The notes beneath the pieces are model-generated. The model ran no database searches. It was not told where the DNA came from and worked only from the letters and a program-made list of their open reading frames with translations. The position numbers were made by a program, and so were the translations under genes. Of a stretch of DNA of 64,000 nt, positions 1 through 64,000 are shown one piece after another; position 1 is the first letter of the stretch, and every line of letters begins with the position of its first letter. Where the stretch lies: assembly GCF_002831685.1 (NCBI RefSeq), contig NZ_CP025119.1, positions 2,626,001 to 2,690,000 of the forward strand, read 5' to 3'. This DNA comes from Polaribacter sp. ALD11 (GTDB lineage: Bacteria > Bacteroidota > Bacteroidia > Flavobacteriales > Flavobacteriaceae).

Positions 1-2
1 AT

Positions 3-1595
3 ATTAGAAGAAGAGGAACCGCAGGAAGTCAAGCAGATTTATACATTAGAGGAGGCGGTTTCGATCAAACGTTATTGTTAATTGATGGTATTAAAATGGA
101 TGATGCACAAACGGGCCATCACACCATGAATGCTGCTTTACCAATTGAAGTGATTGAAAGAATAGAGATTATTAAAGGTCCTGCAGCAAGGGTTTTCGGA
201 CAAAATGCATTTACAGGAGCTATAAATATTGTAACTAAAAAGAAATTAGAGAACACGGTTTCTGCAAATATTGAAACCGGTTCTTTTGGTCAATTAAATG
301 GTTCTGTAACGGTTGGTAAAGAATTTGAAAATGCATCAATACTTGCACATGTTGGTGCGTTAACTTCAGATGGATACCGTAATAATTCTGATTATAACAA
401 TTACAATTATTTCTTAAAAGGGGTTTTCAATAAGAAAAAGCAAGCCATAGAAGTGTTAGCTACTTTTTTCGATAAAAAATTCGGAGCACAAAATTTTTAT
501 ACACCAGACGCATTTGGTTTTAGTGAGTATGAAGAAACACAGAATAGCTTATTAGGAGTTTCGACAACTTTTAGAACGGAAAAATTTAAAATTACACCAA
601 AAGTGTATTGGAAAAGAGGACAAGATATCTTTTTATTGAAAAGAGACGACCCTAGCTTTTCTAGAAATTTACATATTACGAACAAAGTTGGGGTAGAAAC
701 AAATGCTTCTTATACATCTAATTTAGGAATTACAGGTTTTGGTATAGATGTTTCTAGAGTTTCTATTAGTAGTAATAATTTAGGGAAGAGAGATAGAACC
801 ATGGCAAACCTGTTTTTAGAACACCGTTTTAAATTGGCAGATGGTAAAATAGATCTTACACCAGGAGTTGCAGTTACCTATTTTTCTGACTTCAAATTTC
901 ATGCTTTTCCAGGGTTAGATATTGGGTTTAAATTGTCAGATAATTTAAAGGCGTACGGAAATTTAGGAATTACGTACAGAATACCAACGTATACAGATTT
1001 GTATTACAATGACAGAAGCACAATAGGAAACGCTAATTTAAAACCAGAAGAAGCATTTGCACAAGAAATTGGGTTGAAATATAATTCTGGAAGATTTACT
1101 TCTTCTATTGCTGTTTTTAATAGAGATGCTAGGAATCTAATTGATTTTATTCGTCAGAATACAACAGATTCTAAATTTACCGCAACAAATATTTCAAAAG
1201 TAAATACCCAAGGTTTTGAAGTAAATACAGATTATCGTTTTAAAATAAAGGAATTTAACCAGACGGTGTCTTTTGGGTATAATTTCTTAAATGATGATAT
1301 TTTAGAACAAAATAAAGACTTGTCTCGCTACTCTTTAAATACCTTAAAGCATCAATTTATAACACGTTTTTCTAGTAAATTATTTAAAAACGTAAGACAA
1401 AATATTATTTATAAGCATGCAGAAAGAACAGTAGGAACAAGCTATAATGTTTGGGATGCTTCTATAATTGTAGATGTTAATAAATTTAGTTTTACAGTTA
1501 CTGCTAATAATATTTTTGATGCAGATTATATAGAATCTGGTTTTGTGCCAATGCCACCAAGTAATGTTTTATTTGGGTTGCGTTACGGTTTTTAA
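3..1595 (+). CDS. TonB-dependent outer membrane receptor, 5' end missing
   Basis: This is the C-terminal part of a TonB-dependent receptor; the frame is open to the left edge, so the signal peptide, TonB box and first part of the plug lie outside the window. The visible start holds the end of the plug domain (IRGGGFDQTLLLIDG, then an EVIERIEIIKGPAARVFG stretch), typical of receptors that bind a ligand in the outer membrane and import it with TonB-ExbBD energy. The rest alternates short strands and loops like a 22-stranded barrel and ends in Phe, as outer membrane barrels usually do. It includes the NLKPEEA-type barrel motif. The substrate cannot be read from the sequence. bioB begins 17 bp downstream on the same strand, so the two are probably cotranscribed; a link to biotin, cobalamin or siderophore uptake is only a possibility. 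The TTG at 75 is not a real start. Confidence 0.9.
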   Translation: MRRRGTAGSQADLYIRGGGFDQTLLLIDGIKMDDAQTGHHTMNAALPIEVIERIEIIKGPAARVFGQNAFTGAINIVTKKKLENTVSANIETGSFGQLNGSVTVGKEFENASILAHVGALTSDGYRNNSDYNNYNYFLKGVFNKKKQAIEVLATFFDKKFGAQNFYTPDAFGFSEYEETQNSLLGVSTTFRTEKFKITPKVYWKRGQDIFLLKRDDPSFSRNLHITNKVGVETNASYTSNLGITGFGIDVSRVSISSNNLGKRDRTMANLFLEHRFKLADGKIDLTPGVAVTYFSDFKFHAFPGLDIGFKLSDNLKAYGNLGITYRIPTYTDLYYNDRSTIGNANLKPEEAFAQEIGLKYNSGRFTSSIAVFNRDARNLIDFIRQNTTDSKFTATNISKVNTQGFEVNTDYRFKIKEFNQTVSFGYNFLNDDILEQNKDLSRYSLNTLKHQFITRFSSKLFKNVRQNIIYKHAERTVGTSYNVWDASIIVDVNKFSFTVTANNIFDADYIESGFVPMPPSNVLFGLRYGF

Positions 1596-1612
1596 TAAAT
1601 AAAACATTAATT

Positions 1613-2710
1613 ATGAGTGAGATAAGACATAATTGGACAAAAGAAGAGGTCTTAAAAATTTATAATAAACCCTTAATGGAGTTGTTATATGAAGCTGCTA
1701 CAGTTCATAGAAAACAACATGATCCTAATGTGGTGCAGGTATCAACTTTATTATCAATAAAAACAGGTGGTTGCTCTGAAGATTGTGGCTATTGCCCGCA
1801 AGCAGCAAGATATCATACCAATGTAGAAGGTAATGATTTAATGACTGTAAACCAGGTAAAGGCACAAGCGTTAAGAGCAAAAGAAAGTGGAAGTTCTAGA
1901 GTTTGTATGGGAGCTGCTTGGAGAAATGTAAAAGATGGGCCAGAATTTGATAGCGTTTTAGATATGGTGAGAACCGTAAATAATTTAGATATGGAGGTTT
2001 GTTGTACGTTAGGTATGGTAACCGAAAATCAGGCTAAAAGGTTGGCAGAAGCTGGTTTGTATGCATACAATCATAATTTAGATTCTTCTGAAGAATATTA
2101 TAAGAAAGTAATTTCTACACGTGGTTATCAAGATCGTCTAGATACTATAGACAATGTGCGTAAAACAAACGTAACCGTTTGTTCTGGCGGAATTATTGGA
2201 ATGGGCGAAAATGCAGAAGATAGAGCAGGAATGTTAGTTGCTTTGTCAACATTAAATCCGCAGCCAGAATCTACACCCATTAATGCCTTAGTTGCGGTTG
2301 AAGGAACTCCTCTAGAAAACGAAAAACCTGTAGAAATTTGGGACATGATTAGAATGGTTGCTACCACTAGAATTGTATTGCCAGAAACGCAAGTTCGTTT
2401 ATCTGCTGGTAGAACTAACATGTCTAGAGAAGGACAAGCAATGTGTTTCTTTGCAGGAGCTAATTCAATTTTTGCTGGAGATAAGTTATTAACCACTCCA
2501 AACCCAGATGTAAATGAAGACATGCAGATGTTTAAATTATTAGGTTTAAAACCTCAAAAAGCATTTACTAAAAAAGTTCAACCAGAAACAATTGCTGTAG
2601 AAAATTCTAAGTATAAATCTTTAGAAGAAAGACCAAAATGGACTAGACCAAACCATAAAATTGATAGAAATGAAGCAGCAAAACAAAAAGGTAAGATTCT
2701 AAAAGGTTAA
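1613..2710 (+). CDS. bioB: Biotin synthase (radical SAM)
   Basis: BioB inserts sulfur into dethiobiotin, the last step of biotin synthesis, in the cytoplasm. The radical-SAM cluster motif is plain at residues 54-61 (C54, C58, C61 in GGCSEDCGYC), followed by the family segment CPQAARYHT. Further family signatures include GAAWRN, ICTLGM-like and YNHNLDSS stretches and a late LSAGRTNMSRE segment. At 365 residues it is slightly longer than the roughly 345 of the E. coli enzyme because of a basic C-terminal tail, which is common in Flavobacteriia. The ATG at 1613 lies 17 bp after the TonB receptor stop, which suggests one transcript, and a strong hairpin follows the stop. No other biotin gene is in the window, so the pathway is not clustered here. 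Confidence 0.97.
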   Translation: MSEIRHNWTKEEVLKIYNKPLMELLYEAATVHRKQHDPNVVQVSTLLSIKTGGCSEDCGYCPQAARYHTNVEGNDLMTVNQVKAQALRAKESGSSRVCMGAAWRNVKDGPEFDSVLDMVRTVNNLDMEVCCTLGMVTENQAKRLAEAGLYAYNHNLDSSEEYYKKVISTRGYQDRLDTIDNVRKTNVTVCSGGIIGMGENAEDRAGMLVALSTLNPQPESTPINALVAVEGTPLENEKPVEIWDMIRMVATTRIVLPETQVRLSAGRTNMSREGQAMCFFAGANSIFAGDKLLTTPNPDVNEDMQMFKLLGLKPQKAFTKKVQPETIAVENSKYKSLEERPKWTRPNHKIDRNEAAKQKGKILKG

Positions 2711-2757
2711 AAAAGGAACACTACTTATTTTACAATTAGAAAATTATATAATTTAAA

Positions 2758-2794
2758 AGAAGCTTTGATATTTTTATCAAGGCTTCTTTTTTTT
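2758..2794 (+). terminator. Rho-independent terminator after bioB
   Basis: A 13-bp stem (AGAAGCTTTGATA against TATCAAGGCTTCT, one G-T pair) with a four-base loop is followed by eight T residues. It ends the receptor-bioB transcript. Confidence 0.9.
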
Positions 2795-3034
2795 GAGAAA
2801 TTATGTAACAAATTAAAACTTTAAGCTACTAATAAGAGAAGCTCAACAATACTTAAGCACTTTAGTCTTATTATTTCTAGAATAAAATAGGTGCTCATTA
2901 AAATTTAAAACCAATCAAACAGTGTTTTTAAAAATTGATTTCAGTAAAAATGAGTTTCTCTTTATAATGATAGAATAACGTGTTCTACTCAGTCAAAAAA
3001 CTTTATATTTATTCACTTTTTAAAACAAACTGCT
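2795..3034. other. Intergenic region before the NfeD/flotillin genes
   Basis: The gene-free stretch runs from 2711 to 3034; the bioB terminator occupies its first part. The rest is AT-rich and has no open frame worth calling. It should carry the promoter for the NfeD-like and flotillin genes, but I see no convincing TTG/TAnnTTTG pair. Confidence 0.5.
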
Positions 3035-3607
3035 ATGATGGAATGGTTTCAAGAATTAACTTCTTTTCAAAAGACTTATTGGGTAATTACAGGAGTTTCT
3101 ACATTTATGTTTTTGTTGGTTTTAATAACCACAATAGTTGGTGCAGATACAGATGATATTGGAGATGTAGATGCAGAAATAGATGGAGATACAGGAGCAG
3201 GTTTTCAGTTTTTTACATTGAAAAACTTAGTTGCTTTTTTTGCTATTTTTGGTTGGAGTGGTATTGCTAGTATGGATGCAGGAAACTCTAAAGTAGTTAC
3301 CGTAATTGTTTCTGTTTTTTGTGGTTTGATAATGATGTTTGTAATGGCAGCATTATTTTATTACATCAGTAAATTAACTTCTAGCGGAACCTTAAAAATG
3401 AAGAATGCATTAAATTCTATTGGAGAAGTTTATTTAACCGTAGGAGCAAACAGGTCTAGAACAGGTAAAATTCAAATTAAAATTCAGGGAGCTTTAAGGG
3501 AGTTAGAAGCTTTAACAGACCATAATGAAGATTTAAACCAAGGAAAAATTATAAAAGTAATAGAAGTAACCAACAACGGAACATTAATTATCGAACCTCA
3601 AAACTAA
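3035..3607 (+). CDS. NfeD-like / OB-fold membrane protein paired with flotillin
   Basis: A 190-residue membrane protein with a first membrane segment near residues 15-37, an Asp-rich stretch (about 40-56), two more hydrophobic segments (about 62-80 and 87-110) and a soluble C-terminal domain of about 75 residues rich in short beta strands. This is the layout of NfeD/YuaF-type partners of flotillins, in which a small OB-fold domain sits behind the membrane segments. Known partners help organise membrane microdomains with flotillin. The flotillin gene starts 9 bp downstream, which supports the call. ATG codons at 3035 and 3038 are both possible starts. The family is called from layout and neighbour rather than from a strong motif. 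Confidence 0.75.
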   Translation: MMEWFQELTSFQKTYWVITGVSTFMFLLVLITTIVGADTDDIGDVDAEIDGDTGAGFQFFTLKNLVAFFAIFGWSGIASMDAGNSKVVTVIVSVFCGLIMMFVMAALFYYISKLTSSGTLKMKNALNSIGEVYLTVGANRSRTGKIQIKIQGALRELEALTDHNEDLNQGKIIKVIEVTNNGTLIIEPQN

Positions 3608-3616
3608 AAAAAAACT

Positions 3617-5032
3617 ATGCTAAATTTTATTGTATTACAAACTAGTCAATATGCCGGATTAATAGGAATCGGAATTGCAATTCTCTTCGTTTTTATATTG
3701 CTAATAGCAATGATAAAACGTTATAAAAGATGCCCATCAGACAGAATTTTGGTTGTTTATGGAAAAGTTAGTGGAGGTGAATCTGCTAAATGTATTCATG
3801 GTGGAGCCGCGTTTATTTTTCCTGTAATTCAAGACTATGAGTTTTTAGATTTAACACCAATTTCTATTGAAGTAAATTTGGTAAATGCACTTTCTAAGCA
3901 AAATATTCGTGTAAATGTACCCAGTAGATTTACAATTGGTATTTCTACAGAACCAGGAATTATGCAAAATGCAGCTGAAAGATTATTAGGTTTAGGGCAA
4001 AATGAAATTCAAGATTTAGCACAAGAAATTATATTTGGTCAATTACGTTTGGTAGTTGCATCGATGGATATTGAAGAAATTAATAATGATAGAGATAAGT
4101 TTTTAACGAACATTTCGCAAAGTGTAGAAACGGAATTAAAGAAAGTAGGTTTAAAGCTAATTAACGTAAATATTACAGATATTGTAGATGAATCTGGTTA
4201 TATAGAAGCTTTAGGAAAAGAAGCCGCAGCACACGCAATTAACGCAGCAAGAAAATCTGTAGCAGAAAAAACTAGAGATGGTTCTATTGGTGAAGCAAAC
4301 GCAGTACAAGATGAAAGAAGCCAGGTTGCGGCAGCAAACGCAAAAGCAGTTGAAGGAGAAAATACTGCAAAAATTGCGGTAGCAAATTCAGATTCTTTAA
4401 GAAGACAAAGAGAAGCAGAAGCAGAGCGTACGGCAATTGCATCAGAAAAAGTACAAACAGCAAATGCATTAAAAGAATCTTATGCAGCAGAACAAGAAGC
4501 TGAGGTTGCTAGAGCAGAAAGAGAGCGTTCTTCTCAATTAGCAGATATTATTGTACCTGCAGAAATTGATAAAAGAAAAGTAGAAATTGATGCAGAAGCA
4601 CAAGCAGAAAATATTAGAAGAATTGCAAAAGGAGAAGCAGATGCAATTTTATTTAAAGCACAAGCAGAAGCGCAAGGTTTATATGAGATTTTAACAAAAC
4701 AAGCCGCAGGTTTAGATCAAATTGTAAAAGCAGCAGGAAACGATTCTCAAAACGCAGCATTATTATTAATTGCAGATAAATTACCAGAATTAGTAAAGAT
4801 ACAAGCAGAGGCTATTAAAAATATTAAGATTGATAAAGTTACTGTTTGGGAAAATGGAGGTGGAAAAGATGGAAAAACATCAACCTCTAACTTTATTTCT
4901 GGAATGTATAAAGCAGTACCGCCATTACAAGAAATGTTTAATATGGCAGGTATGGAATTACCAAGTTATTTAAAAGGAAAAGATATTCCTACTGAACTAC
5001 CTACAGAAGTTATTGAGGCTAAAGATAAATAG
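3617..5032 (+). CDS. floT: Flotillin family protein (SPFH domain)
   Basis: A 471-residue membrane-anchored scaffold protein. An N-terminal hydrophobic segment (about residues 11-34) precedes an SPFH domain (about 40-210), which includes the typical ISIEVNLVNALSKQNIRVNVP strand region and an LRLVVASMDIEEI segment. A long Ala/Glu/Lys/Arg-rich coiled coil follows (about 195-360), then a C-terminal flotillin assembly region. Flotillins form oligomers that organise fluid or ordered membrane patches and affect the assembly of membrane complexes. The gene forms a two-gene operon with the NfeD-like protein upstream and is followed by a terminator. The length is normal for bacterial YqiK/FloT proteins. 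Confidence 0.93.
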   Translation: MLNFIVLQTSQYAGLIGIGIAILFVFILLIAMIKRYKRCPSDRILVVYGKVSGGESAKCIHGGAAFIFPVIQDYEFLDLTPISIEVNLVNALSKQNIRVNVPSRFTIGISTEPGIMQNAAERLLGLGQNEIQDLAQEIIFGQLRLVVASMDIEEINNDRDKFLTNISQSVETELKKVGLKLINVNITDIVDESGYIEALGKEAAAHAINAARKSVAEKTRDGSIGEANAVQDERSQVAAANAKAVEGENTAKIAVANSDSLRRQREAEAERTAIASEKVQTANALKESYAAEQEAEVARAERERSSQLADIIVPAEIDKRKVEIDAEAQAENIRRIAKGEADAILFKAQAEAQGLYEILTKQAAGLDQIVKAAGNDSQNAALLLIADKLPELVKIQAEAIKNIKIDKVTVWENGGGKDGKTSTSNFISGMYKAVPPLQEMFNMAGMELPSYLKGKDIPTELPTEVIEAKDK

Positions 5033-5059
5033 TATATTAAAAATAGAAGTTTTAATTTT

Positions 5060-5098
5060 AAACCATCATTCATATTTTGAATGATGGTTTTCTTTTTT
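5060..5098 (+). terminator. Rho-independent terminator after flotillin
   Basis: A perfect 13-bp stem (5060-5072 with 5078-5090), a five-base loop and a T-rich tail to 5098. It ends the NfeD-flotillin transcript. Confidence 0.9.
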
Positions 5099-5104
5099 AA
5101 GAAA

Positions 5105-5132
5105 TTGTTTTCTTTACAATTTAGTAACTTTG
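5105..5132 (+). promoter_or_regulatory. Bacteroidota-type promoter of the cupin gene
   Basis: TTG at 5105-5107 and TAACTTTG at 5125-5132, 17 bp apart, match the TTG-N17-23-TAnnTTTG consensus known for flavobacteria. The start codon at 5152 lies 19 bp beyond the -7 element. Confidence 0.65.
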
Positions 5133-5151
5133 CAACTTAATTTTTGACAGC

Positions 5152-6003
5152 ATGAGTTTAAACTTATCTCAAATAGATAGTGTAAAAACAATTACCAAAG
5201 AAGCTTTTATAGAAAACTATTTTAAACCACAAAAACCTTTGGTTATAGAGCATTTTATTGAAGATTGGCCAGCATATTCTAAATGGAACCTAGCATACAT
5301 AAAACAAGTTGCTGGAGATAAAATGGTGCCTTTGTATGATGATAGGCCTGTAGATTTTAAAGATGGTTTTAATGAGCCACATGCAACAATGAAAATGTCT
5401 GAATATGTAGATTTATTAAAGCGTGAACCTACAAAATTTAGAATTTTTCTATGGAACATTTTAAAAGAAGTACCCATTTTACAAAAAGATTTTAAGTTTC
5501 CAGATTTTGGTTTAAGATTAATGAAAGGTTTACCAATGTTGTTTTTTGGAGGAACAGGTTCTCATACTTTTATGCATTATGACATCGATTTAGCGAATAT
5601 TTTTCACTTTCATTTTGAAGGAAAAAAAGAAGTTATTTTATTTGATCAAAATCAGAACAAGTATTTATATAAAGTTCCGTATTCTTTAATAACTAGAGAA
5701 GACATCGATTTTTCGAACCCTGATTTTAAGAAATGGCCCGCTTTAAAAAAAGCGAAAGGCTATAAAACAAGTTTAGAGCATGGGCATGTTTTGTATATGC
5801 CAGAAGGTTACTGGCATTATATGAAATATATAACCCCAGGTTTTTCTATGAGTTTAAGAGCTATTGCAAGAAAGCCAAAAAATTTATCTAAGGCAGTTTA
5901 TAATGTTTTTGTAATGAGAATTATTGATACTGTTATGAGGAAAATTAAAGGCCAAAAATGGATTGATTGGAAGAATAAAAAAGCAATTATTAGCAGAAAG
6001 TAA
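5152..6003 (+). CDS. Cupin-like (JmjC-type) Fe(II)/2-oxoglutarate oxygenase family protein
   Basis: A 283-residue cytoplasmic protein of the cupin_8/JmjC-like group. The metal-binding facial triad looks intact: HYD at residues 142-144 and a distal His near 222 in a MPEGYWHY segment, which is the usual PxGxWH position. The N-terminal part (PLVIEHFIEDWPA) is the family's typical opening. Known members hydroxylate protein side chains or small molecules with iron and 2-oxoglutarate; the substrate here cannot be told. A basic C-terminal tail (about 235-283) is rich in Lys and Arg. The gene has its own promoter and stands between flotillin and a zinc-ribbon gene. The fold is well supported; the reaction is not. 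Confidence 0.85.
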   Translation: MSLNLSQIDSVKTITKEAFIENYFKPQKPLVIEHFIEDWPAYSKWNLAYIKQVAGDKMVPLYDDRPVDFKDGFNEPHATMKMSEYVDLLKREPTKFRIFLWNILKEVPILQKDFKFPDFGLRLMKGLPMLFFGGTGSHTFMHYDIDLANIFHFHFEGKKEVILFDQNQNKYLYKVPYSLITREDIDFSNPDFKKWPALKKAKGYKTSLEHGHVLYMPEGYWHYMKYITPGFSMSLRAIARKPKNLSKAVYNVFVMRIIDTVMRKIKGQKWIDWKNKKAIISRK

Positions 6004-6089
6004 ATGTGTTATTTTTAAAATTGTATAATTTAATTATGAGCTATATGATTCGTTTTCATTAAATTGCAAATATTTAAAAAAAAAATACT

Positions 6090-6245
6090 ATGAAAGCTTG
6101 TCCAAAATGTAAGTCTGAGTCTCGGCACAGAATGAGAAGAAAAGGGATTACTAGATTAATACCAGGAACTAAAGGGTATGCATGTGATAAATGTAACACA
6201 GAGTATACATGGGTCTCTTTTATTAATAGATCATTAAAAATTTAA
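6090..6245 (+). CDS. Small zinc-ribbon protein, 51 residues
   Basis: An ATG at 6090 opens a 51-codon frame ending at TAA 6243-6245. The protein has two CxxC pairs (C4-x2-C7 and C32-x2-C35), as in a zinc ribbon, separated by a strongly basic linker (RHRMRRKGITR). The layout fits a single small metal-binding domain that could bind nucleic acid or act as a folded unit on its own. A terminator-like hairpin begins at its stop codon, which supports it being a real transcribed gene. The function is unknown and I do not recognise a named family. Confidence 0.75.
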   Translation: MKACPKCKSESRHRMRRKGITRLIPGTKGYACDKCNTEYTWVSFINRSLKI

Positions 6246-6281
6246 AAAAAGCCTCACAATTATATTTGTGAGGCTTTTTTT
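6244..6281. terminator. Bidirectional terminator between zinc-ribbon gene and rseP
   Basis: An AAAAAAGCCTCACAA stem start pairs with TTGTGAGGCTTTTTT across a six-base loop, with an A tract on one side and a T tract on the other. It can end transcription from both convergent genes. Confidence 0.9.
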
Positions 6282-6306
6282 AATATTTAGAAAGAACTTT
6301 AAATTA

Positions 6307-7653
6307 TCATTTAAAAAGTCTAAAAATATCATTTCCGTTTGCAAATAGTAATAAGGCAATTAAAAGAATAAAGCCAATTACTTGTGCATATTCTAAAAAT
6401 TTATCTCCAGGTTTTCTACCTGTAATCATTTCCCAAAGGGTAAATACTACATGACCACCATCTAAAGCAGGAATTGGTAGCAAGTTCATAAAACCTAGCA
6501 TAATAGAAAGAAAAGCGGTAATGTTCCAGAAAGATTCTGCGCTAAATTCATCAGGAAAAATACTTCCAATAGAAATAAAACCTCCCAAACCTTTATAAGC
6601 ACCTGTACTTGGGTTAAATATTTTCTTTAATTGTTTTATGTAATCTGTAAGCGTCTTCCAAGATTTGTTCCAACCAGCAGGAATTGCTTCTGCAAATGTG
6701 TATTCTTTGTCTGCTAAAGTATAATACCCTAATTTTTCCAAATCTTTAAAAGGTAATATTAAAATGCCAACTCCTAATTTACCGTCTTCAGTAACCTTAA
6801 CAGCAACTTCTTCTGTTTCATTGCCTCTTTTTACCGTAATAGAAATATCTTGGTTTTTATATTTATCTAATTGATTTTGAGCTTCATCAAAATATTTTAT
6901 AGGGTTTCCGTTAATAGCAATAACAATATCTTTTGCTTTTATGTTAGAGTTTTTATTTGGAGATTCTTCAGAAATACTTGCAATTGCAAAAGGATAACGT
7001 GGGTGTAAAATAGCACCTGCATCTTTACCTCTATCCATTAATTGAGAAATAAAATCTTCTGGAATTTCTTTATCCAAAACTTCACCATTTCTTTCAATTT
7101 GATAGTTATTTCCATTGATAAACTCTAAAGTTAAACTAGAAAACTTTTTTATTTTTAGACCATCAACCGTTAAAATTTTATCACCATTTTTAATTCCTAA
7201 ACTCATCGCTAGAGAATCTTGTACCCAAACACCATCTTTTACATTTTCGTTTGGTAAATATCTTTCACCGTAACCCCACATTAACATAATGTAGATAAAA
7301 ATACCTAAAACGAAGTTTACAAAAACACCACCTAACATAATAATTAGACGCTGCCACGCAGGTTTAGAACGAAACTCCCAAGGTTGTGGTGGTAAAGCCA
7401 TTTGCTCGGTATCCATACTTTCGTCAATCATACCAGAGATTTTCACGTAACCTCCTAAAGGAATCCAACCGATACCATAAACAGTGTCGCCAATTTTTTT
7501 CTTGAAAATTGAGAATTTATAATCGAAGAATAAGTAGAATTTTTCTACTCTTGTTTTAAATAATTTCGCAGGGATAAAGTGCCCTAATTCGTGCAAAACA
7601 ATTAGTAAAGATAAACTTAGTATAAATTGAGATGCTTTTATTAATATTTCCAT
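6307..7653 (-). CDS. rseP: RIP metalloprotease RseP (site-2 protease)
   Basis: An intramembrane zinc protease of the inner membrane that cuts transmembrane segments, classically anti-sigma factors and spent signal peptides. The HExxH zinc motif is at residues 21-25 (HELGH) in the first membrane segment, and the second active-site motif NLLPIPALDGG starts near residue 390 close to the C-terminus. Two PDZ-like regions lie between (about 140-300); one contains the GIKNGDKILTVDG stretch. At 448 residues it has the usual length. The gene is convergent with the zinc-ribbon gene and divergent from the SCO1-like gene. A CAAATGTA sequence at 7683-7690 reads TACATTTG on the minus strand and could be its -7 element. 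Confidence 0.96.
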   Translation of the reverse strand: MEILIKASQFILSLSLLIVLHELGHFIPAKLFKTRVEKFYLFFDYKFSIFKKKIGDTVYGIGWIPLGGYVKISGMIDESMDTEQMALPPQPWEFRSKPAWQRLIIMLGGVFVNFVLGIFIYIMLMWGYGERYLPNENVKDGVWVQDSLAMSLGIKNGDKILTVDGLKIKKFSSLTLEFINGNNYQIERNGEVLDKEIPEDFISQLMDRGKDAGAILHPRYPFAIASISEESPNKNSNIKAKDIVIAINGNPIKYFDEAQNQLDKYKNQDISITVKRGNETEEVAVKVTEDGKLGVGILILPFKDLEKLGYYTLADKEYTFAEAIPAGWNKSWKTLTDYIKQLKKIFNPSTGAYKGLGGFISIGSIFPDEFSAESFWNITAFLSIMLGFMNLLPIPALDGGHVVFTLWEMITGRKPGDKFLEYAQVIGFILLIALLLFANGNDIFRLFK

Positions 7654-7798
7654 TCAGCGTTAAATCAAATTTTTTAAAAAAACAAATGTAAGGTTTTCGA
7701 GAGAGTTGTAAAAGAACTATTAAAGGTTGCTTTTTATTTTAACAAAGAATTTAGAAAGAAGTTGTCTTTGTTCTCTTTTCTACCGTGTTTTTAAGTCG

Positions 7799-7806
7799 TA
7801 TTTTTG
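7799..7806 (+). promoter_or_regulatory. Candidate -7 element for the SCO1-like gene
   Basis: TATTTTTG matches TAnnTTTG and lies 17 bp before the ATG at 7824. No well-spaced TTG is visible upstream, so this is a weak call. Confidence 0.4.
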
Positions 7807-7823
7807 CAGTATAAACGAATATT

Positions 7824-8504
7824 ATGGAGATTAAATTCTTTAAAAAATCGATTCCTACTTTTATATTTTTAGCAGTGTTTTCTGCGGTTGTTATTCCTAT
7901 TTTTTATCATTTATTAAAGGTAGATACAAAGTTAAAAATTTACAATCCTGCAGATGTTAACCCAAGATTGGTAGATTTTTCTATGAAACACATTACCAAA
8001 GATCATACAGTTGCAGATTTTGAATTAACGAACCAGAATGGAGAAACTGTCACTAATAAAAATTATGAAAATAAAATTTACGTAGCAGATTTCTTTTTTA
8101 CACGTTGCCAAACGATTTGCATTGCCATGGCATATAATATGAGTGAGTTACAAGATTTTTATAAAAATGATGCTGAGATTATGTTTCTTTCTCATTCTGT
8201 AACGCCTGTTATAGATAGTGTCTCTGTGCTAAAAGAATACGCAGAAAGAAAAGGAGTTATTAATGGTAAATGGAATGTTACTACAGGAAGTAAAAAACAC
8301 ATTTACGAACTTGCAAGAAAAAGTTATTTTGCTGTTTTAGATGAAGGTGACGGTGGTGAAAACGATTTTATTCACACAGAGCAATTTATTTTAGTAGACA
8401 AAGAAAGACGTATTCGTGGGTATTATGACGGTACCGAAAAAGAAGATATGTTAAAGTTGAAGAAAGATATTGTTTTGTTAAAGGAAGAATATGCTTCTAA
8501 ATAA
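7824..8504 (+). CDS. SCO1/SenC family copper/thiol protein
   Basis: A 226-residue membrane-anchored protein with a thioredoxin fold. One hydrophobic segment (about residues 11-30) is followed by a periplasmic domain carrying CxxxC (C95, C99 in TRCQTIC) and the distal His of the family (H184 in FIHTEQF). These three residues form the copper site of SCO proteins, which deliver copper to the CuA centre of cytochrome c oxidase or act as thiol reductases. The VADFELTNQNGE opening and ILVD ending strands also fit. No oxidase gene is in the window. It lies just before the feo operon, on the same strand but with a separate promoter between them. Confidence 0.92.
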   Translation: MEIKFFKKSIPTFIFLAVFSAVVIPIFYHLLKVDTKLKIYNPADVNPRLVDFSMKHITKDHTVADFELTNQNGETVTNKNYENKIYVADFFFTRCQTICIAMAYNMSELQDFYKNDAEIMFLSHSVTPVIDSVSVLKEYAERKGVINGKWNVTTGSKKHIYELARKSYFAVLDEGDGGENDFIHTEQFILVDKERRIRGYYDGTEKEDMLKLKKDIVLLKEEYASK

Positions 8505-8505
8505 C

Positions 8506-8537
8506 TTGTTTAGAATCATTCTAAATGAGTATCTTTG
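8506..8537 (+). promoter_or_regulatory. Promoter of the feo operon
   Basis: TTG at 8506-8508 and TATCTTTG at 8530-8537, 21 bp apart, fit the flavobacterial consensus. The first feo codon lies at 8556. A perfect palindrome fills most of the spacer (separate entry). Confidence 0.65.
8509..8525. promoter_or_regulatory. Operator-like palindrome in the feo promoter, possibly a Fur box
   Basis: TTTAGAAT-C-ATTCTAAA is a perfect 8-1-8 inverted repeat placed between the -33 and -7 elements. Fur boxes are often written as 7-1-7 palindromes with a central AATCATT, which is present here. Binding would block RNA polymerase, as expected for iron repression of feoAB. The protein that binds is inferred, not shown. 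Confidence 0.6.
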
Positions 8538-8555
8538 CTATCCAAATAAAAAACG

Positions 8556-8786
8556 TTGAGTACAATTGCATCTTTACACATTGGCGAAATGGGCTATATT
8601 TCTGAAGAATCTTTAGATTTTATTCCATTAAAATTATTAGAAATGGGTTGTTTACCTGGAGCAGAGGTAGAATTGGTGCAAATTGCGCCCTTAAAAGACC
8701 CTTTGTATATTTGCGTAAACGGAAGTCATTTGGCAATTAGAAAAGAAACAGCTTCAAAAATAAAAATCTTAAAAGCAAATTCGTAA
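8556..8786 (+). CDS. feoA: Ferrous iron transport protein A
   Basis: A 76-residue SH3-like protein of the FeoA family, a small cytoplasmic partner of the FeoB iron permease. The typical pattern of the family is visible: a LLEMGCLPGAEVEL segment, which matches the conserved G..PG..V core, and an ending with a hydrophobic strand and ASKIKI. The most upstream start consistent with the promoter is the TTG at 8556; no ATG gives a full domain, so TTG is probably used. Its TAA overlaps the feoB ATG by one base (TAATG), so translation is coupled. Iron regulation is suggested by the palindrome in its promoter. Confidence 0.92.
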   Translation: MSTIASLHIGEMGYISEESLDFIPLKLLEMGCLPGAEVELVQIAPLKDPLYICVNGSHLAIRKETASKIKILKANS

Positions 8787-10894
8787 TGTCTAAAACCGAT
8801 ATAAAAGTTGCTTTAATTGGGAATCCTAACACAGGAAAAACATCACTATTTAATCAACTTACAGGTTTAAACCAGAAAGTTGGTAATTACCCAGGAGTAA
8901 CTGTAGATAAAAAACAAGGTACAAGTAAGCTATCTTCTTCACAGAATGCTTTAATTACAGATCTACCAGGTACGTATAGTATAAACCCTACTTCTGTAGA
9001 CGAAAGTATTGTTTTAAAAACCTTACTTAAAAAAGATATTAAAGAATCACCAGATGTAATTCTAGTAGTTGCAGATGTAGAGAATTTAAAAAGAAATTTA
9101 TTACTTTTTTCACAAATAAAAGATTTAGAAATTCCGACGGTTTTGGCTATCAATATGGTAGATCAAATGACAAAAAAAGGAATTACTATTGATTTATCTG
9201 CACTAGAAAAAGAGCTAAATACAGAAGTTGTTCTAATTAGCGCAAGAAAAAATCAAGGAATAGACAACGTAAAAGCAGCAATTATTCGTTGTCATGTTGC
9301 AGCAAAAGCATCGCCTTTATGCGGAATAAATTCTAAAATTGATCCAGATTATTTTTCAAAATTAAAAGAAATTAGCCCAAATTATTCTTTGTATGAATTG
9401 TGGTTAATGGTTACTCAAAATAACTATCCAGATACCGTTAGTAAAGAAGAGAAGAGTAAACTTTTGGCTTTTAATCAAGATGTTTCTAAGTTGAAGAAAT
9501 ACCAACACAAAGAAACCATTTATCGTTATCAAGAAATTAATAAAATTTTAAAGAAAACATATATAATCGATAAAAGTAAAGCTACAGATGTAAGAGCAAA
9601 ATTAGACAAGGTTTTTACACATAAAATCTTTGGTTATGCAATTTTCTTTCTAATTTTACTCGTTATTTTTCAATCTATATTCGATTTGGCAACCGTACCA
9701 ATGGATTTTATTGATGCTACTTTTGCAGAATTCTCTGATTTTGTAAGAAACCAATTAGCACCAGGAGTTTTTACAGATTTATTGGCAGAAGGTATTATTC
9801 CGGGAATTGGTGGTGTTATTATTTTTATTCCACAAATAGCAATTTTATTCTTATTTATAGCTGTTTTAGAAGAAACTGGTTACATGAGTCGTGTGGTTTT
9901 TTTAATGGATAAAATTATGCGTCGTTTTGGTATGAATGGTAAAAGTGTTATCCCATTAATTTCTGGTACCGCTTGTGCAATACCTGCAATTATGGCAACC
10001 AGAACTATTTCTAGTTGGAAAGAGCGTTTGATAACTATTTTAGTAGTTCCGTTTACCACCTGTTCTGCGCGCCTACCAGTATATGCAATTTTAATATCTT
10101 TAGTTATTCCTAAGACTCAAATATTCGGATTTTTAAATTTGCAAGGTTTGGTTTTATTATCATTATATGGGTTGGGTTTTGCAACTGCTATTATAGCAGC
10201 GTATATTTTGCATAAAACATTAAAGGTAAAATCGAAGTCGTTTTTTGTCATAGAAATGCCGAATTACAAACTTCCTTCAATAAAAAATGTATTTTTTGAT
10301 GTTGTAGAAAAGACAAAGGCATTTGTTTTCGGAGCAGGAAAAATAATTTTAGCACTGTCTATTGTGTTATGGTTTTTGGCTTCTAACGGACCAGAATCTT
10401 ATAAAAATGCAGAAAAAAATACGATTGAAAATTTCGCTAATAAAAGTCTAAATGAAGACGAACTGAATCAAAAAATAGCATCTGCAAAATTAGAGAATTC
10501 TTATATTGGTATTATGGGTAAATCTATAGAACCTGCAATAAAACCTTTAGGATATGATTGGAAAATTGGTATTGCATTAATTACTTCTTTTGCAGCTCGT
10601 GAGGTTTTCGTAGGAACTTTAGCAACTATTTATAGTGTGGGGTCAGATGATGAAGATACCGCAACTATTAAAGAAAAAATGGCTTCTGAGGTAAATGAAA
10701 GTGGAGGCAAACTTTTTAACTTTCCTGTAGGAATGTCTTTGTTGGTTTTCTACGCTTTTGCCATGCAATGTATGGCAACTTTAGCGATTGTAAAGCGTGA
10801 AACTAAAACATGGAAATGGCCTTTAATTCAACTTTTTGGAATGACAGGATTGGCGTATATTTCCTCATTTATTATTTATCAAATATTAAGCTAA
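8786..10894 (+). CDS. feoB: Ferrous iron permease FeoB
   Basis: A 702-residue inner-membrane Fe(II) transporter. The cytoplasmic G domain has G1 at residues 12-19 (GNPNTGKT), G3 DLPG at 59-62 and G4 NMVD at 123-126. It is followed by a helical GDI-like region and about eight membrane segments from residue 280 on. The two Gate regions appear in the membrane part, including the ETGYMSR...MDKIMRRFGMNGKS area and a GTACAIPAI motif with Cys. The length is at the short end of the family, as is usual in Flavobacteriia. It overlaps feoA upstream and the small Cys-rich gene downstream by TAATG junctions. Confidence 0.97.
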   Translation: MSKTDIKVALIGNPNTGKTSLFNQLTGLNQKVGNYPGVTVDKKQGTSKLSSSQNALITDLPGTYSINPTSVDESIVLKTLLKKDIKESPDVILVVADVENLKRNLLLFSQIKDLEIPTVLAINMVDQMTKKGITIDLSALEKELNTEVVLISARKNQGIDNVKAAIIRCHVAAKASPLCGINSKIDPDYFSKLKEISPNYSLYELWLMVTQNNYPDTVSKEEKSKLLAFNQDVSKLKKYQHKETIYRYQEINKILKKTYIIDKSKATDVRAKLDKVFTHKIFGYAIFFLILLVIFQSIFDLATVPMDFIDATFAEFSDFVRNQLAPGVFTDLLAEGIIPGIGGVIIFIPQIAILFLFIAVLEETGYMSRVVFLMDKIMRRFGMNGKSVIPLISGTACAIPAIMATRTISSWKERLITILVVPFTTCSARLPVYAILISLVIPKTQIFGFLNLQGLVLLSLYGLGFATAIIAAYILHKTLKVKSKSFFVIEMPNYKLPSIKNVFFDVVEKTKAFVFGAGKIILALSIVLWFLASNGPESYKNAEKNTIENFANKSLNEDELNQKIASAKLENSYIGIMGKSIEPAIKPLGYDWKIGIALITSFAAREVFVGTLATIYSVGSDDEDTATIKEKMASEVNESGGKLFNFPVGMSLLVFYAFAMQCMATLAIVKRETKTWKWPLIQLFGMTGLAYISSFIIYQILS

Positions 10895-11010
10895 TGCAAG
10901 AAATACTCGTATACTTATTATTACTTATTGCTGTGTTTTTTCTATTGAAGAAATATGTATTTCCGTCTAAGAAAAAAGGAGATTGTAGTTCTGGTTGTGA
11001 TTGTCACTAA
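10894..11010 (+). CDS. FeoB-associated Cys-rich membrane protein, 38 residues
   Basis: The ATG at 10894 overlaps the feoB stop (TAATG), giving a 38-residue protein. It has one hydrophobic helix (about residues 4-18), a basic segment (KKYVFPSKKKGD) and a Cys-rich end, C31-x3-C35-x-C37-H38. Small proteins of this form are known next to feoB in many bacteria (FeoB-associated Cys-rich membrane protein, FeoC-like position) and may bind iron or a cluster, or steady the permease. A longer reading that begins at 10810 lies inside feoB and is not needed. The context makes the call firm despite the length. Confidence 0.9.
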   Translation: MQEILVYLLLLIAVFFLLKKYVFPSKKKGDCSSGCDCH

Positions 11011-11050
11011 TCTTAACAGAAAATTAATAACCTTTTTCTGTAATGATTTC

Positions 11051-11058
11051 TATTTTTG
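11051..11058 (+). promoter_or_regulatory. Candidate -7 element of the DUF2911 gene
   Basis: TATTTTTG matches TAnnTTTG and lies 40 bp before the ATG. A weak 8-bp inverted repeat at 11016-11041 just upstream may end the feo transcript. Confidence 0.35.
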
Positions 11059-11098
11059 TGAGACTAGAAACATACAACGTAATAAAACATATTTAACA

Positions 11099-11650
11099 AT
11101 GAAAAAATCAATCTTAGCGATTGCAATTTTTGCAATTACATTAATTAGCTCAACAGATACCTTTGCTCAGAAATGGAAAAAATTAGACGTAAGTCCTATG
11201 GATGCTTCTACATTTCCAGACAATTGGAGAGAATCTAACAAAGTATTAAAAGTAGTTTATGGTAGACCTCAATTAAAAGGAAGAGATCTTGATAAATTAG
11301 CGCCAATAGATAAGGTTTGGAGAACAGGTGCAAATGAAGCTGCAGAAATTACATTTTACAAAGATGTAGTTTTCGGAGGAAAAGAAGTGAAAGCAGGAAG
11401 CTATTCTTTGTTTACAATTCCGGTTGCAGAAGGAGATTGGACTGTTATTTTAAGTACAGCAAAGAATGTTTGGGGTCATTACACCTACAAACAAGAAGAA
11501 GATGTAGTTAGAGTTTCTGGGGTTGTTTCTAATTCAGATGAAAGCATAGAAGCGTTTTCTATGATGTTTGATGAAGATATGACTTTAAAAATGGGTTGGG
11601 CCAATACAGTAGTTTCTGTACCAATTAGTGCAGAAACTTCAGAAGATTAA
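11099..11650 (+). CDS. Exported DUF2911 protein
   Basis: A 183-residue protein with a clear Sec signal peptide (MKKSILAIAIFAITLI, cleavage likely after TFAQ near residue 24), so it acts in the periplasm or at the cell surface. The rest is a DUF2911 domain: the signature segments VVYGRPQLKGR, WRTGANEA and AGSYSLFTIP are all present. The family is widespread in Bacteroidota and its function is unknown. The ATG at 11099 was chosen because it begins the signal peptide; the longer frame from 10955 overlaps the Cys-rich gene. It has its own promoter candidate and a terminator, so it is probably a single-gene unit. Confidence 0.9.
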   Translation: MKKSILAIAIFAITLISSTDTFAQKWKKLDVSPMDASTFPDNWRESNKVLKVVYGRPQLKGRDLDKLAPIDKVWRTGANEAAEITFYKDVVFGGKEVKAGSYSLFTIPVAEGDWTVILSTAKNVWGHYTYKQEEDVVRVSGVVSNSDESIEAFSMMFDEDMTLKMGWANTVVSVPISAETSED

Positions 11651-11670
11651 TTTCTTACGAAATACTATTT

Positions 11671-11704
11671 AAAATACCGTAAACATTGTTTGCGGTATTT
11701 TTTT
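11671..11704 (+). terminator. Terminator after the DUF2911 gene
   Basis: AAAATACCGTAAAC pairs with GTTTGCGGTATTTT (one G-T pair) across a short loop and runs into eight T residues. Confidence 0.88.
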
Positions 11705-11752
11705 GCTTAAAATTTAGCAGTTTACAAATGATAATCTTTACTAGAATAAATG

Positions 11753-11760
11753 TAAATTTG
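11753..11760 (+). promoter_or_regulatory. Candidate -7 element of leuS
   Basis: TAAATTTG followed by CGC lies 22 bp before the leuS ATG. No clear TTG at the expected spacing. Confidence 0.45.
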
Positions 11761-11782
11761 CGCACTTTAACAAAAGAATCAA

Positions 11783-14700
11783 ATGCAATACAATCATCAA
11801 GAAATAGAAGAAAATTGGCAAAAGTTTTGGGCAGAAAACGAAACTTTTAAAGCTGAAAATAATTCTGAAAAGCCAAAATATTACGTATTAGATATGTTTC
11901 CTTACCCAAGTGGGGCAGGTTTACATGTTGGGCATCCTTTAGGATATATTGCAAGTGATATTTATGCACGTTACAAACGTCATAAAGGCTTTAATGTATT
12001 ACATCCGCAAGGGTATGATTCTTTCGGTTTACCAGCAGAACAATATGCAATTCAAACTGGGCAGCATCCTGCAGAAACTACAGAAGCAAACATTACAACA
12101 TATAGAAAACAATTAGATAAAATTGGTTTTTCTTTTGATTGGAGCAGAGAAGTGAGAACTTCGAACCCAGAATACTATAAATGGACGCAGTGGATTTTTA
12201 TCCAATTATTTAATTCTTGGTACAATAAAGATACAGACAAAGCAGAAGATGTTTCTACCTTAATTTCTATATTTAAAAAGGAAGGAAATGCAACTGTAAA
12301 TGCTGTTTCAGATGAAGATATAAAAACTTTTTCTTCGGAAGAATGGAAAGCGTTTTCAACCAAAGAACAAGAAGCAGTCTTATTACAATACCGTTTAACA
12401 TTTTTGTCGGATACAGAAGTAAACTGGTGTCCTGGTTTAGGAACCGTTTTAGCAAATGACGAAATTGTAAACGGAGTTTCAGAAAGAGGAGGTCACCCAG
12501 TTGTTCGTAAAAAAATGACCCAATGGTCTATGCGAATTTCTGCATATGCACAACGTTTGTTAGATGGCTTAGAAAAAATCGATTGGCCACAACCACTTAA
12601 AGATTCTCAAACCAATTGGATTGGTAGATCTCAAGGAGCAATGGTTTCTTTTGATGTTGCAAATGGTTCTGAAAAAGCATCATCTGAAGTGAAGTTATCT
12701 TACAAAGAGTTAGAGGCTTTAAAAGAAATAAGACAAAATTCAACAAAAGCAGAAACTACGCTTTGGAATGAATTAAAAAATAAAAAAGGAGCTTCAAAGT
12801 TTAGAAGAAAATATACAATTGGTACATTTTTAGTAGATTATGTTTGTATTGCTAAAAACTTAATTGTAGAACTTTCTGGTAAAGAAGATGAAGTAGCAAG
12901 AGATCTTTATTTTGCAAGCGAAGGTTTTAATGTAGTTCATTTTACAAATGAAGAAGTAATTGAAAATGTACTTGGAGCAGTTTCTAAAATTAATTCGGCA
13001 ATTCAATTTCCAAAAGCAATTGAAAAAAATGAAGAAAAAGATGTTACTGTAAAAGAAGAAAATCAATATAAAATTGATGTTTTTACAACAAGACCAGATA
13101 CTATTTACGGTGTAAGTTTTATGACACTGGCGCCAGAGCACGAATTGGTGTCAAAAATTACAACAGACGCTCAAAAAGCAGACGTTGCAAACTATATTAC
13201 AGCAACAGCAAAACGTTCTGAACGTGATAGAATGGCAGATGTAAAAACCATTTCTGGTGCATTTACAGGTGCCTTTGCAATTCACCCTTTTTCTGGTGAA
13301 AAGGTTCAAATTTGGATTGGAGATTATGTGTTGGCAAATTATGGTACAGGAGCAGTTATGGCAGTTCCTTGTGGAGATCAACGTGATTATGATTTTGCAA
13401 AACACTTTAACATTCCAATTCCTAATATTTTTGAAGGTGTAGATATTTCTGAAGAAGCACACACAGGAAAAGACGGAACAAAAATTGCAAATTCAGATTT
13501 TTTATCAGGATTAAAATATAAGAAAGCATTAAAATTAGCCATTTTCGAAATGGAGAAACGTGGCTTTGGTTACGGAAAAATAAACTACCGTTTGCGTGAT
13601 GCTGTTTTTAGCAGACAACGTTATTGGGGAGAACCTTTTCCTGTATATTATAAAGACGGAATGCCACAAATGATTGATGCAGAACACCTGCCAATCGTAT
13701 TGCCAGAAGTAGAAAAATACTTGCCAACTGAAGACGGAAAACCGCCTTTAGGAAATGCAACACAATGGGCTTGGGATTCTAGAGGAAAGAAAGTTGTTTC
13801 TAACGATAAGTTAAAAAATAAAACTGTTTTTCCATTAGAATTAAACACCATGCCTGGGTGGGCAGGAAGTTCTTGGTACTTTAACAGGTACATGGATGCT
13901 ACAAATACTACTGAATTTGCAAGTAAAGAATCTTTAGAATATTGGAAGGAAGTCGATTTATATATTGGAGGATCTGAGCATGCAACAGGGCATTTATTAT
14001 ATGCGCGTTTTTGGCAAAAATTCTTGTTCGATAAAGGAATTGTACCTGTAGATGAGTTTGCTAAAAAACTGATTAATCAGGGAATGATTTTGGGGACTAG
14101 TGCTTTTGTTTATAGAATCTTTTATTCTATAAAGAATCAAAAAACAGATGAAGTTATTATAAATAAAAAGAATCTTTTTATTTCAGAAGAAACATACAAT
14201 GAAATTCTATCAGGAAAAAAAGATTTAGCTACAGATACTGTTAAGCCTTTTATTAATGAAGAGTTATTAGAAAAAATATCATCAAAAGAGTTGCACCTTA
14301 TAGCAATTCCAGCAAAGTCCCACGCAGATGTTTCATTAGTAAATTCTTCAGATGAATTAGATGTTGAAGAGTTTAAAAACCACCCTTTAAACGCCGATTA
14401 TAAAAATGCTGAATTCATTTTAGAAGAAGGTGTTTACAAAGTAGGGCGTGAAGTAGAGAAAATGTCTAAATCGAAGTACAATGTTGTAAATCCGGATGAT
14501 ATTGTAACAGAATATGGTGCAGATGCATTGCGTTTGTTCGAAATGTTTTTAGGTCCTTTAGAACAAGCAAAACCTTGGAAAACTTCTGGTATTTCTGGTG
14601 TTTCATCATTCTTAAAGAAATTATGGAAACTGTATTTTAACGAAGAGGTTTTTGAAGTTTCAGAAGAAAAAGCAACAAAAGAAGAGTTGAAGGTTTTACA

Positions 14701-15139
14701 TAAAACAATAAAGAAAGTAGAAGAAGACATCGAGAATTTCTCTTTTAACACGTCGGTTTCTACCTTTATGATTGCGGTAAACGAGTTAACTGCTTTAAAA
14801 TGTAATAAGAAAGAAATTTTAGAACCTTTATTGGTTTTATTATCGCCTTATGCACCACATATTTCAGAAGAATTATGGAATAAATTAGGAAATAAAACAT
14901 CAATTTCTACAGCTAATTTCCCTGTTTTTGAAGCGAAACACTTGGTAGAAAGTGCTAAGAATTATCCAATTTCTTTCAACGGAAAAATGCGTTTTACTTT
15001 AGAGCTTCCGTTAGATTTATCGAAAGAGGAAATAGAAAAAGTAGTAATGGAAAACGAGAAAACAATTGCACAATTAGAAGGAAATACTCCTAAAAAAGTA
15101 ATTATTGTTCCTGGTAAAATTATAAACATCGTTATTTAA
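11783..15139 (+). CDS. leuS: Leucyl-tRNA synthetase with inserted DUF559-like domain
   Basis: LeuRS charges tRNA-Leu in the cytoplasm. The class I signatures are intact: HVGH at residues 48-51 and KMSKS at 893-897, with the editing-domain segment TTRPDTIYG at 435-443. The C-terminus (GKMRFTLELP to a VPGKIINIV end) matches flavobacterial LeuRS. At 1,118 residues the protein is far longer than the roughly 930-960 usual in the group. About 100 of the extra residues (about 307-405) form a DUF559 endonuclease-like domain set in frame between the Zn/CP1 region and the editing core. A second, smaller expansion lies at about residues 778-846, shortly before KMSKS. The frame is unbroken and both catalytic motifs are intact, so the enzyme should be functional. 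Confidence 0.95.
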   Translation: MQYNHQEIEENWQKFWAENETFKAENNSEKPKYYVLDMFPYPSGAGLHVGHPLGYIASDIYARYKRHKGFNVLHPQGYDSFGLPAEQYAIQTGQHPAETTEANITTYRKQLDKIGFSFDWSREVRTSNPEYYKWTQWIFIQLFNSWYNKDTDKAEDVSTLISIFKKEGNATVNAVSDEDIKTFSSEEWKAFSTKEQEAVLLQYRLTFLSDTEVNWCPGLGTVLANDEIVNGVSERGGHPVVRKKMTQWSMRISAYAQRLLDGLEKIDWPQPLKDSQTNWIGRSQGAMVSFDVANGSEKASSEVKLSYKELEALKEIRQNSTKAETTLWNELKNKKGASKFRRKYTIGTFLVDYVCIAKNLIVELSGKEDEVARDLYFASEGFNVVHFTNEEVIENVLGAVSKINSAIQFPKAIEKNEEKDVTVKEENQYKIDVFTTRPDTIYGVSFMTLAPEHELVSKITTDAQKADVANYITATAKRSERDRMADVKTISGAFTGAFAIHPFSGEKVQIWIGDYVLANYGTGAVMAVPCGDQRDYDFAKHFNIPIPNIFEGVDISEEAHTGKDGTKIANSDFLSGLKYKKALKLAIFEMEKRGFGYGKINYRLRDAVFSRQRYWGEPFPVYYKDGMPQMIDAEHLPIVLPEVEKYLPTEDGKPPLGNATQWAWDSRGKKVVSNDKLKNKTVFPLELNTMPGWAGSSWYFNRYMDATNTTEFASKESLEYWKEVDLYIGGSEHATGHLLYARFWQKFLFDKGIVPVDEFAKKLINQGMILGTSAFVYRIFYSIKNQKTDEVIINKKNLFISEETYNEILSGKKDLATDTVKPFINEELLEKISSKELHLIAIPAKSHADVSLVNSSDELDVEEFKNHPLNADYKNAEFILEEGVYKVGREVEKMSKSKYNVVNPDDIVTEYGADALRLFEMFLGPLEQAKPWKTSGISGVSSFLKKLWKLYFNEEVFEVSEEKATKEELKVLHKTIKKVEEDIENFSFNTSVSTFMIAVNELTALKCNKKEILEPLLVLLSPYAPHISEELWNKLGNKTSISTANFPVFEAKHLVESAKNYPISFNGKMRFTLELPLDLSKEEIEKVVMENEKTIAQLEGNTPKKVIIVPGKIINIVI
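12701..12997 (+). other. DUF559 (Vsr-like nuclease fold) domain inserted in LeuRS
   Basis: Residues 307-405 of LeuRS read as a near-complete DUF559 domain. In order there are: an LKEIRQNSTKAETTLWNELK helix, a KFRRKYTIGTFLVDYVC strand pair, LIVEL, a helix with D and R, then a GFNVVHFTNEEVIENV ending. In free DUF559 proteins the VDF...VELDG..H set holds the catalytic acids. Here the Asp (VDY) and Glu (VEL) remain, but the DGxxH part is SGKED, so the His is lost and nuclease activity is doubtful. It is not an intein, since no splice-junction residues or Hint blocks are seen. Confidence 0.85.
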
Positions 15140-15213
15140 GGTTTTGTCTTTTTATTTTGAATCTTTTTCATAAATCAAAAGAGCTACTTTTACAATATCA
15201 ATAAATATATCTT

Positions 15214-15247
15214 AAAAGTCATTACAGCATTTGTAATGACTTTTTTA
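15214..15247 (+). terminator. Terminator after leuS
   Basis: A perfect 13-bp stem (AAAAGTCATTACA with TGTAATGACTTTT), a five-base loop, and a T tract. Confidence 0.9.
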
Positions 15248-15324
15248 TTTGGTTATCTTTAGCTAAATTTTAAAAAATCTTCTCTTTAGGTACAATTTTT
15301 GAAGAGCATTAAAAAACATAAAAT

Positions 15325-16782
15325 TTGAATCGTTTTAAGAATATTTCTTTAAAAATCCGCATCTTTTTATCCATGATATTATTGGTGTTATTGGCATCCA
15401 TTTTAATTTTGGTAGTAACGGTCTATCAGTATGATTTACAAACAACAGATTATAATATTCAACGTTTTGAACGTAAAGAAGCGATTGCAAAAGAAATTAT
15501 AGAATTAGAACTTGCAAATAAAACTAGTTACGCTGTTAGTACAGAAAATTTACCCAAGATTTTTCAAAATAGAATTTATGAAATTTCGTCTATAAATAAA
15601 TTAAACATTACCATTTATAATTTAGAAGGAAGGTTGTTAAAAACATCATTTGGTAATGCTTTTGAGAAAATAGACAAGACACCATTAACAGATTTTATTG
15701 TGTCTGATTTAGCGCAAAATTCTAACCATAGAGTTTTTAATAACAAAGAAATTGCTGGTACAAGTTATCAAACATCCTACTCTTACATAAATGACCCGAA
15801 ATTTAAAAGAATTGGTATTTTAGAATTACAGTTTACACAAGATAATTCAGAAATTGAGCACGAGCTGAAAGAATTTATTTACAGATTAAGTTTGGTTTAT
15901 TTATTAATGTTCTTGTTAGCAATTTCATTTGCCTATTTTTTATCAAGTTACATTACACGTTCTATAAAAACCATTTCAGACAAAATGCAACAAACGCGTT
16001 TAAATGAAAGAAATGAGAAAATTATATTAAATAAAGCAAGTTCAGAAATAGAGGTTTTAGTAGATGCTTATAATCATATGATAGATCAGTTAGAGGAAAG
16101 TGCTGTTAGATTAGCTAAAAGTGAACGAGAGCAGGCTTGGAGAGAAATGGCGAAACAAGTTGCGCATGAAATTAAAAACCCGCTAACACCAATGCGATTA
16201 ACGGTGCAAAGTTTCGAGCGAAAATTCGATCCGAAAGACGAAAATGTAAAAGAAAAATTAGCAGAATATAGTGAAACTTTAATTCAGCAAATAGACGTTA
16301 TGAGCTCTATTGCTTCTGCTTTTTCTGATTTTGCGAAGATGCCAACACAAAAAAGAGAGAAGATTGAAGTAATTGGTGTTGTTAAGTTGGCGTTAGATAT
16401 TTTTAATGAAGATTCTATAAAATATTATCCGCAAGAAAAAGAATTATTTGCCAATTTAGATAAAACACAGTTAATTAGAATTGTAACTAATTTGGTAAAA
16501 AATGCGAGTCAGGCTATTGATAAGCAGGAAAACCCTTTAATAGAAGTTAAAGTTTATTCTGAAGGGAATGCTGTTAAAATAACAATTTCAGACAATGGAA
16601 AAGGAATTTCTGAAGATGTAAAAGAGTTGATTTTTGAACCTAAATTTACAACTAAATCAAGCGGAATGGGCTTAGGTTTAGGGATTATAAAAAATATTAT
16701 AGAAGCTTATGATGGTACTATTTCCTTTACTTCAAAAGTAGGAATTGGAACTGTTTTTACAGTGATTCTACCAAAAACCTAA
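15325..16782 (+). CDS. Membrane sensor histidine kinase, NtrY-like
   Basis: A 485-residue inner-membrane kinase. It has two membrane segments (about residues 12-32 and 188-208), an extracytoplasmic sensing loop between them, a HAMP domain (about 209-260), a dimerisation helix with the phospho-accepting H281 (VAHEIKNPLTPMRL), and an ATPase domain with N box (N393 in NLVKNASQAI), DNGKGI and GMGLGLGI boxes. The HEIKNPLTP form is typical of NtrY/NtrB-like kinases. No response regulator is adjacent, so the partner is unknown. The start is the TTG at 15325, directly before a basic amphipathic N-terminus; no ATG gives a complete first membrane segment. The crotonase gene follows after 87 bp and appears unrelated in role. 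Confidence 0.92.
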   Translation: MNRFKNISLKIRIFLSMILLVLLASILILVVTVYQYDLQTTDYNIQRFERKEAIAKEIIELELANKTSYAVSTENLPKIFQNRIYEISSINKLNITIYNLEGRLLKTSFGNAFEKIDKTPLTDFIVSDLAQNSNHRVFNNKEIAGTSYQTSYSYINDPKFKRIGILELQFTQDNSEIEHELKEFIYRLSLVYLLMFLLAISFAYFLSSYITRSIKTISDKMQQTRLNERNEKIILNKASSEIEVLVDAYNHMIDQLEESAVRLAKSEREQAWREMAKQVAHEIKNPLTPMRLTVQSFERKFDPKDENVKEKLAEYSETLIQQIDVMSSIASAFSDFAKMPTQKREKIEVIGVVKLALDIFNEDSIKYYPQEKELFANLDKTQLIRIVTNLVKNASQAIDKQENPLIEVKVYSEGNAVKITISDNGKGISEDVKELIFEPKFTTKSSGMGLGLGIIKNIIEAYDGTISFTSKVGIGTVFTVILPKT

Positions 16783-16829
16783 GGCATGTAAGTTTCTGCA
16801 GTTTACAGTAAAATAAAATTTAATAATTT

Positions 16830-16851
16830 ACCTTTAGAGCAGCCTAAAGGT
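16830..16851. promoter_or_regulatory. Inverted repeat upstream of the crotonase gene
   Basis: ACCTTTAG-AGCAGC-CTAAAGGT, a perfect 8-bp inverted repeat ending 18 bp before the start codon. No T tract follows, so it is more likely an operator or an mRNA leader hairpin than a terminator. Confidence 0.4.
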
Positions 16852-16869
16852 CTTAAAATCTTAATAAAA

Positions 16870-17652
16870 ATGAATTTCGAAAATATTTTAGTTTCTAAGA
16901 ATAATAACTTAGCACAAATAACAATTAACAGACCAAAAAAATTAAATGCTTTAAATAAGGCAACTATAGAAGAGTTGCATCAAGCTTTTGACGCTTTAGA
17001 AAGCGATGTAGCTGTAAAAGCTATTATTATTACCGGAAGTGGAGAAAAAGCATTTGTTGCAGGTGCAGATATTTCTGAGTTTGCACATTTTTCTGTTGAC
17101 GAAGGGAGTAACTTAGCTAGAAAAGGACAAGAAATATTGTTCAATTTTGTAGCCAATTTAGCAACGCCAGTAATTGCTGCAATTAATGGCTTTGCTTTGG
17201 GTGGAGGTTTAGAGTTGGCAATGGCTTGTCATTTTAGAATTGCATCAGACAATGCAAAAATGGGTTTACCAGAAGTTTCTTTAGGTGTAATTCCTGGTTA
17301 TGGAGGTACACAACGTTTGCCGCAGTTAGTTGGTAAAGGTAAAGCAATGGAGATGATTATGACTGCAGGTATGATTTCTGCAGAAGATGCAAAAAATTCT
17401 GGTTTGGTAAACCATGTAACCACACAAGAAGAGTTGTTGCCATTAGCAGAAAAGATTGCAGGTAAAATTTTAAGAAACTCTTCTGTAGCAATTAGTGCAG
17501 CAATTGTTGCTGTAAACGCAAATTTCGAAGATGGTGTAAACGGTTTTGATACAGAAATTAAAGCCTTTGGAGACTGTTTCGGGACCGAAGATTTTAAAGA
17601 AGGAACTACTGCGTTTTTAGAAAAAAGAAAGCCTAATTTCTCTGGAAATTAA
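16870..17652 (+). CDS. Enoyl-CoA hydratase/isomerase (crotonase) family protein
   Basis: A 260-residue cytoplasmic crotonase. It has the oxyanion-hole segments KAFVAGADISEF (about residues 60-71) and NGFALGGGLELAMAC (106-120), and both catalytic Glu of true hydratases: E115 and E135 (LPEVSLGVIPGYGG). It therefore probably hydrates 2-enoyl-CoA esters in fatty acid or butanoate metabolism rather than being an isomerase or dehalogenase. Length and C-terminal helices are normal. It stands alone, with an inverted repeat before it and a strong terminator after it. The exact acyl-CoA substrate cannot be told. Confidence 0.93.
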   Translation: MNFENILVSKNNNLAQITINRPKKLNALNKATIEELHQAFDALESDVAVKAIIITGSGEKAFVAGADISEFAHFSVDEGSNLARKGQEILFNFVANLATPVIAAINGFALGGGLELAMACHFRIASDNAKMGLPEVSLGVIPGYGGTQRLPQLVGKGKAMEMIMTAGMISAEDAKNSGLVNHVTTQEELLPLAEKIAGKILRNSSVAISAAIVAVNANFEDGVNGFDTEIKAFGDCFGTEDFKEGTTAFLEKRKPNFSGN

Positions 17653-17671
17653 ATATTAAATTTTTTTAAAA

Positions 17672-17701
17672 AAAAAGCGAGCCAATTATGGCTCGCTTTT
17701 T
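17672..17701. terminator. Terminator after the crotonase gene
   Basis: A GC-rich stem GCGAGCCA/TGGCTCGC flanked by A and T tracts, five-base loop or less. It can serve both the crotonase gene and the convergent gene that ends at 17744. Confidence 0.9.
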
Positions 17702-17743
17702 ACATTAAATTATACCACTAGTTTGTTGTGGGATTAAAATTTT

Positions 17744-18319
17744 TTAGAGATTAAAATCTTGTGCATAGTATCTATTGTTACTGTAAATTACAACTCTGTA
17801 ATCTCCTTTTAACTCTTTAGAAACTCTATAAACTCTCTTTAAGATACTGGTAGAACTTACAACTGTTTCAGAATGAATAACTTCATTTTTGTAATAAAGT
17901 TTTACTTTTAAAGGCTCTTTATCAAAATCTATTTTAGAAATTAAAATTAAGTTGTTTTCAATTCTAATTACTGGTTTAAAAATTGTTTTCTCTTCTTTAA
18001 ATGTAACCTCTCTATTTAATACTGTAAAAGTTTTTATAATAATCTCATAATCTTTTTCTAATTCAGTAGTATAATTTCCCTCTTCTATTTTAGATAAATC
18101 AAATATTTGAGAGTATGTTCCAGAATTTTCAATTTCCTGACTATATATTATAGCACCATTTTTATTTTTTATAGAGATCGTTTGTCCTTTTTTTACTGTT
18201 TCAAAGGCTACTCTTACTTTTTTACTCTTTATTAGATTCGTATTGTTTTCGGTTGCGTAGTTTATTAATGTTCCAAACATCATAACTACTACTAAGTACT
18301 TTTTAATTATTGTTTTCAT
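17744..18319 (-). CDS. Exported protein with two tandem beta-sandwich repeats, function unknown
   Basis: A protein of about 191 residues beginning with a signal peptide (MKTIIKKYLVVVMMFGTLI). The remainder falls into two similar halves of about 75 residues. Each holds an IY/IH-S-E/T strand and a short variable loop, then D/V-LSK or VSKELKGDY/EEGNY with an aromatic and a last strand. This pattern resembles small extracellular beta-sandwich domains found beside Bacteroidota surface proteins. I do not recognise a named family with confidence. The ATG at 18319 was preferred over upstream ATGs at 18334 and 18346 because it starts the signal peptide. It is divergent from the AraC regulator, which may control it. 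Confidence 0.75.
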   Translation of the reverse strand: MKTIIKKYLVVVMMFGTLINYATENNTNLIKSKKVRVAFETVKKGQTISIKNKNGAIIYSQEIENSGTYSQIFDLSKIEEGNYTTELEKDYEIIIKTFTVLNREVTFKEEKTIFKPVIRIENNLILISKIDFDKEPLKVKLYYKNEVIHSETVVSSTSILKRVYRVSKELKGDYRVVIYSNNRYYAQDFNL

Positions 18320-18348
18320 ATTATTTAAATTCATTGTTGTGAACACTA

Positions 18349-18367
18349 CAAATCTAGTACAGATTTG
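18349..18367. promoter_or_regulatory. Inverted repeat with minus-strand -7 element
   Basis: CAAATCT-AGTAC-AGATTTG is a perfect 7-bp inverted repeat. Positions 18349-18356 read TAGATTTG on the minus strand, a TAnnTTTG element for the exported protein, so the repeat may be an operator over its promoter. Confidence 0.5.
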
Positions 18368-18421
18368 AAACCTAGAAAACAGCTAAATTGATAAATATGT
18401 ATGCTAAATTACCAAAATACC

Positions 18422-18447
18422 TAATGTTAAGTTAATGTTAAGTTAAT
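18422..18447. repeat. 11-bp tandem repeat in the divergent intergenic region
   Basis: TAATGTTAAGT occurs twice in succession and a third partial copy (TAAT) follows. The period of about one helical turn upstream of an AraC gene suggests regulator half-sites. Confidence 0.55.
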
Positions 18448-18496
18448 ATAGTGTATATTAAGGTTAATTTTATGTATTTATTCCTATTAAGTATTG

Positions 18497-18504
18497 TAAT
18501 TTTG
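18497..18504 (+). promoter_or_regulatory. Candidate -7 element of the AraC gene
   Basis: TAATTTTG matches TAnnTTTG and lies 20 bp before the ATG at 18525. Confidence 0.45.
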
Positions 18505-18524
18505 TTTTTTTAAACAATTTTAAA

Positions 18525-19394
18525 ATGAAGATAAAACCGACATTAGAAAAAATTACGCCAAGTTTTGGAAGTTCTTTGTTAGTTAAAAAGCACGTTGAGT
18601 TTTTAAAGGAAAATAAGGCCTTTTGGCATTTTCATCCAGAAATAGAAATTGTTTATGTAAACAAAGGAAAAGGAAAAAGACATATTGGTAACCATATTAG
18701 TTATTTTAATAACAGTCAATTAGTTTTAATTGGTTCTAATTTACCTCATTTAGGCTTTATGGATCGTTTAACAACCAACGGCTCTGAAACACTTATACAA
18801 TTTAAACCAGATTTTTTAGGAGTAGATTTTTTTAAGATTCCAGAAATGATTGCTATAGAACAACTTTTTGAACGTGCAAAAAAAGGAATTCGCTTTAATA
18901 CTGAAATAAAGAAAAGAATAGGTGCTAAAATTGAAGAATTAGTAGATTTAGAAGGACCTGATAGAATTATTTCTTTCTTACATATTTTAAAAGAATTAGC
19001 GCAAACAGATGATTACACTATATTAAATGCAGACGGTTTTGCTTTTGAAACACAACCACAGGATAGTAGTAAGATAGATGTAATTTTTAAACATATAAAT
19101 GAGAATTTTAAACAACATATAAGTTTAGATGAAATTGCAAGTTTGGTTAGTATGACAGCTCCTGCTTTTTGTCGATTTTTTAAAAAAACAACCTCTAAAA
19201 CATTTACAAAGCTGGTAAATGAATATAGAGTTGTGCATGCTACAAAATTACTTTCCGAAAGTAATATGAGTATTACAGATATTTGTTTTGAGTGTGGTTT
19301 TAATAATTTTTCTCATTTTAATAAATTATTTAAAGAATTTACTGGAAAATCTGCATCAAAATATAGAGGTGAAATGTTAAGCCTTGTTCAATAA
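18525..19394 (+). CDS. AraC family transcriptional regulator
   Basis: A 289-residue cytoplasmic DNA-binding protein. The N-terminal part (about residues 15-110) is a cupin-type ligand domain with HFHPEIEIVYVNKGKGKRHIG, the usual AraC sensing fold. The C-terminal 100 residues hold the two helix-turn-helix motifs: ISLDEIASLVSMTAPAFCRF and MSITDICFECGFNNFSHFNK, followed by the FKEFTGKSASKYR ending of the family. Such regulators often respond to sugars or small molecules and control a neighbouring gene. The exported protein on the other strand and the tandem repeat between them are the best candidates for its targets. No ligand can be inferred. Confidence 0.95.
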   Translation: MKIKPTLEKITPSFGSSLLVKKHVEFLKENKAFWHFHPEIEIVYVNKGKGKRHIGNHISYFNNSQLVLIGSNLPHLGFMDRLTTNGSETLIQFKPDFLGVDFFKIPEMIAIEQLFERAKKGIRFNTEIKKRIGAKIEELVDLEGPDRIISFLHILKELAQTDDYTILNADGFAFETQPQDSSKIDVIFKHINENFKQHISLDEIASLVSMTAPAFCRFFKKTTSKTFTKLVNEYRVVHATKLLSESNMSITDICFECGFNNFSHFNKLFKEFTGKSASKYRGEMLSLVQ

Positions 19395-19434
19395 ATAATA
19401 GAACTGAAAAAACTTCAAAATAATAAATTTAGAA

Positions 19435-19494
19435 ACATTAAAACACCATTAATTTACTAAAAATAAATTTAACAGTGTTTTAATGTGTTTTTTT
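19435..19494 (+). terminator. Long-loop terminator after the AraC gene
   Basis: ACATTAAAACAC and GTGTTTTAATGT form a perfect 12-bp stem around a 28-base AT-rich loop that can itself pair (AATTTA/TAAATT). A T tract follows at 19487-19494. Confidence 0.7.
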
Positions 19495-19606
19495 CCGGGT
19501 GTTGTTATAACTATATTGTAGTAAATTTAAAGTCGCTTAAAACTATTTTAATGAATCTGTTTTTAATAGTTTAAATTTATTTATTTACGAAAACAATAAA
19601 TAAAAA

Positions 19607-20266
19607 CTATTTCAATCCATTCCACTCATCATAGAATTGTTTTAGATAGGTCTTCATAAAGTCGTGTCTTTGAGAAGCTATTTTTTTACCAGAAGTTGTA
19701 TTCATTTTATCTTTTAGTAATAATAATTTCTCATAAAAATGATTAATTGTTGGTGCATCAGATTTTTTATACTCCTCTTTTGTCATTTCTAAATTTGGAA
19801 TAATTTCTGGATTATACAAAGCTCTATTTTTAAAACCACCATAATTAAAGCAACGAGCAATACCAATTGCACCAATTGCATCTAATCTATCTGCATCTTG
19901 TACAACCTCTAATTCTTTAGAAGTAAACTTTTCAACTCCTTTTTCAAAGGAATTTTTAAAAGAAATATGGTTAATTATGTGTACAACGTGCTCAATAATT
20001 TCTATAGTAACTTCTTGTTTTTCAAGGAATTCGGTAGCTACCTTTGGACCTACGGTTTCATCACCATTATAAAATTTTGGATCTGCAATATCGTGTAAAA
20101 GTGCTGCTAAAGAAACTACAAAAACATCTACCTTTTCCTCTTTAGAAATTAAAATTGAGTTTTTAAAAACACGTTCTATATGAAACCAATCGTGGCCACC
20201 TTCAGCGCCTTTTAACTCCTGTTTTACGAACTGAATTGTATTTTCAATGATGCTATTTTTATCCAT
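19607..20266 (-). CDS. HD-domain phosphohydrolase
   Basis: A 219-residue cytoplasmic HD-superfamily metal hydrolase of the YedJ-like group. The metal ligands appear in order: H25 and H29 in GGHDWFHIERV, the HD pair at 58-59 (LLHDIAD), and a late Asp in QDADRLDAIGAIG. Such enzymes cut phosphate esters of nucleotides or related compounds; the substrate is unknown. It is the last gene of a minus-strand run after the permease and the universal stress protein, 55 bp behind the latter. A TATTTTTG on the minus strand (20271-20278) lies too close to the start to be a normal promoter, so cotranscription is more likely. Confidence 0.9.
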   Translation of the reverse strand: MDKNSIIENTIQFVKQELKGAEGGHDWFHIERVFKNSILISKEEKVDVFVVSLAALLHDIADPKFYNGDETVGPKVATEFLEKQEVTIEIIEHVVHIINHISFKNSFEKGVEKFTSKELEVVQDADRLDAIGAIGIARCFNYGGFKNRALYNPEIIPNLEMTKEEYKKSDAPTINHFYEKLLLLKDKMNTTSGKKIASQRHDFMKTYLKQFYDEWNGLK

Positions 20267-20321
20267 TTTACAAAAATATTAAAAATGAATTTATAGATTA
20301 GATATACATTCATAAAAAATA

Positions 20322-21164
20322 TTATTTTTTATAAATAGCCATTACTGGTATATCTAAATTATTTATTAAATCTTCTGCTAAACTAAACGTAAAAAAACGT
20401 TGGTATAAGTTACGTTCTTGGTTTAATAAACAAATAATATCTATGTTTTTTTCTTTGCAATATTCTGATAATGACTTCTTTAGATTTATACTATCTATTG
20501 AAACAAACTTAGTTTTTTTGTAGCTTACATTTAAATTTTCTTTAAACTTGGTCATCAAAGGAGTAATAGATTCTCCATGTGCTAAATCGAAATGAACAAC
20601 GTGTAACATGGCACTAAATTCTTTAGCAACTTTAGTTAGTTTTTCTAAGGGAATAATCTCCTCGTCTCTATAATCTACTAAGAACATAATATTATTAAGT
20701 TCTCCATCAAATTTTGCATTTGCAGGAACAGCAATCACTGGCTTGTCTATTTCTTCTAAAATTTTAATGGTATTTGTTTCCATAAAAATATTAAATAGGC
20801 TGCTGTTTCCTGTGTTGCGAGTTCCCATTATAATAATTTCAATTTTATCATCTCGTTTGGCAACATAATTAAATAATGAGTTAACAAAAACACCTTGGTC
20901 TACAATGTATTTAACCTTTAAATTACCTTTTGTACTGGCTTTAATCAGTTTTTCAAACGGAGGAAATTTATCTTTTTTATTTCTAAAATTATCGATATCA
21001 ATTTTATCATAAATAGATCGTGTTTTTTCATCAACCGAAACATCTTCATGGTAAGAGTGGTACACAATTAAAGTAGCATCTAATTTTTGAGCATACGCCA
21101 TAGCGTAAGCAAATGCGTTTAAAGAAATTTCTGAAAAGTCTGTTGGAAATAATATGTTTTTCAT
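20322..21164 (-). CDS. Universal stress protein, two tandem Usp domains
   Basis: A 280-residue cytoplasmic protein made of two UspA-like Rossmann domains. The first (about residues 1-143) begins MKNILFPTDFSEIS and has an IIMGTRNTGNSSLF stretch, which is a degenerate form of the ATP-binding G-x2-G-x9-G-S/T motif, and ends with KPVIAVPAN. The second half (about 150-280) has the same strand order, with a weaker motif. Two-domain Usp proteins are common in Flavobacteriia and are linked to stress and energy limitation. It follows the PiT-like permease by 36 bp, which suggests that it helps regulate the permease or responds to the same signal. Confidence 0.9.
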   Translation of the reverse strand: MKNILFPTDFSEISLNAFAYAMAYAQKLDATLIVYHSYHEDVSVDEKTRSIYDKIDIDNFRNKKDKFPPFEKLIKASTKGNLKVKYIVDQGVFVNSLFNYVAKRDDKIEIIIMGTRNTGNSSLFNIFMETNTIKILEEIDKPVIAVPANAKFDGELNNIMFLVDYRDEEIIPLEKLTKVAKEFSAMLHVVHFDLAHGESITPLMTKFKENLNVSYKKTKFVSIDSINLKKSLSEYCKEKNIDIICLLNQERNLYQRFFTFSLAEDLINNLDIPVMAIYKK

Positions 21165-21200
21165 GCTATTATATTTTTAAAATGATACTTTAAGATTTAA

Positions 21201-22157
21201 TTAGAGTGAAGTTGCTATAAATTTAACACCATAAACTAGTGCTATACTTACTACAAGGCCTATAAATACTTTAAACAAATCTTTACCTAAACTTTTAAAC
21301 ATGTCTTTACGGGCTTCATTTCTACGTAATACAAAGTTTAATGCAATTTCTCTACCCGCTAAAATTCCGATAAATACCCAAGTAGTGCTCATTGGTACGT
21401 TGTTAAGTTCTTTAAAGTAGAAGAGTACAATACCGTAGGTAAAATCAATTAAAGTTGCAGCACGAATATCTACTGTATTGGTTTTTGATCGAATAATGCT
21501 TTGTATTGCACCACCCTTAGAGGCAATAATGTAGGCTAACAACGCTAAAATTATAATTAAGGATCCAATTAATTCCCAAACACTTAAAGTTCTTGGTAGG
21601 TAAACATAGATGTTTGCAAAATCTTGAATTAACCACTGGGACCATAAAAACCCAGTAGACAACCACTGTAAGGCAGTCCAGATATTTCTCTGTTTATTTG
21701 TAATTGGGTTTTCAATAAATTTCTTTTCAACACTTTTAGATATAATTAAATACAGTACAATTGCGGTTCCGAAAGCTACCAAATAACCAGACATCGATTT
21801 TACAACCATATCTGTTAAGTTTTTCTCATTAAAAAAAGTAAGTATTAAAAAAGAGGTGCTTACAGGGATTCCGGTGCGTGTTAAAAGCATTAATACGATT
21901 GGAGGTAAAATATAATACCAAGCAAAAGGTTGTGGCAGTGGGTATTTTACCAATCTACCATAAGAAACATCTCCATTATGTGTAATGTATCCGTAAATTA
22001 AAGTTATAGCGAGTATACTGCCAGCAAAGATCCATAAAACCCACCATTTTTTACGCTCATTCGAACTTAAAAAAGTTCCTAATGTTTGTATTGTATCATT
22101 TCCTACAACAGAATACGCTGCTAAAATAAAGCCTAAATACATTACTGTTAATTCCAT
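21201..22157 (-). CDS. PiT-like integral membrane permease
   Basis: A 318-residue inner-membrane protein with about eight to nine hydrophobic helices. Two segments recall the inorganic phosphate/sodium PiT family: VVGNDTIQTLGTFLSS near residue 17, like the GxNDxxxxxG signature, and VPMSTTWVFIGILAGREIA near 252, like the second PxSTTH signature. A third, GIPVSTSFLIL near 96, resembles the first again. The protein is shorter than normal PiT carriers. It may transport phosphate, sulfate or another oxyanion, but the substrate is inferred only from these motifs. The universal stress protein follows it directly, so it seems to be the first gene of a three-gene operon. Confidence 0.7.
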   Translation of the reverse strand: MELTVMYLGFILAAYSVVGNDTIQTLGTFLSSNERKKWWVLWIFAGSILAITLIYGYITHNGDVSYGRLVKYPLPQPFAWYYILPPIVLMLLTRTGIPVSTSFLILTFFNEKNLTDMVVKSMSGYLVAFGTAIVLYLIISKSVEKKFIENPITNKQRNIWTALQWLSTGFLWSQWLIQDFANIYVYLPRTLSVWELIGSLIIILALLAYIIASKGGAIQSIIRSKTNTVDIRAATLIDFTYGIVLFYFKELNNVPMSTTWVFIGILAGREIALNFVLRRNEARKDMFKSLGKDLFKVFIGLVVSIALVYGVKFIATSL

Positions 22158-22312
22158 AAATAAAATAAATTAGTTATAAGTATAAATACAAGCAAAGGAA
22201 ATTTTTAATTAAAAATAGTGTATTACTTAAAAATTAAATAAACGTAAATTTATGGGTTTCAGAGCTTAAAAACCTACATAATTTTGGTTTGAAAGCAAAT
22301 TTTAAGAAATAA

Positions 22313-22340
22313 AAAACCCACGCAACTTTGCGTGGGTTTT
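22313..22340 (-). terminator. Terminator of the small membrane protein gene
   Basis: AAAACCCACGCA pairs with TGCGTGGGTTTT across a four-base loop, with A/T tracts on both sides. It lies just past the stop of the minus-strand gene at 22367. Confidence 0.9.
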
Positions 22341-22366
22341 ATTTGAAATTATTTATTAGTGGATAA

Positions 22367-22600
22367 TTACTTTCTTAAAGCCAATTCTTTTTCTATTTTT
22401 TTCATTTCATTAAACATATATACACTCATCGGAATAAAGAATAAAGGCAAAAAAGTATGAAAAGAAAGTCCGTTTTCAATAGTAGAAAAAATTGCAAAAA
22501 CAATCATTAAAAGAATCACAACACCTTTTATTGCAAACATTGTTTTCTGAGATTTTAATTTCTTTAGTAATTCTTCTTTTGTGTAGGTAGCTAATGCCAT
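22367..22600 (-). CDS. Small two-helix membrane protein, function unknown
   Basis: A 77-residue protein with a charged N-terminus (TKEELLKKLKSQK), two hydrophobic helices (about residues 21-40 and 46-62) and a Lys/Glu-rich tail, in a hairpin layout. I do not recognise a named family. It stands between two clear hairpins that act as terminators, so it is a real single-gene unit. It lies between the bacilliredoxin gene and the PiT-like gene on the same strand. Confidence 0.8.
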   Translation of the reverse strand: MALATYTKEELLKKLKSQKTMFAIKGVVILLMIVFAIFSTIENGLSFHTFLPLFFIPMSVYMFNEMKKIEKELALRK

Positions 22601-22621
22601 AAAATTAATTTTAGTAAAAAT

Positions 22622-22655
22622 AAAAAATCCACTCTAATTTTGAGTGGATTTTTTT
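22622..22655 (-). terminator. Terminator of the bacilliredoxin gene
   Basis: A perfect 13-bp stem AAAAAATCCACTC/GAGTGGATTTTTT around a seven-base loop, just beyond the stop at 22682 on the minus strand. Confidence 0.88.
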
Positions 22656-22681
22656 AAAAGTCTTTTGTTTTAAAAAGGATT

Positions 22682-23092
22682 CTAGCAAAACTCCTCATAA
22701 GCTTGCGCTAAATTCTGAGCAATCATTTGTGCAGATCTACCCTCTATATGATGTCTCTCTAACATATGTACTAAATTACCATCTTTAAACAAAGCAATTG
22801 CTGGTGAAGATGGAGGGAAAGGAATCATATACTCACGTGCTTTTTGTGTAGATTCTTTTTCTACACCTGCAAAAACAGTAGTTAAGTTTGTAGGCGTTTT
22901 CTCTGCGCCTAAAGAAGCAATTGCTCCTGGTCTAGCAGTACCAGCTGCACAACCACAAACCGAGTTTACCATTACCAAGGTTGTTCCTTTTTTAGACATT
23001 GCGTTATCAACGTCTTCACTTGTATATAGTGCTTCAAAACCTGCGTTTGTTAATTCTTCGCGCATTGGTTTTACTAATTCTTCTGGATACAT
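22682..23092 (-). CDS. BrxA/BrxB family bacilliredoxin
   Basis: A 136-residue thioredoxin-fold protein of the YphP/YqiW (DUF1094) family. The family CGC motif is at residues 46-48 in NSVCGCAAGTARPG, and PPSSPAIALFKDG and MLERHHIEGR match the rest of the fold. In Bacillus these proteins remove bacillithiol from thiolated proteins; in Flavobacteriia the same role with bacillithiol is likely, since the pathway is common there, but it is inferred. The protein ends in a Cys (C136). A minus-strand promoter and a terminator frame it as a single-gene unit. Confidence 0.93.
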   Translation of the reverse strand: MYPEELVKPMREELTNAGFEALYTSEDVDNAMSKKGTTLVMVNSVCGCAAGTARPGAIASLGAEKTPTNLTTVFAGVEKESTQKAREYMIPFPPSSPAIALFKDGNLVHMLERHHIEGRSAQMIAQNLAQAYEEFC

Positions 23093-23114
23093 AATTATTA
23101 TAATTTTAAAAATA

Positions 23115-23145
23115 CAAAGATAGGTATTTGTTTGTCAAAATTCAA
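23115..23145 (-). promoter_or_regulatory. Promoter of the bacilliredoxin gene
   Basis: On the minus strand TATCTTTG (23115-23122) is preceded by TTG (23143-23145) with a 20-bp spacer, a good flavobacterial match. The start codon is 22 bp downstream. Confidence 0.6.
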
Positions 23146-23378
23146 CATACTTAAAAGTGGTAGTTTCGATAGAAATATCAATAAAATTGATGCCGATTAA
23201 TTTTTTAAAAGCAGATAAGCTTCTGTGTGTTTTCTTTTTAGGTATGTTTTTTTTAATAAAAAACTCAAGTTACACTCTTTTTTTGTTCTTCTCAAAAAAA
23301 AACATCAAATAAATGCAGCAATCTCTCATGAGAAACTAGAACATTTTAAAAAAAGAACATTATAAGTCTATTACTTTG
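23146..23378. other. Intergenic region between divergent genes
   Basis: The gene-free stretch is 23093-23413. Apart from the two promoter candidates at its ends, I see only AT-rich sequence with A and T runs and no open frame or strong hairpin. Confidence 0.5.
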
Positions 23379-23386
23379 TAACTTTG
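23379..23386 (+). promoter_or_regulatory. -7 element of the TerB/DnaJ gene
   Basis: TAACTTTG matches the consensus and ends 27 bp before the ATG at 23414. It overlaps the TTG at 23384, which shows that this TTG is not the start codon. Confidence 0.5.
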
Positions 23387-23413
23387 CCGCTCTTAAAAAA
23401 AAATAAAAAGTAT

Positions 23414-24169
23414 ATGGGAAGTTTTACAAAATGGTTAGGTGCAGGATTAGGGTTTACGTTTGGAGGTCCAATAGGAGCTGCACTTGGTTTTGCAATTGGT
23501 AGTTTTGTAGATGGTTTTTCTGAAGAAGATTTAAAATTAGAACAAGGTAACTATCAAAAAGACCAACAAGGCAGAAATCATGTAGATACACAATCTGGCG
23601 ATTTTGAAATGAGCTTGTTAGTCTTAGCATCTATTGTTATAAAATCTGATGGCAAAGTAGATCAAAGAGAACTAGATTTTGTACGAGCACAATTTACAGG
23701 TATGTATGGTAAAGAGCGAGCTAATAATGCCTTTAAGCTTTTTAAAGGTATTGTAAAAAAAGAAATTTCTGCAAGACAAGTTTGCATGCAAATAAGAAGT
23801 CATATGCCACACGCATCTCGTTTACAGTTATTGCATTTCTTATTTGGTATTGCAAAAGCAGACGGTTTTGTTACGGAAAGTGAAGTAGAGGAAATAAGGA
23901 AAATTGCAGGATATTTGTATATAAATGATAGGGATTATAGCTCTATAAAAGCGATGTTTTATGATGAATCGGATAATGCTTTTAAGATTTTAGAAATTAC
24001 AAAAGAGGCTTCTAATGACGATGTTAAAAAGGCGTATAGAAGAATGGTGAAAAAATACCACCCAGATAAATTACAAGGTCTGGGCGAAGAACATTTAAAA
24101 GGAGCAAATGAAAAGTTTCAAAGTATTCAAGAATCTTATGATAGAATAAAAAAAGAAAGAGGAATTTAA
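23414..24169 (+). CDS. TerB-like plus DnaJ domain protein (DjlA-type)
   Basis: A 251-residue protein. A Gly-rich N-terminal segment (residues 1-34, with LGAGLGFTFGGPIGAALGFA) could insert in or touch the membrane. A TerB-like helical domain follows (about 60-175), with the SDGKVDQRELDFV and ADGFVTESEVEEI acidic metal-site-like loops. A C-terminal J domain (about 185-250) keeps the HPD motif in KKYHPDKLQGLG. This is the order of DjlA, a co-chaperone that recruits DnaK, here with a glycine-zipper in place of a full membrane anchor. The ATG at 23414 is preferred because upstream TTG lies in the promoter. Confidence 0.92.
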   Translation: MGSFTKWLGAGLGFTFGGPIGAALGFAIGSFVDGFSEEDLKLEQGNYQKDQQGRNHVDTQSGDFEMSLLVLASIVIKSDGKVDQRELDFVRAQFTGMYGKERANNAFKLFKGIVKKEISARQVCMQIRSHMPHASRLQLLHFLFGIAKADGFVTESEVEEIRKIAGYLYINDRDYSSIKAMFYDESDNAFKILEITKEASNDDVKKAYRRMVKKYHPDKLQGLGEEHLKGANEKFQSIQESYDRIKKERGI

Positions 24170-24215
24170 TATTTTAGATATTCTGTTTATTAATTTAGAT
24201 TTATTTAATTTTCCT

Positions 24216-24223
24216 TAAATTTG
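24216..24223 (+). promoter_or_regulatory. Candidate -7 element of the first surface protein gene
   Basis: TAAATTTG matches TAnnTTTG and lies 23 bp before the ATG at 24247. No TTG at the normal distance. Confidence 0.4.
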
Positions 24224-24246
24224 GTACAGGCCCCAAAAACATACGT

Positions 24247-26640
24247 ATGACACCTTATGAAGAAAATAAAAATTCTATATTTTCTATATTTTTAATATTC
24301 ACTATTCTCTTTTTATCAACAAATTTTTACGCGCAATTAGATAGTGAACATTATTTACCACCTTTAAAACAGGTGTCAAACAATGCAGCAATTCAACAAC
24401 AAGCTGTTTATTTTTCTACACCAGAAACGATTCCTTTTACTATAGAAATATATAAAGGAAATAGTGCAACTGCTTTTTTAACTATAAATGGTTTGGCGAA
24501 AGGAGTTGGTAAAATATTTGATAACAGTAATGGTCTTGGTGATGGAGATAATAATATAACCTTAGTAACCAATGCAAATACAGGTGAAGTTTTATCTAAT
24601 TCAGGGCTTAGAATAATTGCCCCCGGTGGACAAAAGTTTTATGTTAATTACAGAGGAAGATCTGGTGCTCAAGCGGGTTCTTTAACATCAAAAGGAAGTA
24701 AAGCGAAAGGAACAGATTTTAGATGGGGAGGTATACCGAACAGAGCTACAAATGCAAATTTGTCTACAAGTTTGGGAATGATGGCTACGGAAGACGGAAC
24801 AGTGGTAACTGTTTCTGGTTATGATACAGCATGTAAGTTTAGAAAAGGAAATGCAAGAGGAGGTATTATTGCAGACACACAAACGATTATATTAAATAAA
24901 GGGCAGTCTTTTGTATTAGAGGCAGCAAAAAATGAAACTACGGCTAACATAGCTGGTTGGTTAGGATCTAAAATTGAATCTACAAAGCCTATTGTTATTA
25001 GTAATGGGGGTCTAAATGTAGGGATTAGAAGTGGCAGTCAAAGTCGAGACGTTGGTATAGATCAGCCAGTTGCTGTTGAAAACCTTGGTAGAGAATATGT
25101 TTTTGTAAGAGCAAACGGAACCAATGAAACAGAGTTTCCAATAATTGTAGCTACACAAAATAATACGCAAGTATTTGCAGGAGGAAATTTAGTAGGAGTA
25201 ATTAATGATGGTGAATATTTAGAAGTACCTGGAAGTTATTATTCTTCTGGTAGTGTTGGGGCAAGTATGTATGTAACTACCTCAAGGGAAGCTTATGCAT
25301 ACCAATGTTTACAAGGAGCAGCAGGTAGTAAAATTCAAACGATTGGTATGAATTTTATTGCACCAGTAAACTGCTTGCTTCCCAATTTAATGGATGAAAT
25401 TTCTGACATAGACCAAATAGCGGGTACTCCTTCTAATATTTCTGCAATTACTATAATTGCCTCTACTCTAACAGCAAATACAAATATTAAGATAAGAGAA
25501 AATGGTGTATTGGTTCCTTTGCCAGCACCCATATTTCCTGCAGGAACATCCGATTGGAAAACTTTTTACGTTCCTGGTTTAGAAGGGGAAATAGATGTTA
25601 CTTCTACTGGCCCAATTGCGGTTGGTACCTTTATGAGTTTAGGAAACAATGCAGGTTTAGCAGGTTATTTCTCGGGTTTTGATACCGTACCAGTTGTAGG
25701 TGTTCAAATTACAGGTGGAGGTTGTTTTCCAGCAGGAGACTTAGAAGAAGGTAGTAAAAATTTTGATGCGTATCAATGGTATAGAAATGATGTATTAATT
25801 TCAGGTGCAACTTCTGCGGTATATTCGCCAACAAGTATTGGAGAATACAATGTAGTAGTAACCGAAGGTACATGTTCTTATTCTTCTAAAAAAGTAGATG
25901 TTTATAATTGCGACCCAGATATTGTTGTTAAGAAAACATCAGACGTTACAGGAAATGTAACCGATGGAGATACTGTTAATTTTACGGTTACTGTGCAAAG
26001 TTTTGGTGTAAACCCTGTTACGAATCTAGTAATAAAAGATATTTTTCCAACCCAATTAGATGTAATTAGCGTAACACCAAGTCAAGGAGTTTGGACGAGT
26101 CCAGATTGGACAGTTGGTAATATAGAAGCTGGGCAATTATTTACTTTAAAGTTTGTTTCTAAAGTACCTAATAAACCACAGGAAGGTACCTTTACAAATG
26201 TAGTTTCAAATACACAAGATCAAGTAGATAGTAATGATTCTGCAGATGATCTGGTTGAAAGTTTTACCATTGTTGCAAAAAAGATAGATTTATCCATCAT
26301 AAAAACAGTTGATAAGGCTATCTCTAAAGTTGGAGGCGAAGTTATTTTTACACTTACTTTAAAAAATAAGGGACCTCAATCTGCAACAGGTGTTCAGGTA
26401 ATAGATTTATTACCAGCAGGACTAACCTACGTTTCGGGTAATTCAATAATACCAATAAATACAACTTACAACGGTACAACGGGTGTTTGGAATATAAGCG
26501 GAAGAACAATAGTAAATGGTGAAACAATTGTTTTAAAAATAGCGGCTTTAGTTACTAGTAATGATGTTAAATTAAATAGGACTGAAGTCTTTAAAACTGA
26601 CCAAAAAGATGCCGATTCTAGTCCTAATAATTCAAATTAA
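24247..26640 (+). CDS. Exported surface protein with FcgBP-like N-terminus and two DUF11 domains
   Basis: A 797-residue exported protein. A signal peptide (about residues 10-30, ending NFYAQ) precedes a large region of about 440 residues with repeated motifs such as GTVVTVSGYD and VVISNGGLNVG and a YQCLQG stretch. This resembles the N-terminal domain of IgGFc-binding-type proteins. An Ig-like domain with a YQWYRNDVLISGAT strand follows (about 490-555), then two DUF11 domains (about 560-675 and 680-797). It stops right after the last DUF11, with no type A or type B T9SS sorting domain and no membrane anchor. It is the first of three such proteins before the SprB-like giant, and its place resembles that of accessory adhesin genes in gliding loci. 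Its role is inferred from the context. Confidence 0.8.
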   Translation: MTPYEENKNSIFSIFLIFTILFLSTNFYAQLDSEHYLPPLKQVSNNAAIQQQAVYFSTPETIPFTIEIYKGNSATAFLTINGLAKGVGKIFDNSNGLGDGDNNITLVTNANTGEVLSNSGLRIIAPGGQKFYVNYRGRSGAQAGSLTSKGSKAKGTDFRWGGIPNRATNANLSTSLGMMATEDGTVVTVSGYDTACKFRKGNARGGIIADTQTIILNKGQSFVLEAAKNETTANIAGWLGSKIESTKPIVISNGGLNVGIRSGSQSRDVGIDQPVAVENLGREYVFVRANGTNETEFPIIVATQNNTQVFAGGNLVGVINDGEYLEVPGSYYSSGSVGASMYVTTSREAYAYQCLQGAAGSKIQTIGMNFIAPVNCLLPNLMDEISDIDQIAGTPSNISAITIIASTLTANTNIKIRENGVLVPLPAPIFPAGTSDWKTFYVPGLEGEIDVTSTGPIAVGTFMSLGNNAGLAGYFSGFDTVPVVGVQITGGGCFPAGDLEEGSKNFDAYQWYRNDVLISGATSAVYSPTSIGEYNVVVTEGTCSYSSKKVDVYNCDPDIVVKKTSDVTGNVTDGDTVNFTVTVQSFGVNPVTNLVIKDIFPTQLDVISVTPSQGVWTSPDWTVGNIEAGQLFTLKFVSKVPNKPQEGTFTNVVSNTQDQVDSNDSADDLVESFTIVAKKIDLSIIKTVDKAISKVGGEVIFTLTLKNKGPQSATGVQVIDLLPAGLTYVSGNSIIPINTTYNGTTGVWNISGRTIVNGETIVLKIAALVTSNDVKLNRTEVFKTDQKDADSSPNNSN

Positions 26641-26883
26641 TGTTTTTTTCTTATCTTTATAGGAGCAATTTGTTCTAATATTTCAATAAAAATGATGTTA
26701 AAGAAACGTTAAAGTAAGAAATATTGATTATTTTTGCTAAGGATAGTATAGGGAAGTTTAAATTAATCAATTATTTAGTAAGAGTACTTTAAATACAGTA
26801 CTCAATATTTATTTTAGTTCAATAGATTAGAATTTGATGTTTTTCAGTCTTCTGAATATTGAAAAAAATATATATTCTATTTA
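26641..26883. other. Intergenic region before the first choice-of-anchor L gene
   Basis: AT-rich, no open frame. TATTTTTG at 26729-26736 is a possible -7 element followed by CTAA; a similar TATTTTTGCTA is in the next intergenic region at 29545-29552, so the two upstream regions look partly related. The conserved element at the end of this region is listed on its own. Confidence 0.45.
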
Positions 26884-26915
26884 TTTGTGACTTCCTAATA
26901 AAAAAGTGTCACAAA
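26884..26915 (+). promoter_or_regulatory. Conserved upstream element, ECF-type promoter or operator
   Basis: TTTGTGAC and GTCACAAA form a perfect 8-bp inverted repeat. GTGAC (26887-26891) and GTGTCA (26906-26911) are separated by 14 bp, exactly as in front of the paralogue at 29767-29791. It ends 20 bp before the ATG. The layout would suit -35 and -10 elements of an ECF sigma factor, or an operator. Confidence 0.5.
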
Positions 26916-26935
26916 GATTATAAATATTGCACATT

Positions 26936-29509
26936 ATGATAAAAAAATACTCTTTACTATTTTTCGGTCTTGTAAGGCATTTTAAGTTCTTTTTCAAAGA
27001 ACTTAAAATAGTATTATACATCTGTTTAACTTTTTTATGTTTTTTCTCGGGTATTCAATCTACGCTAGCCCAAGCTACTTTTACTGGTAATGCTACTGCT
27101 GCAGACTTGGTCGGTGCGCTTCAGTCAGAAGGGGTAACAATTACAAATGCTGTTATTACGGTAGGTGGTTTAGGGCAGAGAGGTGTGTTTTCTAATGGTA
27201 AAGTGGGTGCTGGGCTTCAGGTAGATGACGGTATTGCTTTAACTACTTCTTCAATTACAAATGCTTTTTCTACTAATAGTGAACCTCGTAACTCAGATTT
27301 TTTTTCAGGTAGTTATGTTGACAAGGATTTAAGGCAATTAAGTACTATATCAACAAATGACGTTGTTGTTTTTGAATTTGATTTTGTTGCAAAGCCAAAT
27401 TTTAAAGGAGTTTTGTTAGAATATCAATTTGCATCAGAAGAATATCCAGATTATGTTGGAAGTACCTTTAATGATTTATTTGGTTTTTTTGTGTCAGATC
27501 CTAATATGTTAGATCCTAACGTGCCCGATGGAGATTTAAATAACAATGGTACCTATGATTTGGGTGAAGAGCCAGCGCTAAATTTAGCAGTTGTACCAGG
27601 TACAACAAATTTTGTTTCAATAAATAATATTAATGTTGGTTCACCTGGCTCATCTGGTAACACTTCTTTAGGTGATTATACAAAAGGTAATTTTTATATT
27701 AATAATGGGCATGCTGCGGATGATGGTGATTCAGCAACACAAATTCCAGTAAATCAAAATACTGGTCCAAAACCACTACATATAGAGTTTAATGGAGCGA
27801 CAACAAAATTAGCGACACAATTAGATTTAATTATTGGCATAACCTATCATATGAAAATAGTAATAGCAGATTTGGGAGACAGTGGTTATGATTCGGGTGT
27901 TTTTATTTCGGGTATAGCAGGTCTCCCAGAGATAGAAACTAGAGATGATCAAGGGTCTGTTACGGAAAATGTAGGGGGTGTTGCTGTGCAAAATGTTTTA
28001 ATTAATGATGATTATGCAGGTACCGCTAATCCACCAATAGCAAACGTAGCATTATTTCAAATTAGTACAACAAACTCAGGTGTAACTTTAGATGTGAATA
28101 CAGGAGCTGTAAATGTAGCGCCAGGAACACCTGTTGGAAACTATCAAATAGAATACCGTGTTTGTAAGCCTGCGCCAGATAACTGTAGTAACTCTTTTGT
28201 TTATGTTGCAGTTTTGTCTGATAATGATAATGATGGCGTGCCAGATGTTACCGATGTAGACGATGACAATGATGGTGTCTTAGATACAGATGAATGTCCT
28301 GCTCCGGTGGTTTATAACGATTCCTTTGAGGTGCCGGATTTAGATGCGTTGGGCCCTAGTGGTTTAGGAGATGTAAGCAGACCTGATAGTGATGCAGACG
28401 GAGAAGCAGACATATTTTTGTCTCAAACGAGTATTGAAGGATGGAATCGAACAGATAATATAAATTCTTTTGATATTGCTTATGATGTATATAACTCTTC
28501 TAAAGGGTTGCAGAGTATCGATTTATATGGTACGCCTGGTGCAACAGGTATTCAAAAAACATTTTCAGGTTTTAAAGAAGGTGTTGCAGTAGATTTTTCT
28601 GTAGACTATAGTTCTGTAGCAGAATTGTTTGAAGCTACTGTTTCTGTAGATTATGGTGATGGTCCGGTTTTACTTACAACATTAAAACCAAGTACTACGG
28701 TAACTGCAGCCAGCCCTGGTGTAGTTGGTGCAAGAATATCAACTGTAGTATGGGCTAGTTACACAGCAAGTTTATTACCTACAGCAAGTGGTACCATAAA
28801 AATTATTATTCAATCTTCTAGTTTCGGTTCAGGACAGACAGGTGTTTTAATTGATAATGTTGTTTTATCTCAAACGACTTGTACAGATAAAGATGGAGAT
28901 CTTATACCAGATAGTTTCGATACAGATTCAGATAATGATGGTTGCCCAGATGCAATTGAAGGGGCAGGAAGTTTGGCGTTAGATAAATTAACAACGCTTG
29001 CTGGTGGTAGCACTGGTGGTAGTTCTAAGAATTTAGGAGTCAACTCAGATGCAAACGGTAGCCCAATAGTAGATGGTCAAGGTGCATCTGGTTATACGCA
29101 GAACCAAACAACAGCAGTTATAGATGCAAGTATAAATACAGGCTGTACTACAGATTTAACAATTACAAAAACAGTGAGTAAGCCTGTTTTGAAAATAGGG
29201 CAAACAGTTGTGTTTACTTTGACCTTAAAAAATGAAGGTTTACAAGCAGCAACAAATGTTAAGGTAAGAGATTTGCTTCCAGTAGGTTTAACTTATGACT
29301 TAGGGGGTACAGTAGTGCCTGCAAATACAACGTATACACCGGGAACAGGTATTTGGGATTTAAGTGCTTTAACAATTGCTAAAAACCAAACAATAGAATT
29401 AAAAATTGGAGCCACAGTAAATACTGTTGGTGAAATTATTACAAATAGTACAGAAATATTTACTGTAACAGAAACAGATATAGACTCTAATCCTGATAAT
29501 TCAAACTAA
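26936..29509 (+). CDS. Exported choice-of-anchor L protein with TSP3 and DUF11 domains (paralogue 1)
   Basis: An 857-residue exported protein. An unusually long N-terminal region (about 45 residues) ends in the signal peptide core IVLYICLTFLCFFSG and a STLAQ cleavage site. A choice-of-anchor L domain follows (about 50-310), with FASEEYPDYVGSTFNDLFGFF, the family signature. Next are a cadherin-like/Ig domain, thrombospondin type 3 calcium-binding stretches of the DNDNDGVPDV kind (about 425-445 and 650-670), a beta-sandwich between them, and a final DUF11 domain. No T9SS sorting domain is present. The ATG at 26936 is used instead of the TTG at 26927. It shares most of its length with the next gene, so the pair is a tandem duplication. 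Confidence 0.85.
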   Translation: MIKKYSLLFFGLVRHFKFFFKELKIVLYICLTFLCFFSGIQSTLAQATFTGNATAADLVGALQSEGVTITNAVITVGGLGQRGVFSNGKVGAGLQVDDGIALTTSSITNAFSTNSEPRNSDFFSGSYVDKDLRQLSTISTNDVVVFEFDFVAKPNFKGVLLEYQFASEEYPDYVGSTFNDLFGFFVSDPNMLDPNVPDGDLNNNGTYDLGEEPALNLAVVPGTTNFVSINNINVGSPGSSGNTSLGDYTKGNFYINNGHAADDGDSATQIPVNQNTGPKPLHIEFNGATTKLATQLDLIIGITYHMKIVIADLGDSGYDSGVFISGIAGLPEIETRDDQGSVTENVGGVAVQNVLINDDYAGTANPPIANVALFQISTTNSGVTLDVNTGAVNVAPGTPVGNYQIEYRVCKPAPDNCSNSFVYVAVLSDNDNDGVPDVTDVDDDNDGVLDTDECPAPVVYNDSFEVPDLDALGPSGLGDVSRPDSDADGEADIFLSQTSIEGWNRTDNINSFDIAYDVYNSSKGLQSIDLYGTPGATGIQKTFSGFKEGVAVDFSVDYSSVAELFEATVSVDYGDGPVLLTTLKPSTTVTAASPGVVGARISTVVWASYTASLLPTASGTIKIIIQSSSFGSGQTGVLIDNVVLSQTTCTDKDGDLIPDSFDTDSDNDGCPDAIEGAGSLALDKLTTLAGGSTGGSSKNLGVNSDANGSPIVDGQGASGYTQNQTTAVIDASINTGCTTDLTITKTVSKPVLKIGQTVVFTLTLKNEGLQAATNVKVRDLLPVGLTYDLGGTVVPANTTYTPGTGIWDLSALTIAKNQTIELKIGATVNTVGEIITNSTEIFTVTETDIDSNPDNSN

Positions 29510-29762
29510 TTGTTTTTTTTAACAAAAAAATAACAAATAATATTTATTTTTGCTATCTTTAAGGTACCAATAACTCTCAATAGAATGTTTTTATCTATAT
29601 AATTCAGCGTTTTAACGAAATTAATATTAAAATTTAAAAGATATATTACCTTTGTAAATAGTATTATAGAATCTTTTTATTAAATAGATGAATGTTTGTC
29701 TGATTTAAAATCATTTAAAAAAAAGTAACAACAGATGTTGTTGATAGAAAACAAAATTATTT
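29510..29762. other. Intergenic region between the two paralogues
   Basis: The gene-free stretch is 29510-29825. It begins with a T run followed by AACAAAAAAA, a weak hairpin that may end the previous transcript. TATTTTTG (29545-29552) and TACCTTTG (29647-29654) match the -7 consensus without a good -33 partner. No open frame was found. Confidence 0.45.
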
Positions 29763-29795
29763 TATTGTGACTTTTTTGATAAAAAGTGTCAAAAA
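29763..29795 (+). promoter_or_regulatory. Second copy of the conserved upstream element
   Basis: TTGTGACTT (29765-29773) is followed, with the same 14-bp spacing from GTGAC, by GTGTCA (29786-29791). The outer inverted repeat is imperfect here, but the GTGAC/GTGTCA pair and the ATAAAAA in between are kept. It ends about 30 bp before the ATG. Confidence 0.5.
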
Positions 29796-29825
29796 TATTA
29801 TATCAGTTCCAAATTATTATATATT

Positions 29826-32345
29826 ATGATGAAAAAATACTTATTGTTAACTCTTGATATTGTTACGTGGTGTTCTTTACTTGTTAAAGAATCTAAGATG
29901 GTATTATACATTTGTTTAGCCTTTTTGTGTTTTTTCTCTGGTATTGAGTCTACACAAGCTCAAGCTACCTTTACTGCTAATGCTACTGCGTTAAATCTAA
30001 AAAATGCACTTCAGGCTGATGGGGTAACAATAACAAACCCTATTATAACTAAAGGAGAACCAGGTCAGCTAGGTGTTTTTTCTAATGGTAAATTAGGGGC
30101 TTCTCTTGAGGTTGAAAATGGTGTTGCTTTTACTACTTCTTCAATTACAAACGCTTTTTCAACGAATGACAGATCTCCAAACTCAGATTCTTTTTCAGTT
30201 AATTATTTTGACATGGATTTAAATCGATTGAATACAGATCAAACGCTTGATGTTGTTGTTTTTGAATTCGATTTTGTAGCAGAGCCAAATTACACAGGAG
30301 TTTTATTAGAATATCAATTTGCTTCAGATGAGTATCCAGATTTTGTGGGTAGTATTTATAATGATTTATTTGGTTTTTTTGTGTCAGATCCTAATAGTTT
30401 AGACCCTAATGTGCCCGATGGAGATTTAAATAACAATGGCACCTATGATGCAGGTGAAGAGCCAGCGCTAAATTTGGCAACTGTTCCTGGTACAACAAAT
30501 TTTGTTTCAATAAATAATATTAATATTGGTTCTCCAGGGGCCAACTCTAGTAACCCTCCACTTGGCGATTTTACTCAAGGTGCTTTTTATATTAATAATG
30601 GCCATGAAGATGATGATGGAGATTCATTAACAAGAATTCCAGCAAATCAAAATACTGGCCCAAAGCCACTGCATATAGAGTTTAATGGAGCAACAAAAAA
30701 ATTACCTACGCAGTTAAACCTAATAAAAGGCATAACGTATCATATGAAAATAGTAATAGCAGATTTAGGAGACTCCTCATATGATTCTGGTGTCTTTATT
30801 TCGGGTATAGCAGGGGTTCCCGACATGGTTTCTAATGATGATTTAGGCTCTGTTACAGAAAATATTGGTGGTGTTGCTGTGCAAAATGTTTTAATAAATG
30901 ATTTGCGTGCTGGTAATATTAATCCATCAATTTCAGAGGTAGAGTTGGTTCAGATTAGTTCTTCTAACTCAGGCGTAAGTTTAGACGTGAATACGGGGGC
31001 GGTAAACGTAGCACCAGGAACTCCTTTAGGGGTTTATCAACTAGAGTATAGTCTTTGTGATCCTTCACCAGATAACTGTAGTAATTCTTTTGTTTATATT
31101 ACAGTTTTGTCTGACAATGATAATGATGGAATAGCCGATATTGATGATTTGGATGATGATAATGATGGTATTTTAGATTTAAGTGAAACATGTAACGGTT
31201 TTTTGGCTCAAAATTCAAGTGGAGTATGGCTAGGAACTACAAGCTCAAATTTGACAGTTAGTCTATCTAACTCGACACCTAACGGAAACCCTTTTACAAC
31301 TAACGACGGGCAAATAAATTATAATTTTGATAGAAATGGCGCCGAACGAAAAGTAGCTAGCTCACAAAATATTGTGTACACATATACCTTTTCTACTCCA
31401 GTACCAGCAAATGAATTGGCCTTTAATATTGGAGATGTAGATCCTGCAGATTTTGCAGGTCAAGATAATACAACGGGGTATGTGCTTACTATAAATGGAG
31501 CTGCTGCTAGTTTCGATTTTACACGTGTTAAAGAAACAGGTGCAACAACTTTAAAATATGACATTGCTTCAGCAAAGATTTCTTTAAACGGAACAACCAA
31601 TAGTAATCAAAGAATATGGTTAAAGGGAGTTTCAGATGTACTTGTAACAACTTTTGAAATAACAGGAACGAACCTTGCGGGAGATTTTATTTCTTATTCT
31701 TTATTTGCTAGAAGTAAATGTGACACAGATAATGATGGTCTCCCAAACTCTTTAGACACCGACAGCGATAATGATGGTTGCCCCGATGCAATAGAAGCAG
31801 CAGGAGACTTAACTTTAGATAAATTAACAATACTTAATGGAGGTAGTATGGGAGGAAGTTCTAAAAACTTAGGAGTCAATTCAGATGCAAACGGTAGCCC
31901 AATAGTAAGTGGTCAAGGGGCATCAGGTTATATACAAAATCAAACGACAGCAGTTACAGATGCTAATCAAAATACGGCTTGTAGTATCGATTTAACAATT
32001 ACAAAAACAGTGAGTAAGCCTGTTTTAAAAATAGGGCAAACAGTAGTATTTACTTTAACCTTAAAAAATGAAGGTTTACAACCTGCAACAAATGTTCGTG
32101 TGAAAGATAAACTTCCAATAGGTTTAACTTATAATGGAGGGGGAACAGTAGCACCTACAAATACAACGTATACACCAGGAACTGGTATCTGGGATTTGAG
32201 CACTTTAACAATTGCAAAAAATCAAACAATAGAATTAAAAATTGGAGCAACAGTAAACACTCTTGGTACAATTATTACGAATAATGCAGAAATTTCTACT
32301 GCAACAGAAATAGATATTGACTCTACACCTAATAGCAATAATTAA
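29826..32345 (+). CDS. Exported choice-of-anchor L protein with TSP3 and DUF11 domains (paralogue 2)
   Basis: An 839-residue exported protein, similar to the gene before it across most of its length. It has an extended N-terminus ending in the signal-peptide core [15 protein letters not shown], a choice-of-anchor L domain with [21 protein letters not shown], Ig-like and TSP3 stretches, a distinct middle beta-sandwich (about 460-620), and a C-terminal DUF11 domain. The middle sandwich differs clearly from that of paralogue 1, so domain exchange has happened since the duplication. It ends 17 bp before the first start codon of the giant gene, so the two are likely cotranscribed. It has no T9SS sorting domain. 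The order matches the place of sprC/sprD before sprB in F. johnsoniae, but homology with those is not shown here. Confidence 0.85.
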
Positions 32346-32404
32346 TAAAGAAATATAAAAAGATGGAAAAAATGTACACACTTTTCAACTTATCGAATAC
32401 AATT

Positions 32405-35400
32405 ATGAAGAAAAACAGGCAATTCCTATTGCTTTTTGCATTCTTCTTTATTGCTGTAAGTGCAAGTTTTGCGCAAGCGGTAACAATTGTTCCTAATGCC
32501 ACGGCACCAACAGGTAGTAAAAATGCAGGAGAAATTATAAACTATAGTATTGCAGTTTATAATTCTGGTGCTGTACCGCTTAATAGTGTAGTAATTTCAA
32601 GTTCTATAGGAACAGGTCTTACTTTAAGTAGTGGAGATGCTAATACTAATAATATTTTAGATGCAGATGAATGCTGGGTGTACACCGGTTCTCATACAAT
32701 AACTGCTGCAAATATAACTGCTACTAAAGTAGATAACGTATTTAGTATTACCAGTACAGAAATTATCACAGCACAAGAAAGCACTCACACAGAAAGTGTG
32801 CATGAAGATGATATTTCATTCGCTTCAGTTTTTGGTATTTCAGATATTGTTGCAACAAATGAAGATTTTTCGAGTACAGTTGTAAATGGTATTTCTGGTG
32901 GTACAACCGTAACTGTTTTTACAAATGATACAATAGATGGGGCAATGGCTACTTCAGCAAATGTTTCTGTAACGCTTATAAAGATTGATGGTTTAACAGG
33001 TGTTACTATTGCTGCGAATGGTGTTGTTTCAATTCCTGCAAATTCTGCAACTGGTACCTATACTTTAACATATAAGATATGTGATAGTGCCAATACAAAT
33101 AATTGTGAAACTGCAGAGATAATAGTAAAAGTTGATGGAGATGCAGATAAAGACGGCGTTTTAGACTCAGTTGATAAATGTAATGGTTTTGATGATGCTT
33201 TAGATAATGATAATGATGGTGTTGCAGATGGTTGTGATTTAGATGATGACAATGATGGTATTTTAGATACTGCTGAAACTCCAGGTAATGTAGATCCAGA
33301 TACAGATTCAGATAATGATGGTACGCCAGATTATAAAGACCCAGATTATGCTGGTTTTGTAGATTCAAACTCAGATGGTGTTAATGATAATTTTGATACA
33401 GATCTAGATGGTAAACCAAATCATCAAGACACAGATTCAGATAATGATTCTTGTCTAGATGTTACAGAAGCAGGTTACAAAGAAAGTTCAACTAAAGCAG
33501 GTGAATTAGCTGGTACAGCTTATGATACAGATGGTAAGGTTATAGGTTTTGCAACAGGTACTCCAACACCTTATTCAACAATTTCAGAACCTAATAAAAC
33601 AAATATTGTGACGGCAGGAAGTGCTGTTATAATAAATCAAGAACCTACAGATCAATCAGGTTTTATTTTAGGAAGCGCATCTTTTGAAGTTACTTCAACA
33701 GGGAACGTTTTTCAATGGCAAGAAAGTACCGATGGAGGAACTACTTTTACAGACGTAATTAACGGAGGTAAATATGCAGGAGCAACAACAAACAAGCTTA
33801 CAATCTCAAATTTATCAACTACAGAAAATAATTACCAGTATCAAGTATTGGTATCTAAAACAGATTATGCTTGTGAGGTACTTTCAATACCACCAGCAAA
33901 ATTAACGGTAAACAACAATCCACCAGTTGCAAATAATGACTCTGGAACAGTCTTAGAAGGAGCTGTTTTAACATTAACAAAAATTGGTGCAAATGACACA
34001 GATGTAGATGGAACAATAGATGCAGCAACAATTATCTTAATTGATCCAAATGATATAGGAAATGTTGGGAACTCAACAACGCCATTAGTTGTACCAAATG
34101 TTGGTACTTATACCGTTAATAGTGCAGGAACAGTCGTTTTTACACCTTTAGCGAATTTTAATGGTGCTGCAAATATTAACTATACTGTAAAGGATAATGA
34201 GGGATTAGTTTCTAATCAAGCGACATTAAATATTACAGTAACACCAGTAAACGATGTCCCAGTTGCAATGCCAGATACAGCAGCTTTAGATGAAGACGAT
34301 ACTTTAACTGTTACCAAAGCAAACGGATTAATCGATGCAAACGATACAGATATTGATGCAGGAGATGTATTAACAATAACTAAATTTAAAGTAACAGGTA
34401 TAACAGCACCAATTACGGTAAACTCAACAACACCAGGAGTAAGTGTAATACCAAATGTGGGTACATTAACTATAAATGCAAATGGTAGTTATGAGTTTGT
34501 ACCACTACAAGATTACAATGGGAATGTACCAGAAGTAACGTATACGGTAAGTGATGGAACAAACACTGCAAATTCAACATTAAATATTGAAGTAAATGCA
34601 ATTAATGATGCACCAATTGCAGTAACAGACAACTACACAACAAATGAAGATAGCCTAGTAATATTATTACCATTAACAGGAGATACTGATGTAGATATAA
34701 ATGATGCATTAAGTATTACTAGTATCAATGGAACTGCATTAACACTAGGAACACCACAAACAATTATGGTTCCTAATGGAGTAGTAACAACAACAGCAGC
34801 GGGCGCAATTAGTTTTAAACCAACACTTAATTACAACGGAACATCAACTTTCGCTTATGAGATTACAGATAGTGCAAACCCAACAGCAGGAACTGCAACC
34901 GCGAATCAAGTAATTACTATTACACCAGTAAATGACGCACCAATTGCAAACCCAGATACAGCATCTGTAGATGAAGACACTACTTTGTCTGTTACCAAAG
35001 CAAACGGATTAATAGATGTAAATGATTCAGATATTGAGTCAGGTACAAACTTAAATATAACTGAATTTAAAGTAGATGGAGCAACAGTTACTGTTACACC
35101 AACTACTGCAGGTTCAACTTTAATCGCAGGAAAAGGAACCTTAACGATTAATACAGATGGAAGTTACACATTTGTACCAGTACTTAACTTTAATGGTACA
35201 GTACCACAAGTAACATATACAGTAAGTGATGGAGCAAAAACCGCTTCTTCAACATTAAATATTACAGTAAACCCAATTAATGATGTACCAGAAGCAAAAG
35301 ATGATACTACAGGAACAGATCCAGGAATCGCTATTGACATTCCTGTATTAACAAACGATTCAGATTTAGATGGAGACACGATTACTGTAAGCAGAATAAC

Positions 35401-38400
35401 AGTAGCTCCAACAAACGGAACAGCAACAATAAATGCAGACGGAACTATTAAATTTACACCAACGGCAGGTGCAAATAATTTTTCAGATTCATTTACCTAT
35501 GAAATTTCTGACGGTAAAGGAGGGTTTGATACTGCGGTAGTGAATGTAACAGTTCCTATTTCACCATTTCCACCAATTGCAAATCCAGATACAGTCTCTG
35601 TAAATGAAGACGTTACATTAAATGTAAGCAATGCAGAAGGTGTTCTTAAAAATGATACAGATGGAAATTTAGATGCCTTAACAGTAGTAGATTTTTCAGT
35701 GAATGGTTTCCCTGGTAAAATTACAGCAGGTACAGTATTTAACATTCCTAATGTAGGCTCAATTAAAGTAAACTCAGGCGGAGGTTATGTATTTATTCCT
35801 GTAGCAAATTACAATGGATCTGTACCAGAAATTACCTATACTGTTACTGATAGCTCAGGATTAACTACAGATGACACTAGTACATTAAACATTACAGTAA
35901 ATCCGATGAATGATGCACCAGTAGTAGTAGCAGATACAAACGCTACTAATGAAGATACTCCATTAACTGTTTTAGCAGCAGATGGAGTTCTTGCAAATGA
36001 CACAGACATAGATGGTGATGCAAAGACAGTGAAAACATTTACTGCTGCTGGAACAACATATAATGCAGGTCAAGTGGCTAACTTAACTGAAGGAACATTA
36101 GAAATAGATGCAGACGGAAGTTATGAATTTATACCAGTATTAAATTTTAATGGACCAGTACCACAAGTCTCTTATGTTATGACTGATGGAACGGTAAACC
36201 TTACAAGTACTTTAGATATCACTGTAAATCCTATAAATGATAAACCAATTGCTGTTGCAGACTCAAAAACAACAAATGAGGATACAGTATTAAATATATC
36301 AGCAGCAAATGGAGTTCTTAAAAATGATTCAGATGTAGATAATGATGCCTTAACAGTTTCAGCAATTACTATTGGAGGGGTACCAAAAACAGTAGGAGCT
36401 AATATTGTATTAACAGAAGGTACACTTAAATTGAATTCTAATGGTAGTTACATATTTACACCAGCAGCAAACTTTAATGGTAATGTGCCACAAGTAACTT
36501 ATACGGTTTCAGATGGAAATTTAACAGCTCAAAGTACATTAGATATTACTGTTTTACCAACTAATGACTCTCCTACAGTTGTTGCAGACACAAATACGGT
36601 TGCAGAGGATACTGTATTAAATGTACCTGTTACAAATGGAGTTTTAAAGAATGATTCTGATATAGATGGTAACCCATTAACAGTTACAGTTTTCTTTATA
36701 AATGGAACCAGTTATAATGCAGGAGAATCAGCAACTGTAACAGAAGGGACTTTATTAATAAAATCTGATGGTAGTTACATATTTGCACCAACGAACAACT
36801 TTAACGGTTCATTTCCTCAAGTTACATATACAGTTTCAGATGGAACAAACACATCTAATACAACTCTAGATATTACTGTAACACCAGTAAATGATGCGCC
36901 AACTTTAGTCGCAGATACTGGCAGTACAAATGAAGATACAGTATTAAGTGTATCAGCAATAAATGGAGTATTAAATAACGATTCAGACATAGAAAAGAGT
37001 TCTTTAACAGTTACTAAATTTATAGTTAGCGGAACTAATTATGCTGCAGGAATTACTGCTACTATAACAGAAGGAACATTAAAGTTAAATGGAGATGGTA
37101 GTTATGTTTACACACCAGCAGCAAACTTTAATGGTACAGTTCCCCAAGTAACTTATACAGCTACTGACGGTGCAGCTACCTCAACATCAACCTTAGATAT
37201 AACAGTTAGTCCAATAAATGATGCGCCAGTTGCAAATCCAGATATAAACTCAACTAATGAAGACACGGTATTAAATGTGTTAGCTGCAAATGGATTAATC
37301 AAAAATGATACAGATACAGAAAGTAATGCATTATCTGTTACCAAGTTTACGGTTAGCGGAACAATGTATAATGTAGGAGAAACAGCTACAATTACAGAAG
37401 GTACTATTAAAATTAATTCTGATGGTAGTTATACATTTACGCCTGCATTAAATTATCATGATGCAGTTCCTGTGTTAAGTTATACAATAACAGATGGATT
37501 ATTAACAGCAGACAGTACATTAACACTTTCTATAAATACAATAAATGATGCTCCAGTAGCTGTAGATGACGTAAACTCAATAAATGAAGATACAACACTT
37601 ACTGTTTTACCAGCAGACGGAGTTTTAAAGAACGATTCTGATGTAGATGGAGATGTAATTAATGTTTCTGGTTTTGTTGTAGACGGAACTTCTTATTTAG
37701 CGGGAGAAACAGCAACACTTGCAGAAGGAACATTAAAAATTAATTCTGATGGAGGTTATGTATTTACACCAATAAATAACTTTAATGGAGCTGTACCACA
37801 AGCAACATATACAATTACAGATGGTATTTTAACAGCAACAGCAAAATTAGATATTACCGTTCAACCTATTAATGATTCACCAGTTGCAGTTGCAGATTCA
37901 GGTTCAATTAATGAAGATACACCCCTAAATGTTACAGCAGTAAATGGTTTATTAAGTAATGATTCTGATCCAGAAAACAATGCAATATCAGTAATTCAAT
38001 TTACTATTAATGGAACAGTTTATCTAGCAGGAACAACAGCAACCTTAACACAAGGAACATTAGTTGTTAATTCAGATGGTAGTTACGATTTTACACCAGC
38101 AACAGACTTTAACGGTCCTTTTTTTCAAGTAAACTACACTATTTCAGATGGTACAAATACAGGCGTAAGTAATTTAAATATTAATGTTATTCCAGTAAAT
38201 GATGCACCAACATTAGTTGCAGATACAAATACAACAAATGAAGACATTACTTTAACTGTTAATGGAGCAAACGGAGTTTTAAAGAACGATTCAGATATTG
38301 AAAATGAAGCTTTAACAATTACCAAGTTTACTATTGGAACTACCGATTATCCTGTAAATACAACAGCAAGTATAACTCAAGGAACATTACAAATAAATAC

Positions 38401-41400
38401 TGATGGTGGATATGTATTTATACCAGCAGCAAACTATAACGGTGCATACCCTCAGGTTACTTATACAGCAACAGATGGTACAGATACAGTAACAAGTACA
38501 TTAGATATTGAAGTAAAACCAATAAACGATACTCCAACATTAGTTGCAGATACAAATACAGTTGCAGAAGATGCAGTATTAAATGTAAATACAGCAAATG
38601 GTGTATTAAGTAACGATTCAGATTTAGACGGAAATACAATAACTATTTCTAAATTTACAGTTGTTGGAACTACAGTAACAGTAGATCCAACAAATGGAGG
38701 AACAAGAATAATAACAAATGTTGGAACAATTAAAATGAATGCAGATGGAAGTTATGACTTTACGCCTGTTGCTAATTTTAATGGAATAGTTCCTACAATT
38801 ACTTATACAGCAACAGATGGAGAAAATACAGCTAATAGTACATTAAAAATTACTGTAACACCTGTAAATGATAATCCTGTTGCAACAGATGATACCTCAG
38901 CAACAGATCCTAATCAAGCAGTAAATATCCCTGTATTAACTAATGATACAGATTTAGATGACGATACTTTAGAAATTAGTGCAATTACTGTTGCTCCAAC
39001 AAAAGGAACAGCTGTAATTTTTGATAACGGTACACCTACAGATACGTCAGACGATTTAGTTACATATACACCTCAAGCAGGTTTCAATAATGGAACGGAT
39101 ACATTTACATATCAAATTTCTGATGGAAAAGGAGGGTTCGATACAGCAGTTGTTACAATTACAGTTCCACAATCTGCATTTTCACCAGTTGCAAATCCAG
39201 ATACAAATTTAACAGATGAAGAAGTTACTTTAACTGTTGCAGATGGAGCTCCAAAAAGCCTAATTAAAAATGATACAGATGCAAATCTAGATACTGTAAC
39301 TGTTACTACATTTGTAGTAGAAGGTACGGCTTATAATGCAGGTCAAGAAGCTACTTTTGCAAACGGATCTAAATTAACAATAAATACAGGTGGTGGTTAT
39401 GTATTTAAACCAGCAGCAGATTTTAACGGACCTGTACCACAAGTAAATTATACAATTACAGACAGTTCAGGAACACCAAATGCAAGTAGTACTTTAAACA
39501 TCACAGTTAATCCAATAAATGATGTACCAGTTGCAAATGCAGATGTAAAAACAACACAAGAAGACATAACACTTTCTGTAAATGTTGCAAACGGTTTATT
39601 AGATAATGATTCAGATATTGATGGTGATGCATTATCTGTAAAAGAATTTAAAATAAGAACTATTATATATCCAGTAGGAACTACTGCTAATATAGCAGAA
39701 GGTTCATTAACTATAAATTCAGATGGTAGTTACACGTTTGTACCAGCTACAGATTTTAATGGAGACATTCCTCAAGTAACATATACAATTGATGATGGTA
39801 CTGTAGATACAGTAACAAGCACTTTAGATATTAAAGTTACTTCTGTAAATGATGCACCAGTAGCTGTAAATGATTCAGGAAATACAACATTAGAAGATTC
39901 ACCAATTACAGTAAATGCAATTGGAACAAATGATACAGATGATGGAAATATAGTTACTTCATCAATTGTATTAATAGACCCATCAAATCCATCAAATACA
40001 GGTAATTCAACAACACCTTTAGTAATTGTTGGAGTTGGAAAATATGAACTTGATGGAACTACAGGTAATGTAACATTTACCCCAGAAGATAATTTCAATG
40101 GACCAGCAAACATTAAATATACAATTGAAGATAATGACGGTTTAATTTCTTCTAACCAAGGAACAATAGAAATTAATGTTACTTCTGTTAATGATGTACC
40201 TGTAGTAGTTTCTGAAACTAATAATACAGATGAAGACACACCATTAACAGTAAATGCTACAAACGGATTATTAAATAATGATTCAGATTTAGATAACGAA
40301 CCATTAACAATTTCTACATTTGAAATAGGAACAACAATTTATAATGCAGGAGATACAGTTAGTTTAGCAGAAGGAACTTTAAAGATTAACTCTGATGGTA
40401 GTTATATTTTTACTCCAGCTGCCAATTTTGATGGAATTGTACCACAAGTAACTTATAATGTTACAGACGGAACAGCAACAACTTCTGGAACTTTAGATAT
40501 TACTATAAATTCAATTAATGATGCTCCAGTAGCAGTGAATGATTTAGGAAACAATACTCCAGAAGATACACCAATTACAGTAAATGCAATTGGAACAAAT
40601 GATACAGATGATGGAAATGTAGTTTCTTCATCAATTGTTTTAATAGATCCAATAGATCCAGCAAATACAGGAAATGCAACAACACCTTTAGTAATTGTTG
40701 GGGTTGGAAAATACGAACTTGATGGAGCTACAGGGAATGTAACTTTTACACCAGAATTAAATTACAATGGTCCTGCTAGTATTAAATATACAATTAAAGA
40801 TAATGACGGTTTAGTTTCTTCTAACCAAGGAACAATTGGTATCACAGTAGCAGCAGTAAACGATGCTCCAGTAGCTTTAGCAGATACTAATACACTATCA
40901 GAAGACAGTCCATTAACAGTAACAGCAGCAAACGGATTATTAAACAATGATACAGATATAGAGAATAATCCATTAACAGTAACACAATTTACTGTAGGAG
41001 GAACTACGTATCCATCAGGAAGTGCGGTAACATTATCAGAAGGGACGTTACAGATTAATTCAGATGGAGGTTATACATTTACCCCAACAGCAGATTACAA
41101 TGGACCTGTACCACAAGTTACATATATAGTAAGTGATGGAACTAATACAGCAAATGCAACATTAGACTTAAGTGTAACGTTAGTAAATGATGTACCCGTA
41201 GCATTAGCAGATACAAATACTACTAGTGAGGATACTCCATTAACAGTAACAGTTGCAAACGGATTATTAAACAATGATACAGATACAGAAAATGATGTTT
41301 TAACAGTAACAGCTTTAATGATAAACGGAAACCCAGCAACAGTTGGTTCACCAATAATATTACCAGAAGGAACGTTACAAATAGAATCTGACGGTAGTTA

Positions 41401-44400
41401 TGTATTTACACCAGCATCTAATTATAGTGGAGTTGTACCACAAGTTATTTATACAGTAAGTGATGGAACAGATACAACAACAAGCACATTAGATATTACT
41501 GTAAGTCCAGTAAACGATGCTCCAGTAGCATTAGCAGATACCAATACATTATCAGAAGACAGTCCATTAACAGTAACAGCAGCAAACGGATTGTTAAACA
41601 ATGATACAGATACAGAGAACAATCCATTAACAGTAACTCAATTTACAGTAGGAGGAACTACGTATCCATCAGGAAGTACAATAACACTACCGGAAGGGAC
41701 ATTACAGATTAATTCAGATGGAGGTTATACATTTACCCCAACAGCAGACTACAATGGACCAGTACCACAAGTAACATATATAGTAAGTGATGGAACCAAT
41801 ATAGCAAATGCAACATTAGACTTAAGTGTAACTGCGGTAAATGATTTACCAGTGGCGGTTGCAGATACAAATACAACAAATGAGGATACACTTTTAACAG
41901 TATCATCAGCAAATGGTATTTTAAGTAATGATTCTGATGAAGACAACGATGCTTTAACGGTAACAGCATTAATGGTAAACGGAAGTTCAGTTACAGTTGG
42001 AGCACCAATTGTATTACCAGAAGGAACGTTACAGATAGAAACAAATGGTAGCTATGTATTTACACCAACTGAAAATTATAATGGTGTAGTGCCAACAGTT
42101 ACGTATACCGTAAGTGATGGTGTAGCAACAGTTACAAGCACATTAGATATTACGGTAATACCAGTAAATGATTTACCAGAATTACAGCCAGATACAAATA
42201 CATTACTAGAAGATACTCCGCTAACAGTAACAGCAGCAGACGGATTATTAAACAATGATTCAGATATAGATAGTAATCTATTAACTGTAACAGAATTTAC
42301 AGTAGTTGGAACAACATACCCCTCAGGAAGTACAGTAATTTTACCGGAAGGAGTTTTAAAGATAAACTCAGATGGAAGTTACTCATTTATACCAACTGAA
42401 AATTATAATGGATCAATACCACAAATAACATATACAGCAAGTGGTGGTACGAGCACTGCAAATTCAACATTAGATTTAACAGTAACACCAGTAAATGATG
42501 TACCAGTAGCAAATGATGATTTATCATCTACAGACCCTGGAATTCCAGTAATTATTAATGTTTTACCAAATGATTCGAATATAGATGGAGATACTTTAAC
42601 TGTTACTAGTATTACAGCTCAGCCAGCGAATGGTACTGTTGTAATAAACGGAGATGGAACAGTTACCTACACTCCAAATGCAGGGTTTAATACAGGAACA
42701 GACATCTTTGAGTATCAAGTATGTGATGGAAATGGTGGGTGTGATACAGCTTCAGTTTCTGTGTCTGTACCAAAATCGTTTTTATCTCCAGTTGCTAATC
42801 CTGATGTAAAAACAACATTAGAAGATGTAACAGTGACAGTTCCTGCAGCAAACGGACTGTTAACGAATGATACAGATTCTAATCCAGGAGAAACATTAAC
42901 GGTAGTTAGTTTCGAAATTATTGGAACTACTTACAATGTTGGTGATACTGCAAGTATTGCAGAAGGAATGTTAACAATAAATGCAGATGGTAGTTACACT
43001 TTTGTACCTGTTTCTAATTATAATGGTACTGTACCAGTTGTTATCTATACTATTTCTGATGGAACTCCAACAGCAAATGCAAGTAGCACTTTAAAAATAA
43101 CTGTTACTCCAGTAAATGATGTACCAGTTGCAAATCCAGATACTAATTCTGTTGCAGAAGATACTGCGTTAGATGTTTCTTCAGCAAATGGATTAATCAT
43201 AAATGATACAGATGCAGATGGTACACCATTAACATTAACTCAGTTTACAATTAATGGGACTAATTATCCAGCAGGAACCACAGCTTCTTTACCAGAAGGA
43301 AACTTAATTATAAAAGGTGATGGTAGTTATATTTTTAACCCAGCTCCAAATTATACAGGAACAGTTCCACAAATAACTTATACTGTTACAGATGGTGTAA
43401 ATAATGTTGTAAGTACATTAGACATTATAGTAACAGCAATAAATGATGCTCCAATAGCCGTAAATGATTCAGGAAATACAACACCAGAAGAAACAGCTGT
43501 TACAGTCGCAACAATTACCGCTAATGATACAGATGATGGTACAATAGACATATCAACAATTATGTTGATAGATCCAAACAACCCAGGGAATACAGGTAGT
43601 TTAACAACACCATTAGTAATACCTAATGTTGGAACATATACTGTAGATACTGCAGGAAATATAACATTTATACCAACTGAAAATTTTAATGGGCTAGCAA
43701 ATGTAGATTATACCGTAAGAGACAATGATGGTGTTGCTTCAAATGTGGCTACAGTAGGTATTTCAGTTACACCTATAAATGATGCCCCAATAGCAGTAGC
43801 AGATGTGAATTCTGTGCAAGAGGATACATTGTTAACAGTTTCTGCTGCAAATGGAATCTTGAAAAATGATTCAGATGTAGAAGGAACACCATTAACAGTG
43901 TTAGAGTTTACTGTAAACGGAACAGATTATCCAGCAGGAACAACAGCAACGTTAACTGAAGGTACTTTGGTAATAAATTCAGATGGTAGTTATGTATATA
44001 CTCCAGCGCTAGATTACACAGGCGCAGTACCTCAAGTTACTTATACAGTTTCGGATGGAAAAGATAATTCAACAGCAACATTAGATATTACAGTAATAGG
44101 CCAAAATGATGCCCCAATTGCAGTAAACGATACAGCAACAACGGTTCAAAATACACCAATAACTTTAGCAACTATTACTACAAATGATACAGATGCAGAC
44201 GGAATAGTAGATCCAGCAACAATAACGTTGATAGATCCAAATAATCCTGCAAATACAGGGAATTCAACAACAGCTTTAGTAATACCTAATGTTGGAACAT
44301 ACACAGTAGATACATCAGGAAATGTAATATTTACTCCAGTTCCAGAGTTCTCAGGAATTGCAAATGTAAATTACACTGCAAAAGATGATACAGGAGTTAC

Positions 44401-47400
44401 TTCTAATGAAGGAACAATTTCTGTAACAGTACAACCAGATAATGATGGAGATGGAATTATTGATTCTGTAGATTTAGATGATGATAATGATGGTGTACCA
44501 GATACAGTAGAAAATGGAGGAACTGATCCTTTAGCAGATTCAGACAATGATGGTATTCCAGATTATAAAGATCAAGATAACATCAAAGTAGATGCAAATA
44601 ATGATGGAATTGATGATAATTTCGATGTAGATGGAGATGGTATTATCGATCAATTTGATTTAGATGTAGATGGAGACGGAATTCCAGATGTTTTAGAAGC
44701 TGGTGGAATTGACGCAAATAATGATGGAATTATAGATAATTTCACGGACGCAAATAATGATGGTTTAGATGATACAATAGCAACAACTCCTTTACCAACA
44801 AAAGATACAGATGGTGATGGTGTACCAAATTATTTAGATATCGATTCAGATAATGACGGAATTATAGATAATATTGAAGCTCAAAATCCAGCTACTTATG
44901 TTGCTCCAACAGGAACAGATTCAGATAACGATGGTATAGATGATGCTTACGATACAGATTGTACGCCTTGCGGAACTGTAACAGGATCACCTGTTAATAA
45001 TACATTAAATTCAGATTCAGATGCTATTCCTAACTATTTAGATTTAGATTCAGATAACGATGGTATTGTAGATAACATAGAATGGCAAACAACTTCTGGT
45101 TATTCAGCTCCTGGAGCAGATACAGATGGTAATGGTTTAGCAGATAACTATGAAACAAGTCCAGGTTCAGGAACACCAATATCTTTGCCTCTTAATACAG
45201 ATGGTATAGATCCACCAGATTATTTAGATATAGATTCAGATGGTGACGGTGTTTTAGATACGGTTGAAGCTTATGATACAAATGGAGACGGTGTAGCAGA
45301 AATAGTTGCTTCAGGAAACGATACTGATAACGATGGTATAGATGATAATTTCGACTTAAACCCGAACGGACCAACAGATACTAATGCAGCATCTAATAAC
45401 AATCAAGATGTAACAAAGTTTCCTAACGATCAAGATCCAGGAACAGCAGAGGTAGATTTTAGAGATAAAGTTACTTTCGGAGTATTAATAGATACAGATG
45501 GCGATGGTATTACAGATGACTTAGATATTGATGATGATAATGATGGAATTATAGATGTAGTTGAATCTTTAGGATTCATTCCTTCAGGAAATTCAAATGA
45601 TCCATCTTGTTTATTACCAAATGTAAGCTTCAAAAATCCGGTTTATGTTGCTGGAACAGGAGTTTCGGGTTCAGGATCAATAGGAGCAAAATATCGTTTC
45701 GAGAATGTAATTAATGTAACAGGCTTCGGTTTAGGAGGTATCTTAGATGCAATTGTAGAAATAACAGATATTCAAGGAGGTGCAACACTAATTTCTATTG
45801 ATAATTCTACAACAGGTAATCCAGATGCATGGCAACCAGAATATACGGTTCCTACCCCAACAGGTAATAAAGCAGAAATGGCTTTTAAAGTTATCTTGGT
45901 AAATGACAATACAAATACACTATACAATATTAGTAGATTTAGTGGGGTTATTTATGATATAGATGGTGCAGATGCAAGAGAGTCTGTTATACTTGCAAGA
46001 CCAGGTTTATATGCAGTAGATAATGAAACACTATTAACTGTTACAGATAATCCAGCTACTGGTTTAGTAACATTCCAAGGTTCAGATGATTCATATTCAG
46101 GAATAGACCTATCTTCTGGGTTGGCAACTTTCTTTGGGTATTATAATACATCTTCTTTTGATATTCGTTTTTCTGCAGAATTATTATCTGCAACTTCGAA
46201 AACAAATTTAGGTTCTGTTTTATTCTCTGGATGTGGAATTAATGGGTTGTTTGAAGGAAACACAACATCAAATGCGCCTTCACAAACTAATGGAGCAATA
46301 CAGAATTCAGGTCCAGGAACATTCCCAGTATTTACAGTTCATGACGGGGTAGATAGTGATGGCGATGGTAGATCAGATGATAAAGACATTGATTCAGATA
46401 ATGATGGTATTCCAGATAATGTAGAAGCACAAACAACAGCTGGTTATGTTGGTCCTAATCCACCAACGGCAGATGCAGATAATGATGGTTTAATAGATGC
46501 TTATGACAATAATGCTGTAATAAGTGGTTTATTACCTGTCGATTCAGATGGAGACTATTTACCAGATTATTTAGATTCAGATTCAGACAACGATGGTTTA
46601 AAAGATATGAAAGAAGCTGGCTTTACAGCAGCAACTTCAAATAACGATGCAGATGCAGATGGTTTATTAGACGCGTTTGATAACGTGCAAACTGTAGGAA
46701 CTCTATTTGACGTAAATGATGACCAAGATAATGGAGCTTCAGACTTACCAAATATTGATAATACAGCTACACCAGAAGTAGACTTTAGAGAGATAAAAGA
46801 TACCGATGGAGATGGTATAGCAGATAGTGTCGATTTAGATGATGACAATGATGGTATACCAGATACTGTAGAACAAAAAGGAGACCCTTTAAGAGATACA
46901 GATAAAGACGGTACACCAGATCATTTAGACTTAGATTCAGATGGTGATGGCGTAAATGATCTAATAGAATCAGGCTCAGGAGCAACAGATTTGAATAATG
47001 ATGGTGTAATCGATGGTTCAGAAACAGGTTCGGGAACTAATGGTTTATTCGACGGTTTAGAAACAATACCTGGAAGCGGAATCATAAACTATAGTCCTCA
47101 GGATACTGATATGGATGGAGTACCGGATTTTCAAGATATAGATGATGACGGTGATGGTATTCCAACTAAAAATGAAGATGTTGTTACTGTAGATGGCAAT
47201 CCAACAAATGATGATTCAGACAATGATGGTATACCAAACTATTTAGATACGGATGATGATAATGACGGAGTTCCAACTGCAGATGAAGACAATAATAATA
47301 ATGGAGATTTCAATGATGATGATGATAATAATGATGGTATCCCAGATTATTTAGATAATACAGATACAGATAATGATGGTATTCCAGACAGTGAAGATCT

Positions 47401-49894
47401 AGATGATGATAATGATGGGAATCCAGATACAACAGATGCCAATCCATTAGTACCAACAGTTGTTGTAGATGCTTTAACAGTAGTTGAAGGCGGAAGTGCA
47501 GTTGTAAATGTATTAGCAAATGATGACTATTTACCAAGCGCAGACACTACAATTGTAGATGCAGGAACAGGAACTGCTCAAGGGGTTGTAATTTTCGATC
47601 CATTAACAGGAGAGATGACATACACACCAGCTGTAGGAGAAGAAGGAACAATTGTAACAGTAGATTACACGGTTTGTAATTCAGAAGTTAATCCAGCAGT
47701 ATGTAAAACGTCGACAGTAACCATTACAGTTCAGAAAGATACTGATAAAGATGGTCTTCCAGATGTAACAGATCTAGATGATGACAATGATGGGAATCCA
47801 GATACAACAGATGACAATCCATTAGTACCAACAGTTGGTGCAGATGATTTAACAGTAGTTGAAGGCGGAAGTGCAATTGTAAATGTATTAGCAAATGATG
47901 ATTATTTACCAGGCGCAAACACTACAATTATAGCTGTAGGAACAGGAACTGCTCAAGGGGTTGTAATTTTCGATCCATTAACAGGAGAGATGACTTACAC
48001 ACCAGCTGTAGGAGAAGAAGGAACAACTGTAACAGTAGATTACACGGTTTGTAATACGGGGGTTAATCCAGCAGTGTGTGCAACGTCGACCATAACCATT
48101 ACAGTCCAGAAAGACAATGATAAAGATGGTCTTCCAGATGTAACAGACCCTGATGATGACAATGATGGGAATCCAGATGGAACAGATACAAATCCATTGG
48201 TTCCAACAGTTACAGACGATGTATTAACAATCGTTGAAGGCGGAGGTGCAATTGTAAATGTGTTAGCAAATGATGATTATTTACCAGGTGCAAACACTAC
48301 GCTTGTAGATGCAGGAACAGGAACTGCTCAAGGAGTTGTAGTTTTCGATCCATTAACAGGAGAGATGACATATACGCCAGCAGCAGAAGAAGTAGGGTTA
48401 ACGGTAACAGTAGATTACACCGTTTGTAATACAGCAGTGAATCCGGCAGTATGTAAAACAGCAACCGTAACAATTATATTACAAGGTGATACTGACGGAG
48501 ATGGTATTCCAAATAGTGTAGATTTAGATGATGATAATGATGGTATACCAGATACAGTAGAACAAAATGGAAACCCTTTAAGAGATACTGATAAAGATGG
48601 TATTCCAGATCATTTAGATTTAGATTCAGACGGAGATGGCGTAAATGATGTCATTGAATCTGGAAGTGGAGTATTGGATGCAGATAATGATGGTATAATT
48701 GATGGCTCAGACACGGGTTCAGGGGCAAATGGTTTATTTGATGGAGTTGAAGATGTGCCAGAAAGCGGGAATTTAGACTTTACACCTTTAGATACAGATA
48801 AAGATGGTACTCCAGATTTCCAAGATACAGATGACGATGGAGATGGAATGCCAACAAAAGAGGAAGATGTTGTAAATGCAAATGGAGACCCTAGAGATGA
48901 CGACACAGACAACGATGGCATACCAAATTATTTAGATTCAGATGATGATGGAGATGGAATAAAGACAAAAGACGAAGATGTGGTTATTATTAATGGAGAT
49001 CCTTCAGATGATGATACAGATAATGACGGTACACCAAACTATTTAGATATCGACGATGATGGAGATGGAGTTAATACTATCGATGAAGACACGAATAATG
49101 ATGGGAACTTTAATAATGACGATGATGATAATGATGGTATTCCAAATTATTTAGATGCAGACGATACAGATGGAGATGGTATTCCAGATAGTGTAGATTT
49201 AGATGATGATAATGATGGTATTCCAGATTTAATTGAAAATGGAGGAGACAATTCATTAGATACAGACGGGGACGGAACACCAGATCATTTAGATTTAGAT
49301 GCAGATGGAGACGGTATTACAGATCTTGAAGAATCCGGTTCAGGAGCAGTAGATGCAGATGAAGATGGCGTTATCGATGGTGCTCAATTAGGATCTGGAA
49401 GTAATGGTTTATTTAATGAATTAGAAACATTTGATGACAGTGGTATTTTAAACTACGTTGTAAGAGATACAGATGGAGATGGTAAAAAAGATTTCCAAGA
49501 TATCGATGATGATAACGATGGGATACCAACTGAAGAGGAGTTTATGTTAGATTGCGATACAGATGGCATACAAGATCATTTAGATGTAACTAATTGTGAT
49601 TTAATACCAGATGGCTTCTCTCCAAATGGAGATGGCACAAATGATACATTTGTAATACCAGCATTATCTAAATATCCAAACTTTAAGTTAGAGATATTTA
49701 ACAGATGGGGTAATCAAGTTTATGATTATAGTAATAGAGGTAAAACAAGTCCAGATTGGTGGGATGGTTATTCAACGGGAAGATTAACGTTGAATAAAAG
49801 CAAACCAGTACCTGTAGGAACTTACTATTACATTATTTACTTTAATGACGGAACAAGAAAGCCAATTACAGGTTGGGTATATATAAACAGATAA
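32405..49894 (+). CDS. Giant SprB-like surface adhesin with T9SS type B C-terminal domain
   Basis: A secreted protein of about 5,829 residues, probably a cell-surface adhesin used in gliding or attachment. The signal peptide starts at the ATG at 32405 ([20 protein letters not shown], cleavage after FAQA). The frame is also open from an ATG at 32363, 17 bp after the previous gene. Domains in order: a DUF11/DUF7507-like domain, a TSP3 calcium-binding stretch, an Ig-like domain, 32 cadherin-like repeats of about 109 residues (504-4010), TSP3 repeats, a 250-residue beta-sandwich (about 4397-4649), more TSP3, three 125-residue Ig/TSP3 units, more TSP3 and a type B (CHU_C) sorting domain (about 5731-5829) with [16 protein letters not shown] and [14 protein letters not shown]. 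The protein is very rich in Asp. A PorP/SprF gene follows at 17 bp, as sprF follows sprB, and it is probably needed for its export. Confidence 0.93.
33911..44436 (+). repeat. Array of 32 cadherin-like repeats within the giant gene
   Basis: The unit is about 325 bp, or 109 residues. Its core reads PVAxADTNxxxED, then LTVxxANGxLxNDxD, GTLxINxDGSYxFTP, [15 protein letters not shown] and a TLDITVxPVND end. I counted 32 units by the recurring VND/IND borders. Three units (near 35.3, 38.9 and 42.5 kb) carry TDPG/TDPN in place of the NED motif and recur every 11 units. Confidence 0.9.
44440..45590 (+). repeat. Thrombospondin type 3 calcium-binding repeats
   Basis: Dense DxDxDGxxD motifs such as [19 protein letters not shown] follow the cadherin-like array. 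The same class of motif recurs at about 46.36-47.43 kb and 48.49-49.57 kb. Such repeats bind calcium and make rigid linkers. Confidence 0.85.
47436..48560 (+). repeat. Three 375-bp tandem units in the giant gene
   Basis: Units begin near 47436, 47811 and 48186. Each reads NPLVPTV, then [19 protein letters not shown], a [19 protein letters not shown] stretch and a TSP3 linker ([18 protein letters not shown]). The copies are very similar at the DNA level, which points to recent duplication. Confidence 0.88.
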
Positions 49895-49911
49895 AAACAA
49901 AGGCAACAAAA

Positions 49912-50829
49912 ATGAAGAAACTTATATTAATAATTGCAGTTGTATTGTTTAGTATTTCTGCAAAGGCACAACAAGATCCACAGTACACACAATACATGTA
50001 CAATATGAACATCATAAACCCAGCATATGCTGGGTCTTATGATGCCTTGAGCATAAACTTTTTAGGGAGGTCTCAATGGGTTGGTATAGATGGGGCACCA
50101 CGAACATTAACTATGGGTATAAATTCTCCCGTTGGTAGAAATGTAGGTTTAGGCTTATCGGTTATAATAGATGAACTAGGCCCTGTAGAAGAACAAAATG
50201 TTTATGGAGATTTTTCTTACACTTTAAAAGTTGGTAAAAATGCAAAGTTAGCATTGGGGTTAAAAGCAGGTTTTACCTTCTTTAACGTTTGTTTACCTTG
50301 TCTAAGCACTGTAAATAAGAATGATGAGGCTTTTATAAATGAAAATGCAAATAAAGTATTGCCAAATTTTGGAGCTGGTGCTTTCTATTACACAAACAAA
50401 TTTTATGCAGGTTTATCTATACCTAATTTGTTGCAAACATTTCATTTTGAGAAAAAAGGAGGTCAAGTAACTAGAGCATCAGAGAGAAAACATTTTTTCC
50501 TTACTTCTGGTTATGTTTTTGATTTATCAAATGATGTAAAATTAAAACCATCTATGATGGTAAAAGCTGCTGAAGGAGCACCTTTATCTATAGACTTTTC
50601 TGGAAACGTTTTATTATACGATAAATTAGAGTTTGGTCTTTCTTACAGATTAGATGAATCTGTTTCTGCATTAATTAATGTTAGAGCATCAAGAAGTTTA
50701 AGAATAGGTTATGCTTATGATTATACGTTAACAAATCTTGGTAATTTCAATTCGGGTTCACATGAGGTTTTTGTCCTATTTAATTTCGATTTTGAAAGAA
50801 ATAAAATTAGATCACCAAGATTCTTCTAG
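49912..50829 (+). CDS. PorP/SprF family type IX secretion outer membrane protein
   Basis: A 305-residue outer-membrane beta-barrel of the PorP/SprF family. The signal peptide (MKKLILIIAVVLFSISAKAQQ) is followed by the family opening QDPQYTQYMYNMNIINPAYAGS, and the rest is alternating strands with a terminal Phe. SprF of F. johnsoniae is needed for secretion of SprB, and PorP for T9SS function, so this protein probably serves the giant adhesin encoded just upstream. The ATG at 49912 begins the signal peptide and lies 17 bp after the giant's stop; the longer frame from 49873 overlaps it. The OmpA-family gene follows after 16 bp. Confidence 0.95.
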   Translation: MKKLILIIAVVLFSISAKAQQDPQYTQYMYNMNIINPAYAGSYDALSINFLGRSQWVGIDGAPRTLTMGINSPVGRNVGLGLSVIIDELGPVEEQNVYGDFSYTLKVGKNAKLALGLKAGFTFFNVCLPCLSTVNKNDEAFINENANKVLPNFGAGAFYYTNKFYAGLSIPNLLQTFHFEKKGGQVTRASERKHFFLTSGYVFDLSNDVKLKPSMMVKAAEGAPLSIDFSGNVLLYDKLEFGLSYRLDESVSALINVRASRSLRIGYAYDYTLTNLGNFNSGSHEVFVLFNFDFERNKIRSPRFF

Positions 50830-50845
50830 ACTTAACAAAACAATT

Positions 50846-52825
50846 ATGAAAAAAACAATACAAATTACAGTCATACTTTTATTTAGCTCTTTTGCCATAT
50901 TTGGACAAACAAAAGAAACTAAAAAAGCAGATACCTATTTCGAAAACTTATCTTATGCATCGGCTGCGGAAACTTATAAAGCATTAGCAGAAGAAAACGC
51001 AACAGAACATGTTTTAAAAAGATTAGGAGATAGCTATTATTTTAATGTAAAGATGGTAGATGCATCAGAAGCTTATCGCAAGTTATTTAATGAATTTCCA
51101 AATCAAACACCAGAACATATTTTTAGATACGCACAAACTTTAAGAAGTATTGATAAGTTCGAAGATTCTAAAATGTGGATGAAAAAATTTCACCAAGCAA
51201 AAAAAGGAGATACAAGAGGTGTTCATTTTACAGATGAAGAGCTTTCTTTAGATGAATTAATAAAAGGAAAACCTGGGTATGAAGTAACAAATCAAAGAAG
51301 TATAAATACAAAGTATTCAGACTTTGGAGTTACAGATTATGGGAATACGATTCTTTTCTCATCACCTAGAAATAGAAATATATATGTAAAAAGAAACCAC
51401 AATAGAAATGATAAAAACTTTTTGGATATCTATAAAGTTATCAAAGAAAAAATAACGACTATTGAAGGTGAAGATTCACAGGTTAGACCAATGTTTACAG
51501 ATGAAGTTAACTCAATTTATCATGAGTCTTCTGTATCTTTTTCTCCAGATAGACAAACAATGTATTTTACAAGAAATAATTATGTAGCTGGTAAGTATAA
51601 AGTTGATGAAGAAGGTTATAATAATTTAAAAATACTAAAAGCAGAATGGGTTTATAATAAATGGACGAATATAGTAGAACTTCCTTTTAATAGTAGTGAA
51701 TATTCTACGGGTCACCCCTCTGTAAGTAAAAATGGTGAAAAACTTTATTTTGCTTCAGACATGCCCGGAGGAATTGGTGCAACAGATATCTATGTTGTAG
51801 ATATTAAAACTGATGGTTCTTTTGGTGCAGTTCAAAATTTAGGTTCTGAAGTAAATACAGAAGGTAGAGAGATGTTTCCTTTTATTTCAGATGAAGAAGT
51901 ATTATATTTTTCTTCAGACGGTCATTTTGGTATTGGAGCTCTAGATGTTTTTGCAACTAAAAAAGAAAAAGGACTTTATAAAAAACCAGTTAATTTAAAA
52001 GCACCTGTAAATTCTAAATTAGATGATTTTGCATTTTCTATAAACTCAGTAACTAAAAAAGGTTATTTGTCTTCAAATAGAGAAGGTGGTGTTGGTGATG
52101 ATGATATTTATGCGGTTGTAGAATTAGAGCAACCAGAAGTTGTTAAAACGGCTTGTACACAAATAGTTTCTGGAACTGTAAAAGATAAAAAATATCAGAA
52201 TCCATTACCTGGTACAAAGTTAATTTTAAAAGACGCAAATGGTACAGTTGTTAAAGAAGTATATGCAGATGCAAATGCATCATTTACCTTTACATTACCT
52301 TGTAATAAACAATATACAATAGATGCTGTAAAAGAATATTATCAACCAGATACAGCGTCTTTTGTAACAACTAAAGAACAAAAAATAGCGCTTAATTTAA
52401 ATTTTGACATGCAAATAATATCGGATTTTGCTTATAATGAAAGAGGAGAATTAGTTATTGATATTAAGCCTATTTATTTTGATTATGACAAATCTAATAT
52501 TAGAGAAGATGCAGCAATAGAACTAAATAATATTGTTCGTGTTATGAAAAAGTATCAGAAAATAGTAATAAGATCTAGTTCACATACAGATGCAAGAGGT
52601 AAAGAAGAGTATAATGAAGCTTTATCAGATAGAAGAGCAAAATCTTCAGTAGCTTATATTATTAACAAAGGAATTAATTCTAACAGAATTTCAGGAAAAG
52701 GCTTTGGTGAAACAAGATTGGTAAATGGCTGTATAGACAATGATAGACATACAAATAGCGTAAAATGTACCAAAGAAGAACATCAAGCAAATAGAAGAAC
52801 AGAGTTTGTTATTATAAAAATGTAA
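50846..52825 (+). CDS. OmpA-family protein with PD40-like propeller repeats
   Basis: A 659-residue exported protein. A signal peptide ends near residue 21 (FAIFGQ). A TPR-like region (about 25-130) follows, then a propeller of PD40/WD40-type strands (about 150-440) with FSPDRQTMYFTR, VSKNGEKLYFASDMPGG and LYFSSDGHFGIG. Next come a carboxypeptidase-regulatory-like beta domain (about 450-520) and a C-terminal OmpA/Pal peptidoglycan-binding domain (about 550-659) with IYFDYDKSNIR and HTDARGKEEYN. This architecture is the usual partner of PorP/SprF-type genes, and the protein likely links T9SS or adhesin parts to the cell wall. It ends the adhesin operon; a terminator follows at once. Confidence 0.94.
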   Translation: MKKTIQITVILLFSSFAIFGQTKETKKADTYFENLSYASAAETYKALAEENATEHVLKRLGDSYYFNVKMVDASEAYRKLFNEFPNQTPEHIFRYAQTLRSIDKFEDSKMWMKKFHQAKKGDTRGVHFTDEELSLDELIKGKPGYEVTNQRSINTKYSDFGVTDYGNTILFSSPRNRNIYVKRNHNRNDKNFLDIYKVIKEKITTIEGEDSQVRPMFTDEVNSIYHESSVSFSPDRQTMYFTRNNYVAGKYKVDEEGYNNLKILKAEWVYNKWTNIVELPFNSSEYSTGHPSVSKNGEKLYFASDMPGGIGATDIYVVDIKTDGSFGAVQNLGSEVNTEGREMFPFISDEEVLYFSSDGHFGIGALDVFATKKEKGLYKKPVNLKAPVNSKLDDFAFSINSVTKKGYLSSNREGGVGDDDIYAVVELEQPEVVKTACTQIVSGTVKDKKYQNPLPGTKLILKDANGTVVKEVYADANASFTFTLPCNKQYTIDAVKEYYQPDTASFVTTKEQKIALNLNFDMQIISDFAYNERGELVIDIKPIYFDYDKSNIREDAAIELNNIVRVMKKYQKIVIRSSSHTDARGKEEYNEALSDRRAKSSVAYIINKGINSNRISGKGFGETRLVNGCIDNDRHTNSVKCTKEEHQANRRTEFVIIKM

Positions 52826-52848
52826 TAGATAATTATTTACAATTTAAG

Positions 52849-52877
52849 AAGAGTCTTTTATAAGGCTCTTTTTTTTT
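52849..52877 (+). terminator. Terminator of the adhesin operon
   Basis: AAGAGTCTT pairs with AAGGCTCTT (one G-T pair) around a four-base loop; a nine-base T run follows. Confidence 0.85.
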
Positions 52878-52942
52878 GTGCCATAAATCAAAGAATTACA
52901 AGAAATTGATTAATTTCGCAATCTTATAAGAAAAGATACATA

Positions 52943-55900
52943 ATGAAAGCGAAATTTCCTGAGTATAAAGGTCTTGACTTGCCAAAAGTAGCAGAAGAAA
53001 TTCTAAACTATTGGGAACAAAATAACATATTTGAAAAAAGTGTAACTACAAGAGAAGGTGCAGAACCTTATGTTTTCTTTGAAGGACCTCCTTCTGCAAA
53101 CGGACTTCCAGGAGTTCACCATGTTTTAGCGAGAGCGATTAAAGATATTTTTCCGCGCTATAAAACCATGAAAGGATACCAAGTAAAGCGTAAAGCTGGT
53201 TGGGATACGCATGGTCTACCAATAGAGTTAGGTGTAGAAAAAGAATTAGGAATTACTAAAGAAGACATTGGTAAGAAAATTTCTGTGGAAGATTATAATG
53301 CAGCCTGTAGAAAAGCAGTAATGCGTTACACGGATATTTGGAATGATTTAACTCAGAAAATGGGGTATTGGGTAGATATGGAAGATCCATATATTACTTA
53401 TGAACCAAAATATATGGAATCTGTTTGGTGGTTGCTAAAAGAGATTTATAATAAAGAATTAATTTACAAAGGTTATACCATTCAGCCTTATTCACCAAAA
53501 GCAGGTACAGGTTTAAGTTCTCACGAACTAAATCAACCAGGAACTTACCAAGATGTAACAGATACTACAATTGTTGCGCAATTTAAGGCAGTAGAAAATA
53601 CACTTCCAGGTTTTTTACAAAACGAAGGAACTATTCATTTTATAGCTTGGACAACAACTCCTTGGACGCTGCCAAGTAATACAGCATTAACTGTTGGGCC
53701 AAAAATTGAGTATGTTTTAGTAGATACTTTCAATCAATATACGTTTGAACCAACAAAAGTTGTGTTGGCAAAAAAATTAGTTGGAAAACAATTTGGAGGG
53801 AAAAATAGTGTTCGAGTTGAAACCTTAGAAGAACTAAAAGCGTATAATTCTGGTGATAAAAAGATTCCTTTTTATGTAGTAAAAGAATTTATAGGTAAAG
53901 ATTTAGTTGGAATTAAGTACGAGCAATTATTAGATTACGATTGTAAGTTTGAAAACAAACAAGACGCTTTTAGAATAATTTCTGGAGATTTTGTAACTAC
54001 AGAAGATGGAACAGGAATTGTACACACCGCGCCAACTTTTGGAGCAGATGATGCTTTAGTAGCAAAACAAGCAGTGCCTCCAATTCCACCCTTATTAATT
54101 AAGGATGAAAATGATAATTTAGTTCCTTTAGTAGATTTACAAGGTAGATTCAGAAAAGAAATTAAGGATGATATTTATGGTTTTGCAGGAGAATATGTTA
54201 AAGCAGAATATTTAAATGAAAAAGATTTAGAAGTAGCATTAGAAATTCAACAAGAAAAATTAACGGAGGTTTTAAAAAATCAAGACAAATATTTATCTGT
54301 TGATGAACGTTTAGGACTGAAGTTAAAGAACGAAAACAAAGCTTTTAAAGTCGAAAAATACAAACACAGTTATCCGAATTGTTGGCGTACAGATAAACCA
54401 ATTTTATATTACCCGTTAGATTCTTGGTTTATTAAAGTAACCGATGTAAAAGACAGAATGCACGAGTTGAACAAAACGATTAACTGGAAACCTGAATCTA
54501 CAGGAACTGGACGTTTTGGAAACTGGTTAGCAAATGCAAACGATTGGAATTTATCTCGTTCTAGATATTGGGGAATTCCATTACCAATCTGGAGAACAGA
54601 AGATGGTAAAGAAGAAATTTGTATAGGTTCTGTAAAAGAATTAAAAGAACAGATGGCAAAGGCTGTTGAAGCTGGCGTTTTAGCAAAAGATATTTTTGAA
54701 GATTTTGAAGTCGGAAATATGACTGAAGAAAACTATGCGAAAATAGATTTACATAAGAATATTGTAGATGAAATTGTGTTGGTTTCTGCAACCGGACAAC
54801 CAATGAAACGTGAAAGCGATTTAATTGATGTTTGGTTCGATTCTGGTTCTATGCCTTATGCACAATGGCATTATCCGTTTGAAAATAAAGAAAACATTGA
54901 TGGTGGGAAAGCTTTTCCAGCAGACTTTATTGCAGAAGGAGTAGATCAAACAAGAGGTTGGTTTTATACCATGCATGCCATTGCAACAATGGTTTTCGAT
55001 TCTATAGCATATAAAAACGTGGTTTCTAACGGATTGGTTTTAGATAAAAACGGACATAAAATGTCTAAACGTTTAGGGAATGCAACAGATCCGTTTACAA
55101 CTTTATCTACCTATGGTGCAGATGCAACACGTTGGTATATGATTTCTAATGCAAATCCTTGGGACAACTTAAAATTTGATTTAGAAGGGATTGAAGAGGT
55201 AAAACGTAAGTTTTTCGGAACGTTATACAACACCTATTCGTTCTTTACTTTATATACAAACATTGATGGTTTTTCTTACAAAGAAGCAGATATTCCTTTA
55301 GAAAAAAGACCAGAATTAGATCGATGGATTTTATCTGAATTACACACTTTAATTAATAAAGTAGATAAATTCTACGAAGAATATGAACCTACGAGAGCTG
55401 CAAGAGCAATATCAGACTTTACTCAAGATTATTTAAGTAACTGGTATGTGCGTTTAAGTAGAAGACGTTTTTGGAAAGGAGATTATCAAACAGATAAGAT
55501 TTCTGCATATCAAACTTTGTACACATGTATGAATACGATTGCAAAATTGGGTGCACCAATTGCACCTTTCTTTATGGATCGATTGTATCAAGATTTAAAT
55601 TCTGTTACTCAAAAAGAAACATCAGAAAGTATTCATTTAGCAAATTTTCCAAAATACGATGCAAGCTTTGTAGATAAAAGTTTAGAACGTAAAATGGAAA
55701 ATGCGCAAACAATATCATCTTTGGTTTTATCGTTAAGAGCGAAAGAGAAGATAAAAGTACGCCAGCCATTGCAAAAAATAATGATTCCTGTTGATAATGC
55801 ACAACAGAAGGAAGAAATTTTAGCAGTTGCTGATTTAATTAAGAACGAAGTAAATATTAAAGAAATTCAGATTTTAGACGATGCTTCAGAAATTTTAATC

Positions 55901-56419
55901 AAACAAATTAAGCCGAATTTTAAAACATTAGGGCCAAAGTTTGGAAAAGATATGCGTTTTATAGCTGCTGAAGTTCAAAAGTTTAATCAAGAAGATATTA
56001 ACAAAATAGAGAAAGATAAAAACATTCTTCTTAACGTTAATGGAAAAAATATTACTTTGGAACTCTCGGATGTAGAGATATCATCTAAAGACATAGAAGG
56101 TTGGTTAGTCGCAAATGAAGGTTCGTTAACGGTTGCTTTAGACGTTACTATAAGTGAGGAATTGCACAAAGAAGGAGTTGCTAGAGAGTTGGTAAACAGA
56201 ATTCAGAATGCGCGTAAAGACACTGGTTTAGAAGTAACAGATAAAATTAAATTAACGGTTTTAAATTTCGAAAACCTACAAAAATCTATCACAGATAATA
56301 AGGAATACATTATGAGTGAAACATTAACCAAAGAATTGGTTTTTGTAGATGAGTTAAACAATGGTACAGAAATTGAATTTGATACCATTAAAAGTAGAAT
56401 ATTAATAGAAAAATTGTAA
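52943..56419 (+). CDS. ileS: Isoleucyl-tRNA synthetase with GXHH signature
   Basis: A 1,158-residue class I synthetase that charges tRNA-Ile in the cytoplasm. It has the SANGLPGVHHVLARAIKD region, the editing segment WTTTPWTLPSNTAL (about residue 235) and KMSKR (706-710). The signature that is normally HxGH here reads G57-V58-H59-H60, the GXHH form known from some IleRS2 enzymes, where it goes with very high resistance to mupirocin. The long eukaryote-like C-terminal region also fits the IleRS2 type. It is 4 bp before the DksA-like gene, so the two are one operon. Length is normal for the group. Confidence 0.96.
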   Translation: MKAKFPEYKGLDLPKVAEEILNYWEQNNIFEKSVTTREGAEPYVFFEGPPSANGLPGVHHVLARAIKDIFPRYKTMKGYQVKRKAGWDTHGLPIELGVEKELGITKEDIGKKISVEDYNAACRKAVMRYTDIWNDLTQKMGYWVDMEDPYITYEPKYMESVWWLLKEIYNKELIYKGYTIQPYSPKAGTGLSSHELNQPGTYQDVTDTTIVAQFKAVENTLPGFLQNEGTIHFIAWTTTPWTLPSNTALTVGPKIEYVLVDTFNQYTFEPTKVVLAKKLVGKQFGGKNSVRVETLEELKAYNSGDKKIPFYVVKEFIGKDLVGIKYEQLLDYDCKFENKQDAFRIISGDFVTTEDGTGIVHTAPTFGADDALVAKQAVPPIPPLLIKDENDNLVPLVDLQGRFRKEIKDDIYGFAGEYVKAEYLNEKDLEVALEIQQEKLTEVLKNQDKYLSVDERLGLKLKNENKAFKVEKYKHSYPNCWRTDKPILYYPLDSWFIKVTDVKDRMHELNKTINWKPESTGTGRFGNWLANANDWNLSRSRYWGIPLPIWRTEDGKEEICIGSVKELKEQMAKAVEAGVLAKDIFEDFEVGNMTEENYAKIDLHKNIVDEIVLVSATGQPMKRESDLIDVWFDSGSMPYAQWHYPFENKENIDGGKAFPADFIAEGVDQTRGWFYTMHAIATMVFDSIAYKNVVSNGLVLDKNGHKMSKRLGNATDPFTTLSTYGADATRWYMISNANPWDNLKFDLEGIEEVKRKFFGTLYNTYSFFTLYTNIDGFSYKEADIPLEKRPELDRWILSELHTLINKVDKFYEEYEPTRAARAISDFTQDYLSNWYVRLSRRRFWKGDYQTDKISAYQTLYTCMNTIAKLGAPIAPFFMDRLYQDLNSVTQKETSESIHLANFPKYDASFVDKSLERKMENAQTISSLVLSLRAKEKIKVRQPLQKIMIPVDNAQQKEEILAVADLIKNEVNIKEIQILDDASEILIKQIKPNFKTLGPKFGKDMRFIAAEVQKFNQEDINKIEKDKNILLNVNGKNITLELSDVEISSKDIEGWLVANEGSLTVALDVTISEELHKEGVARELVNRIQNARKDTGLEVTDKIKLTVLNFENLQKSITDNKEYIMSETLTKELVFVDELNNGTEIEFDTIKSRILIEKL

Positions 56420-56423
56420 GAAT

Positions 56424-56801
56424 ATGTCAGACGTTAAATTAAGATATTCAGATGCAGATTTACAAGAGTTTAAAGCAATTATAGATCAAAAAATTACAAG
56501 GGCAGAAACAGATTTAGAGTCATTAGAAAGTTCGTATAAAAATAATGCTGGTAATGGTACAGATGATACATCACCATCATTTAAATCATTTGATGAAGGT
56601 TCTGAGGTAATGAGCAAAGAGTCTAATGTGCAGTTAGCAATACGACAAGAAAAGTTTATTAGAGACCTTAAAAATGCCTTAATGCGTATAGAAAATAAAA
56701 CATACGGTATTTGTAGAGTTACACGTAAATTAATTCAAAAAGAGCGCTTAAAATTAGTGCCTCACGCTACTTTAAGTATTGAAGCAAAACGCAAACAATA
56801 G
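56424..56801 (+). CDS. TraR/DksA family protein with degenerate zinc finger
   Basis: A 125-residue cytoplasmic protein with a long N-terminal coiled coil (about residues 8-95) and a C-terminal segment in the place of the DksA zinc finger. Only one Cys of the four remains (YGICRVTRKLI); the other three are replaced, and LVPHATLSIEAK ends the domain. This form is usual in Bacteroidota homologues. DksA proteins bind the secondary channel of RNA polymerase and mediate the stringent response. Whether this form still does so is not known. It follows ileS by 4 bp and is closed by a terminator. Confidence 0.9.
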   Translation: MSDVKLRYSDADLQEFKAIIDQKITRAETDLESLESSYKNNAGNGTDDTSPSFKSFDEGSEVMSKESNVQLAIRQEKFIRDLKNALMRIENKTYGICRVTRKLIQKERLKLVPHATLSIEAKRKQ

Positions 56802-56807
56802 TATTTA

Positions 56808-56840
56808 AAAAAGCTTCCATTATTTGGAAGCTTTTTTTTA
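56808..56840. terminator. Terminator after the ileS operon
   Basis: A perfect 13-bp stem AAAAAAGCTTCCA/TGGAAGCTTTTTT around a five-base loop, with a T run. Confidence 0.9.
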
Positions 56841-56930
56841 TTGTAAACAACAAAAACTGTCGTTTGAGGGTTTTTCTGAAGTATGAAGAAAAATTGTTTC
56901 CGAAAATTCGGGAGAGAACTTATATTATTA

Positions 56931-57578
56931 ATGAAAAATTATATCTTTCTTATTTGTTTTTTTTCAGTTTCTTTTTTAGGATTCTCTCAAAAAAAAGCAA
57001 TAAAAAAATTTACAACCGCTGCGAAAACAATTAGTATTTTTACAGAAGGGTTAGATGATTTTGTGTTAGAAAATTCAGATTCTGAGTTTATAGAAGTTTT
57101 TTTGTATGCAGAAAACCCAAACAAACAGCATATTATTGTTGAAGAAAAAAATAGGGAAACGGAAATAAGATTTAAAATTCCTGTTTTTAAAAATGAAGAT
57201 GAAATCTTTAGAAAGTATATTACAAAAAGATTAAAAAGAGCAACAGCAACCATTAAACTTCCAAAAAATAGTGCTATTTCTATTTTTGGAGAAAACATTA
57301 ATATTACGTCTAAGAGTTACAACGGAGACTTAAGAGTTTTTATAGAAAATGGGATTGTGAAATTAGATACGATTCAGCAAAATTTAGAATTAAAAGTGTT
57401 CTCTGGCAATATCTTAGGAACTTTTAAAAAGACAAACCTTAAAGCAGTTTCTAATCTTGGGAAAATTAAAATTGACGGCAATTTTTATCAAAAAAAATAT
57501 CAAGAAAAAGAACTTTCAGTAACTACAAAAGTATCAATTACTACAATAAAAGGGAATATTTTCTTAACACACCAATAA
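56931..57578 (+). CDS. Exported adhesin-like (DUF4097-type) protein
   Basis: A 215-residue protein with a signal peptide (MKNYIFLICFFSVSFLGFSQ). The rest alternates short beta strands of the kind seen in DUF4097-like beta-helical proteins, for example FTEGLDDFVLENSD, ATIKLPKNSAISIFG, ITSKSYNGDLRVF and a late TTIKGNIFLTHQ end. The function is unknown. An upstream ATG at 56883 gives 16 more residues rich in Lys and Arg; the ATG at 56931 fits the signal peptide better. lspA starts 43 bp downstream, and the pair may share a transcript. Confidence 0.78.
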   Translation: MKNYIFLICFFSVSFLGFSQKKAIKKFTTAAKTISIFTEGLDDFVLENSDSEFIEVFLYAENPNKQHIIVEEKNRETEIRFKIPVFKNEDEIFRKYITKRLKRATATIKLPKNSAISIFGENINITSKSYNGDLRVFIENGIVKLDTIQQNLELKVFSGNILGTFKKTNLKAVSNLGKIKIDGNFYQKKYQEKELSVTTKVSITTIKGNIFLTHQ

Positions 57579-57621
57579 ATATAATAATAGTGTTATTTTT
57601 GTGTCCATAAAATCAAAAAAA

Positions 57622-58239
57622 ATGTCAAAGAAGAAGCTGGCAATTCTTACTATAATTATCGCTATTTTATTAGATCAGATTATAAAAATCTATGTAAAAA
57701 CTCACTTTGTTTTAGGTGAAGAAGTCTTAGTTTTCGATTGGTTTAGAATCCATTTTACCGAAAACAACGGAATGGCAATGGGTTTTGAATTTGGTGGTAA
57801 AGCAGGAAAACTTTTTTTAACTTTATTTAGATTGGTTGCAGTTTCTGCAATTATTTATTGGTTAATTGGTACTATAAAAAGTAAAGTACACAATGCTGTA
57901 ATTATAGCAATATCTTTAATTTTTTCTGGTGCAGTTGGTAATATTATAGATTCTGTTTTTTACGGAGTTATTTTTGATAATTCTAATCATAAAATAGCAA
58001 CGTTATTTACAGACAAGCCATACGGCACTTTGTTTCATGGTAAAGTTGTAGATATGTTTTATTTTCCTCTTTGGCAAGGAACATTACCAGAATGGATTCC
58101 TTTTATGGGAGGAGAATTCTTTACTTTCTTTCAATATATATTTAATCCTGCAGATGCTTTTATTTCTGTTGGAGTTGCGTTATTATTTATTTTTAACAAA
58201 CAAGCTTTTCCTAAAGAAGAGAAGAGAGTAGAAGCATAA
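57622..58239 (+). CDS. lspA: Lipoprotein signal peptidase (signal peptidase II)
   Basis: A 205-residue inner-membrane aspartyl protease that cuts the signal peptide of prolipoproteins. Four hydrophobic helices are visible. The active-site Asp residues are D144 in VVDMFYFP and D178 in NPADAFI; the conserved GAVGNIID segment (102-110) is also present. The loop between the third helix and VVD is longer than in E. coli, as is common in Bacteroidota. The ATG at 57622 is preferred. A GTG at 57601 in the same frame overlaps a TATTTTTG promoter-like element (57594-57601), which argues against it. It lies near ileS and the DksA-like gene, an arrangement often seen in this phylum. Confidence 0.94.
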   Translation: MSKKKLAILTIIIAILLDQIIKIYVKTHFVLGEEVLVFDWFRIHFTENNGMAMGFEFGGKAGKLFLTLFRLVAVSAIIYWLIGTIKSKVHNAVIIAISLIFSGAVGNIIDSVFYGVIFDNSNHKIATLFTDKPYGTLFHGKVVDMFYFPLWQGTLPEWIPFMGGEFFTFFQYIFNPADAFISVGVALLFIFNKQAFPKEEKRVEA

Positions 58240-58507
58240 TTGTTTTTAGAGATTACAAAGAAAAAGACATAAATTCCTTGTTTTTAATGATAAACAGATG
58301 TTCTTTATAGCACTTCGTTTCAAATTGGAGTCGCTATAACTAACAATGTGCAATACATAGTCTAAGAGGTACTTAGGTTAATATACTATAACTTTGAGTG
58401 AGTTTTAGTTTTTGGTAAAAATAGATCAATTTTTATTTTTGTTTAAAATCAGAAGTTAATAGGAACACTTTAATTCTTAATGATTTAAGAAGGTTATTTT
58501 TAAAATA
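58240..58507. other. Intergenic region between lspA and the minus-strand block
   Basis: The gene-free stretch is 58240-58574. TAACTTTG at 58389-58396 matches a plus-strand -7 element, but no gene follows it. A 7-bp inverted repeat (TTATAGC 58305, GCTATAA 58333) is present without a T tract. I see no open frame in this stretch. Confidence 0.45.
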
Positions 58508-58545
58508 AAGAAAGGCTGTCAAAATTAATTTTGACAGCCTTTCTT
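58508..58545. terminator. Perfect 38-bp palindrome, terminator of the minus-strand unit
   Basis: AAGAAAGGCTGTCAAAATTA and its exact complement form a perfect 38-bp palindrome, rich enough in AT at its ends to act as a terminator on either strand. It lies 30 bp past the stop of the 59-residue protein. The second copy of the unit has an unrelated hairpin at the same place. Confidence 0.75.
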
Positions 58546-58574
58546 ATTTAAGCATTGTTACTTTCCTGTTTTTA

Positions 58575-58754
58575 TTAGAATCCGCTTCCAGGAGCTTCAG
58601 GGCTTGCAGCTTGAGCTTTCTGCGGATTTAAGATCATATAGGTTCCTAATGCAGTTAGGGCTGCATATTTACCATAGCTTCCAATTTTCTTAATAGCATC
58701 TTTACGAGTAATTTCTTGTGATTTATCGTGAGTATTTTCGTTTTGTTTTTTCAT
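58575..58754 (-). CDS. 59-residue exported peptide precursor, copy 1
   Basis: The ATG at 58754 (minus strand) opens 59 codons to TAA 58575-58577. The product has a charged N-terminus with TRKDAIKK at residues 16-23 (Tat-like, with RK in place of RR), a short hydrophobic helix (about 30-42), and AQA at 47-49, a good signal-peptidase site. Cleavage there would release ASPEAPGSGF (residues 50-59). The start lies 27 bp after the stop of the T9SS surface protein, so the two are cotranscribed. A copy with two changes and the same tail lies at 63143-63322. The function is unknown; a secreted signal or structural peptide is an inference. Confidence 0.85.
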   Translation of the reverse strand: MKKQNENTHDKSQEITRKDAIKKIGSYGKYAALTALGTYMILNPQKAQAASPEAPGSGF

Positions 58755-58781
58755 GATATTTTGTCTTTAAAATTCTCGTTA

Positions 58782-61700
58782 TTATTCTAAAATTATTTTT
58801 TTGTTTAATTTCCCGTTTTCTGTTTCAAGTTTTACTAAGTAAATACCTTTAGACAATTGTGGTAAAGAAATATCTTTAACACCAGTAGAATTAAAAGAGG
58901 TTTGTTTTACTTGTTTCCCTAAGATATTATAAATAGTTAAGTTTGTATTTCCTAAAGGTAAACCTGTAAGTCTTAAGTTAGAGTTATTAGTTTTATATAC
59001 ACTAACATTCTCTAAACTTAAGTTGTCTTTAACACTTAAAGACTTGTTATAAGTAGTATGAATGTAAAATTGACCAATATCTTTACTATCTTCTTCTAAA
59101 GTTATTTTATAGTCTTTTTCTGTAAGATTAATAAACTTATTATTTACTCTATCTTCTAAGAAAACATTTATATTTTCAGGTAGATTTAAACCTTCTATAG
59201 AAAATGTTAAGACTTCTTGTGATTTAGCAATAACTCCAACAGGTACTACCATGTCTTCGTAGTTTGCGTTTGGTAAAGCTTGTATGGCAAAATTTACACC
59301 ATTACTATTACTTGGTAAATGTGTAAAAATATTAAAATTAGAACTTACTCCTGTAAAAGTACCTATATCAGAACCAGGGTCTAAACCAATAGTTTTGTTT
59401 TCTATATATCTAATTTTTGTTGAAGAGTTTTTAGTTCCATCAGTAAGTTGTAAAATAATTTCTGGATAGCTTGTACCACTTTTTAGAAAAATATCTCCAG
59501 AATGGTGATTTTGCATGTCTTCAGTAAAACTAACATAAGTACCACCTGCATCAGGAGCATGAACAAAAAATCCTTGTCCTGGAGCAATATAGAAGGCTGC
59601 ATCATCTACAGATTTTTCTACATAATTTGTTCCATCCCATAAATATAAACCAGCTCTTGAAGGATCAAGGTTTTCGGCATCAATATTTACTTTCAAAAAG
59701 TTATTCGTTGCATCAGCAGTATTACTACCACTTAAAGGTGCTGTATATGGGTTACCTACTAAGTTCCATCTATTTCCTGCAGGGTTATCTCCACCATCAG
59801 TAATAGGGTAAGTTTTATCAGTAGTATTTAAAGTTCCTGAGAAAATTAAGTTACCTGCAGTACTTTTTTGTATTGAATATCCTTTACCTGCAGTATATGT
59901 TCCTGCAGTAGTTAGGGGGTTTGCACCTGTTCCTATACCTGTTGCACCTGTGTAGTAGTTCCAACGAGAAGCACTTACAACGTTATTTACATAAGGAGCA
60001 ATTGCATATTTATTTCCACTAGTATTAACCTTTCCAGAATGACTACTAATGTTTATACCTGAAATTGGAGCGGAAATTAAATGCCAGTTTGCACTTAAAT
60101 CTCTCTTATAATTAACATTACTAATTCCTGTATGATTTCCTTTAAGTATTAAAGAACCGTTAGTACCCCAATTTGATAATATAGTTAATTCTCCATTTTG
60201 GTTCAAATTACCGTTGATTGTTATAGAATAACCTTCTACTATATACAAAACTCCACCTATACTTATACTTAAATCGTTCACAGTAACATTTGTTTTATCT
60301 AAGAAAATAATTTTAGTAGCTACATCAACATTATCTGTGCTAATAGGTAATCTTCCTAATGACCAGTTACTAAGAACTGACCACACTCCAAATGCTGGGA
60401 TAAATAAATTTGTTTGATTTGCTTGTGTTGTGAAATTTAAAGAAGTAGCATCAGTAAGAGCAATACCTGCATAATTATTACCAAGAGCATCTTTAAAAGC
60501 TGTATTACTTATTTGAATATAATAGCCTGTATTTAAATCAAAATCAGAAGAAAGATTTATAGTCACAGTATTAGTCTCTACAGTAACAGCAGCTGTAGTA
60601 ACATCTATAACTTCAAAAGATCTATCATCTGATGTCTGTCTTATAAATATATATCCTGTTCCCTTACTAATATTTTCATTAAATGTTAATGTAATATTTT
60701 GGTTAAGAACTACTCCTGTTGAGTCGTCTGTAGGGTTAGAGGAAGTTAAAGTTGGGCCAGCATTATCTACAACAAACGTATTATTGTTCGTTCCTGTTGA
60801 TGTTAAATTAGTTAATACATTACCAACTATATCAGTAATATTTTGTCCACTTGCAAAAGCTAAGGTAACTGTTGCGTTTAAACTTGCTAAATTTCCACCA
60901 GAAGTTGTTACTCTGTAAACATTCCCACTTGGGTTAGTTACCGATGCAATTGATGCGGTTGTTCCGTTAACTGAAAAATCATCTGCACTTACATTTACTA
61001 CAGCGCTATCAAAAGTTACATCCCATACTAAGGCATCTGCATTTGTAGGGCTTGTTGTAGGGCTTTGACGAGTAATACTGCTAATAAGTGGATTAGTATT
61101 ATCTAATACAAACGTATTATTGTTTGTACCAGTTGGTGTTAAATTAGTTAATACATTACTAGAAGCATCAGTAATATTTTGTCCACTTGCAAAAACTAAG
61201 GTAACTGTTGCATTTAAACTTGCTAAATTTCCACCAGAAGTTGTTACTCTGTATACATTCCCATTTGGGTTAGTTACCGATGCAATTGATGCAGTTGTTC
61301 CGTTAACTGAAAAATCATTTTCACTTACATTTACTACAGCGCTATCAAAAGTTACATCCCAAGCTAAAGCATCAGCATTTGTTGCACTAGTTGTTGGGCT
61401 TTGACGAGTAATACTTGTAATACCAGGAGCAATACCATCAATAGCGATAGCTGTATTAGCACCTAAAGAGTTAGCAGCACCTGGAGAAGCTAATGTTAAT
61501 GTAGCATTACTACCACCAGCATCCTGAATACTAGTTCCTGCAGTTAATGAGTTTATTGCCGTATAATCTAAATCTGCACTTTCATCTCCCGCTTGAACAG
61601 TATATGTAAAGAAAAGGGTATTACTACCACTACCAGTTCCATTATAATTAATGGTTCTATCTATTGTACCAGTTTCTAAAGTTAATTGAGGTGTACCAGA

Positions 61701-62753
61701 AACAGTTACGTTTTCTGAGAATATAACACTAATTATTATATCATTACCAGTACCGTACGTTCCATTAGATGTAAAAGAGCTTACACCATTTATAATAGGT
61801 GCTACTGCACTTGATATAACCGTAGTTGTATTATCTGTAGTTGTATCTGCACTATCATTAACAGCAACTGTAAAAGTTGTAATTTCTGAAGTGCTTGTTC
61901 TGTTGTCTGTTGGGTTAAAGGATAATGCTCTTAATTTAGCTTGTAAATCTAAAGGAGAAGTACTTGCTATAACATAAGGTCCTGAACCAGTTAAACTAGT
62001 ACCAGTTAAAACACCTTTTGCATTATCATCTAAAGTTATAGTTGCAGATAGGTTATCTCCATCTGCATCTGAAGTTGTTATGGAAGAAAAGGGAGTTAGA
62101 GTAGCATTGTCATTTACTGTTTGTCCTGCAGAAGTACCACCAATTACTGGAACTGTGTTCGCAACAACTGCATCCCATTTAAAAGCATCTAAACCTAAAT
62201 AATCTAAATTTCCAGTTCCAGAAAAAACTAATTCATCTATTATTTTGTTAGAATTATCTACACCTCCTTCTGAAACAAAATTAATATGTGTATAACCATT
62301 ACTAGGAGTAAAATTAGGTTTTACATCTGCAAAACCATTAGTTTTAGTAATTGTGAAAACTGGAGTGGTATTACCATCTTTTTTACCAATTATTGTTAAG
62401 GTGCCAGTATGTGCACTCAATGTTTTTCTGGAACAAAAAAGATATAATTCTTTTACGGTAAAATAATTTGTATTATTAGTTTTTATTGTAAAGTTAGTTC
62501 CGTCATTTTCAATATATTGACTTTTATTGTCTATAAATTTATTATCTGCACCACTACCATTCCAACCAGCACCATTGAATAATTCTATATTATATAAATC
62601 TCCTGGAGAAGTAGAAGTTATATTAAATACCTGGCCATTATTGGTAAAAGATCTTGAGCCAGTAGTTTCAGTCTCAAAATCTTCCGTAGTTTGAGCAAAC
62701 GAGAAGTTGCTAATTAAAATAAATAAAAATAAAAAATGAGTAATTTTTTTCAT
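58782..62753 (-). CDS. T9SS type A sorted surface protein, 1,323 residues
   Basis: A large secreted protein. Signal peptide at residues 1-20 (SNFSFAQ), then a lectin-like/beta-sandwich region (about 25-200) and Ig-like repeats. Two are near-identical 112-residue units with ITRQSPTTSxTNADAL, VNVSxxDFSVNGTTASIASV and NVLTNLTxTGTNNNTF (about residues 440-665). An SbsA-type Ig domain follows (SNPTDDSTGVVLNQNI), then a long region with WHLISAPISG and WNLVGNPYTAP. It ends in a T9SS type A domain (LTIYNILGKQVKQTSF, LPQLSKGIYLVKLETENGK). The C-terminal 190 residues are very similar to the partial gene at 63351. T9SS cleaves that domain and anchors the protein on the surface. No enzymatic domain is recognised. 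The 59-residue peptide gene follows directly. Confidence 0.92.
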   Translation of the reverse strand: MKKITHFLFLFILISNFSFAQTTEDFETETTGSRSFTNNGQVFNITSTSPGDLYNIELFNGAGWNGSGADNKFIDNKSQYIENDGTNFTIKTNNTNYFTVKELYLFCSRKTLSAHTGTLTIIGKKDGNTTPVFTITKTNGFADVKPNFTPSNGYTHINFVSEGGVDNSNKIIDELVFSGTGNLDYLGLDAFKWDAVVANTVPVIGGTSAGQTVNDNATLTPFSSITTSDADGDNLSATITLDDNAKGVLTGTSLTGSGPYVIASTSPLDLQAKLRALSFNPTDNRTSTSEITTFTVAVNDSADTTTDNTTTVISSAVAPIINGVSSFTSNGTYGTGNDIIISVIFSENVTVSGTPQLTLETGTIDRTINYNGTGSGSNTLFFTYTVQAGDESADLDYTAINSLTAGTSIQDAGGSNATLTLASPGAANSLGANTAIAIDGIAPGITSITRQSPTTSATNADALAWDVTFDSAVVNVSENDFSVNGTTASIASVTNPNGNVYRVTTSGGNLASLNATVTLVFASGQNITDASSNVLTNLTPTGTNNNTFVLDNTNPLISSITRQSPTTSPTNADALVWDVTFDSAVVNVSADDFSVNGTTASIASVTNPSGNVYRVTTSGGNLASLNATVTLAFASGQNITDIVGNVLTNLTSTGTNNNTFVVDNAGPTLTSSNPTDDSTGVVLNQNITLTFNENISKGTGYIFIRQTSDDRSFEVIDVTTAAVTVETNTVTINLSSDFDLNTGYYIQISNTAFKDALGNNYAGIALTDATSLNFTTQANQTNLFIPAFGVWSVLSNWSLGRLPISTDNVDVATKIIFLDKTNVTVNDLSISIGGVLYIVEGYSITINGNLNQNGELTILSNWGTNGSLILKGNHTGISNVNYKRDLSANWHLISAPISGINISSHSGKVNTSGNKYAIAPYVNNVVSASRWNYYTGATGIGTGANPLTTAGTYTAGKGYSIQKSTAGNLIFSGTLNTTDKTYPITDGGDNPAGNRWNLVGNPYTAPLSGSNTADATNNFLKVNIDAENLDPSRAGLYLWDGTNYVEKSVDDAAFYIAPGQGFFVHAPDAGGTYVSFTEDMQNHHSGDIFLKSGTSYPEIILQLTDGTKNSSTKIRYIENKTIGLDPGSDIGTFTGVSSNFNIFTHLPSNSNGVNFAIQALPNANYEDMVVPVGVIAKSQEVLTFSIEGLNLPENINVFLEDRVNNKFINLTEKDYKITLEEDSKDIGQFYIHTTYNKSLSVKDNLSLENVSVYKTNNSNLRLTGLPLGNTNLTIYNILGKQVKQTSFNSTGVKDISLPQLSKGIYLVKLETENGKLNKKIILE
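60761..61432 (-). repeat. Two 336-bp tandem repeats in the T9SS protein gene
   Basis: The 19-base stretch GGGCTTTGACGAGTAATAC (plus strand) recurs 336 bp apart at 61060 and 61396, and the 112-codon units around it are nearly identical. Confidence 0.85.
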
Positions 62754-62792
62754 GTCTTTTAATATTTAGTTGTTGAGGAATAGTTTTACAAA

Positions 62793-62823
62793 CAAAGCTA
62801 AATAACAAACAAGAGAGTTCCAA
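62793..62823 (-). promoter_or_regulatory. Promoter of the T9SS type A protein gene
   Basis: On the minus strand TAGCTTTG (62793-62800) is preceded by TTG (62821-62823) with a 20-bp spacer. The start codon is 39 bp downstream. Confidence 0.6.
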
Positions 62824-62828
62824 AAAAA

Positions 62829-62861
62829 TGTCGTGAGTGAACCCTTTTTTGTCGTGAATGA
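62829..62861 (-). promoter_or_regulatory. Two 12-bp direct repeats at 21-bp period, LytTR-like site
   Basis: TGTCGTGAGTGA (62829-62840) and TGTCGTGAATGA (62850-62861) differ at one base and lie 21 bp apart on the same face of the helix. They end 5 bp upstream of the -33 element on the minus strand. LytTR-type activators bind direct repeats of about 9-12 bp with this spacing. The regulator is inferred. Confidence 0.6.
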
Positions 62862-63071
62862 TTTTTTTTGGTTAAAAAGAGATGCTTTAGTTTATTTTTT
62901 AGTTTAAAAAGTCTTTGTAGATTTTACAAAGGATGCTATTCAAATTAAATTTAGATGAATTTGTTTTTTTGAAAAAGGTTCTAAAAATCATCAATTTTAT
63001 GTTGTGGATAATTCAATTGATGCTTATTTAGTCGTTTCTGTAGATTAAAAAAGGAATAATTTTAAATAGAA
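62862..63071. other. Intergenic region between the two duplicated units
   Basis: The gene-free stretch is 62754-63142. Apart from the promoter, the direct repeats and the terminator listed on their own, I see only AT-rich sequence and no reliable frame. Confidence 0.45.
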
Positions 63072-63101
63072 AAAGGTTGCCATGTTATTATGGCAACCTT
63101 T
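63072..63101 (-). terminator. Terminator of the second unit
   Basis: A perfect 12-bp stem AAAGGTTGCCAT/ATGGCAACCTTT around a six-base loop, 41 bp past the stop of the 59-residue copy on the minus strand. Confidence 0.8.
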
Positions 63102-63134
63102 GTTTATAAGTACTATTATCCCCCAATATTAATA

Positions 63135-63840
63135 CTTAATTATTAAAATCCGCTTCCAGGAGCCTCAGGGCTTGCAGCTTGTGCTTTCTGTGGACTTAAG
63201 ATCATATAGGTTCCTAATGCAGTTAGGGCTGCATATTTACCATAGCTTCCAATTTTCTTAATAGCATCTTTACGAGTAATTTCTTGCGGTTTATCGTGAG
63301 TATTTTCGTTTTGTTTTTTCATGATGTTTTGTCTTTTAAAATTACTGTAATTATTCTAAAATTATTTTCTTATTCAATTTGCCGTTTTCTGTTTCAAGTT
63401 TTACTAAGTAAATACCTTTAGACAATTGTGGTAAAGAAATATCTTTAACACCATTAGAATTAAAAGAGGTTTGTTTTACTTGTTTCCCTAAGATATTATA
63501 AATAGTTAAGTTTGTATTTCCTAAAGGTAAACCTGTAAGTCTTAAGTTAGAATTGTTAGTTTTATATACGCTAACATTGTCTAAGTTTAAGTTATTTTCT
63601 ATACTTAAAGATTTGCTAGAAGTAGTATGTATGTAAAATTGACCTACATCTTTACTATCTTCTTCTAAAGTTATTTTATAGTCTTTTTCTGTAAGATTAA
63701 TAAACTTATTATTTACTCTATCTTCTAAGAAAACATTTATATTTTCAGGTAAATTTAAGCTTTCAATAGAAAGTGTTAAAGTTTCGTTCGCTTTAGCAAT
63801 AATTCCTATAGGTATTACCATGTCTTCATAATTACTTTTA
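63135..63840. repeat. Duplicated segment, second copy of 58567-59270
   Basis: The 59-residue gene, the short gap and about 160 codons of the T9SS protein end are highly similar in both places, offset by about 4,569 bp. The orientation is the same, so it is a direct tandem duplication that includes the 3' half of one gene and a whole small gene. Confidence 0.85.
63143..63322 (-). CDS. 59-residue exported peptide precursor, copy 2
   Basis: The ATG at 63322 (minus strand) opens 59 codons to TAA 63143-63145. The product differs from copy 1 at residues 12 (Pro for Ser) and 43 (Ser for Asn) only. It keeps TRKDAIKK, the hydrophobic helix, AQA at 47-49 and the same ASPEAPGSGF end. Silent changes are scattered, for example in the Glu and Ala codons of the tail, so protein sequence appears to be under selection. 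It lies 28 bp after the stop of the second T9SS protein. Function unknown. Confidence 0.85.
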   Translation of the reverse strand: MKKQNENTHDKPQEITRKDAIKKIGSYGKYAALTALGTYMILSPQKAQAASPEAPGSGF

Positions 63841-64000
63841 GGTAGTGTTTGAATTGCTAGTTTTCTACCATCGTTATCACTTAATAATTGAGTATATACA
63901 GCTAAATCATATGTTACACCACCAAACATTTTAGAATCATATCCATTGTCAAAGCCTTTGGTCTTATTTTCTGCATAAAATACTCTTGTAGATTTTTTAT
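63351..64000 (-). CDS. T9SS type A sorted surface protein, C-terminal part only
   Basis: The frame runs past the right edge, so only the last 216 or so residues are visible. The ATG at 63929 is internal: upstream codons continue in frame with KSTRVFYAENKTKGFDNG, which aligns with SSTKIRYIENKTIGLDPG of the complete paralogue at 58782. The C-terminal region has the linker NLPENINVFLEDRVNNKF and a type A T9SS sorting domain (LTIYNILGKQVKQTSF, LPQLSKGIYLVKLETENG), almost identical to the paralogue. The protein is followed by the second 59-residue gene. The N-terminal domains, and so the role, cannot be seen. Confidence 0.9.
   Translation of the reverse strand, partial: KKSTRVFYAENKTKGFDNGYDSKMFGGVTYDLAVYTQLLSDNDGRKLAIQTLPKSNYEDMVIPIGIIAKANETLTLSIESLNLPENINVFLEDRVNNKFINLTEKDYKITLEEDSKDVGQFYIHTTSSKSLSIENNLNLDNVSVYKTNNSNLRLTGLPLGNTNLTIYNILGKQVKQTSFNSNGVKDISLPQLSKGIYLVKLETENGKLNKKIILE

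What the first reader, a model, noticed from the sequence alone, without database searches (positions are those of the whole stretch)
58575..58754. Duplicated two-gene unit: T9SS surface protein plus a 59-residue precursor with a fixed ten-residue tail
Two minus-strand units have the same order: a type A T9SS protein, a gap of about 28 bp, then a 59-residue protein that looks like an export signal followed by ASPEAPGSGF after AQA. The two copies differ at only two residues, both outside the tail, while silent changes occur. Such a tiny secreted product beside a surface protein could be a signal peptide, a partner that binds the surface protein, or a cofactor for its export. The N-terminal TRKDAIKK resembles a Tat motif with RK for RR. 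Nothing of this kind is described to my knowledge.
Basis: partly seen in the sequence, partly recalled or inferred. Interest (0 to 1): 0.8.

Follow-up and report, generated by a model that had tools for sequence, protein, structure and literature searches.

The report
Putative modified peptide behind surface adhesins
This marine bacterium has five copies of a tiny gene, each right behind a gene for an adhesin-like surface protein, and the tiny protein looks like the raw material for a chemically modified peptide made by one shared enzyme pair, which gives this little-understood kind of peptide a likely partner that can be tested.

Summary
The 59-residue gene ("SP") is real. This genome has five copies, each 18-28 bp behind a T9SS type A protein; in 83 fetched loci 87 of 89 SP genes have that neighbour. 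The neighbour is special: RemA-like, with a conserved ~420-residue C-terminal module and a sorting domain without the usual PNP motif. SP is most likely a RiPP-like precursor. One copy, outside the window, is followed by a kinase-like protein (KIN) and a nucleotidyltransferase (NTP). KIN's predicted N-terminal domain matches RiPP recognition elements solved with leader peptides; its C-terminal half resembles HprK kinases. SP's supposed signal peptide is its most conserved part, and one tail serine is invariant in 106 of 106 distinct peptides. In 165 good family genomes the same 15 carry SP, KIN and NTP; 150 carry none. In 84 good genus genomes there are 353 SPs and 84 KINs. The closest known system is the linear polyphosphorylated peptides of Bacillota (2026), role unknown. 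Different here: RRE-kinase fusion, signal-peptide-like leader, dispersed precursors, adhesin partner. No modification has been shown. Tat export is not supported.

The parts
58575..58754 (-). SP copy 1: 59-aa precursor peptide gene
58608..58712 (-). SP1 codons 15-49: conserved leader or signal-like region ITRKDAIKK...ILNPQKAQA, pN/pS 0.09 across relatives
58578..58607 (-). SP1 codons 50-59: predicted mature tail ASPEAPGSGF
58602..58604 (-). SP1 Ser51 codon, Ser in 106 of 106 distinct peptides; predicted site of phosphorylation (inference)
   Evidence: invariance; both Ser codon boxes in use, AGY 71 and TCN 19 of 90
58755..58781 (-). 27-bp gap between the T9SS gene's stop and SP1 start
   Evidence: gaps of 9-52 bp for 87 of 89 SP genes in 83 loci
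58782..62753 (-). RemA-like T9SS surface protein 1 (1323 aa)
   Evidence: TIGR04183 40.1 bits; Big_5 domain
59010..60344 (-). conserved C-terminal module (about 420 aa) ahead of the sorting domain
   Evidence: homologous to RemA/RemZ C-terminal region; model of module plus CTD, mean pLDDT 85
58785..59009 (-). PNP-less type A sorting domain (CTD) of protein 1
   Evidence: matches RemA CTD 8gl6_D in fold, rmsd 2.0 over 75 columns
63143..63322 (-). SP copy 2: 59-aa precursor peptide gene
63323..63350 (-). 28-bp gap between the T9SS gene's stop and SP2 start
63351..64000 (-). C-terminal part of RemA-like T9SS surface protein 2 (runs off the window; 1334 aa in L006:852-4856)
   Evidence: TIGR04183 44.1 bits

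Best explanation
SP is the precursor of a ribosomally made, enzymatically modified linear peptide (RiPP-like) that serves RemA-like T9SS surface proteins. Proposed steps: (1) the surface protein and SP are made from one transcript; (2) in the cytoplasm the N-terminal RRE domain of the kinase KIN, usually one per genome, grips SP's conserved leader; (3) KIN's HprK-type domain phosphorylates the invariant Ser51, just past the leader; (4) the PF14907 nucleotidyltransferase adds a further group, perhaps a sugar, to the phosphate; (5) the leader, which also looks like an export signal, takes the peptide through the inner membrane and is cut after AQA; (6) the modified tail acts at the envelope with the surface protein, in its folding, secretion or anchoring. 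Shown here: gene, copies, adjacency, surface-protein subclass, co-occurrence, invariant Ser, RRE-like predicted fold, HprK-like motifs. Inferred: every biochemical step, the shared transcript, the export route and the final role.
Confidence: 0.62

Rival explanations
1. SP is an unmodified small secreted or membrane-inserted partner (chaperone, pilot or regulator) of the RemA-like protein; KIN and NTP act on something else, such as that protein or a surface glycan.
For: In G123 KIN-NTP sits beside sugar-nucleotide genes (by eye), away from SP.
Against: KIN has a predicted RRE fold, which in known systems binds peptide leaders. SP and KIN agree in all 165 good family genomes. The supposed export signal is the most conserved part of SP, not expected of a plain signal peptide.
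Confidence: 0.2
2. SP makes a secreted modified peptide (signal or antimicrobial) merely co-expressed with a surface protein, which is not its target.
For: RiPPs are often signals or antimicrobials (general knowledge). Precursor copies are many and the tail varies at some positions.
Against: The tail is well conserved between genomes (79% identity between, 85% within), unlike typical toxin or quorum cores (general knowledge). No immunity or exporter gene is apparent by eye in the cassettes read. The link is to one subclass of T9SS protein, not to T9SS genes at large. No PADLOC match.
Confidence: 0.1
3. SP is a Tat-exported peptide, without enzymatic modification.
For: TRK[ED]A[IL]K lines up by eye with the twin-arginine motif (recalled), and TatC is present.
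Against: RR occurs in 0 of 106 distinct sequences, although it is the preferred Tat pair (recalled); K18 is kept in 105. TatC is in all 84 good genus genomes, including the 5 without SP, so it is no evidence.
Confidence: 0.05

Closest known systems
Linear polyphosphorylated peptides (LPP), Bacillota, PMC13381572 (2026; sections 6 and 12 read, passages of others)
   Same: HprK-like kinase, uncharacterised NTP transferase, RRE, small precursor with conserved N-terminal part, no macrolactam cyclase seen in the cassette; the phosphorylated Ser lies just after a signal-peptidase-like leader cleavage site (core AQS there; KAQA|xS here).
   Different: There: discrete RRE, own SpI-type peptidase and MsbA-like exporter, leader motif YxxPxVLxHQxIxFETxxS, 1-3 precursors per cluster, Bacillota, role unknown. 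Here: RRE-like domain fused to the kinase, no SpI or exporter gene apparent in the cassette, signal-peptide-like leader, up to 17 precursors per genome, nearly always behind a T9SS protein.
Paeninodin / pseudomycoidin phosphorylated lasso peptides (PMC8498205, passages)
   Same: HprK-homologue kinase plus nucleotidyltransferase acting on a peptide serine.
   Different: No lasso cyclase or B2 protease apparent by eye in the cassettes read; the target Ser would not be C-terminal.
Flavobacterium johnsoniae RemA and RemZ, type A T9SS substrates (PDB 8gl6, 8gl8; PMC10994853 and PMC12618676, passages)
   Same: Homologous C-terminal module plus PNP-less type A CTD (1.8e-36 and 1.1e-25).
   Different: Here the protein is paired with SP. 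SP was found only in Flavobacteriaceae-level kin: the phylum sample gave 5 of 345 genomes, all in this family. F. johnsoniae itself was not searched.
P. gingivalis PorU / A-LPS anchoring of T9SS cargo (PMC10202324, passages)
   Same: A small amine-bearing, serine-containing acceptor takes part in anchoring type A cargo.
   Different: The acceptor there is a seryl sugar on A-LPS, not a gene-encoded peptide. A parallel only, for the speculative reading.
HprK-related kinase A (NCBIfam TIGR04352)
   Same: All 13 KINs scanned match it (best 3.1e-17).
   Different: The scores printed for KINs of this cassette lie between 41.8 and 61.4 bits against a cut-off of 200; the match covers only the C-terminal half.

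Membership tests
RiPP precursor system (general) | Short gene-encoded precursor with conserved leader and downstream core | tested here: met
   59-aa gene, leader pN/pS 0.09, tail 0.35
RiPP precursor system (general) | RRE or other leader-binding element in the modifying enzyme | tested here: met
   Predicted KIN N-domain matches leader-bound lasso B1 RREs; predicted fold only, sequence hits weak; leader binding not tested
RiPP precursor system (general) | Enzymatic modification of the core | not testable with these tools
   Needs mass spectrometry
Linear polyphosphorylated peptides (LPP) | HprK-like kinase | tested here: met
   partial match, below family cut-off
Linear polyphosphorylated peptides (LPP) | NTP transferase | tested here: met
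   PF14907 4.4e-35; in 15 of 15 good SP genomes of the family; whether LppN itself is PF14907 was not checked
Linear polyphosphorylated peptides (LPP) | Discrete (stand-alone) RRE protein | tested here: not met
   The RRE-like domain is fused to the kinase; no other shared ORF of 100 aa or more in the 14 cassettes read (ORFs under 100 aa other than SP not listed)
Linear polyphosphorylated peptides (LPP) | SpI-type leader peptidase and MsbA-like transporter in the cluster | tested here: not met
   14 KIN loci read by eye: cassette is T9SS gene-SP-KIN-(NTP); no family search of the flanks, genes elsewhere not searched
Linear polyphosphorylated peptides (LPP) | Leader motif YxxPxVLxHQxIxFETxxS | tested here: not met
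   Absent from the SP alignment on reading
Linear polyphosphorylated peptides (LPP) | Ser just after leader cleavage is phosphorylated | not testable with these tools
   Invariant Ser in that place (106 of 106); phosphorylation not shown
Paeninodin-type lasso peptides | Macrolactam cyclase (C) and B2 protease | tested here: inconclusive
   None apparent by eye in the 14 cassettes read; not searched for elsewhere in the genomes
Paeninodin-type lasso peptides | C-terminal Ser as kinase target | tested here: not met
   The last aligned position is F in 97 and W in 4 of 106; the invariant Ser lies 8 residues before the end in the window copy
HprK-related kinase A (TIGR04352) | Score over the curated cut-off of 200 bits | tested here: not met
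   53.1, 41.8 and 61.4 bits, 55 bits
T9SS type A substrates (TIGR04183) | C-terminal sorting domain over cut-off | tested here: met
   40.1 and 44.1 bits against 23
T9SS type A substrates (TIGR04183) | PNP motif seen in most other type A CTDs here | tested here: not met
   0 of 5 SP-linked CTDs of this genome and 0 of 86 in the fetched loci (4 of the 86 are this genome's again), against 15 of 20 and 33 of 49 unlinked
RemA-like gliding adhesin | Homologous C-terminal module and CTD | tested here: met
   8gl6_D 1.8e-36
RemA-like gliding adhesin | Lectin domain and role in gliding | not tested
   N-terminal parts differ (Big_5, Ig_7, G8, NHL, LTD); no function tested
Tat substrate | Twin arginine in the motif | tested here: not met
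   0 of 106 have RR

The most novel reading that the evidence does not exclude
The matured peptide (a phosphorylated, perhaps glycosylated xSPxxPGxGF) is a gene-encoded anchor or acceptor for RemA-like surface proteins: after T9SS export the sortase PorU cuts the PNP-less sorting domain and joins the protein to the free amine of this peptide instead of to lipopolysaccharide, so that each such gene brings its own anchor and one kinase activates them all. This would be a peptide-based surface-attachment route in Bacteroidota and a first biological role for polyphosphorylated RiPPs.
Probability: 0.1. Interest if true: 0.93.

Novelty: new variant of a known kind. Interest (0 to 1): 0.74.

Why it matters
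The 2026 paper on linear polyphosphorylated peptides states that their role, and that of paeninodins, is unknown (PMC13381572, Discussion). Here a similar set of enzymes in another phylum is tied gene by gene to one class of secreted surface protein, which makes the role testable. It also bears on an open T9SS question, how PorU selects effectors to be released or attached (PMC10202324, passages), because SP marks a distinct subclass of type A CTD. The small gene has no match in Pfam or NCBIfam, and in this genome four of its five copies lie far from the enzymes, so ordinary annotation would miss the system.

Tried and rejected
Tat export: no RR in 106 sequences, TatC in all 84 good genus genomes. 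Defence system: no PADLOC match for SP, KIN, NTP or the window's T9SS protein. Known family for SP: none in Pfam or NCBIfam; the one PDB sequence match is weak and unrelated (lumazine synthase, 0.17). KIN against PDB by sequence: only E 0.38-0.76, so the fold model was needed. Module fold beyond the CTD: Foldseek gives mostly fibronectin- or Ig-like multi-domain chains with large rmsd, not used; no VIA run was made on it.

Spread outside the family: the phylum sample of 345 genomes gave 5, all in this family.

Within-genome homogenisation of SPs: slight (tail identity 85% within, 79% between genomes); not conclusive.

Literature: T9SS with HPr kinase and nucleotidyltransferase 0 papers; type IX secretion with leader and precursor peptide 0; PF14907 names 0; T9SS with HPr kinase 0; type IX secretion with RiPP 5, unrelated by title and start of abstract in the listing. 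PMC12710340 (RRE definitions) holds no 'kinase'; PMC10734526 (Flavobacteriaceae natural products) holds no 'kinase' or 'lasso'. Only open-licence papers were searchable.

Rows dropped before counts and limits: one short linked and one short unlinked CTD (under 60 aa) were left out of the PNP count. 25 of 33 own CTDs entered it: 27 loci were tried, 2 were not extracted, 6 matches were not tried. The test also accepted [YFHA]SNP as PNP. The 86 linked CTDs include 4 of this genome, which are counted again in the own group. 19 linked sequences seeded the module HMM, so that count is partly in-sample. ORFs were called from ATG only; 4 SPs behind module proteins were missed at first and found (one of them, L070, only at E 0.0018). 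The family co-occurrence table uses the 165 genomes at 90% completeness or better and 5% contamination or less; discordant genomes are all outside it (G136 SP only; G048 KIN and NTP only; G067 and G151 without NTP). For large queries only part of the first-look candidates was scored (9 or 10 per genome, 17), so module counts are lower bounds. Of 15 loci with KIN, 14 were read (not L066, where NTP is in two pieces).

Full report
What is there. Two minus-strand units in the window end in the same 59-residue gene (58575-58754 and 63143-63322), 27 and 28 bp behind T9SS type A genes. The pair differ in 6 codons, two of them replacements outside the tail. The genome (3.57 Mb, one contig) has five copies, at C1:2684578, 2689146, 2694762, 3384459 and 839377. 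All five follow a TIGR04183 protein at 18-28 bp, out of 33 TIGR04183 matches in the genome. Neither Pfam nor NCBIfam has a family for it. I call it SP. The closest named relatives are Polaribacter, so the window is probably Polaribacter (inference).

Relatives. A scan of named genomes gave 483 relatives, of which the best 80 loci were fetched: mostly titled Polaribacter, some Tenacibaculum, one Cellulophaga, the rest unnamed Flavobacteriaceae or Bacteroidia. With three stretches of this genome they hold 89 SP ORFs (4 of them this genome's); 87 have a T9SS ORF 9-52 bp upstream and 14 have a kinase-like ORF within 400 bp downstream. The two exceptions are L117 and a copy 50 bp from the edge of L070.

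The neighbour is a distinct class. The sorting domains next to SP lack the PNP motif: 0 of 86 in these loci and 0 of 5 in this genome's own set carry it (4 proteins are in both), against 33 of 49 and 15 of 20 unlinked ones. Ahead of the CTD lies a module of about 420 residues. It is found in 86 of 87 linked proteins (80 of 80 long ones), in 0 of 33 unlinked PNP proteins and in 11 of 17 unlinked proteins without PNP (19 linked sequences were the seed). Four of those 11 turned out to have an SP match behind them that ORF calling had missed, one of them weak; no PNP protein gave one. Module plus CTD is homologous to the C-terminal regions of F. johnsoniae RemA (1.8e-36) and RemZ (1.1e-25), whose CTDs were solved in the T9SS translocon (PMC10994853, passages and abstract). 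RemA is a type A adhesin that is partly anchored and partly released (PMC12618676, passages). The N-terminal parts vary: Big_5, Ig_7, G8, NHL, LTD and others. 'Adhesin' is therefore an inference from the C-terminal part.

SP as its substrate. In 106 distinct peptides the best-kept part is the supposed signal peptide (R17, A20, T34, A35, G37, L42, P44 invariant). In the tail only Ser51 is invariant. pN/pS is 0.65 for residues 1-14, 0.09 for 15-49 and 0.35 for the tail; Ser51 is written AGY in 71 and TCN in 19 of 90 genes, so the residue rather than the codon is kept. A plain signal peptide would not be expected to be the most conserved part of a protein; a leader read by a specific enzyme would.

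Co-occurrence. In 199 family genomes (165 of good quality), SP is in 20 (15 good), KIN in 20 (15 good), NTP in 18 (15 good). The 15 good genomes are the same, and the other 150 good ones have none. Discordant cases are all incomplete genomes: G136, G048, G067, G151. In G123 KIN-NTP is not beside SP, so linkage alone does not explain the pattern. In the genus, of 84 good genomes 78 have SP and KIN, 1 SP only (G208), 1 KIN only (G217, where KIN remains but T9SS gene, SP and NTP are gone) and 4 neither; over all 116 genomes the figures are 94, 7, 3 and 12. Strong modules (best E under 1e-50) are in exactly the 79 good SP genomes. There are 353 SPs and 84 KINs, so one KIN usually serves several SPs. 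Against a strict tie: in the family survey 22 of 199 genomes have a module match under 1e-50; 19 of them have SP, G048 has KIN and NTP, and G121 (good) and G066 (incomplete) have none of the three. G157, G045 and G097 have 6-9 module matches and one SP each; this genome's L015 has a module and no SP. Module matches at 1e-15 are common in the family (94 of 199). These tests ignore relatedness. A phylum sample gave SP in 5 of 345 genomes, all in this family.

What it resembles. [quoted passage not shown] Closer still are the linear polyphosphorylated peptides of Bacillota: RRE, HprK-like LppK, NTP transferase, a signal-peptidase-type leader peptidase and an exporter; LppK loads several phosphates on Ser3 of the core and S3A abolishes it; LppN had no detectable effect in that host; the role is unknown (PMC13381572, sections 6 and 12 and passages). 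SP has its invariant Ser in the equivalent place (KAQA|xS). It fails three LPP features: discrete RRE, peptidase and exporter in the cassette (read by eye), and the leader motif. It seems to work like an LPP system but is not filed as one.

How it most likely works. KIN grips the SP leader, phosphorylates Ser51, NTP elaborates the phosphate, the leader then exports the peptide and is removed, and the modified tail acts with the surface protein at the envelope. Chemistry, export and role are inferred. A bolder reading is that the peptide is the amine acceptor with which PorU anchors these proteins. PorU is reported to use A-LPS, amino acids or short peptides as acceptors, and the A-LPS acceptor is a seryl sugar (PMC10202324, passages). 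Nothing here tests that.

Verdict. The feature is real, conserved and part of a four-gene system. It is a new variant of a known kind (HprK-kinase RiPPs) with an unusual, testable partner.

Noticed in passing
window 32363-52825: A 5843-aa ORF is followed by a PorP/SprF-like and an OmpA/PorE-like ORF (by eye, no family search): it looks like a giant type B T9SS adhesin with its shuttle and cell-wall partner, near the type A proteins.
   Followed up: no
L006:4923-5591 and 10747-11313; also L112:3151-3741, L115, L126, L127, L138: Phage tail collar-domain proteins (PF07484 in the two L006 cases; by eye in the five other loci) sit near module proteins.
   Followed up: partly
L041:1255-1488 and L054:1352-1486: Mini T9SS proteins of 77 and 44 aa, a signal peptide fused almost straight to the last part of a sorting domain, sit directly before SP; probably deletion remnants that kept the unit's ends.
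   Followed up: no
L152 (G217:C19:22500-30500): A genome with KIN in the usual place but T9SS gene, SP and NTP gone: a decaying cassette.
   Followed up: yes
L154 (G123:C1:723000-731500): KIN-NTP lies beside sugar-nucleotide and NusG-like genes (by eye), recalling that LPP and paeninodin clusters often sit in capsule loci.
   Followed up: partly
L153 (G121:C1:471500-479500): A strong-module T9SS protein in a genome without SP, KIN or NTP, followed by a second T9SS protein: the module can be kept without SP.
   Followed up: partly
L015 (G000:C1:2952563): A sixth strong-module T9SS protein in the window's own genome has no SP found behind it.
   Followed up: no
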